From NCBI RefSeq assembly GCF_900104685.1, contig NZ_LT629755.1, positions 3,348,001 through 3,412,000 of the forward strand: DNA of 64,000 nt. Direction: 5' to 3'. Source of the stretch: Agromyces flavus. Its GTDB lineage: Bacteria; Actinomycetota; Actinomycetes; Actinomycetales; Microbacteriaceae. Made by a program: the position numbers and the translations under genes. Shown piece by piece: positions 1 to 64,000 of this stretch; within the stretch, counting starts at the first letter, position 1, and every line of letters starts with the position of its first letter. Below the pieces are notes generated by a model. The model made no database searches. It was given only the letters and a program-made list of their open reading frames with translations, and was not told the DNA's origin.

Positions 1-339
1 CAGCGTGATGGCGAAGTCGTACGTCGCGTCGTCGAGGCCGGCCGCGGCCTCGTCCGATGAGACGCGATGCCAGTCGAAGGCGGCGTCCTCCACGAGCTGG
101 TCGGCGACCTCGTCGCCGATGTTCCGGGCGGCCTCGCCGTCGGCGGCGATCGCGCCCTCGTCCTCGACCACGAGGGCGACGGGCACGTCGGGGAACCTGG
201 CGTACGGATCCTGGTTCGCCCACAGGTACAACCCGCCGTAGAGCACGGGCACGGCCAGGAGTGCGAGCAGGGCGAGCACCGACATCCGCGTCGAGGTCAG
301 GCGGCGCAGCTCGGCGGCGATCGTCTGCGGCAGCTTCAC
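1..339 (-). CDS. YhgE/Pip-family membrane protein (N-terminal part, runs off the window)
   Basis: The first 113 residues are visible; the rest lies beyond position 1. The GTG start overlaps the stop of the upstream gene by four bases (GTGA), the same coupling used between the two genes before it. A short basic N-terminus leads into one hydrophobic segment (about residues 19-38) ending in LYGGLYLWANQDPY, followed by an extracytoplasmic region with VPVALVVEDEGA and TYDFAITL, all typical of YhgE/Pip (phage infection protein) proteins. Family members are large membrane proteins with termini resembling ABC-2 permeases; some are phage receptors and some are linked to secretion. The place in a TetR operon behind an ABC-like protein suggests a regulated exporter, which is inference. 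Confidence 0.85.
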   Translation of the reverse strand, partial: MKLPQTIAAELRRLTSTRMSVLALLALLAVPVLYGGLYLWANQDPYARFPDVPVALVVEDEGAIAADGEAARNIGDEVADQLVEDAAFDWHRVSSDEAAAGLDDATYDFAITL

Positions 340-1004
340 GCGAGGCCCCCTGCCGCGAGCGCGGACTCGTCGTCCTCGTCCGCGAGGTCGGCGCCGTGCA
401 GCCGGTCGAGCAGGTCGGATGCGGCGATGGCCGCGGCCGAGGCGTCGCCGGCGATCACGAGCACCGCGACGCCGCGGTCGGCCAGTCGCTGCGCCATCCG
501 CCACCACTCGTCGGGCGGTCCGCCATGGCGGTCGGGCGAGACGATGACGAGGCCCTCGACTCCGTCGCGCAGCAGCGCGAGCTCCGTGAGCATCCGCAGG
601 CGCGGTTCGGGGTCGACGTTCGCGATGGGCGTGCGCGCGAGGTTCGCGAGCCCGAACTGGTCGAGCCGGCGGGCCACCGACACGGGATTCGACGGGACGC
701 CGGCGAACATGAGCTCCTCGGCCGCGACGCCCGCGACCGTCACGTTCGGCGCCGGATCGGAGACGTCGGGCGCGTCGACGAGCGCGACGCGGCGGCGGAG
801 TCCCGCGGCATCCGTTCGACCGTCGATCTCGACGGCGCCGGCGTCGGGTCGCATCCGGCCCGACGCGAGCAGGCCGAGCACGGTCGGCCGCTGCTGGGTC
901 TCGGCGGTCGCGAGCGTCGCGCGGCCCGATTCGAACGCGATGGTGGTGGCGGGCAGGGCGCGGCCCCGGCGTCCTTTCGAGACGCCGTGGAGTTCGATCC
1001 TCAT
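336..1004 (-). CDS. Degenerate ABC-transporter ATPase-like protein
   Basis: A 222-residue protein with the outline of an ABC ATP-binding domain: MRIELHGVSKG at the start, then a segment ending in GAVEIDG as seen after Walker A in ABC ATPases. The nucleotide-binding motifs are missing. Where GxxGxGKST should stand the protein has AETQQRPTVLG, and the Walker B/D-loop region reads LVIVSPDRHGG in place of an LLDEP-type motif. It is therefore probably a non-hydrolysing pseudo-ATPase, or works by another mechanism. The ATG start overlaps the TetR stop (ATGA), and its own stop overlaps the start of the YhgE/Pip gene, so all three should be translated together. It may be a subunit or regulator of the YhgE-like protein. 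Confidence 0.75.
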   Translation of the reverse strand: MRIELHGVSKGRRGRALPATTIAFESGRATLATAETQQRPTVLGLLASGRMRPDAGAVEIDGRTDAAGLRRRVALVDAPDVSDPAPNVTVAGVAAEELMFAGVPSNPVSVARRLDQFGLANLARTPIANVDPEPRLRMLTELALLRDGVEGLVIVSPDRHGGPPDEWWRMAQRLADRGVAVLVIAGDASAAAIAASDLLDRLHGADLADEDDESALAAGGLA

Positions 1005-1639
1005 GGTTCCTCGACGAGTTCCGGGGTGGTGGCGATGAGCCGGTCGGCCTCGCGCCAGGACAGGCCTGCCGTGCCGAGCACGGCGAGCATGACGAGCCGG
1101 CGACCCTCGGCGTCGGGCAGGTCGTGGCGCGCGGCCTCGGCGAGCACGCTGAGCGCCGATTCCTCGATCAGGCGTGCGAGCACGGGCGGGCGGATGTCGC
1201 CGCGCACCGTTCCATCGGCGACGCCGCGCGCGACGAACTCGGCGAGCCGATCGCGCACGGGGGCGAGGGCCTGGGCGGCGCGCTCGACGTACGGCTGCCG
1301 CAGCGCCACCTGCGCGAGGAGGCGCACGTGCTCGATCGCATCCCACAGGCGCGCACCGAGCAGCGCGATCGCGGCGGGCGCGTCGGCGTGGTCGGTCGCG
1401 CTCGCGGTCGCGACGAGGCGATGCGCGCCGCGTTGGATGAGCGCGACGATGAGCTCGTCGCGGTTGGCGAAGTGGCCGTAGAGCGCGCGGCGGCTGAGGC
1501 CCGCGTCGGCGGCGATGGTCTCGAGCGAGGCATCGGGCGATGCGGCGAGCGCGGTGACGGCGGCGGTGAGCAGGGATTCGCGGTTCTCCGCCGCGTCCCG
1601 ACGTCGAGCGCGACGGCCCGCGTCGGCGACGGACGGCAT
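1001..1639 (-). CDS. TetR-family transcriptional repressor
   Basis: A 212-residue regulator. The N-terminal helix-turn-helix (about residues 20-65) contains LETIAADAGLSRRALYGHFANRDEL, split here as LETIAADAGLSRR followed by ALYGHFANRDEL, a standard TetR signature. The C-terminal ligand-binding part is all helical and does not reveal its ligand. It is the first gene of an operon with the ABC-like and YhgE/Pip genes. The ATG lies six bases after TAGGAT, so the mRNA is probably leaderless. A near-perfect inverted repeat just upstream covers the promoter, which suggests autorepression. Confidence 0.9.
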   Translation of the reverse strand: MPSVADAGRRARRRDAAENRESLLTAAVTALAASPDASLETIAADAGLSRRALYGHFANRDELIVALIQRGAHRLVATASATDHADAPAAIALLGARLWDAIEHVRLLAQVALRQPYVERAAQALAPVRDRLAEFVARGVADGTVRGDIRPPVLARLIEESALSVLAEAARHDLPDAEGRRLVMLAVLGTAGLSWREADRLIATTPELVEEP

Positions 1640-1645
1640 GCGATG

Positions 1646-1680
1646 ATCCTACGCGGAAATTGCACAGCGGTGTGCAAGTT
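1646..1680 (-). promoter_or_regulatory. Promoter and probable operator of the TetR-ABC-YhgE operon
   Basis: On the minus strand TAGGAT (1651-1646) is six bases before the ATG at 1639. Directly upstream, 1660-1677 reads TTGCACAGCGGTGTGCAA, a perfect 7-bp inverted repeat with a 4-bp centre. With one mismatch per side the symmetry extends to 1657-1680. The repeat covers the spacer and the -35 region, where a TetR dimer would block transcription of its own operon. Confidence 0.75.
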
Positions 1681-1745
1681 CGCACGAACGCGCAGCCGAC
1701 TCCCAGCGAGGCTCGTGACGCAGGGCCGCGGGGGCGGCGGGGCCG

Positions 1746-3221
1746 CTACTGCAGCGCCGACGTCAGGCGCGCGATCCCGTCGAGGAACGTCGCGCTCGCG
1801 GGTTCGCGGTCCCACTCCTCGAGCGTGAGCTCTCGGCCGAGCTCGCGGTACTTCGCCTCGACCTCGCGCATGTCGGCCACGAACGACGCGCCGCGGACGA
1901 GCAGGGTGACCTCGAAGTTCAGGGCGAAGGATCGGATGTCCATGTTGCTCGATCCGATGACCGCGACGTCGTCGTCGATCGAGAGGTGCTTCGAGTGCAG
2001 GATGTACGGGCCCGGGTAGAGCCAGATGCGCACTCCAGCCTGGAGCAGCGCCCGGTAGTACGAGCGCTGCGCATGCCAGACGCCGCCCTGGTCGCCGATC
2101 TCCGAGACGAAGAGCTGGACGTCGAGTCCGCGCAGCTTCGCCGACGTGATCGCGTAGACCATCGCCTCATCGGGCACGAAGTACGGGCTCGTGATGATCA
2201 CCTGCTCCTGTGCCGAGTTCACGAGGGTGAGGAACTGCCTGAGGTTGTTCTCGATCTCGAACGCAGGTCCGCTCGGGACCACCTGGCAGTCGAGTGCGTC
2301 GAGCGACGTGTCGACCGCGATCGCGGTCGCCGGCGTGTTCCACTCCTCTCCGAGCACCTCGCCCGTCTCGGCGTACCAGTCCGAACGGAAGACGGCGTTC
2401 AGCTCGGCGACCGCGGGGCCCGTGACGCGCGCGACGAGCTCCTGCCACATCAGCCCCCGCTTGACGTTCTTCGGCGAGTCGTAGGTGCGGTCGATGAGGT
2501 TCTGCGATCCCATGTGGCCGACCAGGCCGTCGACCACCACGATCTTGCGGTGATTGCGCAGGTCGGGTCGCTGCCACTCGCCCTTCAGCGGGCGCACCGG
2601 CAGCAGGTAGTGCCACTCGACCCCGATGCGGTCGAGCTCCGCGATCGTGGCCTTGTGCAGCGGGACCTTCGCGGACGCGATGTGGTCCATGAGCAGCCGC
2701 ACCTTGACCCCGCGTCGCACGGCGGCCTCCATCGCCGCGAAGAACCCGCGCGTCGTGTCGTCGAACGCGACGATGAAGAACTCGACATGCACGAAGCGCG
2801 TCGCGGTCGCGACATCTGCCGCCATCGCGTCGATCGAGCCCTGGTAGTCGTCGATCAGGGTCGCGCGGTTGCCCGACGTGACGGGGAGTCCGGTGAGTCG
2901 CGTGTTCTGGGCGACGGCGGACGCGAACCAGGCCGGCCAGGCTTCGTGGTCGGTCACGAGGTCGAGGCCCTCGGCCCGCTCGGCGATCATCCGGTCGGCC
3001 TCCTCCTGTCGCGCCGTCCGCTGCTTCGGGAGCCGGATGTTGCCGATCAGCAGGTACAGCAGGATGCCGACGAACGGGATCAGGAAGATGGCGAGCAGCC
3101 ACGCCATCGCGGCGGTGGGCTTGCGCTCGCGGGGGATCACGATGAGCGCGATGATGCGGATGATCCAGTCGACGAGGATGAGGATGCCGCCGATGACGGC
3201 GGCCCATTCGCCGCCGCTCAC
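1746..3221 (-). CDS. cls: Cardiolipin synthase (phospholipase D superfamily)
   Basis: A 491-residue membrane enzyme that joins two phosphatidylglycerols (or PG and CDP-diacylglycerol) to make cardiolipin. The N-terminus has two transmembrane segments (PLDc_N region with DWIIRIIALIVIP and AMAWLLAIFLIPFVG). Two HKD motifs follow: HRKIVVVD near residue 224 and HSKHLSID near residue 409, each followed by GSxN (GSQN and GSSN). The GTG at 3221 is chosen because MSGGEWAAVIGG matches where relatives begin and a GGAG lies about 8 bases upstream. An in-frame ATG at 3329 is rejected because it sits inside a hairpin. A 13-codon ORF ends on this start (see 3218-3259). Confidence 0.92.
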   Translation of the reverse strand: MSGGEWAAVIGGILILVDWIIRIIALIVIPRERKPTAAMAWLLAIFLIPFVGILLYLLIGNIRLPKQRTARQEEADRMIAERAEGLDLVTDHEAWPAWFASAVAQNTRLTGLPVTSGNRATLIDDYQGSIDAMAADVATATRFVHVEFFIVAFDDTTRGFFAAMEAAVRRGVKVRLLMDHIASAKVPLHKATIAELDRIGVEWHYLLPVRPLKGEWQRPDLRNHRKIVVVDGLVGHMGSQNLIDRTYDSPKNVKRGLMWQELVARVTGPAVAELNAVFRSDWYAETGEVLGEEWNTPATAIAVDTSLDALDCQVVPSGPAFEIENNLRQFLTLVNSAQEQVIITSPYFVPDEAMVYAITSAKLRGLDVQLFVSEIGDQGGVWHAQRSYYRALLQAGVRIWLYPGPYILHSKHLSIDDDVAVIGSSNMDIRSFALNFEVTLLVRGASFVADMREVEAKYRELGRELTLEEWDREPASATFLDGIARLTSALQ

Positions 3222-3259
3222 GGGCGGGCTCCGGCTCGGGCGCACAGGTGCTCGTTCAT
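3218..3259 (-). CDS. Possible 13-residue leader peptide coupled to cls
   Basis: The short reading frame MNEHLCARAGARP is preceded by a good ribosome site (GGGAGGGG, four bases before the ATG). It ends in TGA overlapping the GTG start of cls as GTGA. It is in a different frame from cls. Such an arrangement could set cls translation by coupling. There is no evidence of conservation, so it may be chance. Confidence 0.3.
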   Translation of the reverse strand: MNEHLCARAGARP

Positions 3260-3305
3260 CGCCCCTCCCGAGGGTCTGGGAACCGCCGCCGCGGAGTGGA
3301 CGCGT

Positions 3306-3336
3306 GCGGCCGATGCCCGAGTATGGCATCGGCCGC
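3306..3336 (-). terminator. Strong stem-loop downstream of argG
   Basis: A perfect 12-bp inverted repeat, GCGGCCGATGCC (3306-3317) and GGCATCGGCCGC (3325-3336), encloses the 7-base loop CGAGTAT. It lies about 110 bases past the argG stop and before cls in the same direction. No clear U-tract follows, which is common for actinobacterial terminators. Confidence 0.65.
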
Positions 3337-3350
3337 GACGCCGCCTCAGG

Positions 3351-5219
<1,869 letters not shown>

Positions 5220-5220
<1 letters not shown>

Positions 5221-5717
5221 CAGATGACCTCTTCGAGGTCGCTGCGCATGGCGGCCGCCTGATGCAGGAGGGCACGCAGCACCACCACGACGAGCACGAC
5301 CACGCCGCCGATGAGCACGAGCCCGGTGAGCACCACGCCATTGCCGGGATCGCGCAGCTCGGGCGTCGTGAGGAAGACGGTCATCAGCCAGGCGGCCACG
5401 CCGAAGAGCATGACCCACGCAGCCACGATGGTCCAGGTCATGACGTCGACCCAGGCGAACGACTTCGCGCTGAAGATGCGGTCGGCGCGGATCAGCGAGA
5501 GCAGGCGCCAGATGCACACGAGCACCACCTGCACGCAGAGCACCTCGAGGATCGAGAACGCGAGCAGGATCCACGGCACAGGCCCGAGTTCGGGTGCTTC
5601 ACGTGCCTGTTGCATGAACTCGCCGGGCAGGCTCATCACCTGCGCGACGACCAGTCCGGCGAACACGAGGACGATGAGGATCCGGAGTGGCACGATCACT
5701 CGGTTCAGGGAAGTCAT
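5220..5717 (-). CDS. DUF2975 membrane protein
   Basis: A 165-residue integral membrane protein with four predicted hydrophobic segments (roughly residues 10-28, 48-70, 90-113 and 125-148). The loop RIFSAKSFAWVD between segments two and three matches the DUF2975 family hallmark RxGxxFS. The role is unknown. It is first in a two-gene operon with an HTH regulator. The ATG directly follows a promoter with a TTGACA -35 and GATATT -10 only six bases away, so the mRNA should have no leader. Confidence 0.82.
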
Positions 5718-5723
5718 GCGTCG

Positions 5724-5752
5724 AATATCGCGCAGTATCTATCGATTGTCAA
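5724..5752 (-). promoter_or_regulatory. Promoter of the DUF2975-XRE operon, with inverted repeat
   Basis: Read on the minus strand, TTGACA (5752-5747) is followed after 17 bases by GATATT (5729-5724), six bases before the ATG at 5717. This is the best -35/-10 pair in the window. The -35 lies inside GATTGTCAATC (5744-5754), a 5-bp inverted repeat around one base, a possible site for the operon's own XRE protein. Confidence 0.7.
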
Positions 5753-5966
5753 TCATTAGCGATCGAGAAGCGGATGCTGCACCACAGCGCCAAATCGCAG
5801 CGGGAAGTTCTCCACAGCCCCTCCCGCCGTGACTCGGGCGTCAGTAGACTCGCGCGAACCGGCCACCCGCGGCACGACCTGCCGCCTCGTCGCATCCACT
5901 GGACGGACCGGCCCGCCGCCGACCGTTTCGATCGGCGGCACTCCATGCACATCGAACGGAGACAGG

Positions 5967-7424
5967 ATGAGGAACACCAAGGTGATCGGCGCGGCGTCAG
6001 CCGTCGCCCTCGCCATCGGACTGGTGGGGACGGCGGTCGCAGCACCGGCCGTCGCCGTCGGACCGGAGTCCACGTACCTCGTGCTCGCGCCGCAGGGCGC
6101 GACCACGAAGGCCGCCGCCGAGCGCGTCGCCGCCGCCGGCGGCACGGTCGTGGCGGCGTACGACCAGATCGGCGTGCTCGTCGCGCGCTCGACGAACACC
6201 GCCTTCGACACCGCCGTCGTCGGCCGTGGCGTCGAGTCGGTCGCCTCGACCGACGGCCTCGGCACCACGCTCATCGACGACGACGAGTCCGTGACCGTCG
6301 ACTCGGCGACCGTCGAGGCCGCCGGCGACCCCACGGGCGAGCCGCTCTGGAGCCAGCAGTGGGACATGACGCAGATCGACGTTGCCCAGGCGCACGCGGT
6401 GACGACGGGTGACTCGTCGGTCGTCGTCGGCGTGCTCGACTCGGGCATCTCCTCGACGCACCCCGACCTCGCCTCGCAGATCGCGTTCGACCAGAGCGCG
6501 TCGTGCCTCGGGGGCGTCGTCGACACGAGCGTCGCGGCGTGGAACCCGACGACCTCCGACCACGGCACGCACGTCGCCGGCACGATCGCCGCGGCGATCA
6601 ACGGCGTCGGCATCGCCGGCGTCGCGCCTGGCGTGAAGGTCGCGTCGGTCAAGGTCGTCAACGATGACGGCTTCATCTACCCCGAGGCCGCGATCTGCGG
6701 ATACCTCTGGGCCGCCGACCACGGCATGCCGGTGACCAACAACAGCTACTTCATCGACCCGTGGGAGTTCAACTGCATCAACGACCCGCGCCAGCGTCCC
6801 GTCTGGCAGGCCGTGCAGCGCGCGCTGAGCTACTCGCAGTCGAAGGGCACGCTCACCGTGGCGTCGGCGGGCAACAGCAACGTCGACCTGCAGCACAAGT
6901 TCACCGACTCGAGCAGCCCCAACGACGGCAGCTACCCGGTCGAGGACCGCACCATCACCGGTGCGTGCCGCGACCTGCCGGCTGAGGCGCCGGGCGTCGT
7001 GACGGTCTCGGCCGTCGGCCCGACCGAGCAGAAGAGCTACTACTCGTCGTACGGCCAGGGCGTCGTCGACGTCACGGCCCCCGGCGGTGACACGCGCTTC
7101 CGCACGGGTGGGGTGTCGTCCACGCTGACCGACGGGATCCTGTCCACCACCTGGAGCCTGGCGAACGGAAACGGGTGGGGCTACAAGCAGGGCACGTCGA
7201 TGGCCGGCCCGCACGCGGCCGGTGTCGCGGCGCTCGCGATCTCGGCGCACCCCGGCATGAACCCGGGCCAGCTGGCATCGTTCCTCGAGCGCACGGCCAC
7301 GGCGCTCGACTGCCCCGAGGGTGTGTACGAGCCGCGTCCCGGCTTCCCGGCGACCTGCACGGGCGGTGAGCGCAACTCGTTCTACGGTGCGGGGAACGTG
7401 AACGCGTTCAACGTGGTGCAGTAG
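5967..7424 (+). CDS. Secreted subtilisin-like serine protease (S8 family)
   Basis: A 485-residue exported protease. The ATG at 5967 has a GGAG ribosome site and begins a clear signal peptide (MRNTKVIGAASAVALAIG, cleavage after AVA/APAVA around residue 30). A pro-region of about 110 residues precedes the catalytic domain. The triad is Asp158 (VVVGVLDSGIS), His199 (DHGTHVAGTIAA) and Ser411 (GTSMAGPHAAG), with the oxyanion Asn in VTNNSYF. Cysteines in the catalytic part suggest disulphides outside the cell. It has no C-terminal anchor, so it is probably released. Upstream in-frame codons back to 5829 lack a signal-peptide context and are rejected. Confidence 0.93.
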   Translation: MRNTKVIGAASAVALAIGLVGTAVAAPAVAVGPESTYLVLAPQGATTKAAAERVAAAGGTVVAAYDQIGVLVARSTNTAFDTAVVGRGVESVASTDGLGTTLIDDDESVTVDSATVEAAGDPTGEPLWSQQWDMTQIDVAQAHAVTTGDSSVVVGVLDSGISSTHPDLASQIAFDQSASCLGGVVDTSVAAWNPTTSDHGTHVAGTIAAAINGVGIAGVAPGVKVASVKVVNDDGFIYPEAAICGYLWAADHGMPVTNNSYFIDPWEFNCINDPRQRPVWQAVQRALSYSQSKGTLTVASAGNSNVDLQHKFTDSSSPNDGSYPVEDRTITGACRDLPAEAPGVVTVSAVGPTEQKSYYSSYGQGVVDVTAPGGDTRFRTGGVSSTLTDGILSTTWSLANGNGWGYKQGTSMAGPHAAGVAALAISAHPGMNPGQLASFLERTATALDCPEGVYEPRPGFPATCTGGERNSFYGAGNVNAFNVVQ

Positions 7425-7439
7425 TCCGCTGATCCGCAC

Positions 7440-7471
7440 GAGGGGTCGGGCCCGCCAGGGTCCGGCCCCTC
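7440..7471 (+). terminator. Terminator after the S8 protease
   Basis: Arms 7440-7453 (GAGGGGTCGGGCCC) and 7458-7471 (GGGTCCGGCCCCTC) pair over 14 bp, with two G-U pairs when transcribed in the plus direction, around the loop GCCA. The hairpin begins 16 bases after the stop codon. Confidence 0.75.
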
Positions 7472-7492
7472 TCGCGTGCGCGGGGCGACCGA

Positions 7493-7561
7493 TTCAGGAA
7501 GTCGGAGGCTCCTCAGGACGCGATCGCCGATCCGATCCTGAGCAGCCTCCGTCGTCCTGAA
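7493..7561. repeat. 26-bp imperfect inverted repeat
   Basis: Left arm 7493-7518 (TTCAGGAAGTC then GGAGGCTCCTCAGGA) matches the reverse complement of 7536-7561 at 23 of 26 positions, around a 17-base spacer. It follows the protease terminator and precedes the epimerase gene. It could be a second terminator, a transcribed structured RNA or the remnant of a small mobile repeat. Confidence 0.6.
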
Positions 7562-7600
7562 ACGAGACGACGGGCGGATGGCCCGGCGTAGGCTCGCGGC

Positions 7601-8455
7601 ATGGGCGCCGACGCTCCGCACCCTCCCGCCCCGTCGCGGCGGCACGGTTACACGGCCGAACAGGTCCGCGCGGCCGAGGCGCCATTGCTCGCCGCGGGCG
7701 AGCCGCTCATGCAGCGGGCCGCGGCCGCGCTCGCCGACGAGATCGCACGGCTCCTCAGTCTGCCGCCGAGCGGTTCCGTTCGACGCGAGTCCGCCCCGAT
7801 GCCCGGCGACCTTCGCACCGAACGCAAGCCGTCGCGCGCGGGCGGCGTGACTGCTGCCGATGGGACGGATGGCGCGGGCCGCCCGCTCGTCATCGTCCTC
7901 GCCGGTTCCGGCGACAACGGCGGCGACGCCCTCTTCGCGGGGGCGCACCTCGCCGAGCGGGGTGCCGACGTGCGGATCGTGGCCGTCGGCAGTCGGCTCC
8001 ACGACGCCGGTGCGTCCGCGGCCCAACGGGCGGGCGCAACCGACCTCGACTCCGACGACGACCCGGCGGGATTCGCGGCGGCGATCGACGACGCCGACGT
8101 GATCGTCGACGGCATCCTCGGCATCGGCGCGGCCGCGAGCCCCGCGCTGCGCGGTCACGCGCGCGAGGTGGTGGGGCGCGTGCTGGAGCGACTCGCGGAA
8201 CGCGGGCACGCCGAGCGGGCGCCGGGCACGCGGCATCCGCTCGTCGTCGCCGTCGACCTGCCGAGCGGCATCTCACCCGACGACGGAACGGTGCCGGACC
8301 CGACTCTCCTGCCCGCCGACGTGACCGTGACGATGGGGGCCGTGAAGGCGGGACTGCTGCTGCCGCCGGCGTCCCGGCTCGCCGGGCGCGTCGTGCTCGT
8401 CGACCTCGGCCTGGGCCCGGCGCTCGCCGGGGTCGACCCCGTCGTCACGGTCTGA
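7601..8455 (+). CDS. nnrE: NAD(P)H-hydrate epimerase (YjeF_N domain only)
   Basis: A 284-residue protein that interconverts R and S forms of hydrated NAD(P)H for repair. The Rossmann-like YjeF_N core shows AGSGDNGGDALFAGAHLAERG, split here as AGSGDNGGDAL and FAGAHLAERG, then DGILGIGA, VAVDLPSGI and TMGAVKAGLLLPP. Between the first helix and the core is an unusual insertion of about 35 low-complexity residues (near 55-90). The C-terminal ADP-dependent dehydratase (NnrD) domain found in many fused homologues is absent, so the kinase-like partner must be elsewhere. The ATG lies six bases after TAGGCT, suggesting a leaderless message. Confidence 0.85.
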   Translation: MGADAPHPPAPSRRHGYTAEQVRAAEAPLLAAGEPLMQRAAAALADEIARLLSLPPSGSVRRESAPMPGDLRTERKPSRAGGVTAADGTDGAGRPLVIVLAGSGDNGGDALFAGAHLAERGADVRIVAVGSRLHDAGASAAQRAGATDLDSDDDPAGFAAAIDDADVIVDGILGIGAAASPALRGHAREVVGRVLERLAERGHAERAPGTRHPLVVAVDLPSGISPDDGTVPDPTLLPADVTVTMGAVKAGLLLPPASRLAGRVVLVDLGLGPALAGVDPVVTV

Positions 8456-8497
8456 CCCGCGCCCGGGCCGCGGAAAGGCCATGCGATACGGTTGAGT

Positions 8498-9040
8498 GTG
8501 ACTCAGGACCAGACCCCCGACGCGGCCGAGGCGGTGCTCGCCGACGAACCCGAGGTCCGGCAGGCGCTCTCGGAGGCCGATCGCGGCCATGTCGCCGGAG
8601 TCGTCGCAGAGCACGCGTCATCGCCGCTCGCCTGGGTCGCACTGGCCGACGTCGCCGACTCCGAGAGTCGCGTGCTCGACGCGCTCGCCTACGCCGTCGT
8701 GGCCGTCGACCTCGCGCGCGAGCAGCTCGCGGCGTCGGGCTGGTCGCCGGGCGAGCGGGTGCCGTGGGCCGAGGAAGCCAACCGCGCCTACCTCCGCGCC
8801 CTCGACGCCGAGCGCCGCGCCGCCGAGCGGCTCGGCCTGCACGACCGCGCCGAGCGTGCGGCCGCCGACCTCGCCGCCGCCGATCCCGAGGCCCCCGCGC
8901 GCATCGCCTCCGAGTTCACGCCCACCCAGCTCATCCCCGTCATCACGGAGCCCCTGCCGCCGCACCCCGCGTCGACTGACGCACCCGCCGGCGACCCGTC
9001 CGACGAATCCGCCGCGCCGGGTGCGGCACGAGAGGACTGA
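8498..9040 (+). CDS. DUF3151 protein upstream of purA
   Basis: A protein of about 180 residues of unknown function. The segment [20 protein letters not shown] followed by [14 protein letters not shown] is characteristic of DUF3151, an actinobacterial family often found beside purA. The last ~35 residues are disordered and Pro/Ala/Asp-rich. The GTG at 8498 is preferred because TACGGT ends five bases before it, which fits a leaderless start; an in-frame TTG lies two codons upstream. The stop is one base from the purA ATG, so the two genes are probably co-transcribed. Confidence 0.8.
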
Positions 9041-9041
9041 C

Positions 9042-10328
9042 ATGCCCGCGGTCGTGCTGATCGGAGCGCAGTGGGGCGACGAGGGCAAGGGCAAGGCGAC
9101 CGACCTGCTCTCCTCGCGCCTCGACTACGTCGTGAAGTTCAACGGCGGCAACAACGCGGGGCACACCGTCGTCGTCGGCGACGAGAAGTACGCGCTGCAC
9201 CTGCTGCCGTCGGGCATCCTCACCCCGGGGGTCACGCCGGTCATCGCGAACGGCGTGGTGGTCGACATCGAGGTGCTGTTCGAGGAGATCGAAGGCCTCG
9301 AATCGCGCGGCGTCGACACGTCGAAGCTGCGCATCTCGGCGAACGCGCACGTCATCACGCAGTACCACCGCACGCTCGACAAGGTCACCGAGCGCTTCCT
9401 CGGCAAGCGCCAGATCGGCACGACCGGCCGCGGGATCGGCCCGACCTACGCCGACAAGATCAACCGCGTCGGCATTCGCATGCAGGACCTGTTCGACGAG
9501 AACATCCTCCGCCAGAAGGTCGAGGGTGCGCTCGACCAGAAGAACCACCTGCTGCTCAAGGTGTACAACCGTCGCGCGATCGGCGTCGACGAGGTCGTCG
9601 ACGAGCTGCTCTCGTACGTCGATCGGCTCCGCCCCATGGTCACCGACACCTCGCTCCTGCTGCATCGCGCGCTCGAGGCCGGCGAGATCGTGCTGTTCGA
9701 GGGGGGCCAGGCGACCATGCTCGACGTCGATCACGGCACCTACCCGTTCGTGACGTCGTCGAACGCGACGTCGGGCGGTGCGGTCACGGGCTCCGGCGTC
9801 GCGCCGAACCGCATCGACCGGGTCATCGGCATCGTGAAGGCCTACACGACGCGTGTCGGCTCGGGCCCGTTCCCGACCGAGCTGTTCGACGAGTGGGGCG
9901 AGTTCCTCGCCGAGCAGGGCCACGAGTACGGCACCACCACGGGCCGCCGACGCCGAACCGGATGGTACGACGCACCCATCGCGCGATACACCGCGCGCAT
10001 CAACGGCGTCACCGATTTCGTGCTCACCAAGCTCGACGTGCTCACGGGCGTCGACCGCATTCCCGTCGCGGTCGCCTACGACGTCGACGGCGTGATCATG
10101 GAGGAGGTCCCGGTCTCGCAGTCCGACTTCCACCACGCCAAGCCCGTCTACGAGGAGTTCCCCGGCTGGACCGAGGACATCTCGGGCGCACGCTCCTTCG
10201 AGGACCTCCCCGCGAACGCGCAGAGCTACGTGCGCGAGCTCGAGGCCATGTCGGGCGCCCGCTTCTCGGCGATCGGCGTCGGCCCCGGCCGCGACGAGAT
10301 CGTGCAGCTCCACGACCTGCTCGACTGA
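9042..10328 (+). CDS. purA: Adenylosuccinate synthetase
   Basis: A 428-residue cytoplasmic enzyme that joins IMP and aspartate with GTP, the first committed step to AMP. The N-terminal P-loop is [11 protein letters not shown], followed by [13 protein letters not shown] (catalytic His), [15 protein letters not shown] (IMP binding) and [11 protein letters not shown] with the aspartate-binding loop. The length is typical. The start is one base past the DUF3151 stop. A perfect 16-bp hairpin 68 bases downstream ends transcription. Confidence 0.98.
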
Positions 10329-10395
10329 GCCGGTCGCTTGCTCCGCGCGCGGACGTGGTGGCGGCGTCCAAGAAACCGACGCACGCGTCAGCGGA

Positions 10396-10439
10396 CCTGA
10401 CGAGGGGCGGACGCCACGCGGCATCCGCCCCTCGTCAGG
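10396..10439. terminator. Bidirectional terminator between purA and the MT0933-like gene
   Basis: A perfect 16-bp inverted repeat, CCTGACGAGGGGCGGA (10396-10411) and TCCGCCCCTCGTCAGG (10424-10439), surrounds a 12-base loop. It sits between the convergent purA and the small minus-strand gene and can serve both. Confidence 0.85.
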
Positions 10440-10450
10440 GCGGTGTCGGC

Positions 10451-10672
10451 CTACGGCTCGGTGCCGATGGTCTTGTCGATGTTGGCGCGGACCTCGTCGA
10501 CCTTCGCGTCGTGTTCGTCGGGCGTGACCTTCTTCGCCGCGTCCGCGACGGCGTCGAGCACCTTGTCGCTGATGTCCTCGGCCTGCTCGCTGTTGAGCGC
10601 CTCGTTGATCTGGTCCTTGTTCTCCTCGACGAAGTCCTGCGCCTTCTTCGTCAGGTCGTCCAGTGCTCCCAT
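10451..10672 (-). CDS. Small MT0933-like antitoxin-family protein
   Basis: A 73-residue acidic, all-helical protein (starts MGALDDLTKKAQDFVEENKD, ends DKTIGTEP). The pattern of a short protein with repeated DK/EDxSDK helices resembles the MT0933 (Rv0909) family, annotated as antitoxin or general-stress protein. No toxin gene is adjacent: the upstream neighbour is a divergent GNAT enzyme and the downstream one is convergent purA. It may therefore be an orphan or act outside toxin-antitoxin biology. The function is not established. Confidence 0.65.
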   Translation of the reverse strand: MGALDDLTKKAQDFVEENKDQINEALNSEQAEDISDKVLDAVADAAKKVTPDEHDAKVDEVRANIDKTIGTEP

Positions 10673-10779
10673 TCCCCGGTCCCTTCCCTGCGACAGTGAC
10701 GGTTCCGGCTCATCGTATGAGCAGGGGATGTCGCATTGGCCGTTTCCACAGGGAAGGCTCGGGGTGCGACACTCGGAGG

Positions 10780-11433
10780 ATGCCTGCACGCCGCCCGGAG
10801 ACCGCGCCGCTCGTCGGCCGATTCGTGACCATCGAGCCGATGACCGAGGCGGCGATCCCCGAGCTCGAGCGCGCCATCCGCCGGCCCGAGGTCTTCGCGG
10901 GCGGCTACGGCGGCGGGCCCTCGGGCCTGCCGGCCGACGCCGACCGATTCGCGGAGTTCGCCCGCGGCTCGTACACGCCGGCCGAGGACGGGCTGCCGTT
11001 CGCCGTGCGACTGCGCGGCGGGCCGGATGACGGGACCATCGTCGGTGCGACCAAGCTCGGCGACCTGGATCTCGTGAACGAGTCCGCTCACCTCGGGTGG
11101 ACCGCCTACGACCCGCGCGTGTGGGGAACGGCCGTGAACCCCGAGACGAAGCTGCTCGTGCTCGGACTCGCGTTCGACCACGGATTCGGTCGCGTGAAGC
11201 TGCAGGCCGACGCGGTGAACGCCCGCTCGCGCGCCGCGATCGAGCGACTCGGCGCGCGTTTCGAGGGCGTCCTGCGTCGCGTCCAGCGCCGTCCTGACGG
11301 GTCATGGCGCGACACCGCCGTGTACTCGATCCTCGCCGACGAATGGGCCGCCGTGCGGGCCGGCCTCGAGGCGCGGCTCGCGGAACGCGGCGACCACCCC
11401 GTCGAGCTCGCCGCACGAGCCGCCGCCGAGTAG
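10780..11433 (+). CDS. GNAT-family acetyltransferase (RimJ/RimL-like)
   Basis: A 217-residue acetyltransferase. The fold elements include PLVGRFVTIEPM, a central YDPRVWGTAVNPETKLLVLG (the acetyl-CoA-binding pocket region) and VKLQADAVNARSRAAIERLG, typical of the RimJ/RimL or YesJ subgroup that acetylates N-termini or small amines. The ATG at 10780 abuts GGAGG with almost no spacing, so ribosome loading may not rely on it. The substrate is unknown. Confidence 0.82.
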   Translation: MPARRPETAPLVGRFVTIEPMTEAAIPELERAIRRPEVFAGGYGGGPSGLPADADRFAEFARGSYTPAEDGLPFAVRLRGGPDDGTIVGATKLGDLDLVNESAHLGWTAYDPRVWGTAVNPETKLLVLGLAFDHGFGRVKLQADAVNARSRAAIERLGARFEGVLRRVQRRPDGSWRDTAVYSILADEWAAVRAGLEARLAERGDHPVELAARAAAE

Positions 11434-11464
11434 CGGCATCCGCGTCGCCCTGTGAGCGCACGAG

Positions 11465-12931
11465 TCAGGCTCCGTCGCGCTCCGGCAGGTGCAGGCGGGC
11501 GAGGAAGGCGTCGACCCCGCGGGGCATGCGGCGCCGGTCGGCGCGCGAGACCGACACGGTCACGAGCACGGCGATCGGCACCGTCCACGCGGCGGGCTGT
11601 TCGACGAGCGGGCGGATGGCGGGAACCGACGCCGCCACGAGCGCGCCGCCGAGGATCGCGCCCGCCGAGAGTAGCGCGCCCGTCGCCATGCCCGCGATCG
11701 CGCCGCGCGCCGTGAGGCCGCGCCACCAGATGCCGAGGATCAGCACCGGGCAGAGCGTCGAGGCGGTGAATGCGAACACGAGTCCGACGCTGCCCGCGAG
11801 GCCGGCCGGCTCGGTCGCGAGCGCGACGACGAGCGGCACCGCCGCCGAGGCGAACGCCGCGATGCGGAAGCCGCGCACGCTGCCGCCGAGCAGGTCCTGC
11901 GAGATGACGCCCGCGACCGAGACGATGAGGCCCGACGACGTCGAGAGGAACGCCGCGAACGCCCCGCCGATCACGAGCGCGGTCAGCAGCTGCCCCGCGA
12001 CGCCGGGCACGAGCCGGTCGGGGAGCACGAGCACGAGGGCGTCCGCCTCGCCGGGCACCGCGAGATCCGGCGCGAACGAGCGCCCCAGCAGGCCGAACAG
12101 CGTGGGGAAGAGGTAGAACGCCGAGAGCAGCGCGAGCACGATGACGGTCGTGCGGCGCGCAGCCGGGCCATCCGGGTTGGTGTAGAACCGCACGAGCACG
12201 TGCGGCAGGCCGAGCGTGCCGAGCAGGAGGGCCACCATGAGCGAGACCGTGCGGTAGACGTCGAGCCCGCCCGGTCCGGCGTCGGCGGGGAAGGCGGCGG
12301 ATGGCGCGAGCGCGGGTTCGACCGCACCCGTCACGATGAGCAGCGCGACGACCGGCACCGCGAGCGCCGCGAGCTTGAGCCAGAACTGGAACGCCTGCAC
12401 GAACGTGATCGACCGCATGCCGCCCGCCGCGACGACGACCGCGACGAGCAGCGCCACCGCGAGCGACCCCACCCAGCTCGGCAGCCCGGTCGTGATCCGC
12501 ACGGTGAGTGCCGCGCCCTGCAGCTGCGGCACGATGTAGAGCCATCCGATCACCACGACCAGCACGCTCGTGACCCGCCGGACGGCGGCCGACTCGAGCC
12601 GCGCCTCGGTGAAGTCCGGGATCGTGTACGCGCCCGAGCGTCGCAGGGGCGCCGCGACGAACAGCAGCAGCATGAGGTAGCCGGCCGTGTAGCCGATCGG
12701 GAACCACAGGGCCGACGCGCCCGTCAGGAGGATGAGGCCGGCGATGCCCATGAACGATGCGGCCGAGAGGTACTCGCCGCCGATGGCCGACGCGTTCCAC
12801 CAGGGCCGCACCGTGCGGCTGGCGACGTAGAAGTCGCTCGTCGTGCGCGAGATCCGCAGGCCGTAGACGCCGATGAGCACGGATGCCACGGCCACCGTCG
12901 CGATCGCCGCGTAGCCGATCGCGGGGTTCAC
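11465..12931 (-). CDS. Sodium/solute symporter (SSS family)
   Basis: A 488-residue membrane transporter with about 13 predicted membrane segments. Its core RISRTTSDFYVASRTVRPWWNA, split as RISRTTSDFYVASR and TVRPWWNA, then IGGEYLSAASFMGIAGL and LGLPHVLVRFYTNPD, are typical of the ActP/MctC branch of SSS carriers for acetate, pyruvate or other short acids. It is the last of four overlapping genes (sensor kinase, LytTR regulator, small membrane protein, symporter), each joined by GTGA. The gene pair in front resembles the DUF485-ActP arrangement seen divergently at 15510. The substrate is inferred to be a small carboxylate. Confidence 0.9.
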   Translation of the reverse strand: MNPAIGYAAIATVAVASVLIGVYGLRISRTTSDFYVASRTVRPWWNASAIGGEYLSAASFMGIAGLILLTGASALWFPIGYTAGYLMLLLFVAAPLRRSGAYTIPDFTEARLESAAVRRVTSVLVVVIGWLYIVPQLQGAALTVRITTGLPSWVGSLAVALLVAVVVAAGGMRSITFVQAFQFWLKLAALAVPVVALLIVTGAVEPALAPSAAFPADAGPGGLDVYRTVSLMVALLLGTLGLPHVLVRFYTNPDGPAARRTTVIVLALLSAFYLFPTLFGLLGRSFAPDLAVPGEADALVLVLPDRLVPGVAGQLLTALVIGGAFAAFLSTSSGLIVSVAGVISQDLLGGSVRGFRIAAFASAAVPLVVALATEPAGLAGSVGLVFAFTASTLCPVLILGIWWRGLTARGAIAGMATGALLSAGAILGGALVAASVPAIRPLVEQPAAWTVPIAVLVTVSVSRADRRRMPRGVDAFLARLHLPERDGA

Positions 12932-13347
12932 GCGTCCTCCGCGAGCGAGCGGTAGCGCGCCTCGTTGCGCGTGGCGGCGCGCACGTACAGCGCCGCGACG
13001 GTGATGGCGAGCGGGTACACGCCCACGCCGAGCAGCAGCCACGACACGGGGACGCCGAGCAGGGCCACCTCACCGAGCCCGGGCAGGAGCGCGACGCCGA
13101 CCGCGAACGCGGCCGTCGCGACCACGAACGCGGCCGCGCACACGAGCGCGAGCCGCAGCTGCGAACGGATGAGCGACCGCACGTACACGGCCTGCACGTC
13201 GCTCGAGGGGCCCGGCCCGACGGCCGTTCGGCGGCGCGCGGTCGAGCGACGAGCGGATGCCGCGACCGCGCCGGTGCGCGGGGCGGTGACCCGCACGCGC
13301 TGCGGCGGGCCCGCTGCCGGCTCGGGCCTCCGCTCGGGCTCGCTCAC
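12928..13347 (-). CDS. Small membrane protein paired with the SSS symporter (DUF485-like role)
   Basis: A 139-residue protein: about 50 Pro/Arg/Ala-rich residues, then LRLALVCAAAFVVATAAFAVG and VSWLLLGVGVYPLAITVAALY as two membrane segments and a charged tail (RAATRNEARYRSLAEDA). In size, two-helix layout and position directly before an SSS symporter it matches the DUF485 partner of ActP, although the family motif is not obvious. Both ends overlap neighbours by GTGA. Confidence 0.72.
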   Translation of the reverse strand: MSEPERRPEPAAGPPQRVRVTAPRTGAVAASARRSTARRRTAVGPGPSSDVQAVYVRSLIRSQLRLALVCAAAFVVATAAFAVGVALLPGLGEVALLGVPVSWLLLGVGVYPLAITVAALYVRAATRNEARYRSLAEDA

Positions 13348-14087
13348 GAGCGGGCCCGCGGGGTCGCCTGCTCGAGCCGATCGCGCAGCGCCGGCAGCAG
13401 CCGGCGGCTCACGGGCAGCTCGGCCTGGCCGACGACGAGCGTGGGCCGGTCGGCGCCGAGGCGCACCCGTGTCACGTGCGGCAGCGCGACGAGGTACGAG
13501 CGGTGCACGCGCACGAACCCCGCATCGGCCCACTGGCGCTCGAGGTCGGACATCGGCACGCGCACGAGGTAGCTCGCCTCGTCGGTGTGCAGGCGCGCGT
13601 AGTCGCCCTGCGCCTGCACGTACCGGACGTCGTCGCGGCGGATCATGCGGGTGGTCCCGCCGAGTGTCACGGCGATCATCTCGGGGCGGGACGTCGCGGC
13701 ATCCGTCGCCCCCGGCTGGGCCTGCCGGATCGCCTCGCAGACGCGCGTGACCGAGCGCTGCAGCCGCTCGGTGCGCACGGGCTTCAGCAGGTAGTCGACC
13801 GCGGCGAGGTCGAACGCCTCGAGCGCGCCCTCCTCGTCGGCGGTGACGAACACGAACGCGGGTCGATGCTCGAAGCGCTGCAGCGCGCGGGCCAGGTCGA
13901 ACCCCGACAAGCCGGGCATGTGGATGTCGAGGAACGCCGCGTCGACGGGCTCGCGCGTGAGGATGCGGATCGCCTCCGAGCCGGAGGTCGCGCGATGGAT
14001 GGTGCCGATCCGCGGGTCCTGGCCGAGCAGGAACGCGAGCTCGTCCACCGCGGGCTGCTCGTCGTCGGCGATGAGGACCGAGATCAC
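13344..14087 (-). CDS. LytTR-family response regulator
   Basis: A 247-residue regulator. The receiver domain starts MISVLIADDEQPAVDELAFL, with the phospho-acceptor Asp in AAFLDIHMPGLSG (near residue 54) and Lys in DYLLKPVRTERL. The C-terminal half is a LytTR DNA-binding domain (RYVQAQGDYARLHTDEASYL, then FVRVHRSYLVALPHV). The GTG start overlaps the kinase stop and its stop overlaps the next start. LytTR proteins bind two direct repeats about two helical turns apart; such repeats are present at 15341-15378 in front of the DUF485-actP genes. Confidence 0.93.
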   Translation of the reverse strand: MISVLIADDEQPAVDELAFLLGQDPRIGTIHRATSGSEAIRILTREPVDAAFLDIHMPGLSGFDLARALQRFEHRPAFVFVTADEEGALEAFDLAAVDYLLKPVRTERLQRSVTRVCEAIRQAQPGATDAATSRPEMIAVTLGGTTRMIRRDDVRYVQAQGDYARLHTDEASYLVRVPMSDLERQWADAGFVRVHRSYLVALPHVTRVRLGADRPTLVVGQAELPVSRRLLPALRDRLEQATPRARS

Positions 14088-15310
14088 GGCACCAGTCTCC
14101 CATCCGCCTCGCCACGGGCACCGAGGTCGACGGATGCCGCGCTCCGGCCGGGCTGGGACTTCGGCACGCGCATCCGCACCAGCGTGCCGGCCCCGACGTT
14201 CGTCTCGACGACGAGTCCGTGCTCGTCGCCGTACACCTGCCGGAGTCGCGCGTCGACGTTGCGGAGGCCCACGTGCTCGCCCGGCGTGCCGCCGGCGAGC
14301 ACCTCGGCCGCGACCGCGGGGTCGATGCCGACGCCGTCGTCCTCGACCGTGATCTCGGCGTCGGCACCGCGGTCCTCGGCCGTGATGGTGATGCGGCCGC
14401 CGCCTTCCTTGGCCTCGAGCCCGTGGCGCACGGCGTTCTCGACGAGCGGCTGGATCGACAGGAACGGGATCACCGTCGACAGCACCTCGGGCGCGATCTG
14501 GAGCGTGACCTTCAGCCGGTCGCCGAACCGCGCGCGCTCGAGCTTGAGGTAGGAGTCGATCGAACGCAGCTCCTCGGCCACCGTCGTGAAGTCGCCGTGC
14601 CGGCGGAACGAGTACCGCGTGAAGTCGGCGAACTCGAGCACGAGCTCGCGCGCCTTCGCCGGGTCGGTGTTGATGAACGACGCGATGGCATTGAGCGAGT
14701 TGTAGATGAAGTGGGGGCTGATCTGCGCCCGCAGCGCGCGAACCTCGAGCTCGGCGAGCGCGGCGCGGGACGCGTCGAGCTCGCCGAGTTCGACCTGCGC
14801 CGCGACCCACTCCGCGACCTCGCCCGTGGCGCGGACCAGCCCCGCGCGCACCCGAGGCGCGAAGGCCACGACGGCCCCCACGACCTCGTCGCCGGCGCGG
14901 ATCGGCGCGGCCACGGCATCCGTCTCGCCCCACGGCGCGGGCACGCGCCGCTCGACCTGCGCGCGGCCCGACGCGACCGCCTCGTCGGCGAGCCGCTCGG
15001 CCGCGGAGACCAGCGTCTCGTCGCCGTCGACCGCCACGGGTCCGCCCGCCATCACGAGGGCGAGCGTGTCGGCGCCGAGCATCGCCCTCAGCTGCTTCGC
15101 GGCGCGCGCGGCATCCGTCTCGGTCATGTCGCCGCTCAGGTGCTTCGCCGCGCGCGAGGCCAGGTGCAGGGTCTGGTAGGTGGCCTGTTCGGCATCCGTG
15201 CCGAGCTCGCGCGACTGCACCACGAGCCGGCGCAGCAGCACGACGAGACCCACCGCGAGCGCGCCCGCCACGACGCCGGCAGCGGCGGCGAGCAGCGTCG
15301 ACTCGGGCAT
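14084..15310 (-). CDS. LytS-type sensor histidine kinase
   Basis: A 408-residue kinase. One membrane segment lies at residues 5-26, followed by a GAF-like sensor region (about 55-190) and the His_kinase domain with QISPHFIYNSLNAIASFINT (phospho-acceptor His) and an ATPase domain with PLVENAVRHGLEAK and GVGIDPAV/GEHVGLRNVDARL. Unlike BtsS or LytS of enteric bacteria it lacks the multi-helix 5TM sensor. It heads a four-gene operon ending in an SSS symporter and is divergent from DUF485-actP. A role in sensing external carboxylates or overflow metabolites is likely but inferred. Confidence 0.92.
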   Translation of the reverse strand: MPESTLLAAAAGVVAGALAVGLVVLLRRLVVQSRELGTDAEQATYQTLHLASRAAKHLSGDMTETDAARAAKQLRAMLGADTLALVMAGGPVAVDGDETLVSAAERLADEAVASGRAQVERRVPAPWGETDAVAAPIRAGDEVVGAVVAFAPRVRAGLVRATGEVAEWVAAQVELGELDASRAALAELEVRALRAQISPHFIYNSLNAIASFINTDPAKARELVLEFADFTRYSFRRHGDFTTVAEELRSIDSYLKLERARFGDRLKVTLQIAPEVLSTVIPFLSIQPLVENAVRHGLEAKEGGGRITITAEDRGADAEITVEDDGVGIDPAVAAEVLAGGTPGEHVGLRNVDARLRQVYGDEHGLVVETNVGAGTLVRMRVPKSQPGRSAASVDLGARGEADGRLVP

Positions 15311-15340
15311 GCACCGACTCTAGATGCCTCGCGCGCGAGC

Positions 15341-15408
15341 GGCGCCGTCGTTCGTCGTCGCGCTCCGCCGTTCGTCGCACCGCTCGCGCCGCTCGGCGAC
15401 GACGAACG
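15341..15408. promoter_or_regulatory. Probable LytTR binding repeats between divergent operons
   Basis: CGTTCGTCG occurs at 15349-15357 and at 15369-15377, exactly 20 bp apart; the flanking 25-bp units (15341-15365 and 15361-15385) agree at 19 positions. A third copy lies inverted at 15396-15408 (GCGACGACGAACG). Two direct repeats about two turns apart is the known LytTR operator design. The site is 39 bp behind the kinase start and about 130 bp before the DUF485 start. Confidence 0.65.
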
Positions 15409-15509
15409 GTCGAGGCCCCCGTCGCGACATCCGGGCCCGCAGCATGGACGCATTGCGACCGCAGCGGCGCGGGACCAGCCCGGCCGCGACCCCTCGAAGG
15501 AGAGACGCC

Positions 15510-15902
15510 ATGGGCAACGACGCCCTGAGCGGCGAAGTCGACCTGAGCCACGTCGACTATCCCGCAGTGCAGCAATCGCCAGAATTCCAGAAGCTCCGAA
15601 GGACGCACCGGAGCTTCGTCTTCCCCGTGCTCGCCGTCTGCCTGGCGTGGTACTTCGTGTACGTGCTGCTGGCCAGCTACGCGCACGACTTCATGTCGAC
15701 GCGCGTGTTCGGCAGCATCAACGTCGCCATGCTCCTCGGCCTCGCGCAGGTCGTCACGACGTTCGCCGTGACCATGTGGTACGTACGGTTCGCCGGCAAG
15801 CACTTCGACCCGCAGGCCGAGCGGATCCGCGACGAGATCGAGACCGGCGTCTTCGCCGAGCGCTCGGCGGCCGCGGCGTCCGGTGAGGGGGTGACCCGCT
15901 GA
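15510..15902 (+). CDS. DUF485 membrane protein, partner of the acetate-type symporter
   Basis: A 130-residue protein with two membrane segments (FVFPVLAVCLAWYFVYVLLA and VAMLLGLAQVVTTFAVTMW). The motif FQKLRRTHRSFVFP before the first and WYVRFAGKHFDPQAERIR after the second are DUF485 (YjcH) hallmarks. The ATG at 15510 has a strong AAGGAG seven bases upstream. Its TGA overlaps the ATG of the symporter by one base. YjcH proteins always accompany ActP-like symporters, but their exact role is unknown. Confidence 0.93.
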   Translation: MGNDALSGEVDLSHVDYPAVQQSPEFQKLRRTHRSFVFPVLAVCLAWYFVYVLLASYAHDFMSTRVFGSINVAMLLGLAQVVTTFAVTMWYVRFAGKHFDPQAERIRDEIETGVFAERSAAAASGEGVTR

Positions 15903-17515
15903 TGGTCCACCTCGAAGCCGCCACGACCTCGCCGGGCGAGCCCTGGCTCAACATCGCCATCTTCGGCGCCTTCGTCGCCATCACGATGGTCATCGTGTTC
16001 CGCGCCAGCCGGAACAACAAGACCGCCGCCGACTACTACGCCGCAGGCCGCTCGTTCACGGGCAGCCAGAACGGCTCGGCGATCGCTGGCGACTACCTCT
16101 CGGCGGCGTCGTTCCTCGGCATCGTCGGCGCGATCGCGATGACGGGCTACGACGGGTTCCTCTACTCCATCGGCTTCCTCGTGGCGTGGCTCGTGGCCCT
16201 GCTGCTCGTGGCCGAGCTGCTGCGCAACACCGGCAAGTACACGATGGCCGACGTGCTGTCGTTCCGGCTCAAGCAGCGCCCGGTGCGCATCGCCGCCGCG
16301 ACGACCACGCTCGTCGTCTGCTTCTTCTACCTGCTCGCGCAGATGGCTGGTGCCGGCGGGCTCGTGTCGCTGCTGCTGGGCATCCGCGACCAGGTCGGCC
16401 AGGCCGTCGTCATCACGGTCGTCGGCGCGCTCATGATCCTCTACGTGCTCGTCGGCGGCATGAAGGGCACGACCTGGGTGCAGATCATCAAGGCCGTCCT
16501 GCTCATCGCGGGCGCCGGCGTCATGACCGTCTGGGTGCTCGCGCTCAACGGCTTCGACTTCTCGGCGCTGCTCGACCGCGCGGTCGAGGTCGCGGGCAAC
16601 CCGGCGATCCTCGAGCCGGGCCTGAAGTACGGCGTGTCGGATGTCTCGAAGATCGACTTCATCTCGCTCGGCCTCGCCCTCGTGCTCGGCACCGCCGCGC
16701 TCCCGCACGTACTCATGCGGTTCTACACGGTGCCCACGGCCAAGGAGGCGCGCAAGTCGGTCGTCTGGGCGATCTGGCTCATCGGCATCTTCTACGTGTT
16801 CACGCTCGTGCTCGGCTACGGCGCGGCGGCCCTCGTGGGTCCCGAGGTCATCGCGGCGGCGCCCGGCGGCCCGAACTCGGCGGCTCCGCTGCTCGCGTTC
16901 GCGCTCGGCGGACCGCTGCTGCTCGGCGTCATCTCGGCGGTCGCGTTCGCGACGATCCTCGCGGTCGTCGCGGGCCTCACGATCACCGCGGCCGCCTCGT
17001 TCGCGCACGACATCTACGCGTCGGTCGTGAAGAAGGGCAAGCCCGAGCCGGGCGCCGAGGTGAAGGTCGCGCGCCGCACGGTGGTCATCATCGGCATCGT
17101 CGCGATCCTCGGCGGCATCGGCGCCAACGGCCAGAACATCGCGTTCCTGGTGGCGCTGGCGTTCGCCGTGGCCGCGTCCGCGAACCTGCCGACCATCGTG
17201 TACTCGCTGTTCTGGAAGGGCTTCACCACGCGCGGCGCCCTCTGGAGCATGTACGGCGGCCTGATCTCGGCGATCGTGCTCATCGCGTTCTCGCCGGTCG
17301 TGTCGGGCTCCGAGACGTCGATGCTCAAGACCGCGGACATCAACTTCGCGATCTTCCCGCTGTCGAACCCGGGCATCATCTCGATCCCGCTCGCCTTCCT
17401 GCTCGGCTGGATCGTGAGCGTGCTCGACAAGCGCCGTGAAGACCCGGTCAAGCAGGCCGAGATGGAGGTGCGCTCGCTCACGGGCGTCGGCGCCGAGAAG
17501 GCGGTGCACCACTAG
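15902..17515 (+). CDS. actP: Cation/acetate (monocarboxylate) symporter
   Basis: A 537-residue SSS transporter with about 13 membrane segments. NNKTAADYYAAGRSFTGSQN, GDYLSAASFLGIVG and AALPHVLMRFYTVP are typical of ActP/MctC, which take up acetate, pyruvate or propionate with Na+ or H+. It is translated with the DUF485 gene (one-base overlap). The putative LytTR repeats upstream suggest control by the divergent LytS/LytTR system. A 21-bp hairpin downstream ends the operon. Confidence 0.92.
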   Translation: MVHLEAATTSPGEPWLNIAIFGAFVAITMVIVFRASRNNKTAADYYAAGRSFTGSQNGSAIAGDYLSAASFLGIVGAIAMTGYDGFLYSIGFLVAWLVALLLVAELLRNTGKYTMADVLSFRLKQRPVRIAAATTTLVVCFFYLLAQMAGAGGLVSLLLGIRDQVGQAVVITVVGALMILYVLVGGMKGTTWVQIIKAVLLIAGAGVMTVWVLALNGFDFSALLDRAVEVAGNPAILEPGLKYGVSDVSKIDFISLGLALVLGTAALPHVLMRFYTVPTAKEARKSVVWAIWLIGIFYVFTLVLGYGAAALVGPEVIAAAPGGPNSAAPLLAFALGGPLLLGVISAVAFATILAVVAGLTITAAASFAHDIYASVVKKGKPEPGAEVKVARRTVVIIGIVAILGGIGANGQNIAFLVALAFAVAASANLPTIVYSLFWKGFTTRGALWSMYGGLISAIVLIAFSPVVSGSETSMLKTADINFAIFPLSNPGIISIPLAFLLGWIVSVLDKRREDPVKQAEMEVRSLTGVGAEKAVHH

Positions 17516-17611
17516 GGGCTCCGGCGGCCGCCCCGTCTCGGGAAGCGAGGCGGTCGCCGGGAACGACTGCGACGGGGTGGGAACGCCTGCCCTGACCTCG
17601 TCGCCGGCACG

Positions 17612-17658
17612 ACGGGGGCGGATGTCTCGGACTTCGGGTCCGAGCCATCCGCCCCCGT
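17612..17658 (+). terminator. Terminator after actP
   Basis: Arms 17612-17632 and 17638-17658 pair over 21 bp with a single mismatch (core GGGGGCGGATG and CATCCGCCCCC) around the 5-base loop TTCGG, a stable tetraloop-like sequence. It begins about 97 bases after the actP stop. Confidence 0.85.
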
Positions 17659-17929
17659 TGCGCTGCGCGGGCGGACCGGCGCGGAGGTCGTGCGGTGCGC
17701 GACACGTCCACGCAAAGGTAGCGCGACGCCATCTCTCGCTCGCTGTAGCGCGGGTGATCGAGTGTCGTGTAAGCCCTTCAGTGGGCAGCTGAATCGACGT
17801 AGATCTCACCCAGGGCCTTGGTGCGGAAGATCGAGCGAACGACGAAGGTAGCCGTGCGCAAGCCGTCGCCGCTCGTGTTCGGTGCCCGGCCTCCGGCGAC
17901 GCGTGCCTCGCGAATTTGAAGAACTGCTC
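17659..17929. other. Gene-free edge of the low-GC patch, with a possible broken coding tail
   Basis: Together with 17516-17611 this makes a 414-base stretch without a clear gene. On the minus strand a reading frame from about 17910 to 17778 translates as a protein-like tail (REARVAGGRAPNTSGDG, then VRSIFRTKALGEIYVDSAAH). It continues directly beyond the HIRAN gene but in another frame, so it may be a shifted C-terminus of that gene or the remains of a lost neighbour. No tRNA or attachment repeat was seen. Confidence 0.4.
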
Positions 17930-18253
17930 CTACTTGGGCGACGGGAGCTTTACCCAGGCCTCGCCCTGGCTGATGCGGAGAGTGACCAGCGCAGCACCGC
18001 CCAGCGCATCGAGCATTGGAGCGTACTTGGCTGCCCGCGCCGCCGAGAGATAGCCCACCTGCGAGCCGTTGAGGTGAACGGCGATTGCGTTGCGGTCGTG
18101 CCGGTTTGCAGGCTCCCGTCGAAGCTCCCCGGGCACCTCGGCGGTCTTCATCCGCGTGAACGGGTTGCCAAAGTACTCGTCGCCAACAACGATCACATGC
18201 GAAGAACCCTCTCGGATCCTTGGGAGTGATGGAGCCCGCTTCTTGAAGAACAT
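17930..18253 (-). CDS. HIRAN-domain protein
   Basis: A 107-residue protein that is essentially one HIRAN domain: VIVVGDEYFGNPFTRMKTAE, then REPANRHDRNAIAVHLNGSQ and VGYLSAARAAKYAPML. HIRAN domains occur on Rad5/HLTF helicases, where they bind 3' DNA ends, and as stand-alone bacterial proteins of unknown role often near mobile or nuclease genes. The ATG at 18253 is used; a GTG six codons upstream is possible. It is the third gene in the direction RelA-like, small protein, HIRAN. Base composition is less GC-rich than in flanking genes. Confidence 0.82.
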   Translation of the reverse strand: MFFKKRAPSLPRIREGSSHVIVVGDEYFGNPFTRMKTAEVPGELRREPANRHDRNAIAVHLNGSQVGYLSAARAAKYAPMLDALGGAALVTLRISQGEAWVKLPSPK

Positions 18254-18354
18254 CGCTCCATCTTGGCGCACGCGCTGACGAGCCGCTCATGACGACCCGG
18301 GCAGCACGCTCACGCTCGGCAGTGCCCTCATAGGAGGGGGTACTGACGGTACGG

Positions 18355-18579
18355 CTACGCGCCGATCAGCTCACGCCCCTCGAAGTATCTCGCATGAGTC
18401 TTCTGGACGGTGTCAAGCGAGTCGCTGTTCAGGGAGGCAATTTCCCAGTCAGGATCGACGCGCTCGGCCTCCAGCTCAAGACGCCGCTTCAAGGCATCCT
18501 GATGGCCATCCTCGCCGGGGAACTCAGTGACCCGCCAATCGCCGTTGCGCCGGTTGTACTCAACCAGAAAACCAGGCAT
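18355..18579 (-). CDS. Small protein coupled to the RelA/SpoT-domain gene (candidate antitoxin)
   Basis: A 74-residue protein, MPGFLVEYNRRNGDWRVTEF at the start and SDSLDTVQKTHARYFEGREL near the end, mixed charged with no membrane segment. I do not recognise a named family. Its ATG overlaps the stop of the RelA/SpoT-domain gene (TGATG), which demands joint expression. Toxic small alarmone synthetases are usually paired with a small neutralising protein, so an antitoxin role is a natural hypothesis, but no antitoxin family was recognised. Confidence 0.7.
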   Translation of the reverse strand: MPGFLVEYNRRNGDWRVTEFPGEDGHQDALKRRLELEAERVDPDWEIASLNSDSLDTVQKTHARYFEGRELIGA

Positions 18580-19409
18580 CAGTCGTCCCTTCCTGCGGCT
18601 CGGACGCTCTCGAAGAACCGGCTCAGGGTCTGCAGGTCCTTCTGCATTCGCGCTTCATTGCTACGGTACCGGGTCTTTAGGGTTGCAAGCCTAGCCCCAG
18701 TCGGGGTGGGGTGACCTCGTTGGTCCTTCACAACAACCCCAGCCTCTTCTAGCTGAAGGCTCAGCAGCTCGAACTCATTCCGATCTCGCTCCATCTGGGC
18801 AATCCGCAATGTCGATAGCTCCCGTAGTGCGGTTACCATCTGGGCTGCCTCTTGGTCGTCAGGCAGCCACTCATACCGGATGTCCCGCCCATAGAGGTCT
18901 GCCGCCGATTCGTACATGTTCGCCCAGTGCCCCTGCAGGTGCGTTCGGACCTGGACCTCGACTCGCCCCTCAAGGCGCAACCAGATGTGCACAGCCCGGT
19001 AGCCGCTGTGCGGCTCGTCACGCATGTCTCGAACGCAGGCGTCGAGGTCGTGCGCGAATCTCCCAGCAATCGCGTTCACAACGGCGTCCTGCTCATCGAG
19101 GGACATCTCTGCTTCGAACCGAACCCCAGCGATGTCCTGGACACCCGACATCGGACGGTCGTGGTCTCGAATCAACTTCTGGCGAAGGGTATCGATCGTC
19201 TTTGGCCTTGAGGTGACCTCAGGTACCCGCTCCTGAAGAAGCGGTTCCCAGTCGAGCGCCCGAATCTCTCGTTGGACCTCCGCGGCGAGATCGTTGTACC
19301 AGAGCATCACCTCGCCGTAGGTCGGCAAGCCGTCGTTGGGCGTGGACCCATCGCGAATGGCTTCACCAACTCGTCGGAGCTGCTTCTGGCTCCAGGGGCA
19401 GCTCTGCAC
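18579..19409 (-). CDS. RelA/SpoT-domain nucleotide pyrophosphokinase (toxSAS-like)
   Basis: A 276-residue protein with a (p)ppGpp-synthetase-type domain and no HD hydrolase, TGS or ACT domains. Visible active-site blocks are SRPKTIDTLRQKLI (ATP side), GVQDIAGVRF (metal Asp), HSGYRAVHIWLRL (the Tyr that stacks the acceptor) and VEVQVRTHLQGHWANMYES (catalytic Glu). All key residues look intact. The C-terminal ~90 residues are helical and unique. The GTG is six bases after TAGGTT, supporting this start and a leaderless operon promoter. It could make alarmones, or pyrophosphorylate tRNA as toxSAS enzymes do. The low GC of this patch suggests horizontal gain. Confidence 0.82.
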   Translation of the reverse strand: MQSCPWSQKQLRRVGEAIRDGSTPNDGLPTYGEVMLWYNDLAAEVQREIRALDWEPLLQERVPEVTSRPKTIDTLRQKLIRDHDRPMSGVQDIAGVRFEAEMSLDEQDAVVNAIAGRFAHDLDACVRDMRDEPHSGYRAVHIWLRLEGRVEVQVRTHLQGHWANMYESAADLYGRDIRYEWLPDDQEAAQMVTALRELSTLRIAQMERDRNEFELLSLQLEEAGVVVKDQRGHPTPTGARLATLKTRYRSNEARMQKDLQTLSRFFESVRAAGRDD

Positions 19410-19511
19410 GCAAGAAACCTACCGACCCCTCTCGCGGACACCCACACGGCACGCGGGATTTCGACGGCGGCGCAGCCTCACAGTCATCGTTGATGCGACG
19501 CCGATGACTCC

Positions 19512-20912
19512 TCACATGTTGATCATGTGCCCGACGAGCCCGTGGAACGACTCCTGCAGCGCCTCCGACAGCGTCGGGTGGGTGTGCACGTTGCGCGCGA
19601 GCTCGAGGGCCCCGAGGTCCCACTTCTGGGCCAGCGTGAGTTCGGGCAGCAGCTCCGAGACGTCGGGGCCGACGAGGTGACCGCCGAGGAGCTCGAGGTG
19701 CTGCGTGTCGGCGACGAGCTTCACGAACCCCACCGGGTCGCCGAGGCCGTTCGCCTTGCCGTTCGCGGTGAACGGGAACTTGGCGACGACCACGTCGTGC
19801 CCCTCGTCGCGGGCCTGCTGCTCGGTGAGGCCGAAGCTCGCGACCTGCGGCGAGCAGAACGTCGCGCGCGGCATCATCCGGTAGTCGCCGAACTCCATGG
19901 TCTCGGCGTCGCCGATCGTCTCGGCCGCGACGACGCCCTGGGCCTCGGCGACGTGGGCGAGCATGAGCTTGGCGGTGACGTCGCCGATCGCGAAGATGTG
20001 CGGCACGTTCGTGCGCATCCGCTCGTCGATGGCGATCGCGCCGCGCTCGGTGAGCTGTACCCCGGTGTTCTCGAGCCCGAAGCCCTCGACGTTCGGCGCG
20101 AACCCGACCGAGATGAGCGCCTTCTCGACCTCGAGCGAGCCGGGCTGTCCGTCGGCGCCCGTGTACGTCACGGCGACGGACGATCCCTGATCGACGACCG
20201 TCTCGACCTTCGTCGACGCGAGGATCGGGATCCCGAGGTTGCGGTACTGACGGGTGATCTCCTTCGACACCTCGACATCCTCGTTGGGGAGCGCGCGGTC
20301 GAGGAACTCGATGACCGTGACCTCGACGCCGTAGTTCCGCATCACGTAGGCGAACTCCATGCCGATCGGGCCCGCGCCGACGATCGCGATCGAACGGGGC
20401 AGCTCGCGGGTGAGGATCTGCTCCTCGTAGGTGACGACGTTCTGCGAGAGCTGCACGCCGGGCAGGAGCCGCACCTTGGATCCGGTCGCGATGATCGCGT
20501 TGCGGAACGCGAGCGTCTCGACCGTGCCGTCGGCCTTGGTCACGTCGAGCGAGTTCGCGTCGCGGAACGTGCCGCGCCCGTCGAACTCGGTGATCCCGTT
20601 CTTCTTCATCAGGAAGTGCACGCCCTTGACGTGCTTCTCCGACACCTGGCGGCTCCGGTCGAACGCGACGCCGAAGTCGAACGACACGTCGCCCGAGATG
20701 CCGAAGGTCGCGGCCTGGTCGTGGAAGATGTGCGCGAGCTCGGCATTGCGCAAGAGCGCCTTCGAGGGGATGCAGCCGACGTTGAGGCAGACACCGCCCC
20801 AGTACCGCTCCTCGACGACGGCCACCTTGAGGCCGAGTTGTGCGGCGCGGATGGCGGCGACGTACCCGCCGGGACCCGCACCGAGGACGACGACATCGAA
20901 CTGTTGGGCCAT
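19512..20912 (-). CDS. lpdA: Dihydrolipoyl dehydrogenase
   Basis: A 466-residue FAD enzyme that reoxidises dihydrolipoamide of 2-oxo-acid dehydrogenase complexes. It has the FAD-binding [19 protein letters not shown], the redox disulphide [15 protein letters not shown], the NAD-binding [32 protein letters not shown], and the C-terminal [12 protein letters not shown] with the catalytic His-Glu pair. The ATG at 20912 is seven bases after TATGCT, so the start MAQQFDVV is preferred over ATG at 20924. No E1 or E2 gene is adjacent. Confidence 0.97.
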
Positions 20913-21051
20913 GCGGGCCAGCATAGGTCGGTCGTCGCCGCGCCGTCGGGTGTGATCGGTCACGGCCGCCCGCCTGCCAACGTTCGGCGGGTTCCGGACA
21001 TCGCGTCCGGCCGGCCTCGCGGCGACTGCGGCGTGGACGTACCGTGAGGCG

Positions 21052-22047
21052 GTGGACACCCGAACCTCGACCCCGAACACCGCCGCCGCGCCATCCGTCT
21101 CCACCTCGGCCTCGCCGCGGCGCCGCGTCGGCGGCCTCCGCACGTGGGCGCAGTTCCTCGCCGCGGGCCTCGTGTGGGGCGCGAGCTTCCTCTTCATCGC
21201 CGTCGCGCTGACCGGACTCTCGTTCACCCAGGTCGCCTGGGCGCGCGTCGTGCTCGGGGCCGTCACACTGGGCCTCGTGGTGCTCGTCAGCCGCCCTCGC
21301 GTCGACGGCGGCCCGGTGCTGCCGCGCGAACCGGTCGTCTGGCTGCACTTCCTCGTCATCGGGGTGACCGGATGCGTCGTCCCGTTCCTCCTGTTCGCAT
21401 GGGCGCAGCAGTCGGTGACCTCGAGCATGGCCTCGATCCTCAACGCGACCACGCCGATCATGACGGCGATCATCGCGACGCTCGCCTTCCGGGTGGAGCG
21501 CCTCGACGCGTCCCGATGGCTCGGGGTGCTGGTCGGCATCATCGGCGTGGCGATCATCATCGCGCCGTGGAACACGGAGCTCGGCGGCGACCTCGCGGGC
21601 CAGCTCGCGATCCTCGGTGCGACCGCGTGCTACGGCGTGATGTTCGGGTACACGCGGCGGTTCCTGAGCGGACGGCCCATCGCGGCGACGACGTTCGCGT
21701 TCCTGCAGGTCGGCACGGCCGGCGCCGTCATGCTGCTGCTGACGCCATGGCTCGCGGCGGGGCCGGTCCGGCTCGACGCGGCGATCGTGGTGTGCCTCGC
21801 GGTCCTCGGCATCGCCGGCACGGGGCTCGCCTATGTGTGGAACATCGGCGTCATCCGCGACTGGGGGCCCACCAACGCGTCGACGGTCACGTACGTGACG
21901 CCGGTCGTCGGGGTGGTGCTGGGCGTGCTGATCCTGCGCGAGCCGCTGACGTGGAACGAACCGGTGGGAGCGCTCGTCGTCATGGCCGGCATCCTGCTGG
22001 CGCAGGGCCGGGTGCGGATGCCGCGCCGCGCCACCGCACGCGCCTGA
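21052..22047 (+). CDS. EamA/DMT-family exporter
   Basis: A 331-residue membrane protein with ten predicted helices in two EamA repeats (first starting [19 protein letters not shown], second [19 protein letters not shown]). Such drug/metabolite transporters export amino acids, purines or drugs; the substrate cannot be told. The GTG is six bases after TACCGT, suggesting a leaderless message divergent from lpdA. The disordered N-terminus of ~30 residues is Ser/Thr/Ala-rich. Confidence 0.9.
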
Positions 22048-22119
22048 GCCGTCGCGCGCTCCACCGCGCCATCCGCTCGCCCTCGCACCCGATCGCTCCG
22101 CACTGCGGGGTCTTGCGAA

Positions 22120-22168
22120 ATACCCCCGAGGGGTATAACGTTGCGAATCGACATACCCCCTTGGGGTA
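22120..22168 (+). promoter_or_regulatory. Paired CsoR-type copper operators in front of copZ
   Basis: ATACCCCCGAGGGGTAT (22120-22136) is a perfect 7-bp inverted repeat around CGA. TACCCCCTTGGGGTA (22154-22168) is a second, 6-bp repeat around CTT. Their centres are 33 bp apart, about three helical turns. The TACCCC-N3-GGGGTA pattern is that of CsoR copper sensors. TACCAT (22167-22172) may be the -10 element. No csoR gene is in the window, so the regulator acts from elsewhere. Confidence 0.82.
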
Positions 22169-22205
22169 CCATCGATCCATCCGAGATGAGACAAGGAGTT
22201 CCACG

Positions 22206-22415
22206 ATGAGCGAGCGCGAGTACCAGGTGACCGGCATGACCTGCGGCCACTGCGAGCTGTCGGTGCGCGAAGAGGTCGAGCAGCTCCCCGGCGTCACGGA
22301 CATCCGCGTGTCCGCGTCCGCCGGACGGCTCGCGATCACCGCCCCGGCCGACCTCGACGACGCCGGCGTCATCGCCGCGGTCGAGGAGGCCGGCTACGCC
22401 GCCGTGCGCGTCTGA
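22206..22415 (+). CDS. copZ: Copper chaperone (heavy-metal-associated domain)
   Basis: A 69-residue protein that is a single HMA fold: YQVTGMTCGHCELSVREEVE with the metal-binding CxxC (Cys-Gly-His-Cys), then DIRVSASAGRLAI and VIAAVEEAGYAAV. It binds Cu(I) in the cytoplasm and hands it to CopA. A clear AAGGAG lies eight bases before the ATG. It is the first gene of a three-gene copper operon under the CsoR-type operators. Confidence 0.95.
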   Translation: MSEREYQVTGMTCGHCELSVREEVEQLPGVTDIRVSASAGRLAITAPADLDDAGVIAAVEEAGYAAVRV

Positions 22416-22421
22416 CGCGAC

Positions 22422-23432
22422 GTGCACACGGCAGCCAGGCTGGGGCTGTTCGCGGCGGGTGCGGCCGCGGTCTTCACCGTCGCACTCGTCGCGGCCCCGC
22501 TCATCATCCCGGCCGACGCGTCGGCCGCCTGGACCTCGAACGAGGACGAGCACATGGACACCACCGAAGTCGGGCACGGCGCGCACGCCGGCGCCGCGGC
22601 ATCCGGATCGGCGCCGATCGCCGCCGCCGACGTGCGAGGCCTGTCGGTCTCGCAGCGCGGCTACACGCTCGCGGCACTCGGCGCACCGACGGCGGCCGAC
22701 GAGGCCGGCGAGATCTCGTTCGCGATCGCGGATGCCTCGGGCGCCCCGCTCACGGCCTACCAGACCGCCCATGAGAAGCGGTTGCACCTCATCGTCGTGC
22801 GCACCGACGGCGCGCACTTCCGCCACGTGCACCCCGAGCTCGCCGACGACGGCACGTGGACGGTCCCCTTCACGTTCGACGCGGCCGGCACGTACCGCGT
22901 CTTCGCCGACTTCGTCCCCGCGGCGCTCGCCGAGACCGTCACGCTGACGAGCACGGTCGAGGTCGCCGGCGCCTTCGCGCCCGAGCCGCGCACAGCCGAC
23001 TCGACCACGGCGACCGTCGACGGCATCACGGTCGAACTGGCCGGCGACCTCGCAGCGGGCGCCGAGCGCGAACTCACCTTCACCGTCACGCGCGGCGGCG
23101 AACCCGTGACGACGCTCGAGCCGTACCTCGGCGCCTACGGGCACCTCGTCGCGCTGCGGCAGGGCGATCTCGCCTACCTGCACGTGCACCCCATGGGCGA
23201 GCCCGGCGACGGCGTCACCGACCCCGGACCCGAGATCGCCTTCATGGCGACGGCGCCCACGGCCGGGCGGTACCTGCTCTACCTCGACCTGCAGCTCGAC
23301 GGTCGGGTGCTCAGCGTGCCGTTCGTGCTCACCGCGACCGGCGAGGCGACGGACGGCGCCGACGGCGGCGGGCACGACGACGAGGCGTCGCTCAAGCCCG
23401 CGGAGCCGGCGCACGCGGAGGAGCACGGATGA
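22422..23432 (+). CDS. Membrane-anchored or secreted copper-operon protein
   Basis: A 336-residue protein. A hydrophobic N-terminal segment (about residues 8-32, GLFAAGAAAVFTVALVAAPL) acts as signal or anchor. The rest is extracytoplasmic beta-rich sequence with many His and Met-free acidic stretches, notably HFRHVHPELADDGTW and LAYLHVHPMGEPGDG, which may bind metal, and a C-terminal GGGHDDEASL/HAEEHG tail. It lies between copZ and copA, overlapping copA by ATGA. Similar proteins accompany copA in actinobacteria but no function is established; an extracellular copper buffer is plausible. Confidence 0.78.
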   Translation: MHTAARLGLFAAGAAAVFTVALVAAPLIIPADASAAWTSNEDEHMDTTEVGHGAHAGAAASGSAPIAAADVRGLSVSQRGYTLAALGAPTAADEAGEISFAIADASGAPLTAYQTAHEKRLHLIVVRTDGAHFRHVHPELADDGTWTVPFTFDAAGTYRVFADFVPAALAETVTLTSTVEVAGAFAPEPRTADSTTATVDGITVELAGDLAAGAERELTFTVTRGGEPVTTLEPYLGAYGHLVALRQGDLAYLHVHPMGEPGDGVTDPGPEIAFMATAPTAGRYLLYLDLQLDGRVLSVPFVLTATGEATDGADGGGHDDEASLKPAEPAHAEEHG

Positions 23433-25744
23433 CGACCGATCTCGCGACATCCGGCCCCGCCGAGGCGAATGCCGAGCGCACGCTCGAACTCGAGATCGGC
23501 GGCATGACCTGCGCGTCGTGCGCCATGCGCATCGAGAAGAAGCTGAACAAGCTCGACGGCGTCACCGCAACGGTCAATTACGCGACCGAGAAGGCGCGCG
23601 TGACGGCGCCCGACGGCGTCGGCACCGCCGAGCTCATCGCGACCGTGGAGGCCGCGGGGTACCGGGCGGAGCTGCCGGCGCCGCCCGCGCCGCCCGTGCC
23701 GACCGCTGGTGATGACACGGGCGCCCGCAGCGGTGCGGAGTCCCGCGCCGACGCCGAGCTGCGCTCGCTGCGCACGCGACTCATCGCCTCGGTCGTGCTG
23801 AGCGTCCCGGTGATCCTCCTCGCGATGGTCCCCGCCTGGCAGTTCACGTACTGGCAGTGGGCGTCGCTCGCGCTCGCCGCACCGGTCGTGACGTGGGCGG
23901 CCTGGCCGTTCCACCGCGCCGCGCTCGTCAACCTGCGCCACGGCGCCGCCACGATGGACACGCTCGTCTCGCTCGGCGTGACCGCCGCGTTCGCGTGGTC
24001 GCTCTACGCACTTTTCCTCGGCACGGCGGGCGAGCCCGGCATGGTGCACGGGTTCGAGCTCACGGTCGCGCCGAGCGACGGCGCCGCGAACCTCTACCTC
24101 GAGGTCGCCGCGGGCGTGACGATGTTCGTGCTCCTCGGCCGCTATCTCGAGAAGCGCTCGAAGCGCGCGGCGGGCGCCGCCCTGCGCGCGCTGCTCGAGC
24201 TCGGCGCGAAGGACGTCGCCGTGCTCCGTGACGGCGTCGAGACGCGAATCGCCGTCGAGCAGCTCGCTGTCGGCGACGAGTTCGTCGTGCGCCCCGGCGA
24301 GAAGATCGCGACCGACGGCGTCGTGGTCGACGGCCGGAGCGCGATCGACGCGTCGCTCGTGACCGGCGAGTCGGTGCCCGTCGAGGTCGAGGCCGGCGAC
24401 GCCGTCATCGGCGCGACGGTCAACGCGGGCGGGCGGCTCGTGGTGCGCGCCACCCGAGTCGGCGCTGACACGCAGCTCGCGCAGATGGCCCGGCTCGTCG
24501 AGGACGCGCAAGCCGGCAAGGCGCAGGTGCAGCGGCTCGCCGACCGCGTCGCGGGCGTGTTCGTTCCCGTCGTCATCCTGATCGCCGTCGGCACGCTGGG
24601 CATGTGGCTCGGCGGCGGCTTCCCGCCCGAGGCGGCATTCACGGCCGCGGTCGCGGTGCTCATCATCGCGTGCCCGTGCGCACTCGGCCTCGCGACGCCG
24701 ACGGCGCTGCTCGTCGGCACCGGCCGCGGCGCGCAGCTCGGCGTGCTCATCAAGGGACCCGAGGTGCTCGAGTCCACGCGCCGTGTCGACACGATCGTGC
24801 TCGACAAGACGGGCACGGTCACGAGCGGGCGGATGTCGCTCGCCGGGGTCCACGCCGCCGACGGCGTCGACGAGGCCGAGCTGCTGCGCCTCTCGGGCGC
24901 CCTCGAGCATGCGTCCGAGCACCCGGTTGCGAAGGCGATCGCGGATGGCGCAGCGGCGCGTGTCGGCGCCCTGCCGACGCCCGAGTCCTTCGAGAACCGT
25001 CCGGGGCTCGGCGTGCACGGCATCGTCGACGGGCGCCTCGTGCTCGTGGGCCGGCCCGCGCTGCTCGCCGAGTGGGCGATCGAGCCCGACGCGCGGGTCG
25101 CGGCATCCGTCGTCGCCGCCGAGGCCGAGGGTCGCACCGCGGTGATCGTCGCGTGGGACGGCGCCGTGCGCGGCGCGCTCAGCGTCGCCGACGCCGTCAA
25201 GCCCACGAGCGCCGACGCCGTCGCGCGCCTGCGTGGGCTCGGACTCGAGCCGATCCTGCTCACGGGCGACAACGAGACGGTCGCCCGGCGGGTCGCGGCC
25301 GAGGTCGGCATCGAGCGCGTGATCGCCGAGGTACTCCCCGCCGACAAGGCGGCCGTGGTCGCCCAGTTGCAGGGCGAGGGCCGCTCGGTCGCGATGGTCG
25401 GCGACGGGGTCAACGACGCGGCCGCGCTCGCACAGGCCGACCTCGGCATCGCGATGGGCACGGGCAGCGACGTCGCGATCGAGGCCGCCGACCTCACGCT
25501 CGTGCGCGGCGACCTGCTCGCGGCGGTCGATGCGATCCGGCTGTCCCGCCGCACGCTCGGCGTCATCCGGGGCAACCTGTTCTGGGCGTTCGCCTACAAC
25601 GTCGCGGCGATCCCGCTCGCGGCCCTCGGCCTGCTCAACCCCATGCTGGCGGGGGCGGCGATGGCGTTCTCGAGCGTGTTCGTCGTCGGCAACAGCCTGC
25701 GCCTGCGCGCCTTCCGCTCGGCGCTCGGGAACACCGGCGCCTGA
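23429..25744 (+). CDS. copA: Copper-exporting P1B-type ATPase
   Basis: A 771-residue pump that expels Cu(I). It has one N-terminal HMA domain (GGMTCASCAMRIEKKL, Cys28/Cys31), eight membrane segments, the ion-path CPC motif at 415-417, the phosphorylation motif DKTGT at 459-463, HP in EHASEHPVAKAI, and the hinge GDGVNDAAAL at 658. The ATG overlaps the stop of the preceding gene. With copZ and the CsoR-like operators this is a complete inducible copper-efflux operon. Confidence 0.97.
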   Translation: MTTDLATSGPAEANAERTLELEIGGMTCASCAMRIEKKLNKLDGVTATVNYATEKARVTAPDGVGTAELIATVEAAGYRAELPAPPAPPVPTAGDDTGARSGAESRADAELRSLRTRLIASVVLSVPVILLAMVPAWQFTYWQWASLALAAPVVTWAAWPFHRAALVNLRHGAATMDTLVSLGVTAAFAWSLYALFLGTAGEPGMVHGFELTVAPSDGAANLYLEVAAGVTMFVLLGRYLEKRSKRAAGAALRALLELGAKDVAVLRDGVETRIAVEQLAVGDEFVVRPGEKIATDGVVVDGRSAIDASLVTGESVPVEVEAGDAVIGATVNAGGRLVVRATRVGADTQLAQMARLVEDAQAGKAQVQRLADRVAGVFVPVVILIAVGTLGMWLGGGFPPEAAFTAAVAVLIIACPCALGLATPTALLVGTGRGAQLGVLIKGPEVLESTRRVDTIVLDKTGTVTSGRMSLAGVHAADGVDEAELLRLSGALEHASEHPVAKAIADGAAARVGALPTPESFENRPGLGVHGIVDGRLVLVGRPALLAEWAIEPDARVAASVVAAEAEGRTAVIVAWDGAVRGALSVADAVKPTSADAVARLRGLGLEPILLTGDNETVARRVAAEVGIERVIAEVLPADKAAVVAQLQGEGRSVAMVGDGVNDAAALAQADLGIAMGTGSDVAIEAADLTLVRGDLLAAVDAIRLSRRTLGVIRGNLFWAFAYNVAAIPLAALGLLNPMLAGAAMAFSSVFVVGNSLRLRAFRSALGNTGA

Positions 25745-25763
25745 GTGGCCGTAGGGTCGAAGC

Positions 25764-26105
25764 ATGACCGCCGAGACCCCTGCCGCCCCGATCGACGAGC
25801 GCGACGCCGCGATGACGGAGCTGCTCGGCATCCGCTCGAGCATCGACAACATCGATGCGGCGCTCATCCACCTCCTCGCCGAGCGGTTCAAGTTCACGCA
25901 GCAGGTCGGGCGCCTGAAGGCCGAGCACGGCCTGCCGCCGAGCGATCCCGACCGCGAGAAGCGCCAGATCGCTCGGTTGCGCTCGCTCGCCGAGGACGCC
26001 CACCTCGATCCGGCGTTCGCCGAGAAGTGGTTCAACTTCGTGGTCGCCGAGGTCATCCGTCACCACGAGGAACTCGCCGACGCGAACGGCGCGGAGGGCC
26101 TGTGA
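25764..26105 (+). CDS. Chorismate mutase (AroQ type)
   Basis: A 113-residue all-helical enzyme that turns chorismate into prephenate for Phe and Tyr synthesis. SSIDNIDAALIHLLAERFKF, GRLKAEHGLPPSDPDREKRQ, split as GRLKAEHGLPP and SDPDREKRQ, and WFNFVVAEVIRHHEEL carry the expected Arg, Lys, Asp and Glu/Gln residues. The ATG is six bases after TAGGGT. Its TGA overlaps the GTG of the SDR gene, so it heads a four-gene operon. Confidence 0.92.
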   Translation: MTAETPAAPIDERDAAMTELLGIRSSIDNIDAALIHLLAERFKFTQQVGRLKAEHGLPPSDPDREKRQIARLRSLAEDAHLDPAFAEKWFNFVVAEVIRHHEELADANGAEGL

Positions 26106-27070
26106 GCTGGTACCCCGTCCCGATCCCGTCCCAGGCGGGCCGGTCGGTGCTCGTCACCGGGGCGAACGCGGGGCTGGGGTTCTTCACGTCGGCGCGGCTG
26201 GCGCGGGCCGGCGCGCACGTGACGCTCTCGGGCCGCAGCGCCGAGCGGCTCGCCGCGGCGGTCGCCGCCATCCGGGCGCGGATGCCGCGCGCCGACGTCG
26301 ACTCGCTCGTCATCGACACCTCGTCGCTCGAGTCGGTGCGGGTCGGCGCCGAGCGATTGCTCGACCGGGCTCCGCTCGACGCGGTCGTGCTCAACGCCGG
26401 GATGGTGCACACGCCCGCCGCGCGACTCGAGAGCGTCGACGGCAACGAGCTGGTGCTCGCGACGAACGTGCTCGGTCACTTCGCGCTGCTCGCGCACGTG
26501 CTGCCGCACCTCGCGACCGGCGCGCGTCTCGTGACGATCGGGTCGCTCTCGACGCGATTGTCGACGTTCCGCGTCGACGACCTGCAGCTGCAGCGGTCGT
26601 ACGACGCCTGGCGCGCGTACGCGCAGTCGAAGATCGCGTCGACGTCGATCGCGTTCGAGCTCGACCGCCGACTGCGTCGCGCGGCAGTGGATGGCGCCGA
26701 GGCGGTGGGAGCGGCATCCGCGATGCCCCGCGTGCACAGCCTCGTGGCCCACCCCGGCTACTCGATCTCGGGGCGGACGCCGCGCGTGCCGGGCGTCAAC
26801 GAGCCCACGCGTCTCGACCGATTCGCCGACGCCCTGCAGGCGCCGTTCGCGCAGGGCAAGCATCGCGGCGCCGAGCCCATCGTGCACGCCGTCGTGGCCG
26901 ACGACGTGGAGGGCGGGCAGTTCTGGGGGCCGCAGTACGCGACCAAGGGACCGCCCCGGCTCGCGATGCCCACGCGCACCTCACGTGATCCGCGGGTGGG
27001 CGCCCGGGTCTGGGCCTTCGCCGAGCAGGCGACGGGACTCGTGCTCGATCCGGCGCGGGTGGGGTCGTGA
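26102..27070 (+). CDS. Short-chain dehydrogenase/reductase
   Basis: A 322-residue NAD(P)-dependent oxidoreductase with VLVTGANAGLGFFTSARLA (dinucleotide-binding TGxxxGxG), VVLNAGMVH (NAG), a Ser in TIGSLSTRLS and YAQSK (YxxxK). It resembles the retinol-dehydrogenase/oxidoreductase group. The start GTG overlaps the chorismate mutase stop by four bases, and the stop overlaps the next gene. The substrate is unknown. Confidence 0.88.
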   Translation: MSWYPVPIPSQAGRSVLVTGANAGLGFFTSARLARAGAHVTLSGRSAERLAAAVAAIRARMPRADVDSLVIDTSSLESVRVGAERLLDRAPLDAVVLNAGMVHTPAARLESVDGNELVLATNVLGHFALLAHVLPHLATGARLVTIGSLSTRLSTFRVDDLQLQRSYDAWRAYAQSKIASTSIAFELDRRLRRAAVDGAEAVGAASAMPRVHSLVAHPGYSISGRTPRVPGVNEPTRLDRFADALQAPFAQGKHRGAEPIVHAVVADDVEGGQFWGPQYATKGPPRLAMPTRTSRDPRVGARVWAFAEQATGLVLDPARVGS

Positions 27071-27285
27071 TCCGCGGGGCGATCGGCCGCTGGTGGTCGA
27101 AACCGGGCGTGCGATTGCGGATCGCACGCGTGCTCGTCGTGGTCGGGGCCGCGCTCGGGCTCATCGGCGTGCTCACGGCGCGCTACGGACTGCTGTTCGC
27201 GGGCATCATCGTCGTCGGCCTCGCCGCCGGACTCGGACCGGCGCGCATCCGCAAGCGCCCGGGCGACACGGGGGAGTCACGATGA
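27067..27285 (+). CDS. Small two-helix membrane protein
   Basis: A 72-residue protein with two hydrophobic segments (LVVVGAALGLIGVLTA and LLFAGIIVVGLAAGLG) between basic ends. I do not recognise it. The GTG start overlaps the SDR stop and its TGA overlaps the ATG of the next gene, so it is a coupled member of the chorismate mutase-SDR operon. Confidence 0.7.
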   Translation: MIRGAIGRWWSKPGVRLRIARVLVVVGAALGLIGVLTARYGLLFAGIIVVGLAAGLGPARIRKRPGDTGESR

Positions 27286-27701
27286 TCAGTCGCGAGCTGG
27301 CCCTGCAACTGCGCGACGCGGGCCTGGTCTGGCACCCCGAGTCGGGCGACCGCTTCCAGCTCGACCTGCCGAGCGACGTCGAGGCCGACGTCGAAGCCGA
27401 CACCTTCACGGTCAGCGAGATGACGATCGAGACCCGCCGTTATCCGACGGGTCCGATCCTCGCGTTCAACGGCACGACCGAGTGGGCGCTCGACTCCGTC
27501 GCGCTCGCCGACGCCGTGTGGCTCCCGCGCGAGGACCAGCTCCGCGAGCTGCTGCGCGCGACGTTCCGCGGGCTGCGGCGCCTCACCGACGCGTTCGAGG
27601 TCGAGGTCGAACTCGGCGGCGAGCGCCGCCGCTTCGAGCACCCCGATGCATCCGAGGCCTATGGGATGGCGCTGCTCGCGCTCATCGAGCGCACGCGCTG
27701 A
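27282..27701 (+). CDS. Conserved actinobacterial protein of unknown function
   Basis: A 139-residue soluble protein: MISRELALQLRDAGLVWHPE, then FNGTTEWALDSV and ADAVWLPREDQLRELLRATF. The pattern is one I associate with an actinobacterial family often labelled, without proof, as pilus assembly protein CpaE; no ATPase motif supports that label. It is the last gene of the operon beginning with chorismate mutase, joined by an ATGA overlap. Confidence 0.75.
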   Translation: MISRELALQLRDAGLVWHPESGDRFQLDLPSDVEADVEADTFTVSEMTIETRRYPTGPILAFNGTTEWALDSVALADAVWLPREDQLRELLRATFRGLRRLTDAFEVEVELGGERRRFEHPDASEAYGMALLALIERTR

Positions 27702-28013
27702 GTCGCGGTCGACCTGGCGCGTACCGCCGTGGACCATCCGTCGTCGCCCGCGCGTACCGCCTCGGGCCCGCCGCAGGTCACCCGCCGACGCACGCGCCGC
27801 TCCTGTTGCCCCACCCCACCCCAGCCCGCGCGTGCTGGCGGCGGCGAAGGCTGTTCCCGCTCGACGATGCCATCTGCGCTCAGGGAAATCGCGGTCGCCT
27901 GAGTTCAGGGGTAACGCGAAGGGCACGCCGCATCGCCGCTACGGGCTCGGCGTCTTCGGCGTCGACGCGTGCAACGTGCCCGACCAGGCACTCCTGGCCG
28001 GGCACGCAGCGTG
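27702..28013. other. 312-base intergenic stretch
   Basis: This lies between convergent operons. Apart from the hairpin at 27975-28006 nothing clear was seen: no open frame with gene-like composition, no repeat longer than about 10 bp and no tRNA. Confidence 0.6.
27975..28006 (-). terminator. Terminator of the SHOCT-domain gene
   Basis: CGTGCCCGACCAGG (27975-27988) pairs with CCTGGCCGGGCACG (27993-28006) over 14 bp with one mismatch around the loop CACT. It starts 8 bases beyond the stop of the minus-strand gene at 28014. Confidence 0.8.
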
Positions 28014-28403
28014 TCACGCGGACTGCAGCGCCTTGGCCTTGAGCGACTCGTACTCGGCCTGGGTGATCGCGCCGCTGTCGAGGAGCCGCTTGGCGGACTC
28101 GATCTCGGCGGATGCCGACTGCCCCGATCCCGCGACCGATCGGATGTAGTCGGCCTGCTGGGCGTTCATCGCCTGGGCGCGCTCCATGTTCCGCTGGGTC
28201 ATGCTCTGCCCGCGCGCGATCAGGTAGATGAACGCGGCCAGGAACGGGAAGAACACCAGGAAGATCACCCACAGCGCCTTGGCCCAGCCGTTGAGCGTCG
28301 GGTCTCGGAAGATGTCGATGAACACCGTGATGAAGATCCAGATGCACGCGACGATGACGTAGAACCAGAAGATCCAGACCAGGAAGTCCCAGAAGTTGTT
28401 CAC
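28014..28403 (-). CDS. PLDc_N/SHOCT membrane protein
   Basis: A 129-residue protein. Two Trp/Phe-rich membrane segments (FWDFLVWIFWFYVIVACIWI and LWVIFLVFFPFLAAFIYLIA) surround a short loop, matching the PLDc_N (phospholipase-D nuclease N-terminal) membrane module. The C-terminus has SAKRLLDSGAITQAEYESLK, a SHOCT motif (short C-terminal oligomerisation domain). Such proteins are common in actinobacteria and of unknown role, probably envelope-linked. It stands alone with its own terminator. Confidence 0.88.
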   Translation of the reverse strand: MNNFWDFLVWIFWFYVIVACIWIFITVFIDIFRDPTLNGWAKALWVIFLVFFPFLAAFIYLIARGQSMTQRNMERAQAMNAQQADYIRSVAGSGQSASAEIESAKRLLDSGAITQAEYESLKAKALQSA

Positions 28404-28533
28404 GGCGTTCCCTTTCCTCGGTGCGGGTGAGGGTCACTCCCGCGTGGCTCGACGCTAGCCATGGATCGCTCGCGTGTATGGGTCTTTCGGCACTGTCGTT
28501 CGGCGAGTTCGAGTGCCGAATAGGCTCGGGGGC

Positions 28534-29085
28534 ATGGGCGAGGCGGATGGCTCGGCGGCGGTCGCGCGGGCACGCGACGCCGTTGCGCGCGCCGTGCAGG
28601 CGCTCGGCGAGGCATCCGCCCGCACCGAGACGCTCGCCGAGTTCGTGCCGTCGCGGCGGGTCCTCGGCATGCCGCGTGCGCCGCGCATGCGGGTGATCGG
28701 TCCCGTGTGGCGCCTCGGCGTGCTGCTGCTCGACGCCGACGGCCGCGTGTACGGCACGGGTCGCGTCATCCGTGCCGAGCGCGCAGCGCGCAAGAGCGTC
28801 ACGGCCGAGTCGGTCGCCGTGCAGCGCGCGTACCGAGCGGCCGCCGTCAAGGGCGGCATCGCCGAGGGCACGACGGTCGTGTTCGACGCCGAGCCGGTCG
28901 AGCTGGACGCCGCGGTGCTCGCGGCCGACGCGACCTCCGGCCCGCTCGTGCTGACCAGCGGCGCCGACGGATCGTCGCAGCTCGCCGTGCGTTGGAATCC
29001 GGCGCGCGACGACGCGCTCATCCCGTTCGAGTCGTACCTCGCCGAGCGCGTCGACCTCCTCCTGAACCCGCCCCAGGGGGCGTGA
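28534..29085 (+). CDS. Conserved protein of unknown function
   Basis: A 183-residue soluble protein: a helical N-terminus rich in Ala and Arg, then PSRRVLGMPRAPRMRVIGPV and WRLGVLLLDADGRVYGTGRV, ending in LAERVDLLLNPPQGA. I do not recognise a named family. The ATG at 28534 is seven bases after TAGGCT, which fixes the start and points to a leaderless message. Confidence 0.72.
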   Translation: MGEADGSAAVARARDAVARAVQALGEASARTETLAEFVPSRRVLGMPRAPRMRVIGPVWRLGVLLLDADGRVYGTGRVIRAERAARKSVTAESVAVQRAYRAAAVKGGIAEGTTVVFDAEPVELDAAVLAADATSGPLVLTSGADGSSQLAVRWNPARDDALIPFESYLAERVDLLLNPPQGA

Positions 29086-29093
29086 CCCGCACG

Positions 29094-29354
29094 TCAGCGC
29101 GTGGGATCGGGGTGCTCGTCGCCGGCGTCGGTGCGTGACGGCCGCTGCTCGGACTCGGCGATCGACTCGATCACCGAGTCCTGAAGCCCGCGCTGGCCGG
29201 TGTGCAGCTCCTGGTAGGTCTCGCCCGCGCCCATGATCGGGCCGAATGCCGCGCGCCACCGCCGGCCGCGCGGCGCGCGCACGGCCCGGACGGCCATGCC
29301 CACCACGAGCGCCGCGCCGAACACTGCGATGAGGATGCCGACGACCGCCTCCAC
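29094..29354 (-). CDS. Small membrane-anchored protein
   Basis: An 86-residue protein with one N-terminal membrane segment (VVGILIAVFGAALVVGMAV) and a charged cytoplasmic tail containing WRAAFGPIMGAGETYQELH. No family is recognised. The GTG start is two bases after the NUDIX stop, so it is co-transcribed with that gene. Confidence 0.6.
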   Translation of the reverse strand: MEAVVGILIAVFGAALVVGMAVRAVRAPRGRRWRAAFGPIMGAGETYQELHTGQRGLQDSVIESIAESEQRPSRTDAGDEHPDPTR

Positions 29355-29356
29355 GC

Positions 29357-29866
29357 TCAGAACCCGAACGTCGTGATCGCGGGGAGTCCGCCGTCGCGCC
29401 AGCCCTCGAGGGCGAACCGCTCATGGTGCACGAGGCGCTCGGGCAGCGCGTCGAGCTCGAACCACTCGAGGGCGCTCGCCTTCTCCTCCTGCAGCGACGG
29501 GATGCCGCGCCACGACCGGGCCGCGAAGAAGAGGTCGATGCGCTGGTCGACGGGCAGCCCCGTGGGTGCTGTGCGGTGCATGGCCGTGATGGGCTCGAGC
29601 GTCGACTCGTCGACCTCGACCCCGATCTCCTCGAGGACCTCGCGGACGGCGCCGGCCGTCACGGTCTCGCCGAACTCGACGTGCCCCGCTGCCGACGCGG
29701 CCCACCAGCCGTCGTAGTAGCCCGTGGCCTCGCGCCGCTGCAGGAGCACGCGATCGGCGTCGACGAGGAAGACGTACGCCGCCGGGATGAGGGCGAACCC
29801 GCCGTGCGCGGCCGCATACCCCTCGGGATACGCCTGACGTGCGTCCCCGTCGTTCGCAGCCGGCAT
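29357..29866 (-). CDS. NUDIX hydrolase
   Basis: A 169-residue enzyme that hydrolyses nucleoside-diphosphate derivatives. The NUDIX box is complete: GHVEFGETVTAG then AVREVLEEIGVEVD, matching Gx5Ex7REUxEExGU. The preceding LIPAAYVFLVDADRVLLQRR and following RIDLFFAARSW fit the fold. The substrate is not evident; the layout resembles house-cleaning or IPP-isomerase-like NUDIX proteins. A TAGGGT element about 35 bases upstream may be its -10. Confidence 0.9.
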   Translation of the reverse strand: MPAANDGDARQAYPEGYAAAHGGFALIPAAYVFLVDADRVLLQRREATGYYDGWWAASAAGHVEFGETVTAGAVREVLEEIGVEVDESTLEPITAMHRTAPTGLPVDQRIDLFFAARSWRGIPSLQEEKASALEWFELDALPERLVHHERFALEGWRDGGLPAITTFGF

Positions 29867-29984
29867 CCGTCACCCCGTCTCGTCGATCGGATGACGCGAC
29901 CCTACCGCGTGCCGCCGAGCGGAGCCTGCGCTCGAACCGACCGGCTAGGGTGAAACGATCGAGATTCGCGGGAGGACGTGGCGC

Positions 29985-31112
29985 GTGCAGCTCACGATCA
30001 TCGTGCCGACGTTCAACGAGGGACCGAACGTCGCCGAGCTCGTCCGCAGGGTCGAGGCCGCCGTGACGGGGATCGACGCCGAGATCGTCTTCGTCGACGA
30101 CTCCACCGACGACACCCCGGCGGTCATCGGGCGCGTGGCCGCCGAGACGGCGCTGCCCGTGCGGTGCATCCACCGCGCCGATCCGGTCGGCGGACTCGGC
30201 GGTGCGGTCGTGGCCGGCGCCGCGGCGTCGACCGCCACGCTCTGCCTCGTCATGGACGGCGACCTGCAGCATCCGCCCGAGGTGATCCCCGACCTGGTCG
30301 CGCGAGCACTCGCGGGCGATGTCGATCTCGTGGTCGCCTCGCGCTATGCGGGCGGCGGGCGGGCTGCCGGTCTCTCGGGATGGCTGCGTCACGCCGTCTC
30401 GCGCACCGCGACCCTGGTGACGAAGGCCATGTTCCCCGTCCGGCTGCGCGACACCAGCGACCCTATGACGGGCTTCTTCGTGTTCGCCCGCGAGCGGGTC
30501 GACCTCTCGGTGCTCAGGCCGACCGGCTTCAAGATCCTGCTCGAGATGCTCGTGAGCCAGCCCCTCCGCATCGCCGAGGTGCCCTTCGAGTTCGCGCCGC
30601 GCCATGCCGGCTCGTCGAAGGCGACGCTGCGTCAGGGCCTGCGCTTCGCCCGCCAGCTCGCGCACCTGCGATTCGGCCTCATGTCGGGCTTCGCGGTCAT
30701 CGGTGCCATCGGCATCGTCGTCAACGCGCTCATCGTCTGGGCGCTCACCAGCATGGGGATGGACTGGCTCCCCGCCGCCATCATCGCGACCGAGGTGACG
30801 ATCGTCGGCAACTTCGCGCTGCAGGAGCTCTCGGTCTTCCGCGAGCTGCGCCACGACGCGCGGCCGTTGCCGACGCGGTTCGGGCTCGCCTTCGCGTTCA
30901 ACAACGCCGAGGCGGTCGTGCGGATCCCCGTCGTCTACCTCATGGTCGACTCGGGCCGGTTCACCGCGGTGCTCGCGACCGTCATCACGCTCGCCGTGGC
31001 GTTCGTCGCGCGGTTCACGTTCCAGTCGCTCGTGGTCTACCGGCCGCGGGCCGTCGCCGCCCGGCGAGCAGCGGCCGACGCGCGCCGCGTCGACGCGCGA
31101 GCCCCGAAGTAG
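29985..31112 (+). CDS. Family 2 glycosyltransferase fused to a GtrA membrane domain
   Basis: A 375-residue two-domain protein. Residues 1-225 are a DPM1-like GT2 domain (TIIVPTFNEGPNVAELVRRV, EIVFVDDSTDDTP, LVMDGDLQHPPEVIPDLV with the DxD-type metal site, and SDPMTGFFVFARERV). Residues ~235-360 are a GtrA domain with four membrane helices (FGLMSGFAVIGAIGIVVNAL, ATEVTIVGNFALQEL, ARFTFQSLVVYRP). It would load a polyprenyl phosphate with a sugar and help flip it for envelope glycosylation. GGGAGG lies ten bases before the GTG. It is monocistronic with a hairpin after it. Confidence 0.92.
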   Translation: MQLTIIVPTFNEGPNVAELVRRVEAAVTGIDAEIVFVDDSTDDTPAVIGRVAAETALPVRCIHRADPVGGLGGAVVAGAAASTATLCLVMDGDLQHPPEVIPDLVARALAGDVDLVVASRYAGGGRAAGLSGWLRHAVSRTATLVTKAMFPVRLRDTSDPMTGFFVFARERVDLSVLRPTGFKILLEMLVSQPLRIAEVPFEFAPRHAGSSKATLRQGLRFARQLAHLRFGLMSGFAVIGAIGIVVNALIVWALTSMGMDWLPAAIIATEVTIVGNFALQELSVFRELRHDARPLPTRFGLAFAFNNAEAVVRIPVVYLMVDSGRFTAVLATVITLAVAFVARFTFQSLVVYRPRAVAARRAAADARRVDARAPK

Positions 31113-31148
31113 CGCCCGCGCGCCCGCGCGCCCGCGGAGCGCGCGAGA

Positions 31149-31195
31149 TGCCACTTCGGCGGGTGCGCGGACCCCGCGACCCGGCCGAAGTGGCA
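31149..31195. terminator. Bidirectional terminator between the GT2-GtrA gene and purL
   Basis: TGCCACTTCGGC (31149-31160) and GCCGAAGTGGCA (31184-31195) are perfect complements, extended inward by GGGT/ACCC after a one-base bulge. It separates the convergent glycosyltransferase and purL genes. Confidence 0.75.
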
Positions 31196-31225
31196 ATTCG
31201 ATGCCCGGCCGCGGGCCGGTGAGCG

Positions 31226-33619
<2,394 letters not shown>

Positions 33620-33682
33620 GGGTGGCGAGCTCCAGAAGGTGGCGGCGAGCGGATGCCGCGGGGCGGATGCCGGACCCGCCCA

Positions 33683-33710
33683 GTCTACCGACGCTGCTCA
33701 GGTGAGCAGC
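33683..33710 (-). promoter_or_regulatory. purL promoter with an 18-bp palindrome
   Basis: On the minus strand TAGACT (33688-33683) fits a -10. Immediately upstream GCTGCTCAGGTGAGCAGC (33693-33710) is an 8-bp inverted repeat around GG. It fills the spacer and reaches the -35 region, so a bound repressor would block purL. It could also fold as a short hairpin of the upstream transcript. Confidence 0.5.
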
Positions 33711-33816
33711 CCGGGCCCCGCACCCCTCCCACGTCCGGTGTGGACACTCGTTGTGGGTGCTCTCGCCGATGCACCCGCGACCACGGTCTTCACGACGAGA
33801 CGACGAGACGGCGAGG

Positions 33817-34632
33817 CTATTCGGCGCGGGAGAACGCGGACGCGCGGTCGACCTGGTCGCGCGTGAGCGCGACGCCGGTATAGCGCTCGAACTGGCGTGC
33901 CGCCTGCAGCGCGATGACCTCGGCTCCCGTGATGACGCGCTTGCCCGCTGCCCGCGCGGCGGAGATGAGGGGCGTCTCGGCAGGAAAGGCGACCACGTCG
34001 AAGACGACCGACGCGCGCTCGACGAAGGATTCGTCGAAGGCCAGCGCCGCGGCATCCGCCCCCTGCATGCCGAGCGGGGTGACGTTGACGATGACGTCGA
34101 AGGATGGCTCGGGCTCCTCGCCGGCCCAGGCGTAGCCGTACTTCTCCGCGAGCGCCGGGCCCGCCTCGGCGTTGCGGGCGAGGACGGTGAGGTCGTCGAA
34201 CCCAGCGCCGCGGAACGCCGCGACGACCGCCTTGGCCATGCCGCCCGATCCGCGCACGACGACGCGAGCCGTCGGGTCGAGCCCGTGCTCGGCGATGAGC
34301 TGCGCAACCGCCTCGTAGTCGGTGTTGGATGCCGAGAGCCGGCCGCCGTCGTTCACGATGGTGTTGACGGACTCGATGGCCGCGGCCGATTCCTCCACCA
34401 CGTCGACGAGCGGGATCACGGCCTCCTTGAACGGCATCGACACCGAGCAGCCGCGGAAGCCGAGCGCGCGCATGCCGAGGATCGCGCCCTCGAGGTCGTT
34501 CGTCGTGAACGCCTTGTAGAGGAAGTTCAGGCCGAGCTCGTCGTAGAGGAAGTTGTGAAACCGGGTGCCGAGGTTCGACGGGCGACCGGAGAGCGAGATG
34601 CAGACCTGCATGTCCTTGTTGAGGATCGGCAT
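33817..34632 (-). CDS. Shikimate 5-dehydrogenase-like protein
   Basis: A 271-residue NAD(P)-dependent enzyme of the AroE fold. The substrate-binding half has CISLSGRPSNLGTRFHNFLY and GCSVSMPFKEAVIPLVD (catalytic Lys in the MPFK motif), and NTIVNDGGRLSASNTDYEA (Asn, Asp). The nucleotide-binding half has VVVRGSGGMAKAVVAAFRGA. The glycine-rich motif is GSGGMA rather than the GAGGxA of housekeeping AroE, as in YdiB/quinate-type or RifI-like variants. The LacI-type operator in front, shared in type with the glucanase, suggests it serves sugar- or plant-polymer-linked catabolism. The ATG at 34632 is chosen over an upstream in-frame ATG at 34665. Confidence 0.8.
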   Translation of the reverse strand: MPILNKDMQVCISLSGRPSNLGTRFHNFLYDELGLNFLYKAFTTNDLEGAILGMRALGFRGCSVSMPFKEAVIPLVDVVEESAAAIESVNTIVNDGGRLSASNTDYEAVAQLIAEHGLDPTARVVVRGSGGMAKAVVAAFRGAGFDDLTVLARNAEAGPALAEKYGYAWAGEEPEPSFDVIVNVTPLGMQGADAAALAFDESFVERASVVFDVVAFPAETPLISAARAAGKRVITGAEVIALQAARQFERYTGVALTRDQVDRASAFSRAE

Positions 34633-34671
34633 GCCGCCATTCTCGCCTGCGGGGCCATGGGGCATTGTTGT

Positions 34672-34683
34672 GAGAGCGCTCTC
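34672..34683. promoter_or_regulatory. LacI-type operator 1
   Basis: GAGAGCGCTCTC is a perfect 12-bp palindrome with the central CG of LacI/GalR-family sites (for example CelR-type GGGAGCGCTCCC). It lies 40 bases before the start of the shikimate-dehydrogenase-like gene and upstream of the divergent glucanase promoter. Confidence 0.75.
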
Positions 34684-34770
34684 TTGTGCCTACGCGGCGG
34701 TGAGAGTGTTCCGACCCCGGATGGCGCTCCATCCGGCCGATCGCCCTGCTCGCCAATGTTTGCAACAGGC

Positions 34771-34800
34771 TTGTGCCGCACGTCACGACCCGTTTAGCCT
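34771..34800 (+). promoter_or_regulatory. Probable promoter of the GH16 gene
   Basis: TTGTGC (34771-34776) and TAGCCT (34795-34800) are 18 bases apart, giving a start of transcription near 34807 and a leader of about 42 bases that includes the GGAG ribosome site before 34849. The two LacI-type operators lie on either side. Confidence 0.45.
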
Positions 34801-34848
34801 GTCCGAGACCACCTCGGTCGATCCATCCTCAACTGCAATGGAGCACGA

Positions 34849-37800
34849 ATGGACTCGAAAATGAGAGCGCTCTCACGCCGGAGCGTGGGAGCGCTGGTGG
34901 CCGGCGCCGTCGTCGCCGTCCCATTGGCGACCGCCGTCCCGGCATCCGCGGCCGGTAGCGTCGCGGTCATCGCCGACTTCGAGGGCGGCGCGCCCGACGG
35001 CTTCTTCTCGTACGGCTCGGCGGGCTTCGGCATCGTCGACGTCGCCGCGGACTCGGCCGAGGCGAAGCCCGGTCAGGCCGAGCCGACGAAGGTCGTCTCG
35101 TACGGCTGGGATGTCAGCGCACCGGGCTCGTTCGGCGGCGTCGGGCAGACCTTCGCCGGCTCCCGCGACTACTCGGCCTTCGATGGCGTGAGCCTGATGG
35201 TCGACGGTTCCGGCAACGGCGCGGCGTACCAGGTCGAGATCTTCGACGGCGGCCCCAACGCCGACGCGTCCGAGCGGTTCGATGTGACGGTCGTCGACGA
35301 CACCGACGGCTGGAAGGAGGTGCGCCTGCCGTGGTCGGCCTTCGCCCGGGCGACCGACTACCAGCCGGGCGGCGCGCCGAACGACGGCCTCGGCCTCACC
35401 TCGCTGTGGGGCTACGCCATCCCCGCCGTGAACGGCGCCGACACCATCCGTGTCGATGACATCGCCGTGTACTCCGACACCGAGGTCACGCCGTCGGTGT
35501 CGTTCACCGCCCCCTCCGCCTCGGCGATCGAGGGCGACGCGCTCGATGTCGAGGTGCGCCTCGACATCGCGTCGTCCGCGCCCGTGACGGTCGAGCTCGG
35601 TGCGACCGACGGCACGGCCGTCGCGGGCGAGGACTACACCGACCCCGCGACCACGATCGATTTCGCCCCGGGTGAGACGAGCCGTACCGTGCAGCTCGCC
35701 ACCACGGGCGACGACGCCGAGGAGCCCACCGAGACGTTCACGCTCGGGCTCGCGAACCCGAGCGGGGCGAACCTCGGCTCGACGGCGGCGTTCGAGGTCA
35801 CCATCCTCGACGACGACGGCGAGGTCGTCGGGCCGCCCGACGGTCGCACCACGATCGTCGACGACCACGAGGCCGAGCTCGTCGAGGGTCAGGCCGGCGG
35901 GGTGCCGGTCGGCTGGTTCGCCGCGCAGGACCCCAGCAGCACGGTCGCTTTCGAACGCACGGATGCCGCGCCCGCCCCGGTTCCCGGCGCGCCCGCCGGC
36001 AACCACGCGCTCCGCGCCGACTACTCGGTGTCGTCGTACGGCGTCGTCATCCGCAACTTCACGAACGAGGCTGCCGACGCGTGGACGACCGAGGACTGGT
36101 CGACCTACGAGGGCATCGGGTTCTGGATGTACGGCAACGGATCCGGCACCGACCTCTTCCTCGACCTGCTCGACAATCGCACGCCGGGCTCGACGAAGGA
36201 CGACGCCGAGCGGTTCGTCGTGTCGTTCTCCGACGACTGGCGCGGATGGCGCTTCCTCACGTTCGACTTCGACGAGTTCTCGCGCAAGGAGATCGGCAAC
36301 GGCGCGCCGAACGACGGGCTCACGCTCACCGAGATGCACGGCTACGCGTTCGGCTCGCTGCGCACCACGACGCCGCAGACCTTCTTCTACGACGACGTGC
36401 TGGTCTACGGCGAGGCCGAGCCGCCGGCTCTGGCGCTCGGGTTCGACCGCGCCGGTTACGAGGTCGAGGAAGGCGAGGCCGCCACGGGCGTCGTCCGCCT
36501 GAACCGCGTCGCCGAGACCGACGTGACCGTCGACTGGGCCTCGTCGGCGACCGAGGCGCGCACCGCGACCGAGGACCTCTCGGCCACGGCCGACCGCGAC
36601 TTCACGCCCGCGAGCGGGACCGTCACGATCCCGGCCGGCCAGCGGGAGGCCTCGATCGAGCTGCCCACGCTCGAGGACGCCAAGCACGAGGTCGACGAGA
36701 CGTTCGTCGTGCGGCTCTCCGAGCCGGAGGGCGCCGAGCTCGGCTTCGGCCGCACCGCCACCGTCAGCATCCAGGACGACGATCCGGCCGACGCCGGCCT
36801 CGTCGACGACTTCGAGTCGACCCCCTGGCGCTTCGACACGACGGGCGACGCCGAGCTGACCACGCGCGAGATCGCTGCGGGCGACGCCGACTCCTACCTG
36901 GGCCAGGACGCGTACGAGCAGGTCGCCGACTTCGCGCACCGCGGCACCGCCACCATGTCGCGCGAGTTCGCGGGTGGCGAGGACTGGTCGGACGCCGAGG
37001 GCATCAGCCTGATGGTGAACGGCACCGGCAAGCCCACGCGCATCACCGTCGGCATCCAGGACGACCCGGCGCCCGACGCGGGCCCGGCGACCTGGGAGCT
37101 CGCGTGGAGCGACGAGTTCGACGGCCCTGCCGGTTCGCGCGCCAACCCCGAGAACTGGACGTACGAGACCGGCGGATGGGGCTGGGGCAACGACGAGCGC
37201 CAGTACTACACCGACAGCACCGACAACGCGGCGCTCGACGGCGACGGCCACCTCGTCATCACGGCCCGCGAGGTCGATCCGGCCACGACCGACCTCGAGT
37301 GCTGGTACGGGCCGTGCGAGGTCACGTCGGCGCGCCTGATCACCGAGCAGAAGCAGGAGTTCGAGTACGGACGCATCGAGTCGCGAGTGCAGTTGCCCGA
37401 GGGCAGCGGCATCTGGCCCGCGGTGTGGTCGCTCGGCACCGACTTCCGCGAGGTCGGCTGGCCGCAGACGGGCGAGATCGACATCATGGAGTACGTCGGC
37501 CGGCTGCCCAACGAGATCTTCGGCACCATCCACGGGCCGGGCTACTCGGGCGGCCAGTCGTACGGCGGCATCTACGACTTCGGTCAGCCGGTGCCCGACG
37601 GATGGCACGACTTCGCCGTCGAGTGGACTCCCGAGCGCATCACGTGGGAGGTCGACGGCATCGTCTACCACGAGGCCGACCCGGCCGACGTCGCCCCGAA
37701 CGAGTGGGTGTTCGACCACCCGTTCTCGCTCATCACGAACGTCGCCGTCGGCGGCAACTTCGGCGGCACGCCCGGTGACGACCTGGTGTTCCCGCAGTCG

Positions 37801-38043
37801 CTGACGGTCGACTACGTGCGCGTCTACCAGGCGCCCGACACCGCCGAGCGCTTCACCGCGAGCGTCGTCGACCGTCGCGCCGGATGGCACGAGGTCACGA
37901 TCCCGTTCGACGCGTTCACCCGCGCCGACGAGCAGCCCGCCGGCGCGCCCGACGACGGGCTCACGCTCACCGACGTGCGGGGCTACTCGCTGACGTTCGG
38001 CGGCAAGGGCACGACGACGCTCGACCGCGTGCGAGTCGAGTAG
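34849..38043 (+). CDS. Secreted multidomain GH16 beta-glucanase (laminarinase type)
   Basis: A 1064-residue exported enzyme for beta-1,3-glucans. A signal peptide (RRSVGALVAGAVVAVPLA, cut near residue 35) is followed by a CBM11-like carbohydrate-binding domain (~37-212), a Calx-beta domain (~214-325), a second CBM11-like domain (~331-523), a second Calx-beta domain (~527-645), then a third CBM11-like domain (~645-744 plus 998-1064) into which the GH16 catalytic domain (~745-997) is inserted. The catalytic motif is GEIDIMEYVG, with nucleophile and acid/base Glu876 and Glu881. The ATG at 34849 has GGAG five bases upstream; ATG at 34861 is a second possibility. A LacI-type operator overlaps codons 5-9. 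Confidence 0.93.
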   Translation: MDSKMRALSRRSVGALVAGAVVAVPLATAVPASAAGSVAVIADFEGGAPDGFFSYGSAGFGIVDVAADSAEAKPGQAEPTKVVSYGWDVSAPGSFGGVGQTFAGSRDYSAFDGVSLMVDGSGNGAAYQVEIFDGGPNADASERFDVTVVDDTDGWKEVRLPWSAFARATDYQPGGAPNDGLGLTSLWGYAIPAVNGADTIRVDDIAVYSDTEVTPSVSFTAPSASAIEGDALDVEVRLDIASSAPVTVELGATDGTAVAGEDYTDPATTIDFAPGETSRTVQLATTGDDAEEPTETFTLGLANPSGANLGSTAAFEVTILDDDGEVVGPPDGRTTIVDDHEAELVEGQAGGVPVGWFAAQDPSSTVAFERTDAAPAPVPGAPAGNHALRADYSVSSYGVVIRNFTNEAADAWTTEDWSTYEGIGFWMYGNGSGTDLFLDLLDNRTPGSTKDDAERFVVSFSDDWRGWRFLTFDFDEFSRKEIGNGAPNDGLTLTEMHGYAFGSLRTTTPQTFFYDDVLVYGEAEPPALALGFDRAGYEVEEGEAATGVVRLNRVAETDVTVDWASSATEARTATEDLSATADRDFTPASGTVTIPAGQREASIELPTLEDAKHEVDETFVVRLSEPEGAELGFGRTATVSIQDDDPADAGLVDDFESTPWRFDTTGDAELTTREIAAGDADSYLGQDAYEQVADFAHRGTATMSREFAGGEDWSDAEGISLMVNGTGKPTRITVGIQDDPAPDAGPATWELAWSDEFDGPAGSRANPENWTYETGGWGWGNDERQYYTDSTDNAALDGDGHLVITAREVDPATTDLECWYGPCEVTSARLITEQKQEFEYGRIESRVQLPEGSGIWPAVWSLGTDFREVGWPQTGEIDIMEYVGRLPNEIFGTIHGPGYSGGQSYGGIYDFGQPVPDGWHDFAVEWTPERITWEVDGIVYHEADPADVAPNEWVFDHPFSLITNVAVGGNFGGTPGDDLVFPQSLTVDYVRVYQAPDTAERFTASVVDRRAGWHEVTIPFDAFTRADEQPAGAPDDGLTLTDVRGYSLTFGGKGTTTLDRVRVE
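34862..34875. promoter_or_regulatory. LacI-type operator 2, inside the start of the GH16 gene
   Basis: TGAGAGCGCTCTCA is a perfect 14-bp palindrome identical at its core to operator 1, 190 bp away centre to centre (about 18 helical turns). It lies downstream of the predicted transcription start, in the first codons of the gene, where a bound repressor would act as a roadblock or loop to operator 1. Confidence 0.8.
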
Positions 38044-38053
38044 CGGATGCCGC

Positions 38054-38086
38054 GATCGGGGCGGGTGCACGCCATCCGCCCCGATC
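38054..38086. terminator. Bidirectional terminator after the GH16 gene
   Basis: GATCGGGGCGG (38054-38064) and CCGCCCCGATC (38076-38086) pair perfectly over 11 bp around an 11-base loop. It lies 10 bases after the GH16 stop and between convergent genes. Confidence 0.8.
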
Positions 38087-38103
38087 CGGCGTCCCGACGA
38101 GGG

Positions 38104-38565
38104 TCAGGCCTCGCGTCCGCCGGGCGGGCCGACGATGAGCAGCGCCGTGAAGACCGCCGCGACGCCGACCACGCCGAGCACGGTGAGCAGCACCGGTCGG
38201 CCGAGGCCCCAGCGCAGCAGCCGGTTCACGACGTTGCCGTCGGCGGGGTGGTCGCCCGCCTCGCGGCGCCAGTCGCCCTCGAGGCGACCACGGCGCACGA
38301 GCCAGAGCTCGAACGGCACCGTCGCGTACGGCACGATCGCCGTCACGACGCCGAGCGCCATGAGACCGATGCTCCAGCGCTGGTTCACGCCGACGAGCAG
38401 CACGGTCGCGGCGTAGGCGAGGAACACGAACCCGTGGATCGAGCCGCCGACGACGACGGCCACGTCGAGGCCGACGGTCGCCCGGAGGATGAGGCCGGCG
38501 ATGAGGAGGGTCCAGGTGATCGCCTCGGCGATCGCGAGGCTGCGGAAGAGACGCTGGGGTGACAC
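38104..38565 (-). CDS. DUF3817 membrane protein
   Basis: A 153-residue membrane protein. LFRSLAIAEAITWTLLIAGL, HGFVFLAYAATVLLVGVNQR, split as HGFVFLAYAATV and LLVGVNQR, and IVPYATVPFELWLVRRGRL match the DUF3817 family (three core helices), with a further C-terminal helix (LLTVLGVVGVAAVFTALLIV). The function is unknown. The GTG at 38565 has AGGAG just upstream. Confidence 0.85.
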   Translation of the reverse strand: MSPQRLFRSLAIAEAITWTLLIAGLILRATVGLDVAVVVGGSIHGFVFLAYAATVLLVGVNQRWSIGLMALGVVTAIVPYATVPFELWLVRRGRLEGDWRREAGDHPADGNVVNRLLRWGLGRPVLLTVLGVVGVAAVFTALLIVGPPGGREA

Positions 38566-38697
38566 GATGCTCCTGGGGGTGGGGGTGCCTCCATCCTCGC
38601 AAGCGCGGTGGAGCGCGGCATCCGTCGAACGATGGAGGCGGCGGCCGACGGCGCGGTCGGATGCCGCAGGCCTGGGCATGCGGGAGAGGGCGAGCCG

Positions 38698-39312
38698 ATG
38701 CACGACGACGACACGACCGATGCGGCCGGAACGACCGACGCGGCGACGAGCGCTCAGGACGGACGCTCGAGCAAGCCTCACGCCGTGGCGGCGTCCGTGT
38801 CCGCCGCGGTGGCGCGACCGGCTCGACTCATGCTGCGCGCGGTCCGGACCGAGTCGGCGATCTACGGCGTCGTGCTCGTGAGCGCGCTCATCGCGGTCGG
38901 ATGGGAGGACGACACCGACCTCGAGGTGCTGCTGTTCACGCTCGGCACGACAGGGGTGTTCTGGCTCGCGCACGTCTACGCGGGCACCATCGCGCGCGAG
39001 GAGGGGCCCGAGTCGGGCCGCCCGCGATGGCGCGCGATCCTCGCCGCGGCTCGTCGCTCGGCCGTCGACACGTCGCGCATGCTCCTCGCGATGGTCGTGC
39101 CGACCGCCTTCCTCGGGATGGCGGCGCTCGGCTGGCTCGACGAGTACGTCGCGTACTACATCGCCCTCTGGGCGGGCGTGCTCGTGCTCGCGGTGATCGG
39201 CTGGTGGACGGCCGCGCGCCGTGGCGGCCCGTGGGGATGGCGCATCCTGAGCGCACTGGTCACGGCGAGCCTCGGGTTGCTCGTGATCTGGCTGAGTTCG
39301 CTCGTCCACTGA
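38698..39312 (+). CDS. Membrane protein of unknown function
   Basis: A 204-residue protein with a ~50-residue polar Asp/Thr/Ala N-terminus and five to six hydrophobic segments (first IYGVVLVSALIAVGWE, last ILSALVTASLGLLVIWLSSL). FWLAHVYAGTIAREE lies between segments two and three. I do not recognise a named family. The ATG at 38698 follows GGGAGAGGG by eight bases, preferred over upstream in-frame starts. Confidence 0.72.
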   Translation: MHDDDTTDAAGTTDAATSAQDGRSSKPHAVAASVSAAVARPARLMLRAVRTESAIYGVVLVSALIAVGWEDDTDLEVLLFTLGTTGVFWLAHVYAGTIAREEGPESGRPRWRAILAAARRSAVDTSRMLLAMVVPTAFLGMAALGWLDEYVAYYIALWAGVLVLAVIGWWTAARRGGPWGWRILSALVTASLGLLVIWLSSLVH

Positions 39313-39408
39313 GCGCTCGTGCACTGAACGCTCGTCCCCCAAGCCCTCGTGGCCGGGCCTGCGCGAACCGACTCGCTCGTGCGCCGAGCACGGCGATAAC
39401 CTTGCCGG

Positions 39409-39942
39409 ATGCACGAGTCCGAGGTCCGCGCCCTCGTCGAGTCGAAGCTCGCGACGATCCCCGACTTCCCCGAACCCGGCGTCGTGTTCCGCGACCTCAC
39501 GCCCGTGTTCGCCGACGGACCGGCCTTCCACGCGCTCGCCGAGGCGTTGACGACGCCGTTCGCGGGTCGCTTCGACGTGCTCGCCGGCGTCGAGGCGCGC
39601 GGATTCCTGCTCGCAGGGGCCGCCTCGGCGCTGTGTGGCGCGGGCGTCCTGCCCGTCCGCAAGGCGGGCAAGCTCCCGCGCGCCGTGATCCGCGAGGAGT
39701 ACGCGCTCGAGTACGGCACGGCAGCGCTCGAGGTGCACGAGGGTGAGCTGCCGCCCGGGTCGCGCGTGCTCATCGTCGACGACGTGCTCGCGACGGGCGG
39801 CACCGTCGACGCCGCGGCGCGCCTCGTCGAGCGGGCCGGATGGCGCGTCGCCGGCATCTCCGTCGCGATCGAGCTCGAGGCGCTCGACGGCCGGGCGCGG
39901 CTCGGCGACCGCTACGAGATCCGCAGCCTGCTGCAGTTCTGA
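39409..39942 (+). CDS. apt: Adenine phosphoribosyltransferase
   Basis: A 177-residue salvage enzyme that makes AMP from adenine and PRPP. It shows IPDFPEPGVVFRDLTPVFAD at the N-terminus, GVEARGFLLAGAAS, PVRKAGKLPR, and the PRPP-binding motif VLIVDDVLATGGTVDAAARL. The ATG is six bases after TAACCT, so the message is probably leaderless. It is monocistronic. Confidence 0.95.
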   Translation: MHESEVRALVESKLATIPDFPEPGVVFRDLTPVFADGPAFHALAEALTTPFAGRFDVLAGVEARGFLLAGAASALCGAGVLPVRKAGKLPRAVIREEYALEYGTAALEVHEGELPPGSRVLIVDDVLATGGTVDAAARLVERAGWRVAGISVAIELEALDGRARLGDRYEIRSLLQF

Positions 39943-40011
39943 GCGTCCGCGCGGCCCTGGGCGCACGTCAACCCCGTCGCGGCGCACGCGCATCCTCCAT
40001 ACGATCGCGCG

Positions 40012-40749
40012 ATGACCGATACGAACGTGCCCGACTTCTCCGGCCTCCGCGCGCTCTTCATCAACTGCACGTTGAAGCGGAGTCCGGCGACGAGCAACAC
40101 CCAGGCGCTCATCGACGCGAGCGCGCGCCTCATGCGGCTGCGCGGCGTCGAGGTCGACACCATCCGTCTCGTCGATCACGACGTCGCGACCGGAACCTCT
40201 GCGGACATGCGCGAGGAGGGGTGGCCCGCCGATGCGTGGCCCGACGAGATCTGGCCGAGGGTGCGCGCCGCCGACATCCTCATCGTGGCGAGCCCCATCT
40301 GGCTCGGCGAGATCGGCTCGATCACCAAGAAGCTCATCGAGCGACTCGACGCGATGTCGAGCGAGACCAACGACCGGGGCCAGTTCGCCTACTACGGCAA
40401 GGTCGGCGGCGCGATCATCACGGGCAACGAGGACGGGCTGAAGCACTGCGCGGGCAAGATCCTCTTCAGCCTGCAGCACATCGGCTTCACGATCGCTCCG
40501 GCCTCGGACCCAGGGTGGATCGGTGCCGTCGGTCCGGGGCCGAGCTACCTCGACGAGGAGTCGGGCGGTCCCGAGACCGACTTCACGAACCGCAGCCTCA
40601 CCTTCGCGACGTACAACCAGCTCCATCTGGCGAGCATGCTGAAGCGCGCGGGCGGTATCCCGGCGTACGGCAACGTCGTCGACGCGTGGGAGCGCGGGGA
40701 GCGCTGGGACTACGTGCCCAACCCCGAAGGGCTCACGTCCGACGGGTAG
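40012..40749 (+). CDS. Flavodoxin-fold NAD(P)H-dependent oxidoreductase
   Basis: A 245-residue FMN-type reductase. FINCTLKRSPATSNTQALID is the phosphate-binding loop region, and IVASPIWLGEIGSITKKLIE with YYGKVGGAIITGNEDG are typical of the NADPH-dependent FMN reductase/WrbA-like superfamily. The C-terminus with LTFATYNQLHLASMLK is less common. The electron acceptor is unknown. The ATG is six bases after TACGAT. It ends nine bases before the convergent FGE-like gene. Confidence 0.88.
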   Translation: MTDTNVPDFSGLRALFINCTLKRSPATSNTQALIDASARLMRLRGVEVDTIRLVDHDVATGTSADMREEGWPADAWPDEIWPRVRAADILIVASPIWLGEIGSITKKLIERLDAMSSETNDRGQFAYYGKVGGAIITGNEDGLKHCAGKILFSLQHIGFTIAPASDPGWIGAVGPGPSYLDEESGGPETDFTNRSLTFATYNQLHLASMLKRAGGIPAYGNVVDAWERGERWDYVPNPEGLTSDG

Positions 40750-40758
40750 CCCGTCACC

Positions 40759-41646
40759 TCAGCGTGCGCACCGGAACCCGAGGTTGGTCGTGGCGGAGTC
40801 CTCGGCCTGCGCGGACCGCGCCGCCGGACGGTAACGGCGGCAGTACTCGGGCGCGCAGAGGTGCGACCCGCCCTTGGTGACGCGCATGGCCTGCGAGGCC
40901 GGGACGCCCGCCAGCAGATCGCGGCGCTCGCCGCGATCGACGGATGCCGAGCCGGGCGGCAGGTGACGGGGCGCGAACGCGTCCGCGGTCCACTCCCACA
41001 CGTTGCCGATCACGTCGACGAGCCCGTAGCCGTTCGGGGGATACGACCCGACCGGCGACGTGCCGCCCCAACCCTCGTTGCGGTAGGGGAAGTCGCCGAG
41101 CCAGGTGTTGGCCAGGACCTCGCCCCGCGGCATCCGCTCGTCGCCCCAGGCGTATTCGGCGCCGTCGAGCCCCCCGCGTGCCGCGTACTCCCACTCGGCT
41201 TCGGTGGGCAGCCTCCGACCGGCCCATTCGGCGTAGGCTGCGGCGTCGGCGAAGGAGACGTGCACGACCGGGTGGTCGAGCCGGTCGTCGATCGACGACC
41301 CGGGGCCGAATGGATGGCGCCACTGGGCGCCCGGCACCCAGCGCCACCACTGCCGCCAGTCGTTCAGGTCGACGGGCCCGGCGGTGGGCGTGAAGACCAG
41401 CGAGCCCGGCACGAGCTCGGCCGGATCGGCGCCGGCGAACTCCGCCGGGTCGAGTTCGCGCTCCGCCACGGTGACGCACCCGGTGGTCTCGACGAACTCG
41501 GCGAACTGCGCGTTGGTCACAGGGTGCCGTTCGATCGCGAACGGGTCGACGCGGCGCTCGTGCTGCGGCGCCTCCTCGGGGTAATGCCGGTCGGAACCCA
41601 TCAGGAACGTGCCGCCCGGCAGCTCGACGAGTTCGGTGAGGCCCAC
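40759..41646 (-). CDS. Formylglycine-generating-enzyme homologue (FGE-sulfatase domain)
   Basis: A 295-residue protein of the SUMF1/FGE family, which oxidises a sulfatase cysteine to formylglycine using copper and O2. Signature blocks are [77 protein letters not shown] and the C-terminal [20 protein letters not shown]. The two catalytic cysteines are present (Cys264 and Cys269, spacing as in active FGE), and the Arg/Ser residues around them fit an aerobic enzyme. No sulfatase gene is in this window, so the substrate is elsewhere. Confidence 0.92.
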
Positions 41647-41675
41647 CGGCTCAGGCTACGCCCGATCCCCTCGGG

Positions 41676-42119
41676 TCAGCCCACCCAGAGGGTGCCGTCG
41701 GACGTGCCGTCGTCGGTTCCGTCATCCTGGCCGGGGAAGCCGCGGTCGCCGAAGTCGGGTCGGCCGGGCCCGAAGCCGTCGCCGTCGTCGTCCATCCAAC
41801 CGGGGCCCGTCGGGCCGCCGGCGGGTACGCCTGCGATGCCGTTGAACAGTGCGGCGGCATTCCCCGCGACGAAGCCGCTCGCGAAGCACAGCAGCGCGAG
41901 GATGAGCGCGCCGATGGCGAGCACCCAGGCGCGGCGATACCACGAGGTCCGCTGCGGCTCGCGCGGCGTCGCGGCGGCCGGTGGCACCGCGCCTGCGCCG
42001 GTCGGCGGCGAGCCGGGGGCGGGCTGGAACATCGGCGGATGCGCGTCGTCCGCCCGCGGCGGGATCGGCTCGGTCGGGGCGGTGGGCGTGCTCGACGCCG
42101 CCGGGGTCGTGCTGGTCAT
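41676..42119 (-). CDS. Proline-rich single-pass membrane protein
   Basis: A 147-residue protein: ~60 disordered Pro/Thr/Ala residues, one membrane segment ([20 protein letters not shown]), and a Gly/Asp-rich external tail ([19 protein letters not shown]). The tail resembles calcium-loop-like DxDxDG sequence but is too short to call a domain. The function is unknown. It is divergent from fur. Confidence 0.65.
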
Positions 42120-42233
42120 CTCGGTCCTCCGGGCATTCGAGCGAGACGGATGTCCCGCACCCGCAGCCTCGGACGCCCGGCTATGCGCGGGCTTTGGCTG
42201 GGCCCGGTATCAACCCGGAGTCGCGGCATCCTC

Positions 42234-42268
42234 AGTTGTTTTGAACCACTCAAAACAACTGGTACGTT
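42234..42268 (+). promoter_or_regulatory. Fur-family operator and promoter of fur-katA
   Basis: AGTTGTTTTGA (42234-42244) and TCAAAACAACT (42250-42260) form a perfect 11-bp inverted repeat around ACCAC. TACGTT (42263-42268) is the -10, six bases before the ATG at 42275. The repeat covers the -35 zone. AT-rich dyads of this kind precede FurA/CatR genes in actinobacteria. Confidence 0.88.
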
Positions 42269-42274
42269 CGAGGC

Positions 42275-42715
42275 ATGACGAGCGACGCCCCCCTCGAGTC
42301 GGCCGACGCGCACCTGCGCGCCGCCGGGCTCAAGGTGACGGCGCCCAGGCTCGCCGTGCTCGACGCGGTCACCGGCAACGGGCACCTCGACGCCGATGCC
42401 GTGCACGAACGCGTCGTCGCGTCACTGCCCGGCGTCTCGCTGCAGTCCATCTACAACGTGCTCGGCGCGCTCAGCGCGACAGGCCTCCTTCGCCGCATCG
42501 AGCCGGCCGGCTCGCCCGCGCTGTACGAGAGCCGCATCGGCGACAACCACCATCACGTCGTGTGCACGCGCTGCCACGTCGTCGCCGACATCGACTGCGT
42601 GATCGGCGAGCCGCCGTGCGTCGTGCCATCCGACACGGGCGGCTTCGCCATCCACACCGCAGAGGTCACCTTCTGGGGTCTCTGCGCCGACTGCCAGCGG
42701 CAGGTCTCCGGCTAG
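42275..42715 (+). CDS. furA: Fur-family peroxide/iron regulator (FurA/CatR type)
   Basis: A 146-residue metal-dependent repressor. The winged helix contains [14 protein letters not shown] and [20 protein letters not shown]. The dimerisation half has the metal site [19 protein letters not shown], and [15 protein letters not shown], giving CxxC pairs for a structural zinc. It sits directly before a catalase, as FurA-KatG and CatR-CatA do in mycobacteria and Streptomyces, so it most likely senses peroxide and represses itself and the catalase. The mRNA is predicted to be leaderless. Confidence 0.93.
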
Positions 42716-42837
42716 GAGGCATCCGCTCGCCCCGGCGCCCCGCGCGCCGACCGCCCGACCGAGGCGGTGCTCGTCGTGCCCGCACGTCGCGCGCCGCCGC
42801 GGTCGCGGCATCCACCCACCGAGAAGAGAAGGACGAC

Positions 42838-44358
42838 ATGTCGAACCCCACGACCCCGCCCGTCACCACGACGCAGACCGGAACGCCGGTGTCGAGCGAC
42901 GCGCACTCGCTCACGATCGGCGCCGACGGCGCCACGGTGCTGCACGACCGGTACCTCGTCGAGAAGCTCGCGCAGTTCAACCGCGAGCGCATTCCCGAGC
43001 GCATCGTGCACGCGAAGGGCGGCGGCGCCTTCGGCCGCTTCGAGGTCACGGCGGATGTCTCGGCGTACACGCGCGCGGCCGTGTTCCAGCCGGGTGCCGA
43101 GTCCGAGACGCTCCTGCGCTTCTCGTCGGTCGCCGGTGAGCAGGGCTCGCCCGACACGTGGCGGGACGTCCGCGGCTTCTCGCTGAAGTTCTACACGACC
43201 GAGGGCAACTACGACATCGTCGGGAACAACACCCCGGTGTTCTTCATCCGCGACGGCATCAAGTTCCCCGACTTCATCCACTCGCAGAAGCGCCTGCCGG
43301 GCTCGGGCCTGCGCGACGCCGACATGCAGTGGGACTTCTGGACGCTCTCGCCGGAGTCGGCCCATCAGGTCACCTACCTCATGGGCGACCGGGGCCTGCC
43401 GAAGTCGTGGCGTGAGATGCAGGGCTATGGCTCGCACACCTACCAGTGGATCAACGCGGCCGGCGAGCAGTTCTGGGTCAAGTACCACTTCCGCTCGCAG
43501 CAGGGCGACCTGCACCTGGATGCCGCGACCGCCGAGGCCATTGCCGGCGCCGACGCCGACTTCTACCGCCGCGACCTGTACGAGGCGATCGAGCGCGGCG
43601 AGTTCCCGAAGTGGGACCTCTTCGTGCAGGTCATGCCCTACGAGGACGCGAAGACCTACCGCTTCAACCCGTTCGACCTCACCAAGGTGTGGCCGCACGC
43701 CGACTACCCGCTGATCCCGGTCGGCACGCTCACGCTCGACCGCAACCCGCAGAACTTCTTCGCCGAGATCGAGCAGGCGGCCTTCTCACCGGCCAACACC
43801 GTCCCGGGGATCGCGATCAGCCCCGACAAGATGCTCATGGCGCGCGTCTTCAGCTACCCCGACGCGCACCGCTACCGCGTCGGCACGAACTACAACCAGC
43901 TGCCGGTGAACGCGCCCCACGCGGCATCCGTGCACAACTACTCTCAGGACGGCGCGTCGCGCTACCACTTCGGTGCGCCGACGGCGCCGGTGTATGCGCC
44001 GAACTCGTTCGGCGGCCCGGTGGCGTCGCCGGATGTCGCGGGCGAGGGTGGCTGGGAGGCCGACGGCGAGCTCGTCCGCACGGCGTACACGCTCCGCGCG
44101 GACGACTCCGACTTCGGCCAGGCGGGAACGCTCTATCGCGACGTGTACTCGGTCGAGGCGAAGGTGCGTTTCCTCGAGACCCTCTCGGGGCAGGCGCACG
44201 CGATCTCGATCGACGAGATCCGCGAGCGGTTCTTCCAGTACTGGACGAACGTGGACGCCGAGCTGGGCGCTGCGCTGCGTGCGGCGTACGCGGCGGGCCT
44301 GAACGCCGACGCACCGCAGCAACCGGAGGCCGACGAGGAGGACGCCGCGGCGGCCTAG
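42838..44358 (+). CDS. katA: Monofunctional haem catalase
   Basis: A 506-residue clade-3-type catalase that splits hydrogen peroxide. [17 protein letters not shown] holds the distal catalytic His, [20 protein letters not shown] and [20 protein letters not shown], split as [10 protein letters not shown] and [10 protein letters not shown], are family blocks, and [20 protein letters not shown] contains the proximal haem Tyr. The ATG has a GAGAAGGA ribosome site. It is 122 bases downstream of fur with no terminator between, so the two are probably one operon under the Fur box. Confidence 0.96.
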
Positions 44359-44393
44359 CGGTCGAGTCACCGGGCGGCTCGGCGGGCGAGCGG

Positions 44394-44429
44394 GCGGGGT
44401 GGAGTGGTCGTTCGATCGCTCCACCCCGC
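44394..44429 (+). terminator. Terminator after katA
   Basis: GCGGGGTGGAG (44394-44404) and CTCCACCCCGC (44419-44429) are perfect complements around a 14-base loop, starting 35 bases after the katA stop. Confidence 0.8.
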
Positions 44430-44554
44430 TCGCGTGCGGTTCGGCGAGTGGAGAACGCGCTCCCGGGCCTCCCGCCGAGTCGGGCAGCCGTGCCGTACTC
44501 TCGACACAGCCGAGCGGGCGTTGCCTCCTCGTCGTCCGTCGCAGGAGGTCTCAC

Positions 44555-46192
44555 ATGGGTGTGCAGAACGTCGCGGGAGCGCTGCGGGACTACCGCATCC
44601 ACCGGTACGTGAACGCGTTCTGCCCAAGGTGCCACGAGGACGACCCCGATCGCGACCTCGACACCGTCCAGCGCCTCTCCGGCTGGCTGGCGGCCTACGA
44701 CGACGACTCGGTGTGGCTCGAGCGCGGATGCCCCGAGCACGGGGTCGTGCGCACGCTCTACGACGAGTCCGCCGAAGTGCTCTCGTACCTCGAGCAGTGG
44801 ACCGCGCCGACCAAGTGGCACGCCCCCGACGCCGGCCGAAACTTCAAGCCGGTGCCGAGCGCATACCTCGACGGGCTCCCGGCGATGCAGACGCAGCACA
44901 CCTGCATCCTGCTCGAGGACCTCACCGACCACTGCAACCTGCGCTGCCCGACGTGCTTCGCGGAGTCCGGGCCGGCGGCCACGGCGACCGCCCCGCTCGC
45001 GGAGGTGCTCGCCTCCGTCGACGACCGGCTGGCGAAGGAGAACGGGCGACTCGACGTGCTCATGCTCTCCGGCGGCGAACCGACGCTCTACCCGTGGCTG
45101 GAGCAGCTCGTGGAGCAGTTGGTCGCGCGCCCCATCGTCCGCATCCTGATCAACTCGAACGGCCTGCGCATCGCGAACGACGACGCCTTCGTCGAGTTCC
45201 TGAAGCTGCACCGCGAACGCGTCGAGGTGTACCTGCAGTACGACGGCGAGAGTCCCGAGGCGTCGCGGTTCCATCGTGGGGCCGACATCCGTCGGTTCAA
45301 GGAACGCGCGATCGAGCGGCTGAGCGCGGCCGGCGTCTTCATGACCCTCACGATGACCGCGGCGAAGGGCGTGAACGACGGCGAGATCGGCGCAGTCATC
45401 CGCCGGGCGATGACGACGCCGTACGTGGGCGGCGTGACCATCCAGCCCGTGTTCGGTTCGGGCCGCAACTCCGGTATCGACCCCGAGGATCGCCTCACCC
45501 ACGGCGGCGTGCTCAAGCGCCTGGAGCCGCAGACGAACGGCGAGATCACCTGGCGGGACCTCACGGCGCTGCCGTGCTCGCACCCGCACTGCTGCTCGGT
45601 CGGCTACTTCCTGCTCGACGATGCGAAGGAGTGGAAGTCGCTGACGAGCATCATGGGGCACGACCGGCTCAAGGGCTTCCTCGACCTCAATCCCGACCTC
45701 ATCGCCAACCGCATCGCCGACAGTGAGGTGAACACGCGGATGAAGGAGGCGGTGAAGCACTCGTTGCTCGACCTGTTCAGCGAGCAGTCGAGCCTCTCGC
45801 ACCCCTCGATGTCCGACATCTGGCGCGACATCTGCACCAACTGCGACCTCGGCATCGGCACGCTCACGAAGCTGGCGACGTCCGCGCTGCCCGGCCAGCA
45901 CACGCGGTTGCGCAAGTTCCTCGGCGAGCGCGTCCTCCGCATCACGGTCAAGCCCTTCATGGACATGAACACGATGATCGAGGAGCGACTCACCCAATGC
46001 TGCGTCCACGTCGCCACGGTCAACGACGACACCGGAGCGCACCAGTGCGCGCCGTTCTGCGCCCTGCAGGCCTGGGCGCCGCTCTCGCGGCAGCGCCTCT
46101 CCACGGCCACGGCCCGCAATGCGCTCGATCGTGCCGGCGATCGGTCCCGCGTGCCCCTCGGGGAGGTCATCCCGGTCGGCGAGCCGGCGTGA
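44555..46192 (+). CDS. Radical-SAM protein of the MJ0619/tetraether-synthase (Tes) type
   Basis: A 545-residue radical-SAM protein. An N-terminal metal-binding region has CPRC (Cys23, Cys26) and GCPEHGVVRTLYDES (Cys59). The 4Fe-4S/SAM motif is CNLRCPTC (Cys127, Cys131, Cys134), followed by MLSGGEPTLYPWLEQL (172-176 SGGEP), YLQYDGESPEASRF and TMTAAKGVNDGEIGAVI. Further blocks GGVTIQPVFGSGRNSG, ALPCSHPHCCSVGYF and the Cys-rich C-terminus (TNCDLGIG, QCCVH, HQCAPFC) match the archaeal MJ0619 family, whose member Tes joins lipid tails into tetraethers. Extra cysteines suggest additional clusters. AGGAGG lies six bases before the ATG. It heads a four-gene operon with membrane proteins. The bacterial substrate is unknown. 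Confidence 0.85.
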   Translation: MGVQNVAGALRDYRIHRYVNAFCPRCHEDDPDRDLDTVQRLSGWLAAYDDDSVWLERGCPEHGVVRTLYDESAEVLSYLEQWTAPTKWHAPDAGRNFKPVPSAYLDGLPAMQTQHTCILLEDLTDHCNLRCPTCFAESGPAATATAPLAEVLASVDDRLAKENGRLDVLMLSGGEPTLYPWLEQLVEQLVARPIVRILINSNGLRIANDDAFVEFLKLHRERVEVYLQYDGESPEASRFHRGADIRRFKERAIERLSAAGVFMTLTMTAAKGVNDGEIGAVIRRAMTTPYVGGVTIQPVFGSGRNSGIDPEDRLTHGGVLKRLEPQTNGEITWRDLTALPCSHPHCCSVGYFLLDDAKEWKSLTSIMGHDRLKGFLDLNPDLIANRIADSEVNTRMKEAVKHSLLDLFSEQSSLSHPSMSDIWRDICTNCDLGIGTLTKLATSALPGQHTRLRKFLGERVLRITVKPFMDMNTMIEERLTQCCVHVATVNDDTGAHQCAPFCALQAWAPLSRQRLSTATARNALDRAGDRSRVPLGEVIPVGEPA

Positions 46193-46202
46193 GGCGATCG
46201 AG

Positions 46203-46517
46203 ATGACGACCGACTCGGGGCTGCGCCGGTACGACGAGCACGTGGGACTGCCGTTCGACCCGCTGCGCCTCTGCGTGTTCGCGACGATCGCGCTGCTCAC
46301 GTGCGTGTTCGGGCCCTTGTCGCTGCTCGTGTTCGCCGTCATCGCGATCCGCGGGTACGCCCGTGCCCGTCGTGCCGGGCTGTTGCAGTCGCGCTGCAAG
46401 CTCGGCGACACCCGCAACGTGCTCGCGTACCTCATCGCGCTCGCGGTGCTCGCCGTCGCGGCCGTGCCGCTCTGGCTCGGCATGTGGATGTCGCTCATCA
46501 CCCATGGAATCGGCTGA
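46203..46517 (+). CDS. Small membrane protein between the radical-SAM and Lgt-like genes
   Basis: A 104-residue protein with two or three hydrophobic segments (LCVFATIALLTCVFGPLSLL, then VLAYLIALAVLAVAAVPLWL) and a basic loop RGYARARRAGLLQSRCKLGD. I do not recognise a family. It begins ten bases after the radical-SAM stop and ends three bases before the Lgt-like start, so it belongs to the same operon and may help position substrate or partner enzymes in the membrane. Confidence 0.72.
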   Translation: MTTDSGLRRYDEHVGLPFDPLRLCVFATIALLTCVFGPLSLLVFAVIAIRGYARARRAGLLQSRCKLGDTRNVLAYLIALAVLAVAAVPLWLGMWMSLITHGIG

Positions 46518-46520
46518 CGC

Positions 46521-47378
46521 GTGTATCCGACGCTCGACTCGTTCTGGAGCGCACTCCCCGCGATCGACACGCATGGGGTCTTCGTCGCCCTCGGGCTGGC
46601 GGCCGGCGGACTCGTGTTCCTCGTCGAGCAGCGGCGCCGTGGGGTCGCCGACCCGCGGATCCCGGCCCTCCTCGCGGGGACCCTGCTCGGCGCCGCCGTG
46701 TTCTCGCGCCTGGGCACGTGGGCCCAGCACCTCGACCCTCGCGAGAATCTCACGCTCATCGAGCAGCTCGCGCGCGGCAACGCATCGATCCTGAGTGCGC
46801 TGGTGGGGGCGTGGCTTGGTCTGCATGTCGCCAAGCGCCTCACCGGGTATCGGGAGCGCACCGGCGACCTCTTCGCGCCGGCCGTCGCCGTCGCCCTCGC
46901 CATCGGCCGAGTCGGGTGCTTCCTCACCGAGCGTCCGGGCACGCCGACCGGTGCCGACTGGGGCCTGATCGTGGCGCCGGAGGCGGCCGCCAGGCTCGGC
47001 GTGCCCGCGGCGGTGCCGTTGCACCCGAGCTTCCTGTACGAGATCGCCTTCCACGCGGCTGCGTTCTGCGTGCTGTGGCTGTGGTTGCGTCGGACGCGGA
47101 TCGCGCCGGGGGAGCTCCTGACGCTCTACATCGGCGCGTACGCGGTCTTCCGGTTCTGGGTCGAGTTCGTGCGTGGCAACGACGTGGCGTGGATCGGCCT
47201 GACCAGGCCGCAACTGTTCCTCCTCGTGACCATCCCGTTGTTCGTCGCGCGCATCGTGTGGTTGATCGCGCGCGGGCGATTCCTCGAGCGGACGGCGCCC
47301 GACCAGGCGAACCACGTGCTCCACCAGCAGCAGGACATCGACGAGGGAAGGACGGTGGGCGGTGCCGGGAACGGATGA
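46521..47378 (+). CDS. Non-canonical Lgt-like (prolipoprotein diacylglyceryl transferase family) protein
   Basis: A 285-residue membrane protein with about seven helices. The Lgt-type blocks are ALAIGRVGCFLTERPGTPTG, LHPSFLYEIAFHAAAF and FRFWVEFVRGND. In true Lgt the first block reads GRxxNFxNxE; here Asn is replaced by Cys (GRVGCFLTE), while the Arg, the HPSxxYE motif and the RxxxE-x-R end are kept. This points to an Lgt paralogue with altered specificity. It may move a diacylglyceryl group or bind the lipid on which the neighbouring radical-SAM enzyme acts. GTG start; the C-terminus overlaps the next gene. Confidence 0.82.
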   Translation: MYPTLDSFWSALPAIDTHGVFVALGLAAGGLVFLVEQRRRGVADPRIPALLAGTLLGAAVFSRLGTWAQHLDPRENLTLIEQLARGNASILSALVGAWLGLHVAKRLTGYRERTGDLFAPAVAVALAIGRVGCFLTERPGTPTGADWGLIVAPEAAARLGVPAAVPLHPSFLYEIAFHAAAFCVLWLWLRRTRIAPGELLTLYIGAYAVFRFWVEFVRGNDVAWIGLTRPQLFLLVTIPLFVARIVWLIARGRFLERTAPDQANHVLHQQQDIDEGRTVGGAGNG

Positions 47379-47841
47379 CCACGACGAGCAGTTGGGGCCG
47401 GGCGACGAGGAATCGCGCGACCCCTCGGTACAGCCCGACGCTGAGCAGCGCAATGCCGAGGAGGGCTGGGTCCCGCCCGCTCCGCAACCGGGGTCGGTGC
47501 CGGGCGGCGGAGCGACGCCGGCGGCACCGTTCCAGCCGGGTGCGAGGCCGGCGCCGGGAGCGCCCGCCCCGGGTCTGAGCACCGGTGCAGGCATCGGCAT
47601 CGGCTCGGGCATCGGATGCGGCGCGGTCGCCATCGCATTCGTGCTCGGGGTGCTCCTGGCGGCGGGGCAGGCCACTGGATCCGGCCTGACGCTCGCGATC
47701 GTCTGCGCGGTCCCCCTGCTCGTGGGCATCGGCCTGCTCTTCAGCCGCAGGACGCGCAGCGTCGGCATCGGCGTGCTCATCGTGGCATCCGCCGCGTGGA
47801 TCGTGCTCATCGGACCGTGCGTGGGCGTGCTCGGGTTTTGA
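47362..47841 (+). CDS. Membrane protein with a proline-rich N-terminus, last gene of the radical-SAM operon
   Basis: A 159-residue protein: ~75 disordered Pro/Gly/Ala residues with PPAPQPGSVPGGGATPAAPF, then three membrane segments (IGIGSGIGCGAVAIAFVLGV, LTLAIVCAVPLLVGIGLLFS, IGVLIVASAAWIVLIGPCVG). No family is recognised. Its GTG lies 17 bases inside the end of the Lgt-like gene, which implies co-translation. Confidence 0.68.
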   Translation: MPGTDDHDEQLGPGDEESRDPSVQPDAEQRNAEEGWVPPAPQPGSVPGGGATPAAPFQPGARPAPGAPAPGLSTGAGIGIGSGIGCGAVAIAFVLGVLLAAGQATGSGLTLAIVCAVPLLVGIGLLFSRRTRSVGIGVLIVASAAWIVLIGPCVGVLGF

Positions 47842-47864
47842 CGCCGGAACGAGCGTCCGCCGAG

Positions 47865-47886
47865 CGCGACCGAAGGCAGGGTCGCG
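47865..47886. terminator. Short hairpin between convergent operons
   Basis: CGCGACC (47865-47871) and GGTCGCG (47880-47886) pair over 7 bp around an 8-base loop, between the radical-SAM operon and purQ, whose stop is three bases away. Confidence 0.5.
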
Positions 47887-47889
47887 TGA

Positions 47890-48588
47890 CTACGCCTCGA
47901 CGAGGGTGCGTCGCACGACGCTCGTGAAGAATCCCAGCCCGTCGATGCCCGAGCGCATCGCGGCGGCGGTGTCGGGCCCGAAGCCCGGCTCGACCGCGTG
48001 CTCGGGGTGCGGCATGAGGCCGACGACGTTGCCGCGCTCGTTCGAGATGCCCGCGATGTCGCGCAGCGAGCCGTTGGGGTTCACGTCGACGTAGCGGAAC
48101 ACCACGCGACCCTCGCCCTCGATCCGGTCGAGCGTCTCCTCGGAGGCGATGAAGCCGCCCTCGCCGTTCTTCAGCGGGATCGTGATCTGCTGGCCTGCGT
48201 CGAACTCGCGCGTCCAGTCGGTCGACGCATTCTCGACGCGCAGCACCTGGTCGCGGCAGATGAAGGAGCCGTGGTCGTTGCGGATGAGGCCGCCCTCGAG
48301 CAGGTGCGCCTCGGTGAGCATCTGGAAGCCGTTGCAGATGCCGAGCACCGGCATCCCCTTGTTCGCGGCGTCGACGACCTCGGTCATGATCGGGCTGAGC
48401 GACGCGATGGCCCCGCAACGCAGGTAGTCGCCGTAGCTGAATCCGCCGGGCAGGATGAGGGCGTCGACGCCCTCGAGGTCGTGCGAGCCGTGCCAGAGGG
48501 CCACGGGCTCGCCGCCCGCGAGCCGAACGGCGCGCTGCGCGTCGCGGTCGTCGAGCGAGCCGGGGAACGTGATCACGCCGATGCGCAT
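47890..48588 (-). CDS. purQ: Phosphoribosylformylglycinamidine synthase I (glutaminase subunit)
   Basis: A 232-residue class I glutamine amidotransferase that feeds ammonia to Pur[37 protein letters not shown], the nucleophile elbow [15 protein letters not shown] (Cys) and [11 protein letters not shown] (His, Glu) are all present. A GGAGG lies seven bases before the ATG within the palindrome GGAGGCCTCC. It is 29 bases downstream of purS in the same direction. Confidence 0.97.
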
Positions 48589-48617
48589 GCGGAGGCCTCC
48601 GGGGTGGGGTCGGTCGG

Positions 48618-48950
48618 TCAGTGGGTCTCGCCCGCGGGGGCGTCGTAGCCGTCGTGATGGGCGGATGCCGCGCCGACCGCCTCCTCGGCGAGCTCGGCGT
48701 TGGACTGCTCGTAGTGGATGCCCACGACGTCCTCGATCACGGAGTTGGACAGCACGTTCTCGGCGAGCGCCGCGACCTCGGTCTTGACGTCGTCGTCGAT
48801 CGGGCCGTCGACCGTGAGTTCGAACCGCTTGCCCACGCGCACCCCCGAGATCGAGCCGTGGCCGGTGCGGGCCAGCGCGCCGGCCACCGCCTTCCCCTGG
48901 GGGTCCAGCAGCTCGGCCTTGGGCATCACTTCGACGACGATGGTGGGCAC
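48618..48950 (-). CDS. purS: Phosphoribosylformylglycinamidine synthase, PurS subunit
   Basis: A 110-residue structural subunit that bridges PurQ and small Pur[37 protein letters not shown] and [18 protein letters not shown] match the family. It carries a ~25-residue Ala/His/Asp-rich C-terminal tail beyond the usual ~80-residue domain. It is first of the purS-purQ operon. Confidence 0.95.
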
Positions 48951-49050
48951 TGCGGTGCTCCGTTCGATGGGGGAGGTGCGGATGCCTCGATTCTACCGGT
49001 GCCGCGGAAACCCCCCCGCTCGTCAGACGTCGCGGCCGTAGACTGCCGCC

Positions 49051-50397
49051 GTGGCCGGTCCGGTGACTGGGCGCGAGCGGCTCTCGGCGGCCGACGCGTC
49101 GAACTTGGTGATGGACGCGCACGACCAGGTGAACGTGTTCCTCATGGCCGGCGTGCTCGGGCCCGGTGGTCCGATCGGCGGAGACGGCTCGCCGGATGTC
49201 GCGGCGCTCCGGACCGCGTTCGCGGCGGTCGTGCCATCCGCCCCGCGCCTGTCGCAGCAGATCGTGCCGGATGGCCGGAAGTTCGCGTGGGAGCCGGTCT
49301 CACTCGACCTCTCGGAGCACGTGCGGCTCGTCGATCCCGTAGACGGCCTCTCCGGTCTCGAAGCGCTCTGCGCTCAGCTCATGGTCACGCCGTTGCCTCT
49401 CGACCGCCCGCTCTGGGAACTCCTGCTCGTGCCCGGCGTCGCGCCTCGACGCACCGGCCTCGTGTTCCGCATCCACCACGCGATGGCCGATGGCGTCGCC
49501 GCGGTCCGGCTCATCGAACTCCTGCTCGACCCGGGTGCGATGGAGAACGGGTCGGATGTCGCGGCGCTCGGATCGCCCGCGGTTGCGAAGCCCCGATCCA
49601 TCGACGAGGCGGTGGTCCAGCCGGCGGCTCGCGTGAGCCCCAGCCTCCGCACGAGATGGCGCACGCTCGCGTCGGGCGTGGAGCGCACGACCGCGGTGTT
49701 CCGCCACGCCGTGCCGCGCACCGCGCTGCTCGGCCCGATCGGCCCCCGGCGCGGCATCGCGTTCGTCGACATGCCGCTCGATGCGCTCGGCGCCGGCGCC
49801 GTCACCGCCGGCGCGACGATCAACGACGCGCTCCTGACGGCGGTGGTGGCGGCCGCCGAGGGGGCGCTGCGGGCGCGAGGCGAGCCCGTTCCGCAGGTCC
49901 TCCCCGCCACCGTGCCGGTCGCTCTCGCCGACCGAGGCCGCTCCGGCAACGCCGTCGGCGTGATGCTCGTGCCGCTGCCCACCGGTATCGCGGATGTCGC
50001 AACCCGCCTGCGTCGCGTCGCCGAGCTGACACGGCCCCGCAAGGCGGACGCGCGCGCCCGCGGCACGTTCGAACTCACCCGCACGCGAGTCGGCACGATG
50101 CTGTTCTCCCGGTTCGTTCGGTACCAGCGGCTCATCGTGATGTTCGTGTCGAACGTGCGCGGGCCGCGCCATCCGCTCGCGCTGGCCGGAGCCCCGCTCG
50201 AGCACGTCTGGCCCATCGGGCCGGTCCAGGGGAACGTGCGGCTCGGCGTGGCGGCGCTCTCGTACGACGGCCTGCTCCGATGCGGCGTGCACGTCGATGC
50301 CGACGCGCTCGACGCGGAGGTGTTCGGCGACGCCCTGCGGCGCGAACTCGAGCGGGTGGCCGCGCTCGCCGGGGCGGCGAACGACGTTCCGGGCTAG
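49051..50397 (+). CDS. Wax-ester synthase/DGAT-type acyltransferase
   Basis: A 448-residue enzyme of the WS/DGAT family, which makes triacylglycerol or wax esters from acyl-CoA. The catalytic HHxxxDG motif is [39 protein letters not shown] at the N-terminus, a C-terminal [20 protein letters not shown], split as [10 protein letters not shown] and [10 protein letters not shown], and [20 protein letters not shown] are typical. The sequence is a little shorter than mycobacterial Tgs proteins. The GTG is six bases after TAGACT. Its stop codon overlaps that of the convergent MFS gene. Confidence 0.88.
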
Positions 50398-51713
50398 GCG
50401 GGCTGCGCCATCCGCTCGGCTCGATGGCGGCGAAGCACCACGACGAGCAGTACGGCCGCGGCGACCTGGAGCACGACCACGGTCACGATGAGCACGGGAA
50501 CGTTCCCGTAGAGCGCACCCGCGATCGACGCGCCCGCGAGCGCCCCGACGCCCTGGAACACCGCGAACCAGCCGTACGCCGAGCCCCGCTGCTCGGCCGG
50601 CACGAGGTCGGCGACGAGCGCCTTGACCGTGGAGTCCTGCACGCCCGTCGCAAGTCCCCAGATCACGACGCCGAGCACGACCAGCCCGATCGTGCCGGCG
50701 AGCGTGAACCCCGGCACGAAAGCGGTGAGCAGCGGCACCGCGAACAGGATGGCGGAGCCCGCCCGGTCGTACACCCACCCCGTGGCGAGCGCGCCGACGG
50801 CGGCGGCCGCCATGCCCGCGGCGTAGACGAGCGGGACGCCGGCGACGGGAACGAGGTCGGCGGCCACGAGGTGGAACGACACGACGCCGAAGCTCAGCAG
50901 GCCGAAGGTGGTGAGTGCCGCGAAGGTCGCGAACAGCAGGAACGTGGTGCGCACGTGTGTCGGGATCGCACTGAGGCCCGACAGGCGGGAGAGCGCCGAG
51001 GTGCGGCGGCGCGGCCGTGCCGTGGCGTCGGAGGCAGGCTCGGGCGTGGGCTCAGCAGCGGGCGTCGGCTCCGTCGCGGGTGAAACGGGGCGGTACACGC
51101 TCGTGTCGGGCACGCGCGCCCGCAGCCACGCGAGCAGCACCATCGCGATCACCGCCGGGATCGCGAGCGCGAGGAACGCGGGCCACAGCTCGCCCGTGAG
51201 CGCCGCGATCGCGGCGAGGACGAGCGGACCGGCGAACGCGCCGATCTGGTCGAGCAGCTTGTGGACGCCGAACCCCTTGCCCCGCCCGACCACGCCCGCC
51301 GCATCGGCCAGCAGCACCGTCTTCGCGGGACCGCGGACCGCCTTGCCCGTGCGCTCGACGAGGATCAGCGTGCTCGCGGCCGCCAAGGAGGCGGTGCCGA
51401 GTACCGGCGTGAACGCGAGGAGCGGGACGCTGACCGCGCTCATCGCATATCCGACGATCGTGAAGCCCCAATACCCGGAGGTGCGGTCGGCCCACGGGCC
51501 GGTCACGAGGCGCAGCACGAGCGCGATCGCCGTGGCGGCCCCGGTGACGATGCCGACGAGCGCTGCTGACGCGCCGAGTTGCTCGAGCAGCGCGCCCCCG
51601 ACCGAGATCGCGCCGTCGGACACCATGTCGATGAAGAGGCTCACGAACCCGAGCCCGAGGACCATCGACCACGGGCGCAGGCCGGGGGTTCGCGTCGTCG
51701 TCGTGTCCGTCAC
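50394..51713 (-). CDS. Major facilitator superfamily transporter
   Basis: A 439-residue transporter with 12 predicted helices. GLGFVSLFIDMVSDGAISVG at the start, LVLRLVTGPWADRTSGYWGF (motif A-like loop) and VERTGKAVRGPAKTVLLADA are typical of the MFS group that includes YfcJ/YhhS-like exporters. A cytoplasmic Pro/Thr/Glu-rich linker of ~45 residues separates the two halves. The GTG at 51713 is chosen where similarity to membrane proteins begins. The substrate is unknown. Confidence 0.88.
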   Translation of the reverse strand: MTDTTTTRTPGLRPWSMVLGLGFVSLFIDMVSDGAISVGGALLEQLGASAALVGIVTGAATAIALVLRLVTGPWADRTSGYWGFTIVGYAMSAVSVPLLAFTPVLGTASLAAASTLILVERTGKAVRGPAKTVLLADAAGVVGRGKGFGVHKLLDQIGAFAGPLVLAAIAALTGELWPAFLALAIPAVIAMVLLAWLRARVPDTSVYRPVSPATEPTPAAEPTPEPASDATARPRRRTSALSRLSGLSAIPTHVRTTFLLFATFAALTTFGLLSFGVVSFHLVAADLVPVAGVPLVYAAGMAAAAVGALATGWVYDRAGSAILFAVPLLTAFVPGFTLAGTIGLVVLGVVIWGLATGVQDSTVKALVADLVPAEQRGSAYGWFAVFQGVGALAGASIAGALYGNVPVLIVTVVVLQVAAAVLLVVVLRRHRAERMAQPA

Positions 51714-51723
51714 GCAGTGGAGA

Positions 51724-52098
51724 CTATCGCCGGAAGATCGCCCGGACGACCGCCCCGACGCCGACCAGGAGCACGATTCCGGCCGCTGCGGCGAGCGCGA
51801 GGACGAGCCCCGGGTTCTCGCGATACTTCTCCTCGACCCATTCCGCGGCGTCCTCGAGGAGATCCTCGGCATCGTCGAGGGTGTCCTCGGCGAGAGCGCG
51901 TGCCTGGCTCGCCGCATCCGCGACCGCCGCGGCGCCCCGGTCGGCGGCGTCGGCCGCGGCACTGCGCATCGCGTCGAGCGCGTCGTCGGCCTCGCCCGCG
52001 GCCCGATCGGCTGCGGCCTTCGCCTCGCCGATCGCCTGCTCGACCCGGTCGTCGAGGTCCTCGACGCCGGGGCCGGGTCCGTTCGTCGCATCCGTCAT
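51724..52098 (-). CDS. Helical single-pass membrane protein (ElaB/DUF3618-like architecture)
   Basis: A 124-residue protein of long Ala/Asp/Glu-rich amphipathic helices (IGEAKAAADRAAGEADDALD) that could form a coiled coil, ending in one membrane helix (GLVLALAAAAGIVLLVGVGA). The layout resembles ElaB/YqjD-type ribosome- or membrane-associated stress proteins. It overlaps the upstream small gene by ATGA and is the third of three coupled genes. Confidence 0.65.
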   Translation of the reverse strand: MTDATNGPGPGVEDLDDRVEQAIGEAKAAADRAAGEADDALDAMRSAAADAADRGAAAVADAASQARALAEDTLDDAEDLLEDAAEWVEEKYRENPGLVLALAAAAGIVLLVGVGAVVRAIFRR

Positions 52099-52295
52099 GA
52101 GCCCGTCCCTTCGGTGGGAGCGTCTGCGCCGCCGTCCTTCCGGCGGGCGCCGGCGCGTGATGCCGCCATGCTACGCGCGTCGGCGGCCTCCGGGTCGGTC
52201 CGAGCGGCGGCCGCGGCGGCCTCGGTGTCCATCGACGTCACGGGCTGCTTCGGGTCGGGCTGCGGAACGCCCGGGGTGCCGTACGAACCGCTCAT
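52095..52295 (-). CDS. Small polar protein of unknown function
   Basis: A 66-residue hydrophilic protein, MSGSYGTPGVPQPDPKQPVT then Ala-rich helix and a Lys/Asp tail. Its ATG overlaps the stop of the gene before it and its stop overlaps the next start, so it is a genuine coupled frame. No family is recognised; it may link the two membrane-anchored neighbours. Confidence 0.6.
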   Translation of the reverse strand: MSGSYGTPGVPQPDPKQPVTSMDTEAAAAAARTDPEAADARSMAASRAGARRKDGGADAPTEGTGS

Positions 52296-52846
52296 CGGCG
52301 GCGCCCGAGTCCCCGCGCGATCGCGCCGAGGAGGACGACCGCGCCGACGGCCGCACCGATCACGACGCCCGGGCGGCGCCGGTACTCCTCCTTGATGCGC
52401 TCGGTCCAGTCGGACGTGACGCGCTTGGCCTGGTCGGCGAACTCGTCGAGGTCGGCGCTCTGCGCCGCCTCGCGGAGCTTTGCACCGGCCTGCTTCGCGG
52501 CGTCGGCGGCGGCGTCGGCGATCTTGCCCACGGGTGATCCGGACGGCGCGCCCACCGAGTCGACGGCCTCGCGCTCGCCGGGGTTCACGTCCTCGCCCGG
52601 GCCCGCGGGCGAGGCGGTCGAGGTCGTCGAACCGGTCGAACTCGTCGAACTCGTCGAACCGGTCGATCTCGCCGACGCGCCCGAGCCGGTGCCGGACGCC
52701 GTGCTCGAGCCGGAGGCATCCGCTTCGACCGCCTCCGAGCCGATCGGCGGGGTCGGCGGCATCTCGGTCGACTTCCCGGAGGTCCCGGTGGACGTCGTGC
52801 CCGCGGTCGTGGCGGCGTCGCTGCGTGTCGTGTTCTCGTCGCTCAT
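52292..52846 (-). CDS. DUF3618-like membrane-anchored protein with Ser/Thr repeat
   Basis: A 184-residue protein. The first ~110 residues are disordered Ser/Thr/Gly/Pro sequence including tandem STG/STS units, followed by an amphipathic helical region (ADAAADAAKQAGAKLREAAQ) and RIKEEYRRRPGVVIGAAVGA with a single membrane helix, a pattern like DUF3618 or apolipoprotein-like envelope proteins. AAGGAG precedes the ATG by eight bases. It heads the three-gene set and is probably a stress or envelope-integrity protein. Confidence 0.62.
   Translation of the reverse strand: MSDENTTRSDAATTAGTTSTGTSGKSTEMPPTPPIGSEAVEADASGSSTASGTGSGASARSTGSTSSTSSTGSTTSTASPAGPGEDVNPGEREAVDSVGAPSGSPVGKIADAAADAAKQAGAKLREAAQSADLDEFADQAKRVTSDWTERIKEEYRRRPGVVIGAAVGAVVLLGAIARGLGRRR
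52626..52670. repeat. Five tandem 9-bp repeats
   Basis: Units GTCGAACCG, GTCGAACTC, GTCGAACTC, GTCGAACCG and GTCGATCTC run head to tail. They encode three-residue STG/STS steps in the gene at 52292-52846. The repeat could vary in copy number by slippage without breaking the frame. Confidence 0.85.
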
Positions 52847-53013
52847 GCTCGTCGCTCCTTCGGTCGCGGCGCGCCCTCTCAGGTCGAGGGCGTCGCGCTC
52901 TCCACGGCAGTCTGACCCGGAGCGTCGCGAGCGTCGAGGGCGTTGACACGCCCGGACCCGGCGCCTAGACAGACGCGCTCGAACCCGGCGCCGACGGCGG
53001 TGGCGGCCGGAGC

Positions 53014-54267
53014 TCAGGCGAGTCCGGCCCGCTCGGCGAGCACCTCGCGCAGGACGACCCGCGTGGCGTCCAGGCCGCGGTGGACCTCCTCGAAGCTCGT
53101 CGAGAGCGGTGCGAGGCCGATGCGCAGTCCGCCGACATCGCGGTAGTCGGGGATCACGTCGCGCTGCCAGAGCCGCGCGGTCACCTCGCGCATCGCGGGG
53201 TGCTGCAGGATCACGTGCCCGCCGCGCTCCTCGGGATCGCGCGGACTGCCGAGCGTCACGCCGAGCGGCCCGAGCCACGCGTCGGCGAGGTCGATCGCAT
53301 ACGACGTGAGGGCGACCGACTTCGCGCGGACCGCCGCCATGCCCGCCTCCTCGATCATCGCGAGCGTCTCGCGCATCGCGATCATCGCCGAGATCGGCGA
53401 CGTGCCGCTGACGAACCGGCGGATGCTGCGCGCGGGCACGTACTCGGGTCCCATCGCGAACAGGTCGGCGGTGCCGAACCATCCCTGGATCGGCTGGCGG
53501 AGGACGGTGTGCAGGTCGTCCCGAACGTACGCGAACGCGGGGGAGCCGGGCCCGCCGTTGAGGTACTTGTACGTGCAGCCGACGGCGAGGTCGAACTCCC
53601 AGCGGTCGGCGTGCACGGGCACCGATCCGGCGGAGTGGCAGAGGTCCCACAGCACGAGGGCTCCGGCGTCGTGTGCGATCCGCGTGAGCTCCTGCGCGTC
53701 GGCGATGAACGCGGAGCGGTACGAGACGTGGTTGAGCACGACGAGCGCGGTCTGCGGCCCGACCGCCTCGGCGAGCTGCTCGGAGCTCACGCCACGCGTC
53801 AGGTCGACGTCGATCCAGCGGAGGTGGCATCCGGTCTCGTGCGCGATGCCCTCGAGCACGTACCGGTCGGTGGGGATGTTGTCGCGGTCGACGACGATCT
53901 CGCGGCGCTGCGGGTCGCGGGCGAGCTGCCCGTCGATCGCTGCCCGGGCGAGCTTGTACAGCAGCACCGTCGTCGAGTCGCCGATGACCGTCTGCCCGGC
54001 CTTGGCCGCGATGACGGCGCGGCCGATCTGGTCGCCGATCTCGTAGGGCAGCTGCAGCCACGCCTCGTCCCAGCCCCGGATGAGCCGGCCGCCCCATTCC
54101 TCGCGCATGAACCGCTCGACGCGCTCGATCGCGGCCGCCGGCGGGCGGCCGAGCGAGTTCCCGTCGAAGTACACGAGCTCGGAGTCGGCGCCGACGAAGC
54201 GCTTGCGGTAGTGCGCGAGGCCGTCGGCGCGGTCCATCCGCCGGGCGTAGGCGAGCAGGGGATCCAT
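53014..54267 (-). CDS. kynU: Kynureninase
   Basis: A 417-residue PLP enzyme that splits kynurenine to anthranilate and alanine. VYFDGNSLGRPPAAAIERV, IGDSTTVLLYKLARAAI, WDLCHSAGSVPVHADRWEFD, split as WDLCHSAGSVP and VHADRWEFD, TYKYLNGGPGSPAF with the PLP Lys, and QGWFGTADLFAMGPEY are typical. It is the last gene of the kyn operon, two bases after the amidohydrolase stop. Confidence 0.96.
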   Translation of the reverse strand: MDPLLAYARRMDRADGLAHYRKRFVGADSELVYFDGNSLGRPPAAAIERVERFMREEWGGRLIRGWDEAWLQLPYEIGDQIGRAVIAAKAGQTVIGDSTTVLLYKLARAAIDGQLARDPQRREIVVDRDNIPTDRYVLEGIAHETGCHLRWIDVDLTRGVSSEQLAEAVGPQTALVVLNHVSYRSAFIADAQELTRIAHDAGALVLWDLCHSAGSVPVHADRWEFDLAVGCTYKYLNGGPGSPAFAYVRDDLHTVLRQPIQGWFGTADLFAMGPEYVPARSIRRFVSGTSPISAMIAMRETLAMIEEAGMAAVRAKSVALTSYAIDLADAWLGPLGVTLGSPRDPEERGGHVILQHPAMREVTARLWQRDVIPDYRDVGGLRIGLAPLSTSFEEVHRGLDATRVVLREVLAERAGLA

Positions 54268-54269
54268 GG

Positions 54270-55321
54270 TCAGCTGGGCTCCAGTTCCTCGGCGGGCAGG
54301 ATGCGGGCGGTCGCCAGCCATGCGGCGACGGCGTCGGGATCGGCGAGCCGCTCGGCGTCGGGCGGTGCGCCCGGCACGAACGTCGCGATCCCCGCGTCGG
54401 TCCATGCCCCGGTCGCGTCGGGCCACGGGTCGGCGAGGGCCGCGATGACGTCGGATGCCGCGAGCCCGGCGCGCACGAGCGCGGCGACCTCCACGGCGTT
54501 CACGCCGGGCGCCAGCTCGCCGTTGCCGAAGTCGGTGCCGTAGAGCACACGCCCGCCCGCCGCGCGGAAGCGCCGGACGTTGTCGATCGCGATCGCGGCG
54601 ACCGCGTCGTCGTCGCGCACGTGGATCGCGAGCGTCGAGATCCACGCCTGGCCGGCCGCCGCGGCGCGGCTGATGAGCGCATCGTCGAGCCGCTCGGTGA
54701 ACGGCGCGTGGACGAGCACGTCGACGCCCGCGTCGATCGCGAGCTGCGCCATCCGCTCGCCCTCGGCATGCGCCGCGACGGGCAGGCCGCGCGCGTGGGC
54801 GGCCGAGACGACCGCTTCGAGCGTGGGCCGGTCGAGCACGGGGCCCGCGACCGAGTTGAGCGCGACCTTGATGACGGATGCCCCGAACGACCGCTGCTCG
54901 TCGACCGCGGCCTCGACGGGACCGGCGAGCGCGTGATGCGCGCGCTCCCGCGCGCGCTCCGCGTCGGCGCGGGCGCCGCCGTCGCCGTCGCCGTCGACCG
55001 ACGGCAGTTCGCGGACGCTCCCCCGGGCCGCCACGGCCGGTCGGACGGGTAGCCGCCGATCGCCGTCAGGAACGCCCCGGCGTACCGCACGTGCGGCAGC
55101 CCCTCGGTGCGTGCGATGCCCGCGATGGCGCCCGGGTCGGCGCCGAGGTCGACCACCGCAGCGATGCCGCCCGCGACCGCGTCATCGGCCGTCGCCAGCT
55201 GGAGGTGCACGTGGTGGTCGACCAGGGGCGGGAGCATGGTGCCCGTCTCGCCGGGGTGGTCGCCGTTGAGCGACCGACGCACGCGGCGGGCGAGCGGGCC
55301 GAGCGCGTCCGTCGCGCTCAT
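54270..55321 (-). pseudogene. Metal-dependent amidohydrolase in the kyn operon, interrupted by a one-base frameshift
   Basis: Two frames are needed. The N-terminal frame starts at ATG 55321 (overlapping the kynA stop as ATGA) and holds PPLVDHHVHLQLATADDAV with the metal HxH, then RYAGAFLTAIGGYPSDRPWR. The C-terminal frame takes up at ARGSVRELPSVDGDGD and continues with GASVIKVALNSVAGPV, LPVAAHAEGERM, DVLVHAPFTERLDDALI and VLYGTDFGNGELAP to 54270. The join falls at a run of five C (55020-55024 on plus); one extra base would restore a ~350-residue protein. All metal ligands are otherwise intact, so this may be a recent mutation, a sequencing error or programmed shifting. In the pathway it could replace kynurenine formamidase, which is inference. 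Confidence 0.82.
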
Positions 55322-56217
55322 CCGGGGATCTCGGTTCGGACGGCGTACAGCTCGGGGAAGAACGTCAGTTCGAGCGCGCGGCGGAGGAACGGCGCGCCGC
55401 TCGACCCGCCCGTGCCGGTCTTGGAGCCGATGATGCGCTCGACGGTCTTCAGGTGGCGGAAGCGCCAGAGCTGGAAGTTGTCCTCGAGGTCGACGAGCTC
55501 CTCGCAGGTCTCGTAGGCGGCCCAGTTGTGGTCGGGGTCGGCGTAGATGCGGGCGAAGACCGCGACGAGTTCGGGTCGGTAGGTCCACGCGAGGGTCACG
55601 TCGCGTTCGAGCACGTCGGCCGGGATGTCGTAGCCGGCCCGCGCGAGCAGTCGCAGGAACTCGTCGTACAGGCTCGGCGCCTCGAGCGCGCGGCGCACGA
55701 TCGCCGACGCGGCGGGGTCGGACGCGAAGACCTGCATCATCGTCGCGTTCTTGTTGCCGAGCACGAACTCGACCGCGCGGTACTGGTAGGACTGGAACCC
55801 GCTCGCGTTGCCCAGTACGCCGCGGAACTGCGCGTACTCGCTCGGCGTGAGCGTCGCGAGCACCGACCACTGCTCGGTGAGGGTCTTCTGGATGTGCTTG
55901 ACGCGAGCGATGCACTTCAGGGCGGGGGCGAGGTCGTCGGCGCGCAGGAACTCGCACGCGGTCTCGAGCTCGTGCAGCACGAGCTTGAGCCAGAGCTCGG
56001 TCGTCTGGTGCTGGATGATGAACAGCAGCTCGTCGTGGTGCTCGGGCCGCGAGATCGGGCGCTGCGCCGCCAGCAGCGTGTCGAGGTCGAGGTAGCCCCC
56101 GTAGCTCATGCGGTCGCTGAAGTCGGTGACGACGGATGCCTCGATGCGCCGCGTGTTCGCCTCGACACCGCCGTCGCCGCTCGGCCGGGTTCGAGCGCGC
56201 TCGTCGTCGGATGCCAC
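55318..56217 (-). CDS. kynA: Tryptophan 2,3-dioxygenase
   Basis: A 299-residue haem enzyme that opens the indole ring of tryptophan to N-formylkynurenine. SYGGYLDLDTLLAAQRPIS, LLFIIQHQTTELWLKLVLHE with the substrate-binding His, FQSYQYRAVEFVLGNKN, and WRFRHLKTVERIIGSKTGTG followed by GSSG with the haem-ligand His are all conserved. The GTG is six bases after TAGGCT, so the operon mRNA is probably leaderless. It is first of kynA-amidohydrolase-kynU. Confidence 0.97.
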   Translation of the reverse strand: MASDDERARTRPSGDGGVEANTRRIEASVVTDFSDRMSYGGYLDLDTLLAAQRPISRPEHHDELLFIIQHQTTELWLKLVLHELETACEFLRADDLAPALKCIARVKHIQKTLTEQWSVLATLTPSEYAQFRGVLGNASGFQSYQYRAVEFVLGNKNATMMQVFASDPAASAIVRRALEAPSLYDEFLRLLARAGYDIPADVLERDVTLAWTYRPELVAVFARIYADPDHNWAAYETCEELVDLEDNFQLWRFRHLKTVERIIGSKTGTGGSSGAPFLRRALELTFFPELYAVRTEIPG

Positions 56218-56318
56218 GCCGACAGCCTAGCCAGCGAGCGGAGGCGTGCGTCAGGGTGCGGGACGGGCGACCTGTCCGGCCGCCCGGACGGTCGGCGGTC
56301 GCGCGTAGGCTCGCCCGC

Positions 56319-56615
56319 ATGGGGGAGACGTACCGATTCCGGAGCCGGGTCTACCGCTGGGAGGAGCGGGCGACCGACTCCTGGTTCTTCGTCGACGTGC
56401 CCGCCGAGGAGTCGGCCGACATCGCCGACCGTCCGCGGATGCCGCGCGGCTTCGGCTCCGTCCGAGTCGAGGCGACGATCGGCGCGACGACCTGGCGCAC
56501 CTCGATCTTCCCCGGCGGCGAACGGTACGCGCTGCCCCTCAAGAAAGCCGTGCGTTCGGCCGAGGGCATCGAGCCCGACGATGAGGTCGAGGTCCGCATC
56601 CGCACGCTCGAGTGA
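56319..56615 (+). CDS. DUF1905 protein
   Basis: A 98-residue beta-rich protein: YRFRSRVYRWEERATDSWFF, RGFGSVRVEATIGATTWRTS, and FPGGERYALPLKKAVRSAEG match the DUF1905 family, whose function is unknown. The ATG is seven bases after TAGGCT, indicating a leaderless message. A stable hairpin follows. It is not obviously tied to the divergent kyn operon. Confidence 0.9.
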   Translation: MGETYRFRSRVYRWEERATDSWFFVDVPAEESADIADRPRMPRGFGSVRVEATIGATTWRTSIFPGGERYALPLKKAVRSAEGIEPDDEVEVRIRTLE

Positions 56616-56636
56616 CGGTCGGGGATGCGGGCGCGC

Positions 56637-56676
56637 GGCGGGCGCCCCCCATCGCCCCTGTGCGATGACGCCCGCC
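56637..56676 (+). terminator. Nested hairpin after the DUF1905 gene
   Basis: GGCGGGCG (56637-56644) pairs with CGCCCGCC (56669-56676), and inside it CATCGC (56650-56655) pairs with GCGATG (56662-56667) around CCCTGT. The structure begins 21 bases after the stop codon. Confidence 0.7.
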
Positions 56677-56719
56677 GCACCGCCCCCTCTCCCCCGAGAG
56701 GCCGGCCCCTCCGAGTGAA

Positions 56720-56737
56720 ACGGAGTACCCACTCCGT
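56720..56737. promoter_or_regulatory. Probable TetR-type operator
   Basis: ACGGAGTACCCACTCCGT is a perfect 7-bp inverted repeat with a 4-bp centre, 98 bases before the TetR-family gene at 56836. The layout matches TetR operators, although no divergent target gene is next to it. Confidence 0.65.
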
Positions 56738-56835
56738 ATCCTAGTCCATCCGCGCCGGCCTGCTCCACCGCCGGTCCTCACGCGACGCGCGGGCGAACGA
56801 TGCGGCGCGGCGCCGACCGGGCGTAGATTTGTGAG

Positions 56836-57477
56836 GTGGGCTCGACCGCGTCGCCGCGCCGCGATGCGCGACGGAATCACGAACGCCTCCTCGTCGAGGC
56901 GAGGCGCCTCTTCGCCGAGCGTGGCATCGACGCGCCGCTCGACGAACTCGCGAATCGCGCGGGTGTCGGGGCCGGAACCGTCTACCGCCACTTCCCCACC
57001 CGCGACGCCCTGATCCGCGAGCTCTACGACGACGCGGTCGGCGACCTGCGCCGCTTCGCGCCCGAGATCCTCGGCGCCGAGACGGGCTGGGCCGCGATCG
57101 AGCTCTGGCTCGAGAAGGTGTCGGAGTGGCTCACCGAGTCGCCGTACCTTCCGGCTGTGATGCGTCGCGTGGCCGAGCTCGAACCCGACCATCGTCCGGG
57201 CGCGGAGTTCAAGGAGACGATGGACCAGATCGTCGAGCGTGCGCACGCCGAGGGCACGCTGCGTCCCGACGCGACCGGCGTCGATCTCAGCGTCCTCGTC
57301 GACATGCTCGGTTCCCTCGGCCAGTACGGCGGTGCCTACCTGCCGTTCTGGCGCCGGCAGCTCGCGGTCGTGCTCGACGGGCTGCGCGCACGGCCCGACC
57401 TCACTCCGCTCCCGGGCGCCGCGCTCGAGTTCGAGGTCTTCCACGACATGTCGCACCAGAAGCGCGCCGCCGACTGA
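56836..57477 (+). CDS. TetR/AcrR-family transcriptional regulator
   Basis: A 213-residue regulator. The HTH region ARRLFAERGIDAPLDELANR then AGVGAGTVYRHFPTRDALIR is textbook TetR. The C-terminal half, AELEPDHRPGAEFKETMDQI and LSVLVDMLGSLGQYGGAYLP, resembles the TetR_C family found with efflux genes. The GTG is six bases after TAGATT, giving a leaderless start. The likely operator lies at 56720-56737. The controlled genes are not in the window. Confidence 0.92.
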   Translation: MGSTASPRRDARRNHERLLVEARRLFAERGIDAPLDELANRAGVGAGTVYRHFPTRDALIRELYDDAVGDLRRFAPEILGAETGWAAIELWLEKVSEWLTESPYLPAVMRRVAELEPDHRPGAEFKETMDQIVERAHAEGTLRPDATGVDLSVLVDMLGSLGQYGGAYLPFWRRQLAVVLDGLRARPDLTPLPGAALEFEVFHDMSHQKRAAD

Positions 57478-57610
57478 CCGGCCTGCGACGGGAGAAGGTC
57501 CGTCCCAGGCGAGGCGCAGGACGAACGGCCCCTCGGGCCTCGCCGCCGCGACCTACCGTGGGACGCCGACGGCACCCGTTTCCACGGTGCCGCGAGGGAG
57601 GGAACCGACC

Positions 57611-58135
57611 ATGGGAATGGACAACCTGCTGCTGTACGTGGCCACGTACGACACCGCCGCGGCGGCGACCGAGGACTACCGACGCCTGCAGGACGCCAAG
57701 GAGGCCGACCTCGAGCTGGTGTCCTCGGTGGTCGTGCACCGGGACGACGACGGCAAGGTCACGGTCGACGAGCACGGCACCGGGCAGGTCGGGAGCGGCG
57801 CGCTCATCGGCGGCGCCGCCGGGCTCGTCGTGGGACTCTTCGCTCCGCCGCTGCTGGCCGCGACCGCAGTCGGCGCCGGTGTGGGCGCCATCGCGGGCAA
57901 GCTCGCCGAGCGCCACGAGGAGAAGAAGATGGGCGTGGACCTCGAGGAGACGCTCCCGAAGGGATCCTCCGCGATCGTGGCGGTGATCGACGACCGCTAC
58001 CTCGATCGGATCGACGCCGCACTGGACAAGTCGCTCAAGCAGGTCCAGAAGGCGATCGATCGCGACGACTACGAGGCGTTGCAGAAGGCGATCGACGAGG
58101 GCGGCGACGCGGTCGCGAGGGCGATGAGCTCGTAG
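57611..58135 (+). CDS. DUF1269/DUF6325-like membrane-associated protein
   Basis: A 174-residue protein: NLLLYVATYDTAAAATEDYR at the N-terminus, ELVSSVVVHRDDDGKVTVDE, a Gly-rich hydrophobic hairpin (GALIGGAAGLVVGLFAPPLL), then LPKGSSAIVAVIDDRYLDRI. This alpha/beta domain with an internal glycine-rich membrane-like loop is the DUF1269 type, of unknown function and often stress-induced. GGGAGGGA lies eight bases before the ATG, and a CGGCACC/GGTGCCG hairpin (57570-57592) lies just before that. Confidence 0.8.
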   Translation: MGMDNLLLYVATYDTAAAATEDYRRLQDAKEADLELVSSVVVHRDDDGKVTVDEHGTGQVGSGALIGGAAGLVVGLFAPPLLAATAVGAGVGAIAGKLAERHEEKKMGVDLEETLPKGSSAIVAVIDDRYLDRIDAALDKSLKQVQKAIDRDDYEALQKAIDEGGDAVARAMSS

Positions 58136-58161
58136 ATCGGGTCGGATCGGCGATCGAACCG

Positions 58162-59103
58162 TCAGAGGCCGAGCGTCAGCCGCTCCACGAGGGCCCGATA
58201 GCGCTCCGCCGTCTGCTCGACGATCTCGGCGGGAAGCGCGGGCGGCTGCTCCGACTCATCCTGGTCCCAATTGGCGGCGAGCCAGTCGCGCACGATCTGC
58301 TTGTCGAAGCTGGCCATGCGCACCTCGGGGGTGCCGCCGGTGAGGTATGCCTCGAGATCCCAGTAGCGACTCGAGTCGCTCGTGAGCACCTCGTCGGCCA
58401 GCGTGACGATGCCGGTCTCGCGATCGGCGCCGAACTCGAACTTCGTGTCGGCGAGGATGAGCCCGCGCTCCTCGGCCACGGTCGAGGCGTGCTCGAACAC
58501 GTCGAGCGAGATCGCGCGCAGCTGTTCGGCGACCGTCTCGCCGACGAGTTCGACGGTGCGCTCGTACGAGATGTTCTCGTCGTGTTCGCCCATCGGCGCC
58601 TTCCACGCGGGCGTGTAGATCGGCTCGGGCAGGCGGTCGCCGTCGGACAGGCCCTCAGGCAGCGCGATGCCGCTGATCGCGCCGGTCTCGCGGTACTCCC
58701 GGTACCCGCTGCCGGTGAGGTAGCCCCGCACGACGCATTCGATCGGGAACATGTCGAGCGAGCGGCACAGCATCGCCCGGTCGGCGAGGTCGGCCGGGAT
58801 CGGCGGGAGGTCGTGCCGATCGTCCTCGGCGTACGCCAGGTGGTTCGGCACCTGGGGCAGCTGGTCGAACCACCAGCGGGTGAGCGCCGTGAGCAGCGCC
58901 CCCTTGCCGGGGATCGTCGGCTCGAGCACCTGGTCGAACGCGCTCACGCGGTCGCTCGCCACGACGAGCACGACGGGAGACGCGTTCAGCGGGTCGCCCG
59001 TCCACGTGTCGTCGTCGGTCATCAGGTCGGTGGGCACGTACAGGTCGCGCACCTTGCCCGAGTACACGTGCGTCCATCCGTCGAGGTCGCCGGGGTCGGT
59101 CAT
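58162..59103 (-). CDS. purC: SAICAR synthetase
   Basis: A 313-residue enzyme that joins CAIR and aspartate in purine synthesis. HVYSGKVRDLYVPTD, VVASDRVSAFDQVLEPTIPG, split as VVASDRVSAFD and QVLEPTIPG, PIECVVRGYLTGSGYREYRE, and LADTKFEFGADRETG are the SAICAR synthetase signatures; the length and TGSGYREYRETG match the monomeric ~300-residue type. AGGAGG lies seven bases before the ATG. It follows purD in the same direction with a 43-base gap. Confidence 0.97.
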   Translation of the reverse strand: MTDPGDLDGWTHVYSGKVRDLYVPTDLMTDDDTWTGDPLNASPVVLVVASDRVSAFDQVLEPTIPGKGALLTALTRWWFDQLPQVPNHLAYAEDDRHDLPPIPADLADRAMLCRSLDMFPIECVVRGYLTGSGYREYRETGAISGIALPEGLSDGDRLPEPIYTPAWKAPMGEHDENISYERTVELVGETVAEQLRAISLDVFEHASTVAEERGLILADTKFEFGADRETGIVTLADEVLTSDSSRYWDLEAYLTGGTPEVRMASFDKQIVRDWLAANWDQDESEQPPALPAEIVEQTAERYRALVERLTLGL

Positions 59104-59146
59104 CCTCGCCCTCCTCTCACTCGCGCTCGGTCGGCGCGGTCGTCGC

Positions 59147-60457
59147 TCACTCCGCGACGCGCGCGGCGATGTCGGTGCGGTATTGGCCGCCGTCGAGTCG
59201 CAGGTGCCCGAGCGCCTCGTACGCCCGCCGCCGCGCCTCGGCGAAATCGCCGCCGATCGCGACCACGTTGAGCACGCGGCCGCCCGTCGCGACGAGGTGC
59301 GGTTCCGCGTCGTCGGCGCTCGTGCCGACCGCGGTCGCCGCGTGCGCCACGTGCACGCCCGGCACGGCCTCCGCCGCCTCGAGCCCGTCGATGCGACGCC
59401 CGGTCAGGGGCGACTCGGGGTAGCCCTCGCTCGCGAGCACGACCGTGACCGCGGAATCGGGCCGGAACTCGGGCCGAGCGTGCTCGGCCAGCCGGCCGGT
59501 CGCGGCCGCGTACAGCAGCCCCGACAGCGGGGTGGCCAGGCGCGGCAGCACGACCTGCGTCTCGGGGTCGCCGAAGCGCGCGTTGAACTCGATGACGCGG
59601 ATGCCGCGGCTGGTGAGGATGAGGCCGGCGTAGAGCAGGCCGATGAACGGCGTCTGCTCCTCGTCGAGCTGCCGGATGGTGGGCAGCGCGATGGTCTCGA
59701 TGACCTCGTCGACGAACGCCTGCTCGCTTCCGAAGCCCTCGGCGAGCCACGGCAGCGGCGAATACGCGCCCATTCCCCCGGTATTGGGGCCCTCGTCGCC
59801 GTCGCGGAGGCGCTTGTAGTCCTGCGCGGGCGAGAGCGGCAGCACGTTCGAGCCGTCGGAGAGGAGGAACAGCGACACCTCCTGGCCGTCCAGGAACTCC
59901 TCGATGAGCACTGGGCCCTGCTGGAGGTAGTGCGCGGCGTGCGCGAGGGCCGCCTCGCGATCGTCGGTGACGAGCACGCCCTTGCCGGCGGCGAGGCCGT
60001 CGGCCTTGATCACGTACGGGGCGCCGAACTCGTCGAGCGTCGCGACGACCTGCGGCAGGGAGTCGGCGAGGTTGGCGCGGCCGGTCGGCACGCCCGCGGC
60101 CTCCATGATGCGCTTGGCGAAGGTCTTGGAGCCCTCGAGCTGCGCGGCCGCCTTGCCCGGGCCGAACGTCGCGATGCCGCGCGTGCGCAGCGCGTCGGCG
60201 ACCCCGGCGACGAGCGGCGCCTCCGGGCCGATGACCACGAGCTCGATGTCGTTGTCGAACGCGTAGTCGGCGACCACCACCGGGTCGGTCGGGTCGAGCG
60301 CGATGGTCTCGACGCTGCCGCGCGACGACGACGTGGCGGATGCGGCGATGCCGGCGTTGCCGGGTGCGGCGACGATCTCGTGGCCAGCCTCCTCGTCGAG
60401 CAGGGCCAGGATGATGGCGTGCTCGCGCGCGCCCGAACCGAGGACGAGGATTCTCAC
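59147..60457 (-). CDS. purD: Phosphoribosylamine-glycine ligase
   Basis: A 436-residue ATP-grasp enzyme that makes GAR. ILVLGSGAREHAIILALLDE, ELVVIGPEAPLVAGVADAL, PYVIKADGLAAGKGVLVTD, GEGPNTGGMGAYSP-type block (here DEGPNTGGMGAYSPLPW) and VIEFNARFGDPETQVVLPRL are all present. The GTG is six bases after TAGCCT, giving a leaderless start. It is first of the purD-purC operon. Confidence 0.97.
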   Translation of the reverse strand: MRILVLGSGAREHAIILALLDEEAGHEIVAAPGNAGIAASATSSSRGSVETIALDPTDPVVVADYAFDNDIELVVIGPEAPLVAGVADALRTRGIATFGPGKAAAQLEGSKTFAKRIMEAAGVPTGRANLADSLPQVVATLDEFGAPYVIKADGLAAGKGVLVTDDREAALAHAAHYLQQGPVLIEEFLDGQEVSLFLLSDGSNVLPLSPAQDYKRLRDGDEGPNTGGMGAYSPLPWLAEGFGSEQAFVDEVIETIALPTIRQLDEEQTPFIGLLYAGLILTSRGIRVIEFNARFGDPETQVVLPRLATPLSGLLYAAATGRLAEHARPEFRPDSAVTVVLASEGYPESPLTGRRIDGLEAAEAVPGVHVAHAATAVGTSADDAEPHLVATGGRVLNVVAIGGDFAEARRRAYEALGHLRLDGGQYRTDIAARVAE

Positions 60458-60529
60458 CCCGTCAGGCTACCGGAGGGGCATCCGGCGCTGCGGCGCGTGA
60501 CGGGGTCCGGGTGGGGGAGGATGGACGCC

Positions 60530-60931
60530 ATGGCACGAGCGCGCATCGCGGACGACCTGGGCCGCGCGGCGGTCGGCGTGGTGGTGCGCGTCGGCGGCAT
60601 CGACGGCGCCGGCAGCGAGCCATCCGTCGACCGTAGGACGCTCGCGCTCGCGGTGCGCTACACGCTGCAGCTGCTCGCCGAGCAGTCGCCGGGTGGGGCG
60701 GTCGAGGTGCGCGTTCCGCCGTTCGGCGCCGTGCAGTGCGTCGAGGGGCCGCGGCACACGCGTGGCACGCCGCCGAACGTCGTCGAGACGGATGCCGCGA
60801 CCTGGCTCGCCCTCGCGACCGGGTCCCTCGCGTGGTCAGACGCGCGATCCTCCGGTCGCGTGCACGCGTCGGGGCAGCGCGCCGACCTCGAGGGAGTCGT
60901 CCCCGTGATCGACGCCGAGCGCGTGCGCTGA
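60530..60931 (+). CDS. Sterol-carrier-like protein adjacent to purF
   Basis: A 133-residue protein with RTLALAVRYTLQLLAEQSPG, VEVRVPPFGAVQCVEGPRHT and RGTPPNVVETDAATWLALAT, the pattern of a small SCP2-like (sterol carrier family) protein. A homologue lies beside purF in mycobacteria (Rv0807 type), so the neighbourhood is ancient. The role is unknown; a lipid- or metabolite-binding pocket is possible. The ATG at 60530 is preferred to 60521 because GGGGAGG is then nine bases upstream. Confidence 0.82.
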   Translation: MARARIADDLGRAAVGVVVRVGGIDGAGSEPSVDRRTLALAVRYTLQLLAEQSPGGAVEVRVPPFGAVQCVEGPRHTRGTPPNVVETDAATWLALATGSLAWSDARSSGRVHASGQRADLEGVVPVIDAERVR

Positions 60932-60974
60932 GTCCGCCACCGCACGTGTCGGCGAGCTGGGGGAGAATGGTCTC

Positions 60975-61451
60975 GTGAGCGATGTCCCCAGGAGCCCCGA
61001 GCCGATCGAGCCCGAGCAGGAGCCGAGCGAGCCGTCGACGGCCGCGCCGGAGGCATCCGTCGCCCGCCGTGACGATGACGCCGACGCGCCCCACCCCAAG
61101 GTGGCGCGCATGGACGTCGATCCCGATGCGCCCGACGCCGAGCACCTCGAGACCGAGCGGACGAACGACTCGGTGTCGGTCCGCCGCGCCCCGCGCTACC
61201 CGGCGTTCATCGTCGCGGGCATCGTGCTCGGCGCGGTCCTCGCGCTCGTGCTGACCTTCGCGTATCCCGAGAACGGCGAGTTCGACCGCGGGCAGGTCTT
61301 CGGCTTCATCGTGCTCTGGTGCGCCGCCTTCGGCGCGGCACTCGGCGGCGTCGTCGCCCTCATCGTCGACCGCCGTCTCGCGAAGCGCCGCGGCTCGGCC
61401 GTCGCCGAGCACGAGTCCACCCACTTCGTGGACGGCGACTCGCCTAGCTGA
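60975..61451 (+). CDS. Two-helix membrane protein with acidic N-terminus
   Basis: A 158-residue protein: ~75 disordered Glu/Pro/Asp residues, then two membrane helices (FIVAGIVLGAVLALVLTFAY and VFGFIVLWCAAFGAALGGVV) and a polar tail. It resembles a small actinobacterial family found near purF and sometimes mislabelled as a potassium transporter. The function is unknown. Its last eight bases overlap the end of the convergent purF. Confidence 0.78.
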   Translation: MSDVPRSPEPIEPEQEPSEPSTAAPEASVARRDDDADAPHPKVARMDVDPDAPDAEHLETERTNDSVSVRRAPRYPAFIVAGIVLGAVLALVLTFAYPENGEFDRGQVFGFIVLWCAAFGAALGGVVALIVDRRLAKRRGSAVAEHESTHFVDGDSPS

Positions 61452-62901
61452 GCTGGGTTCGCTCCACCCAGTCGAGGTACTCGGGCGTCACGGTGCCGGT
61501 GACGTACTCGCCCGTGAAGCACGAGAGGTCGAGCTCGGTGATGCCGGTCCCGTCGGTGATCGCGGCCTGGAGGTCGGCGACCTCCTGGTAGATCATGTGG
61601 TCGGCGCCGAGCTCGCGGGCGATCTCGGGGATCTTCTTGTCGTGCGCGACGAGCTCGCGGCGGCTCGGCATGTTGATGCCGTAGACGTGCGGGTAGCGCA
61701 CCGGCGGCGCCGCCGACGTGAAGGTGACCTTGTTGGCGCCGGCGGCGCGGGCCATCTCGACGATCTCCTTCGACGTGGTGCCGCGGACGATCGAATCGTC
61801 GACGATGAGGATGTTCTTCCCCCTGAACTCGGTGCCCATCGCATTGAGCTTCTGGCGCACCGATCGCTTGCGCTGCGCCTGGCCCGGCATGATGAACGTG
61901 CGGCCGACGTAGCGGTTCTTGTAGAAGCCCTCGCGGTACTCGATGCCCAGCTTCTGGGCGACCTGCATGGCCGCGGGCCGGGACGAGTCGGGGATCGGCA
62001 TGACGACGTCGATGTCGCCCTTGTCCATGTGCGTGGTGATCGTGCTCGCGAGACGGTCGCCCATGCGCAGTCGCGCCTCGTACACCGAGATGCCGTTCAT
62101 CACGGAGTCGGGTCGCGCGAGGTAGACGTACTCGAACGAGCACGGCACGAGGCGCGGGTTGGTCGCGCACTGGCGCGAGATCATCTCTCCGTCGAGCGTG
62201 ATGAAGATCGCCTCGCCCGGCTCGACGTCGCGGACGACCTCGTAGTCGCCGTTCTCGAGCACGAGCGACTCGGATGCGACGATCCACTCGGTCTTCCCGC
62301 CATCCGTCGTGCGCTTGCCGAGGATGAGGGGGCGGATGCCGAACGGGTCGCGGAACGCGAGCAGGCCGTACCCGGCGATCATGGCGATGACCGCGTACGA
62401 GCCCTCGACGCGCTCGTGCACGTGCGAGACGGCCTGGAAGACCTGATCGGGGTCGAGCTCGAGGCCGGTGATCTGGCCCTGCAGTTCGGTCGCGAGGACG
62501 TTCAGCAGCATCTCGGTGTCGCTCGTGGAGTTCACGTGCCGGCGGTCGATGCGGAACAGGTCCTGCGAGAGCTCGCGCGTGTTCGTGAGATTGCCGTTGT
62601 GGACGAGGATGATGCCGTACGGCGCGTTCACGTAGAACGGCTGCGCCTCCTCCTCGCGCTCGGCGGCGCCCTTGGTGGTGTACCGCACGTGGCCGAGGCC
62701 CATGGTGCCGAGCAGCGACCGCATGTCGCGCGTGCGGAAGGCCTCGCGCACCTGGCCGCGCGCCTTCGTCATGTGGAAGACGGGACCGTCGGCGGTCGCG
62801 ATGCCCGTCGAGTCCTGGCCTCGGTGCTGCAGCAGGAGCAGGCTGTCGTAGATCTGCTGGTTGACGGGCTCGGTGGAGACGATGCCGACGATGCCGCACA
62901 T
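61444..62901 (-). CDS. purF: Amidophosphoribosyltransferase
   Basis: A 485-residue enzyme, the first step of purine synthesis (PRPP + glutamine to phosphoribosylamine). The start MCGIVGIV exposes the catalytic Cys2 after Met removal; no propeptide is present. LLLLQHRGQDSTGIATADG, GLGHVRYTTKGA, HNGNLTNTRELSQDLF, and the PRTase motif ILIVDDSIVRGTTSKEIVEM are typical, and CSFEYVYLARPDS marks the interface between domains. It is convergent with the small membrane gene at 60975. Confidence 0.97.
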   Translation of the reverse strand: MCGIVGIVSTEPVNQQIYDSLLLLQHRGQDSTGIATADGPVFHMTKARGQVREAFRTRDMRSLLGTMGLGHVRYTTKGAAEREEEAQPFYVNAPYGIILVHNGNLTNTRELSQDLFRIDRRHVNSTSDTEMLLNVLATELQGQITGLELDPDQVFQAVSHVHERVEGSYAVIAMIAGYGLLAFRDPFGIRPLILGKRTTDGGKTEWIVASESLVLENGDYEVVRDVEPGEAIFITLDGEMISRQCATNPRLVPCSFEYVYLARPDSVMNGISVYEARLRMGDRLASTITTHMDKGDIDVVMPIPDSSRPAAMQVAQKLGIEYREGFYKNRYVGRTFIMPGQAQRKRSVRQKLNAMGTEFRGKNILIVDDSIVRGTTSKEIVEMARAAGANKVTFTSAAPPVRYPHVYGINMPSRRELVAHDKKIPEIARELGADHMIYQEVADLQAAITDGTGITELDLSCFTGEYVTGTVTPEYLDWVERTQLS

Positions 62902-63272
62902 GCGAGCGATGGCTCCTCGTGGGGTGGGGAAGCGTCCGAGCTGGACGGTCCATCATCCCATATGCGCGCGTGTGAGCCGGCTGGGCGGATGCTGCTGCTC
63001 AACTGAGCGGCGGTGGCTTCGACCGCGCACCGACCGTTCGGCTGCATGCGCGATCCCGCACGTCAGCGCAGAACTCGGCAGCCTAATCCGGGAGATCGGA
63101 ATGTGGCAGGAAGTCTGCGATTCCGTGCGGATGTTCGTCGGTTCCCACAAATCCGCGATCCGGCACTCCCCCCGTACGAGGGTCAGCTGTCAGGCTCTCC
63201 CGCATTCCGTTGACGCGGCGCAGGGACCGACTTGGGGGGACCGGCCGCCGGTTGAGAAAGGACCCATCGTCC
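62902..63272. other. 371-base intergenic region before the secreted peptidase
   Basis: This is the divergent control region of purF and the peptidase gene. TTGACG near 63210 could be part of a promoter for the peptidase, and a small ACCGG/CCGGT dyad lies near its ribosome site. No gene, tRNA or long repeat was seen. Confidence 0.5.
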
Positions 63273-64000
63273 ATGAAGTTCACCTCGCTCCGCGCCGCCC
63301 TCACCGGCGCGGCCCTCGTCGCGTGTGGCCTGCTGGCCGTCCCGGCGGCGGCGAACGCCGCACCGCCGTCCGTCCCGCCGGGCGTCGACCAGCACGCCGT
63401 CCCCGCCGCCGAGGCCGCGGCCGCCGCCGGCTACTGGACGCCCGCGCGGATGCGGGCCGCGATCCCGGCCGACTCCCTCCTGGCCGGCAAGTCGGCGTCG
63501 ACGCCGGCGTCGGATGTCGCGGCCGGCGCGCCGGTCACGTACGGCAAGCCCGCCCCCGCGGGCGACATCCAGCCGATGGCCACGGCCGAGACCCCGGTGC
63601 CCAACATCGGCAAGGTGTTCTTCACCCTCAACGGCCGCAACTACGTGTGCTCAGGCAACTCGGTGAGCGCGTCGAACGCGAGCCTCGTCGCCACGGCGGC
63701 GCACTGCGTGCACTCGGGCAAGGGCAAGTACGCCACGAACTGGGTGTTCGTGCCGGCGTACCAGAACGGCGCCGCCCCCTACGGGCAGTGGACCGCGACC
63801 AAGCTCACGGCGCCCACGCAGTGGACCAAGGGCGGCGACATCACGTACGACACCGCGTTCGCGAAGGTCGGACTGCTGAACGGCCGCACCCTGTCAGCGA
63901 CGGTCGGCGGCACGGCGATCGCCTTCAACCAGGCGCGGGGGCTCGCCTACGAGGCGTTCGGCTATCCGGCCGCGGCGCCGTTCAACGGCCAGACGCTGCA
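63273..64000 (+). CDS. Secreted trypsin-like serine peptidase (N-terminal part, runs off the window)
   Basis: The first 242 residues are visible. The ATG at 63273 has AAAGGA upstream and opens a signal peptide (MKFTSLRAALTGAALVACGL, cut after AANA near residue 30). A pro-region of about 80 residues precedes a chymotrypsin-fold domain: GKVFFTLNGRNYVCSGNSVS, VATAAHCVHSGKGKY with the catalytic His, and GGDITYDTAFAKVGL with the catalytic Asp. The Ser lies beyond the edge. It resembles the V8/trypsin-like peptidases of actinobacteria. With the S8 protease and the glucanase it adds to the window's secreted hydrolases. Confidence 0.9.
   Translation, partial: MKFTSLRAALTGAALVACGLLAVPAAANAAPPSVPPGVDQHAVPAAEAAAAAGYWTPARMRAAIPADSLLAGKSASTPASDVAAGAPVTYGKPAPAGDIQPMATAETPVPNIGKVFFTLNGRNYVCSGNSVSASNASLVATAAHCVHSGKGKYATNWVFVPAYQNGAAPYGQWTATKLTAPTQWTKGGDITYDTAFAKVGLLNGRTLSATVGGTAIAFNQARGLAYEAFGYPAAAPFNGQTL

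What the first reader, a model, noticed from the sequence alone, without database searches (positions are those of the whole stretch)
44555..47841. Operon joining a tetraether-synthase-like radical-SAM enzyme to an altered Lgt
A radical-SAM protein with the full block pattern of the archaeal MJ0619/Tes family (CPRC and CPEHG N-terminal site, CNLRCPTC, KGVNDGEIG, Cys-rich C-terminus) is followed within 10 and 3 bases by a small membrane protein and an Lgt-family protein, then overlaps into a fourth membrane protein. The Lgt-like protein keeps Arg, HPSxxYE and RGND but has Cys in place of the conserved Asn of GRxxNF. Tes makes carbon-carbon bonds between lipid tails. A bacterial relative locked to a lipid-binding Lgt paralogue suggests an undescribed membrane-lipid or lipoprotein modification, for example chain coupling, methylation or a novel lipid anchor. 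The family match is from motif recognition; the substrate is inference.
Basis: partly seen in the sequence, partly recalled or inferred. Interest (0 to 1): 0.8.

Follow-up and report, generated by a model that had tools for sequence, protein, structure and literature searches.

The report
Radical-SAM and Lgt-like lipidation cassette
A patchily distributed bacterial gene cassette pairs a radical-SAM enzyme shaped like the archaeal lipid-tail-joining enzyme with an altered lipid-transfer enzyme and a small membrane protein that ends in a shared cysteine tag, which points to an undescribed way of making or attaching a membrane lipid.

The parts
44555..46192 (+). Radical-SAM enzyme with the Tes/GDGT-MAS fold, 545 aa (P0001)
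   Evidence: conserved in 343 confirmed relatives
44933..44956 (+). CX3CX2C radical-SAM cluster motif, C127-C134
   Evidence: Cys invariant in 49 of 49 homologues and 84 of 84 locus rows
46203..46517 (+). Small membrane protein SMP, 104 aa, two predicted helices, invariant C24 and C65 (P0002)
   Evidence: Found in 90 of 97 unique loci; C24 and C65 in 80 of 80 rows
46521..47378 (+). Lgt paralogue, 285 aa (P0003)
46917..46919 (+). Codon of Cys133 in GRVGC, at the site of Asn146 of E. coli Lgt
   Evidence: Cys in 94 of 94 aligned rows, 90 distinct loci
47362..47841 (+). MP4, fast-evolving membrane protein with a Pro-rich N-terminus, probable client (P0004)
   Evidence: Profile relatives in 90 of 104 loci, all 111 on the strand of the radical-SAM gene
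47758..47838 (+). C-terminal tag of MP4: last helix, Gly151-Pro-Cys153, six-residue tail
   Evidence: Pattern test, controls; G151 and C153 the only invariant columns of 25 rows

Best explanation
A self-contained lipid-modification and protein-lipidation cassette. SHOWN: (i) the radical-SAM gene, the Lgt paralogue, usually the small membrane protein, and in most loci one to three proteins with a C-terminal helix-Gly-x-Cys tag stand together, and in the host genus are present or absent together; (ii) the radical-SAM protein is predicted to have the Tes architecture; (iii) the Lgt paralogue keeps the phosphatidylglycerol-site arginines with a changed signature motif; (iv) in the genus tested the tag is confined to the cassette. 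INFERRED: the tag Cys is the acceptor. Positive charge before the last helix puts the Cys on the outer face, where the Lgt active site lies. The paralogue transfers a phosphatidylglycerol-derived lipid to that Cys with changed chemistry or a changed donor. The radical-SAM enzyme acts from the cytosol on a phospholipid tail (carbon-carbon or carbon-sulfur bond, or another C-H functionalisation), so the donor, and hence the anchor, is unusual. The small membrane protein bridges or couples the two. Rough odds by judgement: one functional unit 0.95; tagged protein is the client 0.65; lipid transfer by the paralogue 0.55; radical chemistry on a lipid tail 0.5.
Against: Nothing chemical was tested. 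The Lgt paralogue lacks Asn146, Asn149 and a Gly154 counterpart, has Leu at the His103 site (92 of 94), and Thr and Gln at the W256 and Y259 sites, so it may not transfer diacylglyceryl at all. The radical-SAM enzyme should be cytosolic while the tag Cys is predicted outside. No tag or MP4 was seen in L037 and L130, which have flanks; SMP was not found in five uncut loci; 11 of 107 complete MP4-profile hits lack a near-C-terminal Cys. The tag pattern was set after seeing the sequences.
Confidence: 0.35

Rival explanations
1. Membrane-lipid synthesis alone. The radical-SAM enzyme couples or otherwise alters phospholipid tails as Tes does, the Lgt paralogue and SMP load or release the lipid at the membrane, and the tagged protein is a regulator or structural partner.
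For: Full Tes fold; retained lipid-site residues in the paralogue; L130 has RSAM, LGT and SMP without a detected tagged protein. In Tes the M439A and Y459F/L variants stay active, so loss of those residues does not exclude tail coupling (PMC9433317, passages).
Against: Does not explain the near-exclusive link of a Cys tag to the cassette; the N-terminal auxiliary cluster of Tes is missing.
Confidence: 0.22
2. Peptide maturation. The radical-SAM enzyme modifies MP4 or SMP itself, for instance at a Cys as in thioether-forming RiPP maturases, and the Lgt paralogue is a membrane partner or finishes the product.
For: RiPP maturases SkfB and SuiB are among the next structural matches; MP4 is small, fast-evolving and sometimes multi-copy; the paralogue has an altered active site.
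Against: Those matches cover the shared radical-SAM core only (about 244-257 residues against 428 for Tes); the tag Cys is predicted outside the cell, away from a cytosolic enzyme.
Confidence: 0.17
3. A membrane complex in which invariant cysteines of the Lgt paralogue (C133), SMP (C24, C65) and MP4 (C153) hold a metal or disulfide site, with no lipid transfer.
For: All of these cysteines are invariant or nearly so.
Against: MP4 is the least conserved part and SMP or MP4 is absent in some loci, unlike a shared metal site.
Confidence: 0.08
4. A defence or selfish cassette whose membrane or lipid change affects phages or plasmids.
For: Patchy: 9 of 60 in the genus, 14 of 248 in the order; also on Mycobacterium plasmids.
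Against: PADLOC gives only a weak pVip match over residues 123-209 (35.9 bits) and none for the other three proteins.
Confidence: 0.08
5. An ordinary extra Lgt that serves ordinary lipoproteins, with the radical-SAM gene beside it by chance.
For: Passes Pfam LGT (103 bits) and has the Lgt fold.
Against: Below the TIGR00544 equivalog cut-off (62.4 against 118.9); Asn146 and Asn149 replaced in 94 of 94 rows; presence matches the radical-SAM gene exactly in 60 genomes; the host has its own Lgt.
Confidence: 0.03

Closest known systems
Tes / GDGT-MAS (MJ0619), archaeal tetraether synthase, NF045702, PDB 7tol and 7tom
   Different: About 22% identity in the structural alignment; below the family cut-off; no N-terminal auxiliary-cluster Cys triad; Lys466 and Val486 at the Met439 and Tyr459 sites; extra invariant C341, C346, C427, C430, C498; always tied to an Lgt paralogue where flanks allow
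TrsS, radical SAM (seleno)protein, NF045646
   Same: Best NCBIfam match (205.7 bits)
   Different: Cut-off 490. Other Tes/TrsS-like proteins from the phylum score 314-470 on TrsS and 232-332 on Tes, so this family lies further out. No Lgt-like gene within 1.5 kb of L008-L014
Lgt, phosphatidylglycerol:prolipoprotein diacylglyceryl transferase (E. coli Lgt, 5azb)
   Different: Cys at the N146 site, Thr at N149, Leu at H103, no G154 counterpart, Thr at W256, Gln at Y259; acceptor tag unlike a lipobox (0 of 93)
MYXO-CTERM/myxosortase and the MrtJ/JDVT-CTERM pair (PMC11980579, passages)
   Same: C-terminal membrane tag with an invariant Cys proposed to be lipidated; in the MrtJ case one dedicated enzyme beside one target
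   Different: There the Cys precedes the helix and arginines end the protein; here the helix comes first and the Cys lies 5-14 residues from the end. The enzymes there are CPBP proteases; here an Lgt paralogue and a radical-SAM enzyme

Membership tests
Tes (NF045702) | Curated model cut-off, 450 bits | tested here: not met
   160.4 bits
Tes (NF045702) | Full-length fold of GDGT-MAS | tested here: met
Tes (NF045702) | Rubredoxin-type site C-x2-C...C-x2-H | tested here: met
   C23, C26, C59, H62 in 49 of 49 homologues; pattern
Tes (NF045702) | N-terminal auxiliary cluster ligands C73, C77, C80 | tested here: not met
   No Cys triad at the aligned stretch; 0 or 1 Cys in the stretch in 49 rows
Tes (NF045702) | Met439 and Tyr459, conserved in 1,000 archaeal homologues | tested here: not met
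   Lys466 and Val486 in 49 of 49; positions counted from the printed alignment. Neither residue is essential in Tes
Tes (NF045702) | Couples lipid tails | not testable with these tools
   Needs enzyme assay or lipid analysis
TrsS (NF045646) | Curated model cut-off, 490 bits | tested here: not met
   205.7 bits
Lgt superfamily (PF01790) | Pfam gathering score 24.9 and Lgt fold | tested here: met
Lgt enzyme (TIGR00544) | Equivalog cut-off, 118.9 bits | tested here: not met
   62.4 bits
Lgt enzyme (TIGR00544) | Asn146 and Asn149 of the signature motif | tested here: not met
   Cys and Thr in 94 of 94 rows, 90 loci
Lgt enzyme (TIGR00544) | R143, E151, Y235, R239, E243, R246 | tested here: met
   Kept in 94, 94, 93, 93, 93 and 93 of 94 rows, the rest gaps
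Lgt enzyme (TIGR00544) | His103 (HGGL) | tested here: inconclusive
   Leu in 92 of 94, but the host's ordinary Lgt has Tyr there, so the site is not a universal mark
Bacterial lipoprotein lipobox (as acceptor) | [LVI][ASTVIG][GAS]C before the acceptor Cys | tested here: not met
   0 of 93 tags; the pattern is recalled
MYXO-CTERM type tag | Cys motif, then helix, then Arg-rich end | tested here: not met
   Order reversed; 88 of 93 tails have no R/K
Prokaryotic viperin defence (PADLOC pVip) | Model match beyond the radical-SAM core | tested here: inconclusive
   35.9 bits over residues 123-209 only

The most novel reading that the evidence does not exclude
A new kind of protein lipidation: a cytosolic Tes-fold radical-SAM enzyme remodels a phospholipid tail, for example coupling two lipids into a membrane-spanning one or inserting sulfur, and a rewired Lgt paralogue with Cys at the Asn146 site transfers that lipid to the Cys of a dedicated C-terminal helix-Gly-x-Cys tag, so that one designated protein receives a radical-made, possibly bilayer-spanning anchor.
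Probability: 0.2. Interest if true: 0.95.

Novelty: categorically new. Interest (0 to 1): 0.78.

Why it matters
If right, bacteria have a dedicated radical-chemistry route to an unusual protein lipid anchor, with a C-terminal acceptor tag unlike the lipobox. Even without that chemistry the family matters now. It is a Tes-like bacterial branch, common in Actinomycetota and with close homologues on MAGs labelled Gemmatimonadetes and Herpetosiphonaceae, and some source names call it a pterin dimethyltransferase. Tes homologues in bacterial genomes are used to propose producers of branched GDGT palaeothermometer lipids (PMC8941075 and PMC11868695, passages); whether those counts include this branch was not checked, but they could. 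The GRxGC signature of the neighbour and the tag give simple ways to tell it apart. The whole system can be tested in harmless Microbacterium or Agromyces strains.

Tried and rejected
Selenocysteine: one search reported an in-frame TGA in three relatives (G446, G419, G518). One search shows no internal stop in the aligned radical-SAM protein; the TGA lies past its end. Rejected.

Conserved neighbours beyond the cassette: all-against-all of ORFs from 16 loci (up to 10 kb of flank) gave no further family at E 1e-20 in four or more other loci. MP4 was missed there because it evolves too fast; profile and pattern searches were needed.

Pro-rich membrane proteins as a source of false MP4 hits: the full MP4 profile also hits 11 cassette-free genomes weakly (E 1.5e-6 or worse). 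The tag-only profile gives 39 of 60 genomes at E 0.1, but only the nine cassette copies below 0.002.

UbiA-like similarity of SMP (E 0.01; 0.0014 for a relative) is below cut-off and was not pursued. Promoter and terminator scan of 44200-48100 found nothing. Tyr26 of E. coli Lgt aligned to His in a 14-row alignment but to gaps in the larger one, so I make no claim on it.

Not in print: searches found no description of this pairing or tag; only open-licence papers were searched. Those and one search were seen as listings. PMC8941075, PMC9433317, PMC4728403, PMC11868695, PMC13188914 and PMC11980579 were seen as passages.

Limits: the MP4 profile was seeded from the same loci, and the tag pattern was set after seeing the sequences, so its p-value describes association, not a blind test. 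The residue controls are themselves mildly enriched near the enzymes (G-x-A, S, V, L: p 2.5e-3 to 1e-6), as expected where membrane proteins cluster. Loci L033-L112 are the 80 closest of 343 relatives. Synteny outside Actinomycetota was not read. One search has 94 rows but four loci entered twice.
Full report
WHAT IS THERE. The window lies in a 3.69-Mb single-contig genome; its radical-SAM protein is 95% identical to one named Agromyces aurantiacus. All the motifs it listed are present.

THE UNIT. A scan of one genome per species gave 343 confirmed relatives of the radical-SAM gene, of which the best 80 were kept. Lgt-like and SMP relatives were found in 77 each. With further loci, 104 in all and 97 after removing 7 duplicates, the Lgt-like gene is present in 94 and SMP in 90, on the same strand. 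The three without Lgt-like are cut by contig ends (L089, L090, L100). Two of the seven without SMP are cut too, five are not (L101, L127, L132, L133, L134). Two gene orders dominate: RSAM-SMP-LGT (52) and LGT-RSAM-SMP (37). In the host genus RSAM, LGT and SMP are each found in the same 9 of 60 genomes, and the nine best hits of the MP4 profile are the copies in those nine (E 4.1e-14 or better; next 1.5e-6). In the order, 14 of 248 sampled genomes have the radical-SAM gene. The cassette also sits on plasmids of Mycobacterium avium and M. branderi, there without a detected SMP. No other neighbour family is conserved in 16 representative loci. Distances between loci correlate among all four proteins (Mantel r 0.63-0.84, p 0.001, 72 loci). 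So this is a cassette gained and lost as a unit.

BEYOND THE PHYLUM. A search from a deeper member (L005) listed, among its best 120, radical-SAM homologues named Gemmatimonadetes and Herpetosiphonaceae, besides Acidimicrobiia, and Lgt-like homologues named Chloroflexota, Herpetosiphon, Oscillochloris and Herpetosiphonaceae. At least nine radical-SAM/Lgt-like pairs share the same longest-contig length, including a Herpetosiphonaceae pair at 45,874 bases, which suggests the same contig.

THE TAGGED PROTEIN. MP4 is the least conserved component (mean identity 0.28 over the last 90 residues, against 0.79, 0.65 and 0.55 for RSAM, LGT and SMP). A profile found 111 relatives in 90 of 104 loci, all on the strand of the radical-SAM gene, at a median distance of 16 bases from the other genes. 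In 25 aligned members only Gly151 and Cys153 are invariant. Of 107 complete hits, 96 have a Cys 5-14 residues from the end and 11 do not. A test by pattern alone (at least one R/K, 20 hydrophobic residues, Gly-x-Cys, 4-14 residues, end) found 98 ORFs among 8,910 in 97 loci: 97 within 1.5 kb on the same strand, 1 elsewhere (Fisher 3e-73), in 82 of 97 loci. Of the 15 loci without one, nine have truncated flanks; L036, L076, L090 and L097 have profile hits that miss the pattern; L037 and L130 have none. With Cys replaced by A, S, V, T or L the pattern gives 2-11 near and 0-5 elsewhere, mildly enriched; with a residue other than Gly at -2 it gives 2 and 2. Proteins with different N-terminal regions, among them a DUF2510 protein, share only this tag. 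Positive charge lies before the helix in 93 of 93 and is absent after the Cys in 88 of 93, so the Cys should be outside. None of 93 is a lipobox. Across 60 genomes of the genus the tag profile finds the nine cassette copies (E 2.2e-8 or better) and then nothing better than 0.0023.

MECHANISM. The simplest reading is a dedicated client: the Lgt paralogue lipidates the tag Cys, and the radical-SAM enzyme alters the tail of the lipid used. Tes itself passes through a carbon-sulfur intermediate and can release a sulfur-bearing lipid (PMC9433317, passages), so carbon-carbon and carbon-sulfur outcomes are both open. Against this, nothing chemical was tested, the tag is missing in two loci that have flanks, and SMP is missing in five. 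Pure lipid synthesis and peptide maturation remain serious rivals.

WHAT IS KNOWN. The parts belong to known superfamilies. A C-terminal Cys tag with one dedicated enzyme has a parallel in MrtJ/JDVT-CTERM, and lipidation of MYXO-CTERM by an Lgt-like enzyme has been proposed (PMC11980579, passages), but the tag order is reversed and no radical-SAM enzyme is described there in the passages seen. I found no described system that joins these parts (open-licence papers only). I rate it categorically new as an assembly; its chemistry may prove a variant of lipid-tail coupling or of protein lipidation.

Noticed in passing
window 42275-44358 (+): Just upstream, a Fur/PerR-like regulator ORF and a catalase-like ORF, recognised by eye only; an inverted repeat lies near 44395-44429 before the cassette.
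   Followed up: no
window 49051-50397 (+): An ORF that reads like a wax-ester synthase/diacylglycerol acyltransferase (HHAMADG motif by eye) about 1.2 kb downstream; not conserved near the cassette in 16 other loci.
   Followed up: partly
L135 (Mycolicibacterium vanbaalenii plasmid) 3227-8267: Another Tes/TrsS-like radical-SAM gene with a methyltransferase, CcdA-like and disulfide oxidoreductase genes, a second radical-SAM gene and a PhnD/SsuA-like binding protein: a different, unexplored neighbourhood.
   Followed up: partly
L133 and L134 (Mycobacterium avium and M. branderi plasmids): The cassette lies on plasmids with two tagged proteins between the Lgt-like and radical-SAM genes and no detected SMP.
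   Followed up: partly
L131 (G162) about 3044-3264: The radical-SAM gene carries an in-frame insert of near-identical repeated units after residue 356 of the query.
   Followed up: no
name column: Members of this family are named 7,8-dihydro-6-hydroxymethylpterin dimethyltransferase by one source, which looks like a carry-over from the old annotation of MJ0619.
   Followed up: no
L084, L085, L086, L088, L090, L094, L095, L098, L110: Some MP4-profile hits in these loci (11 of 107 complete hits) lack the near-C-terminal Cys; they could be partners rather than clients.
   Followed up: no
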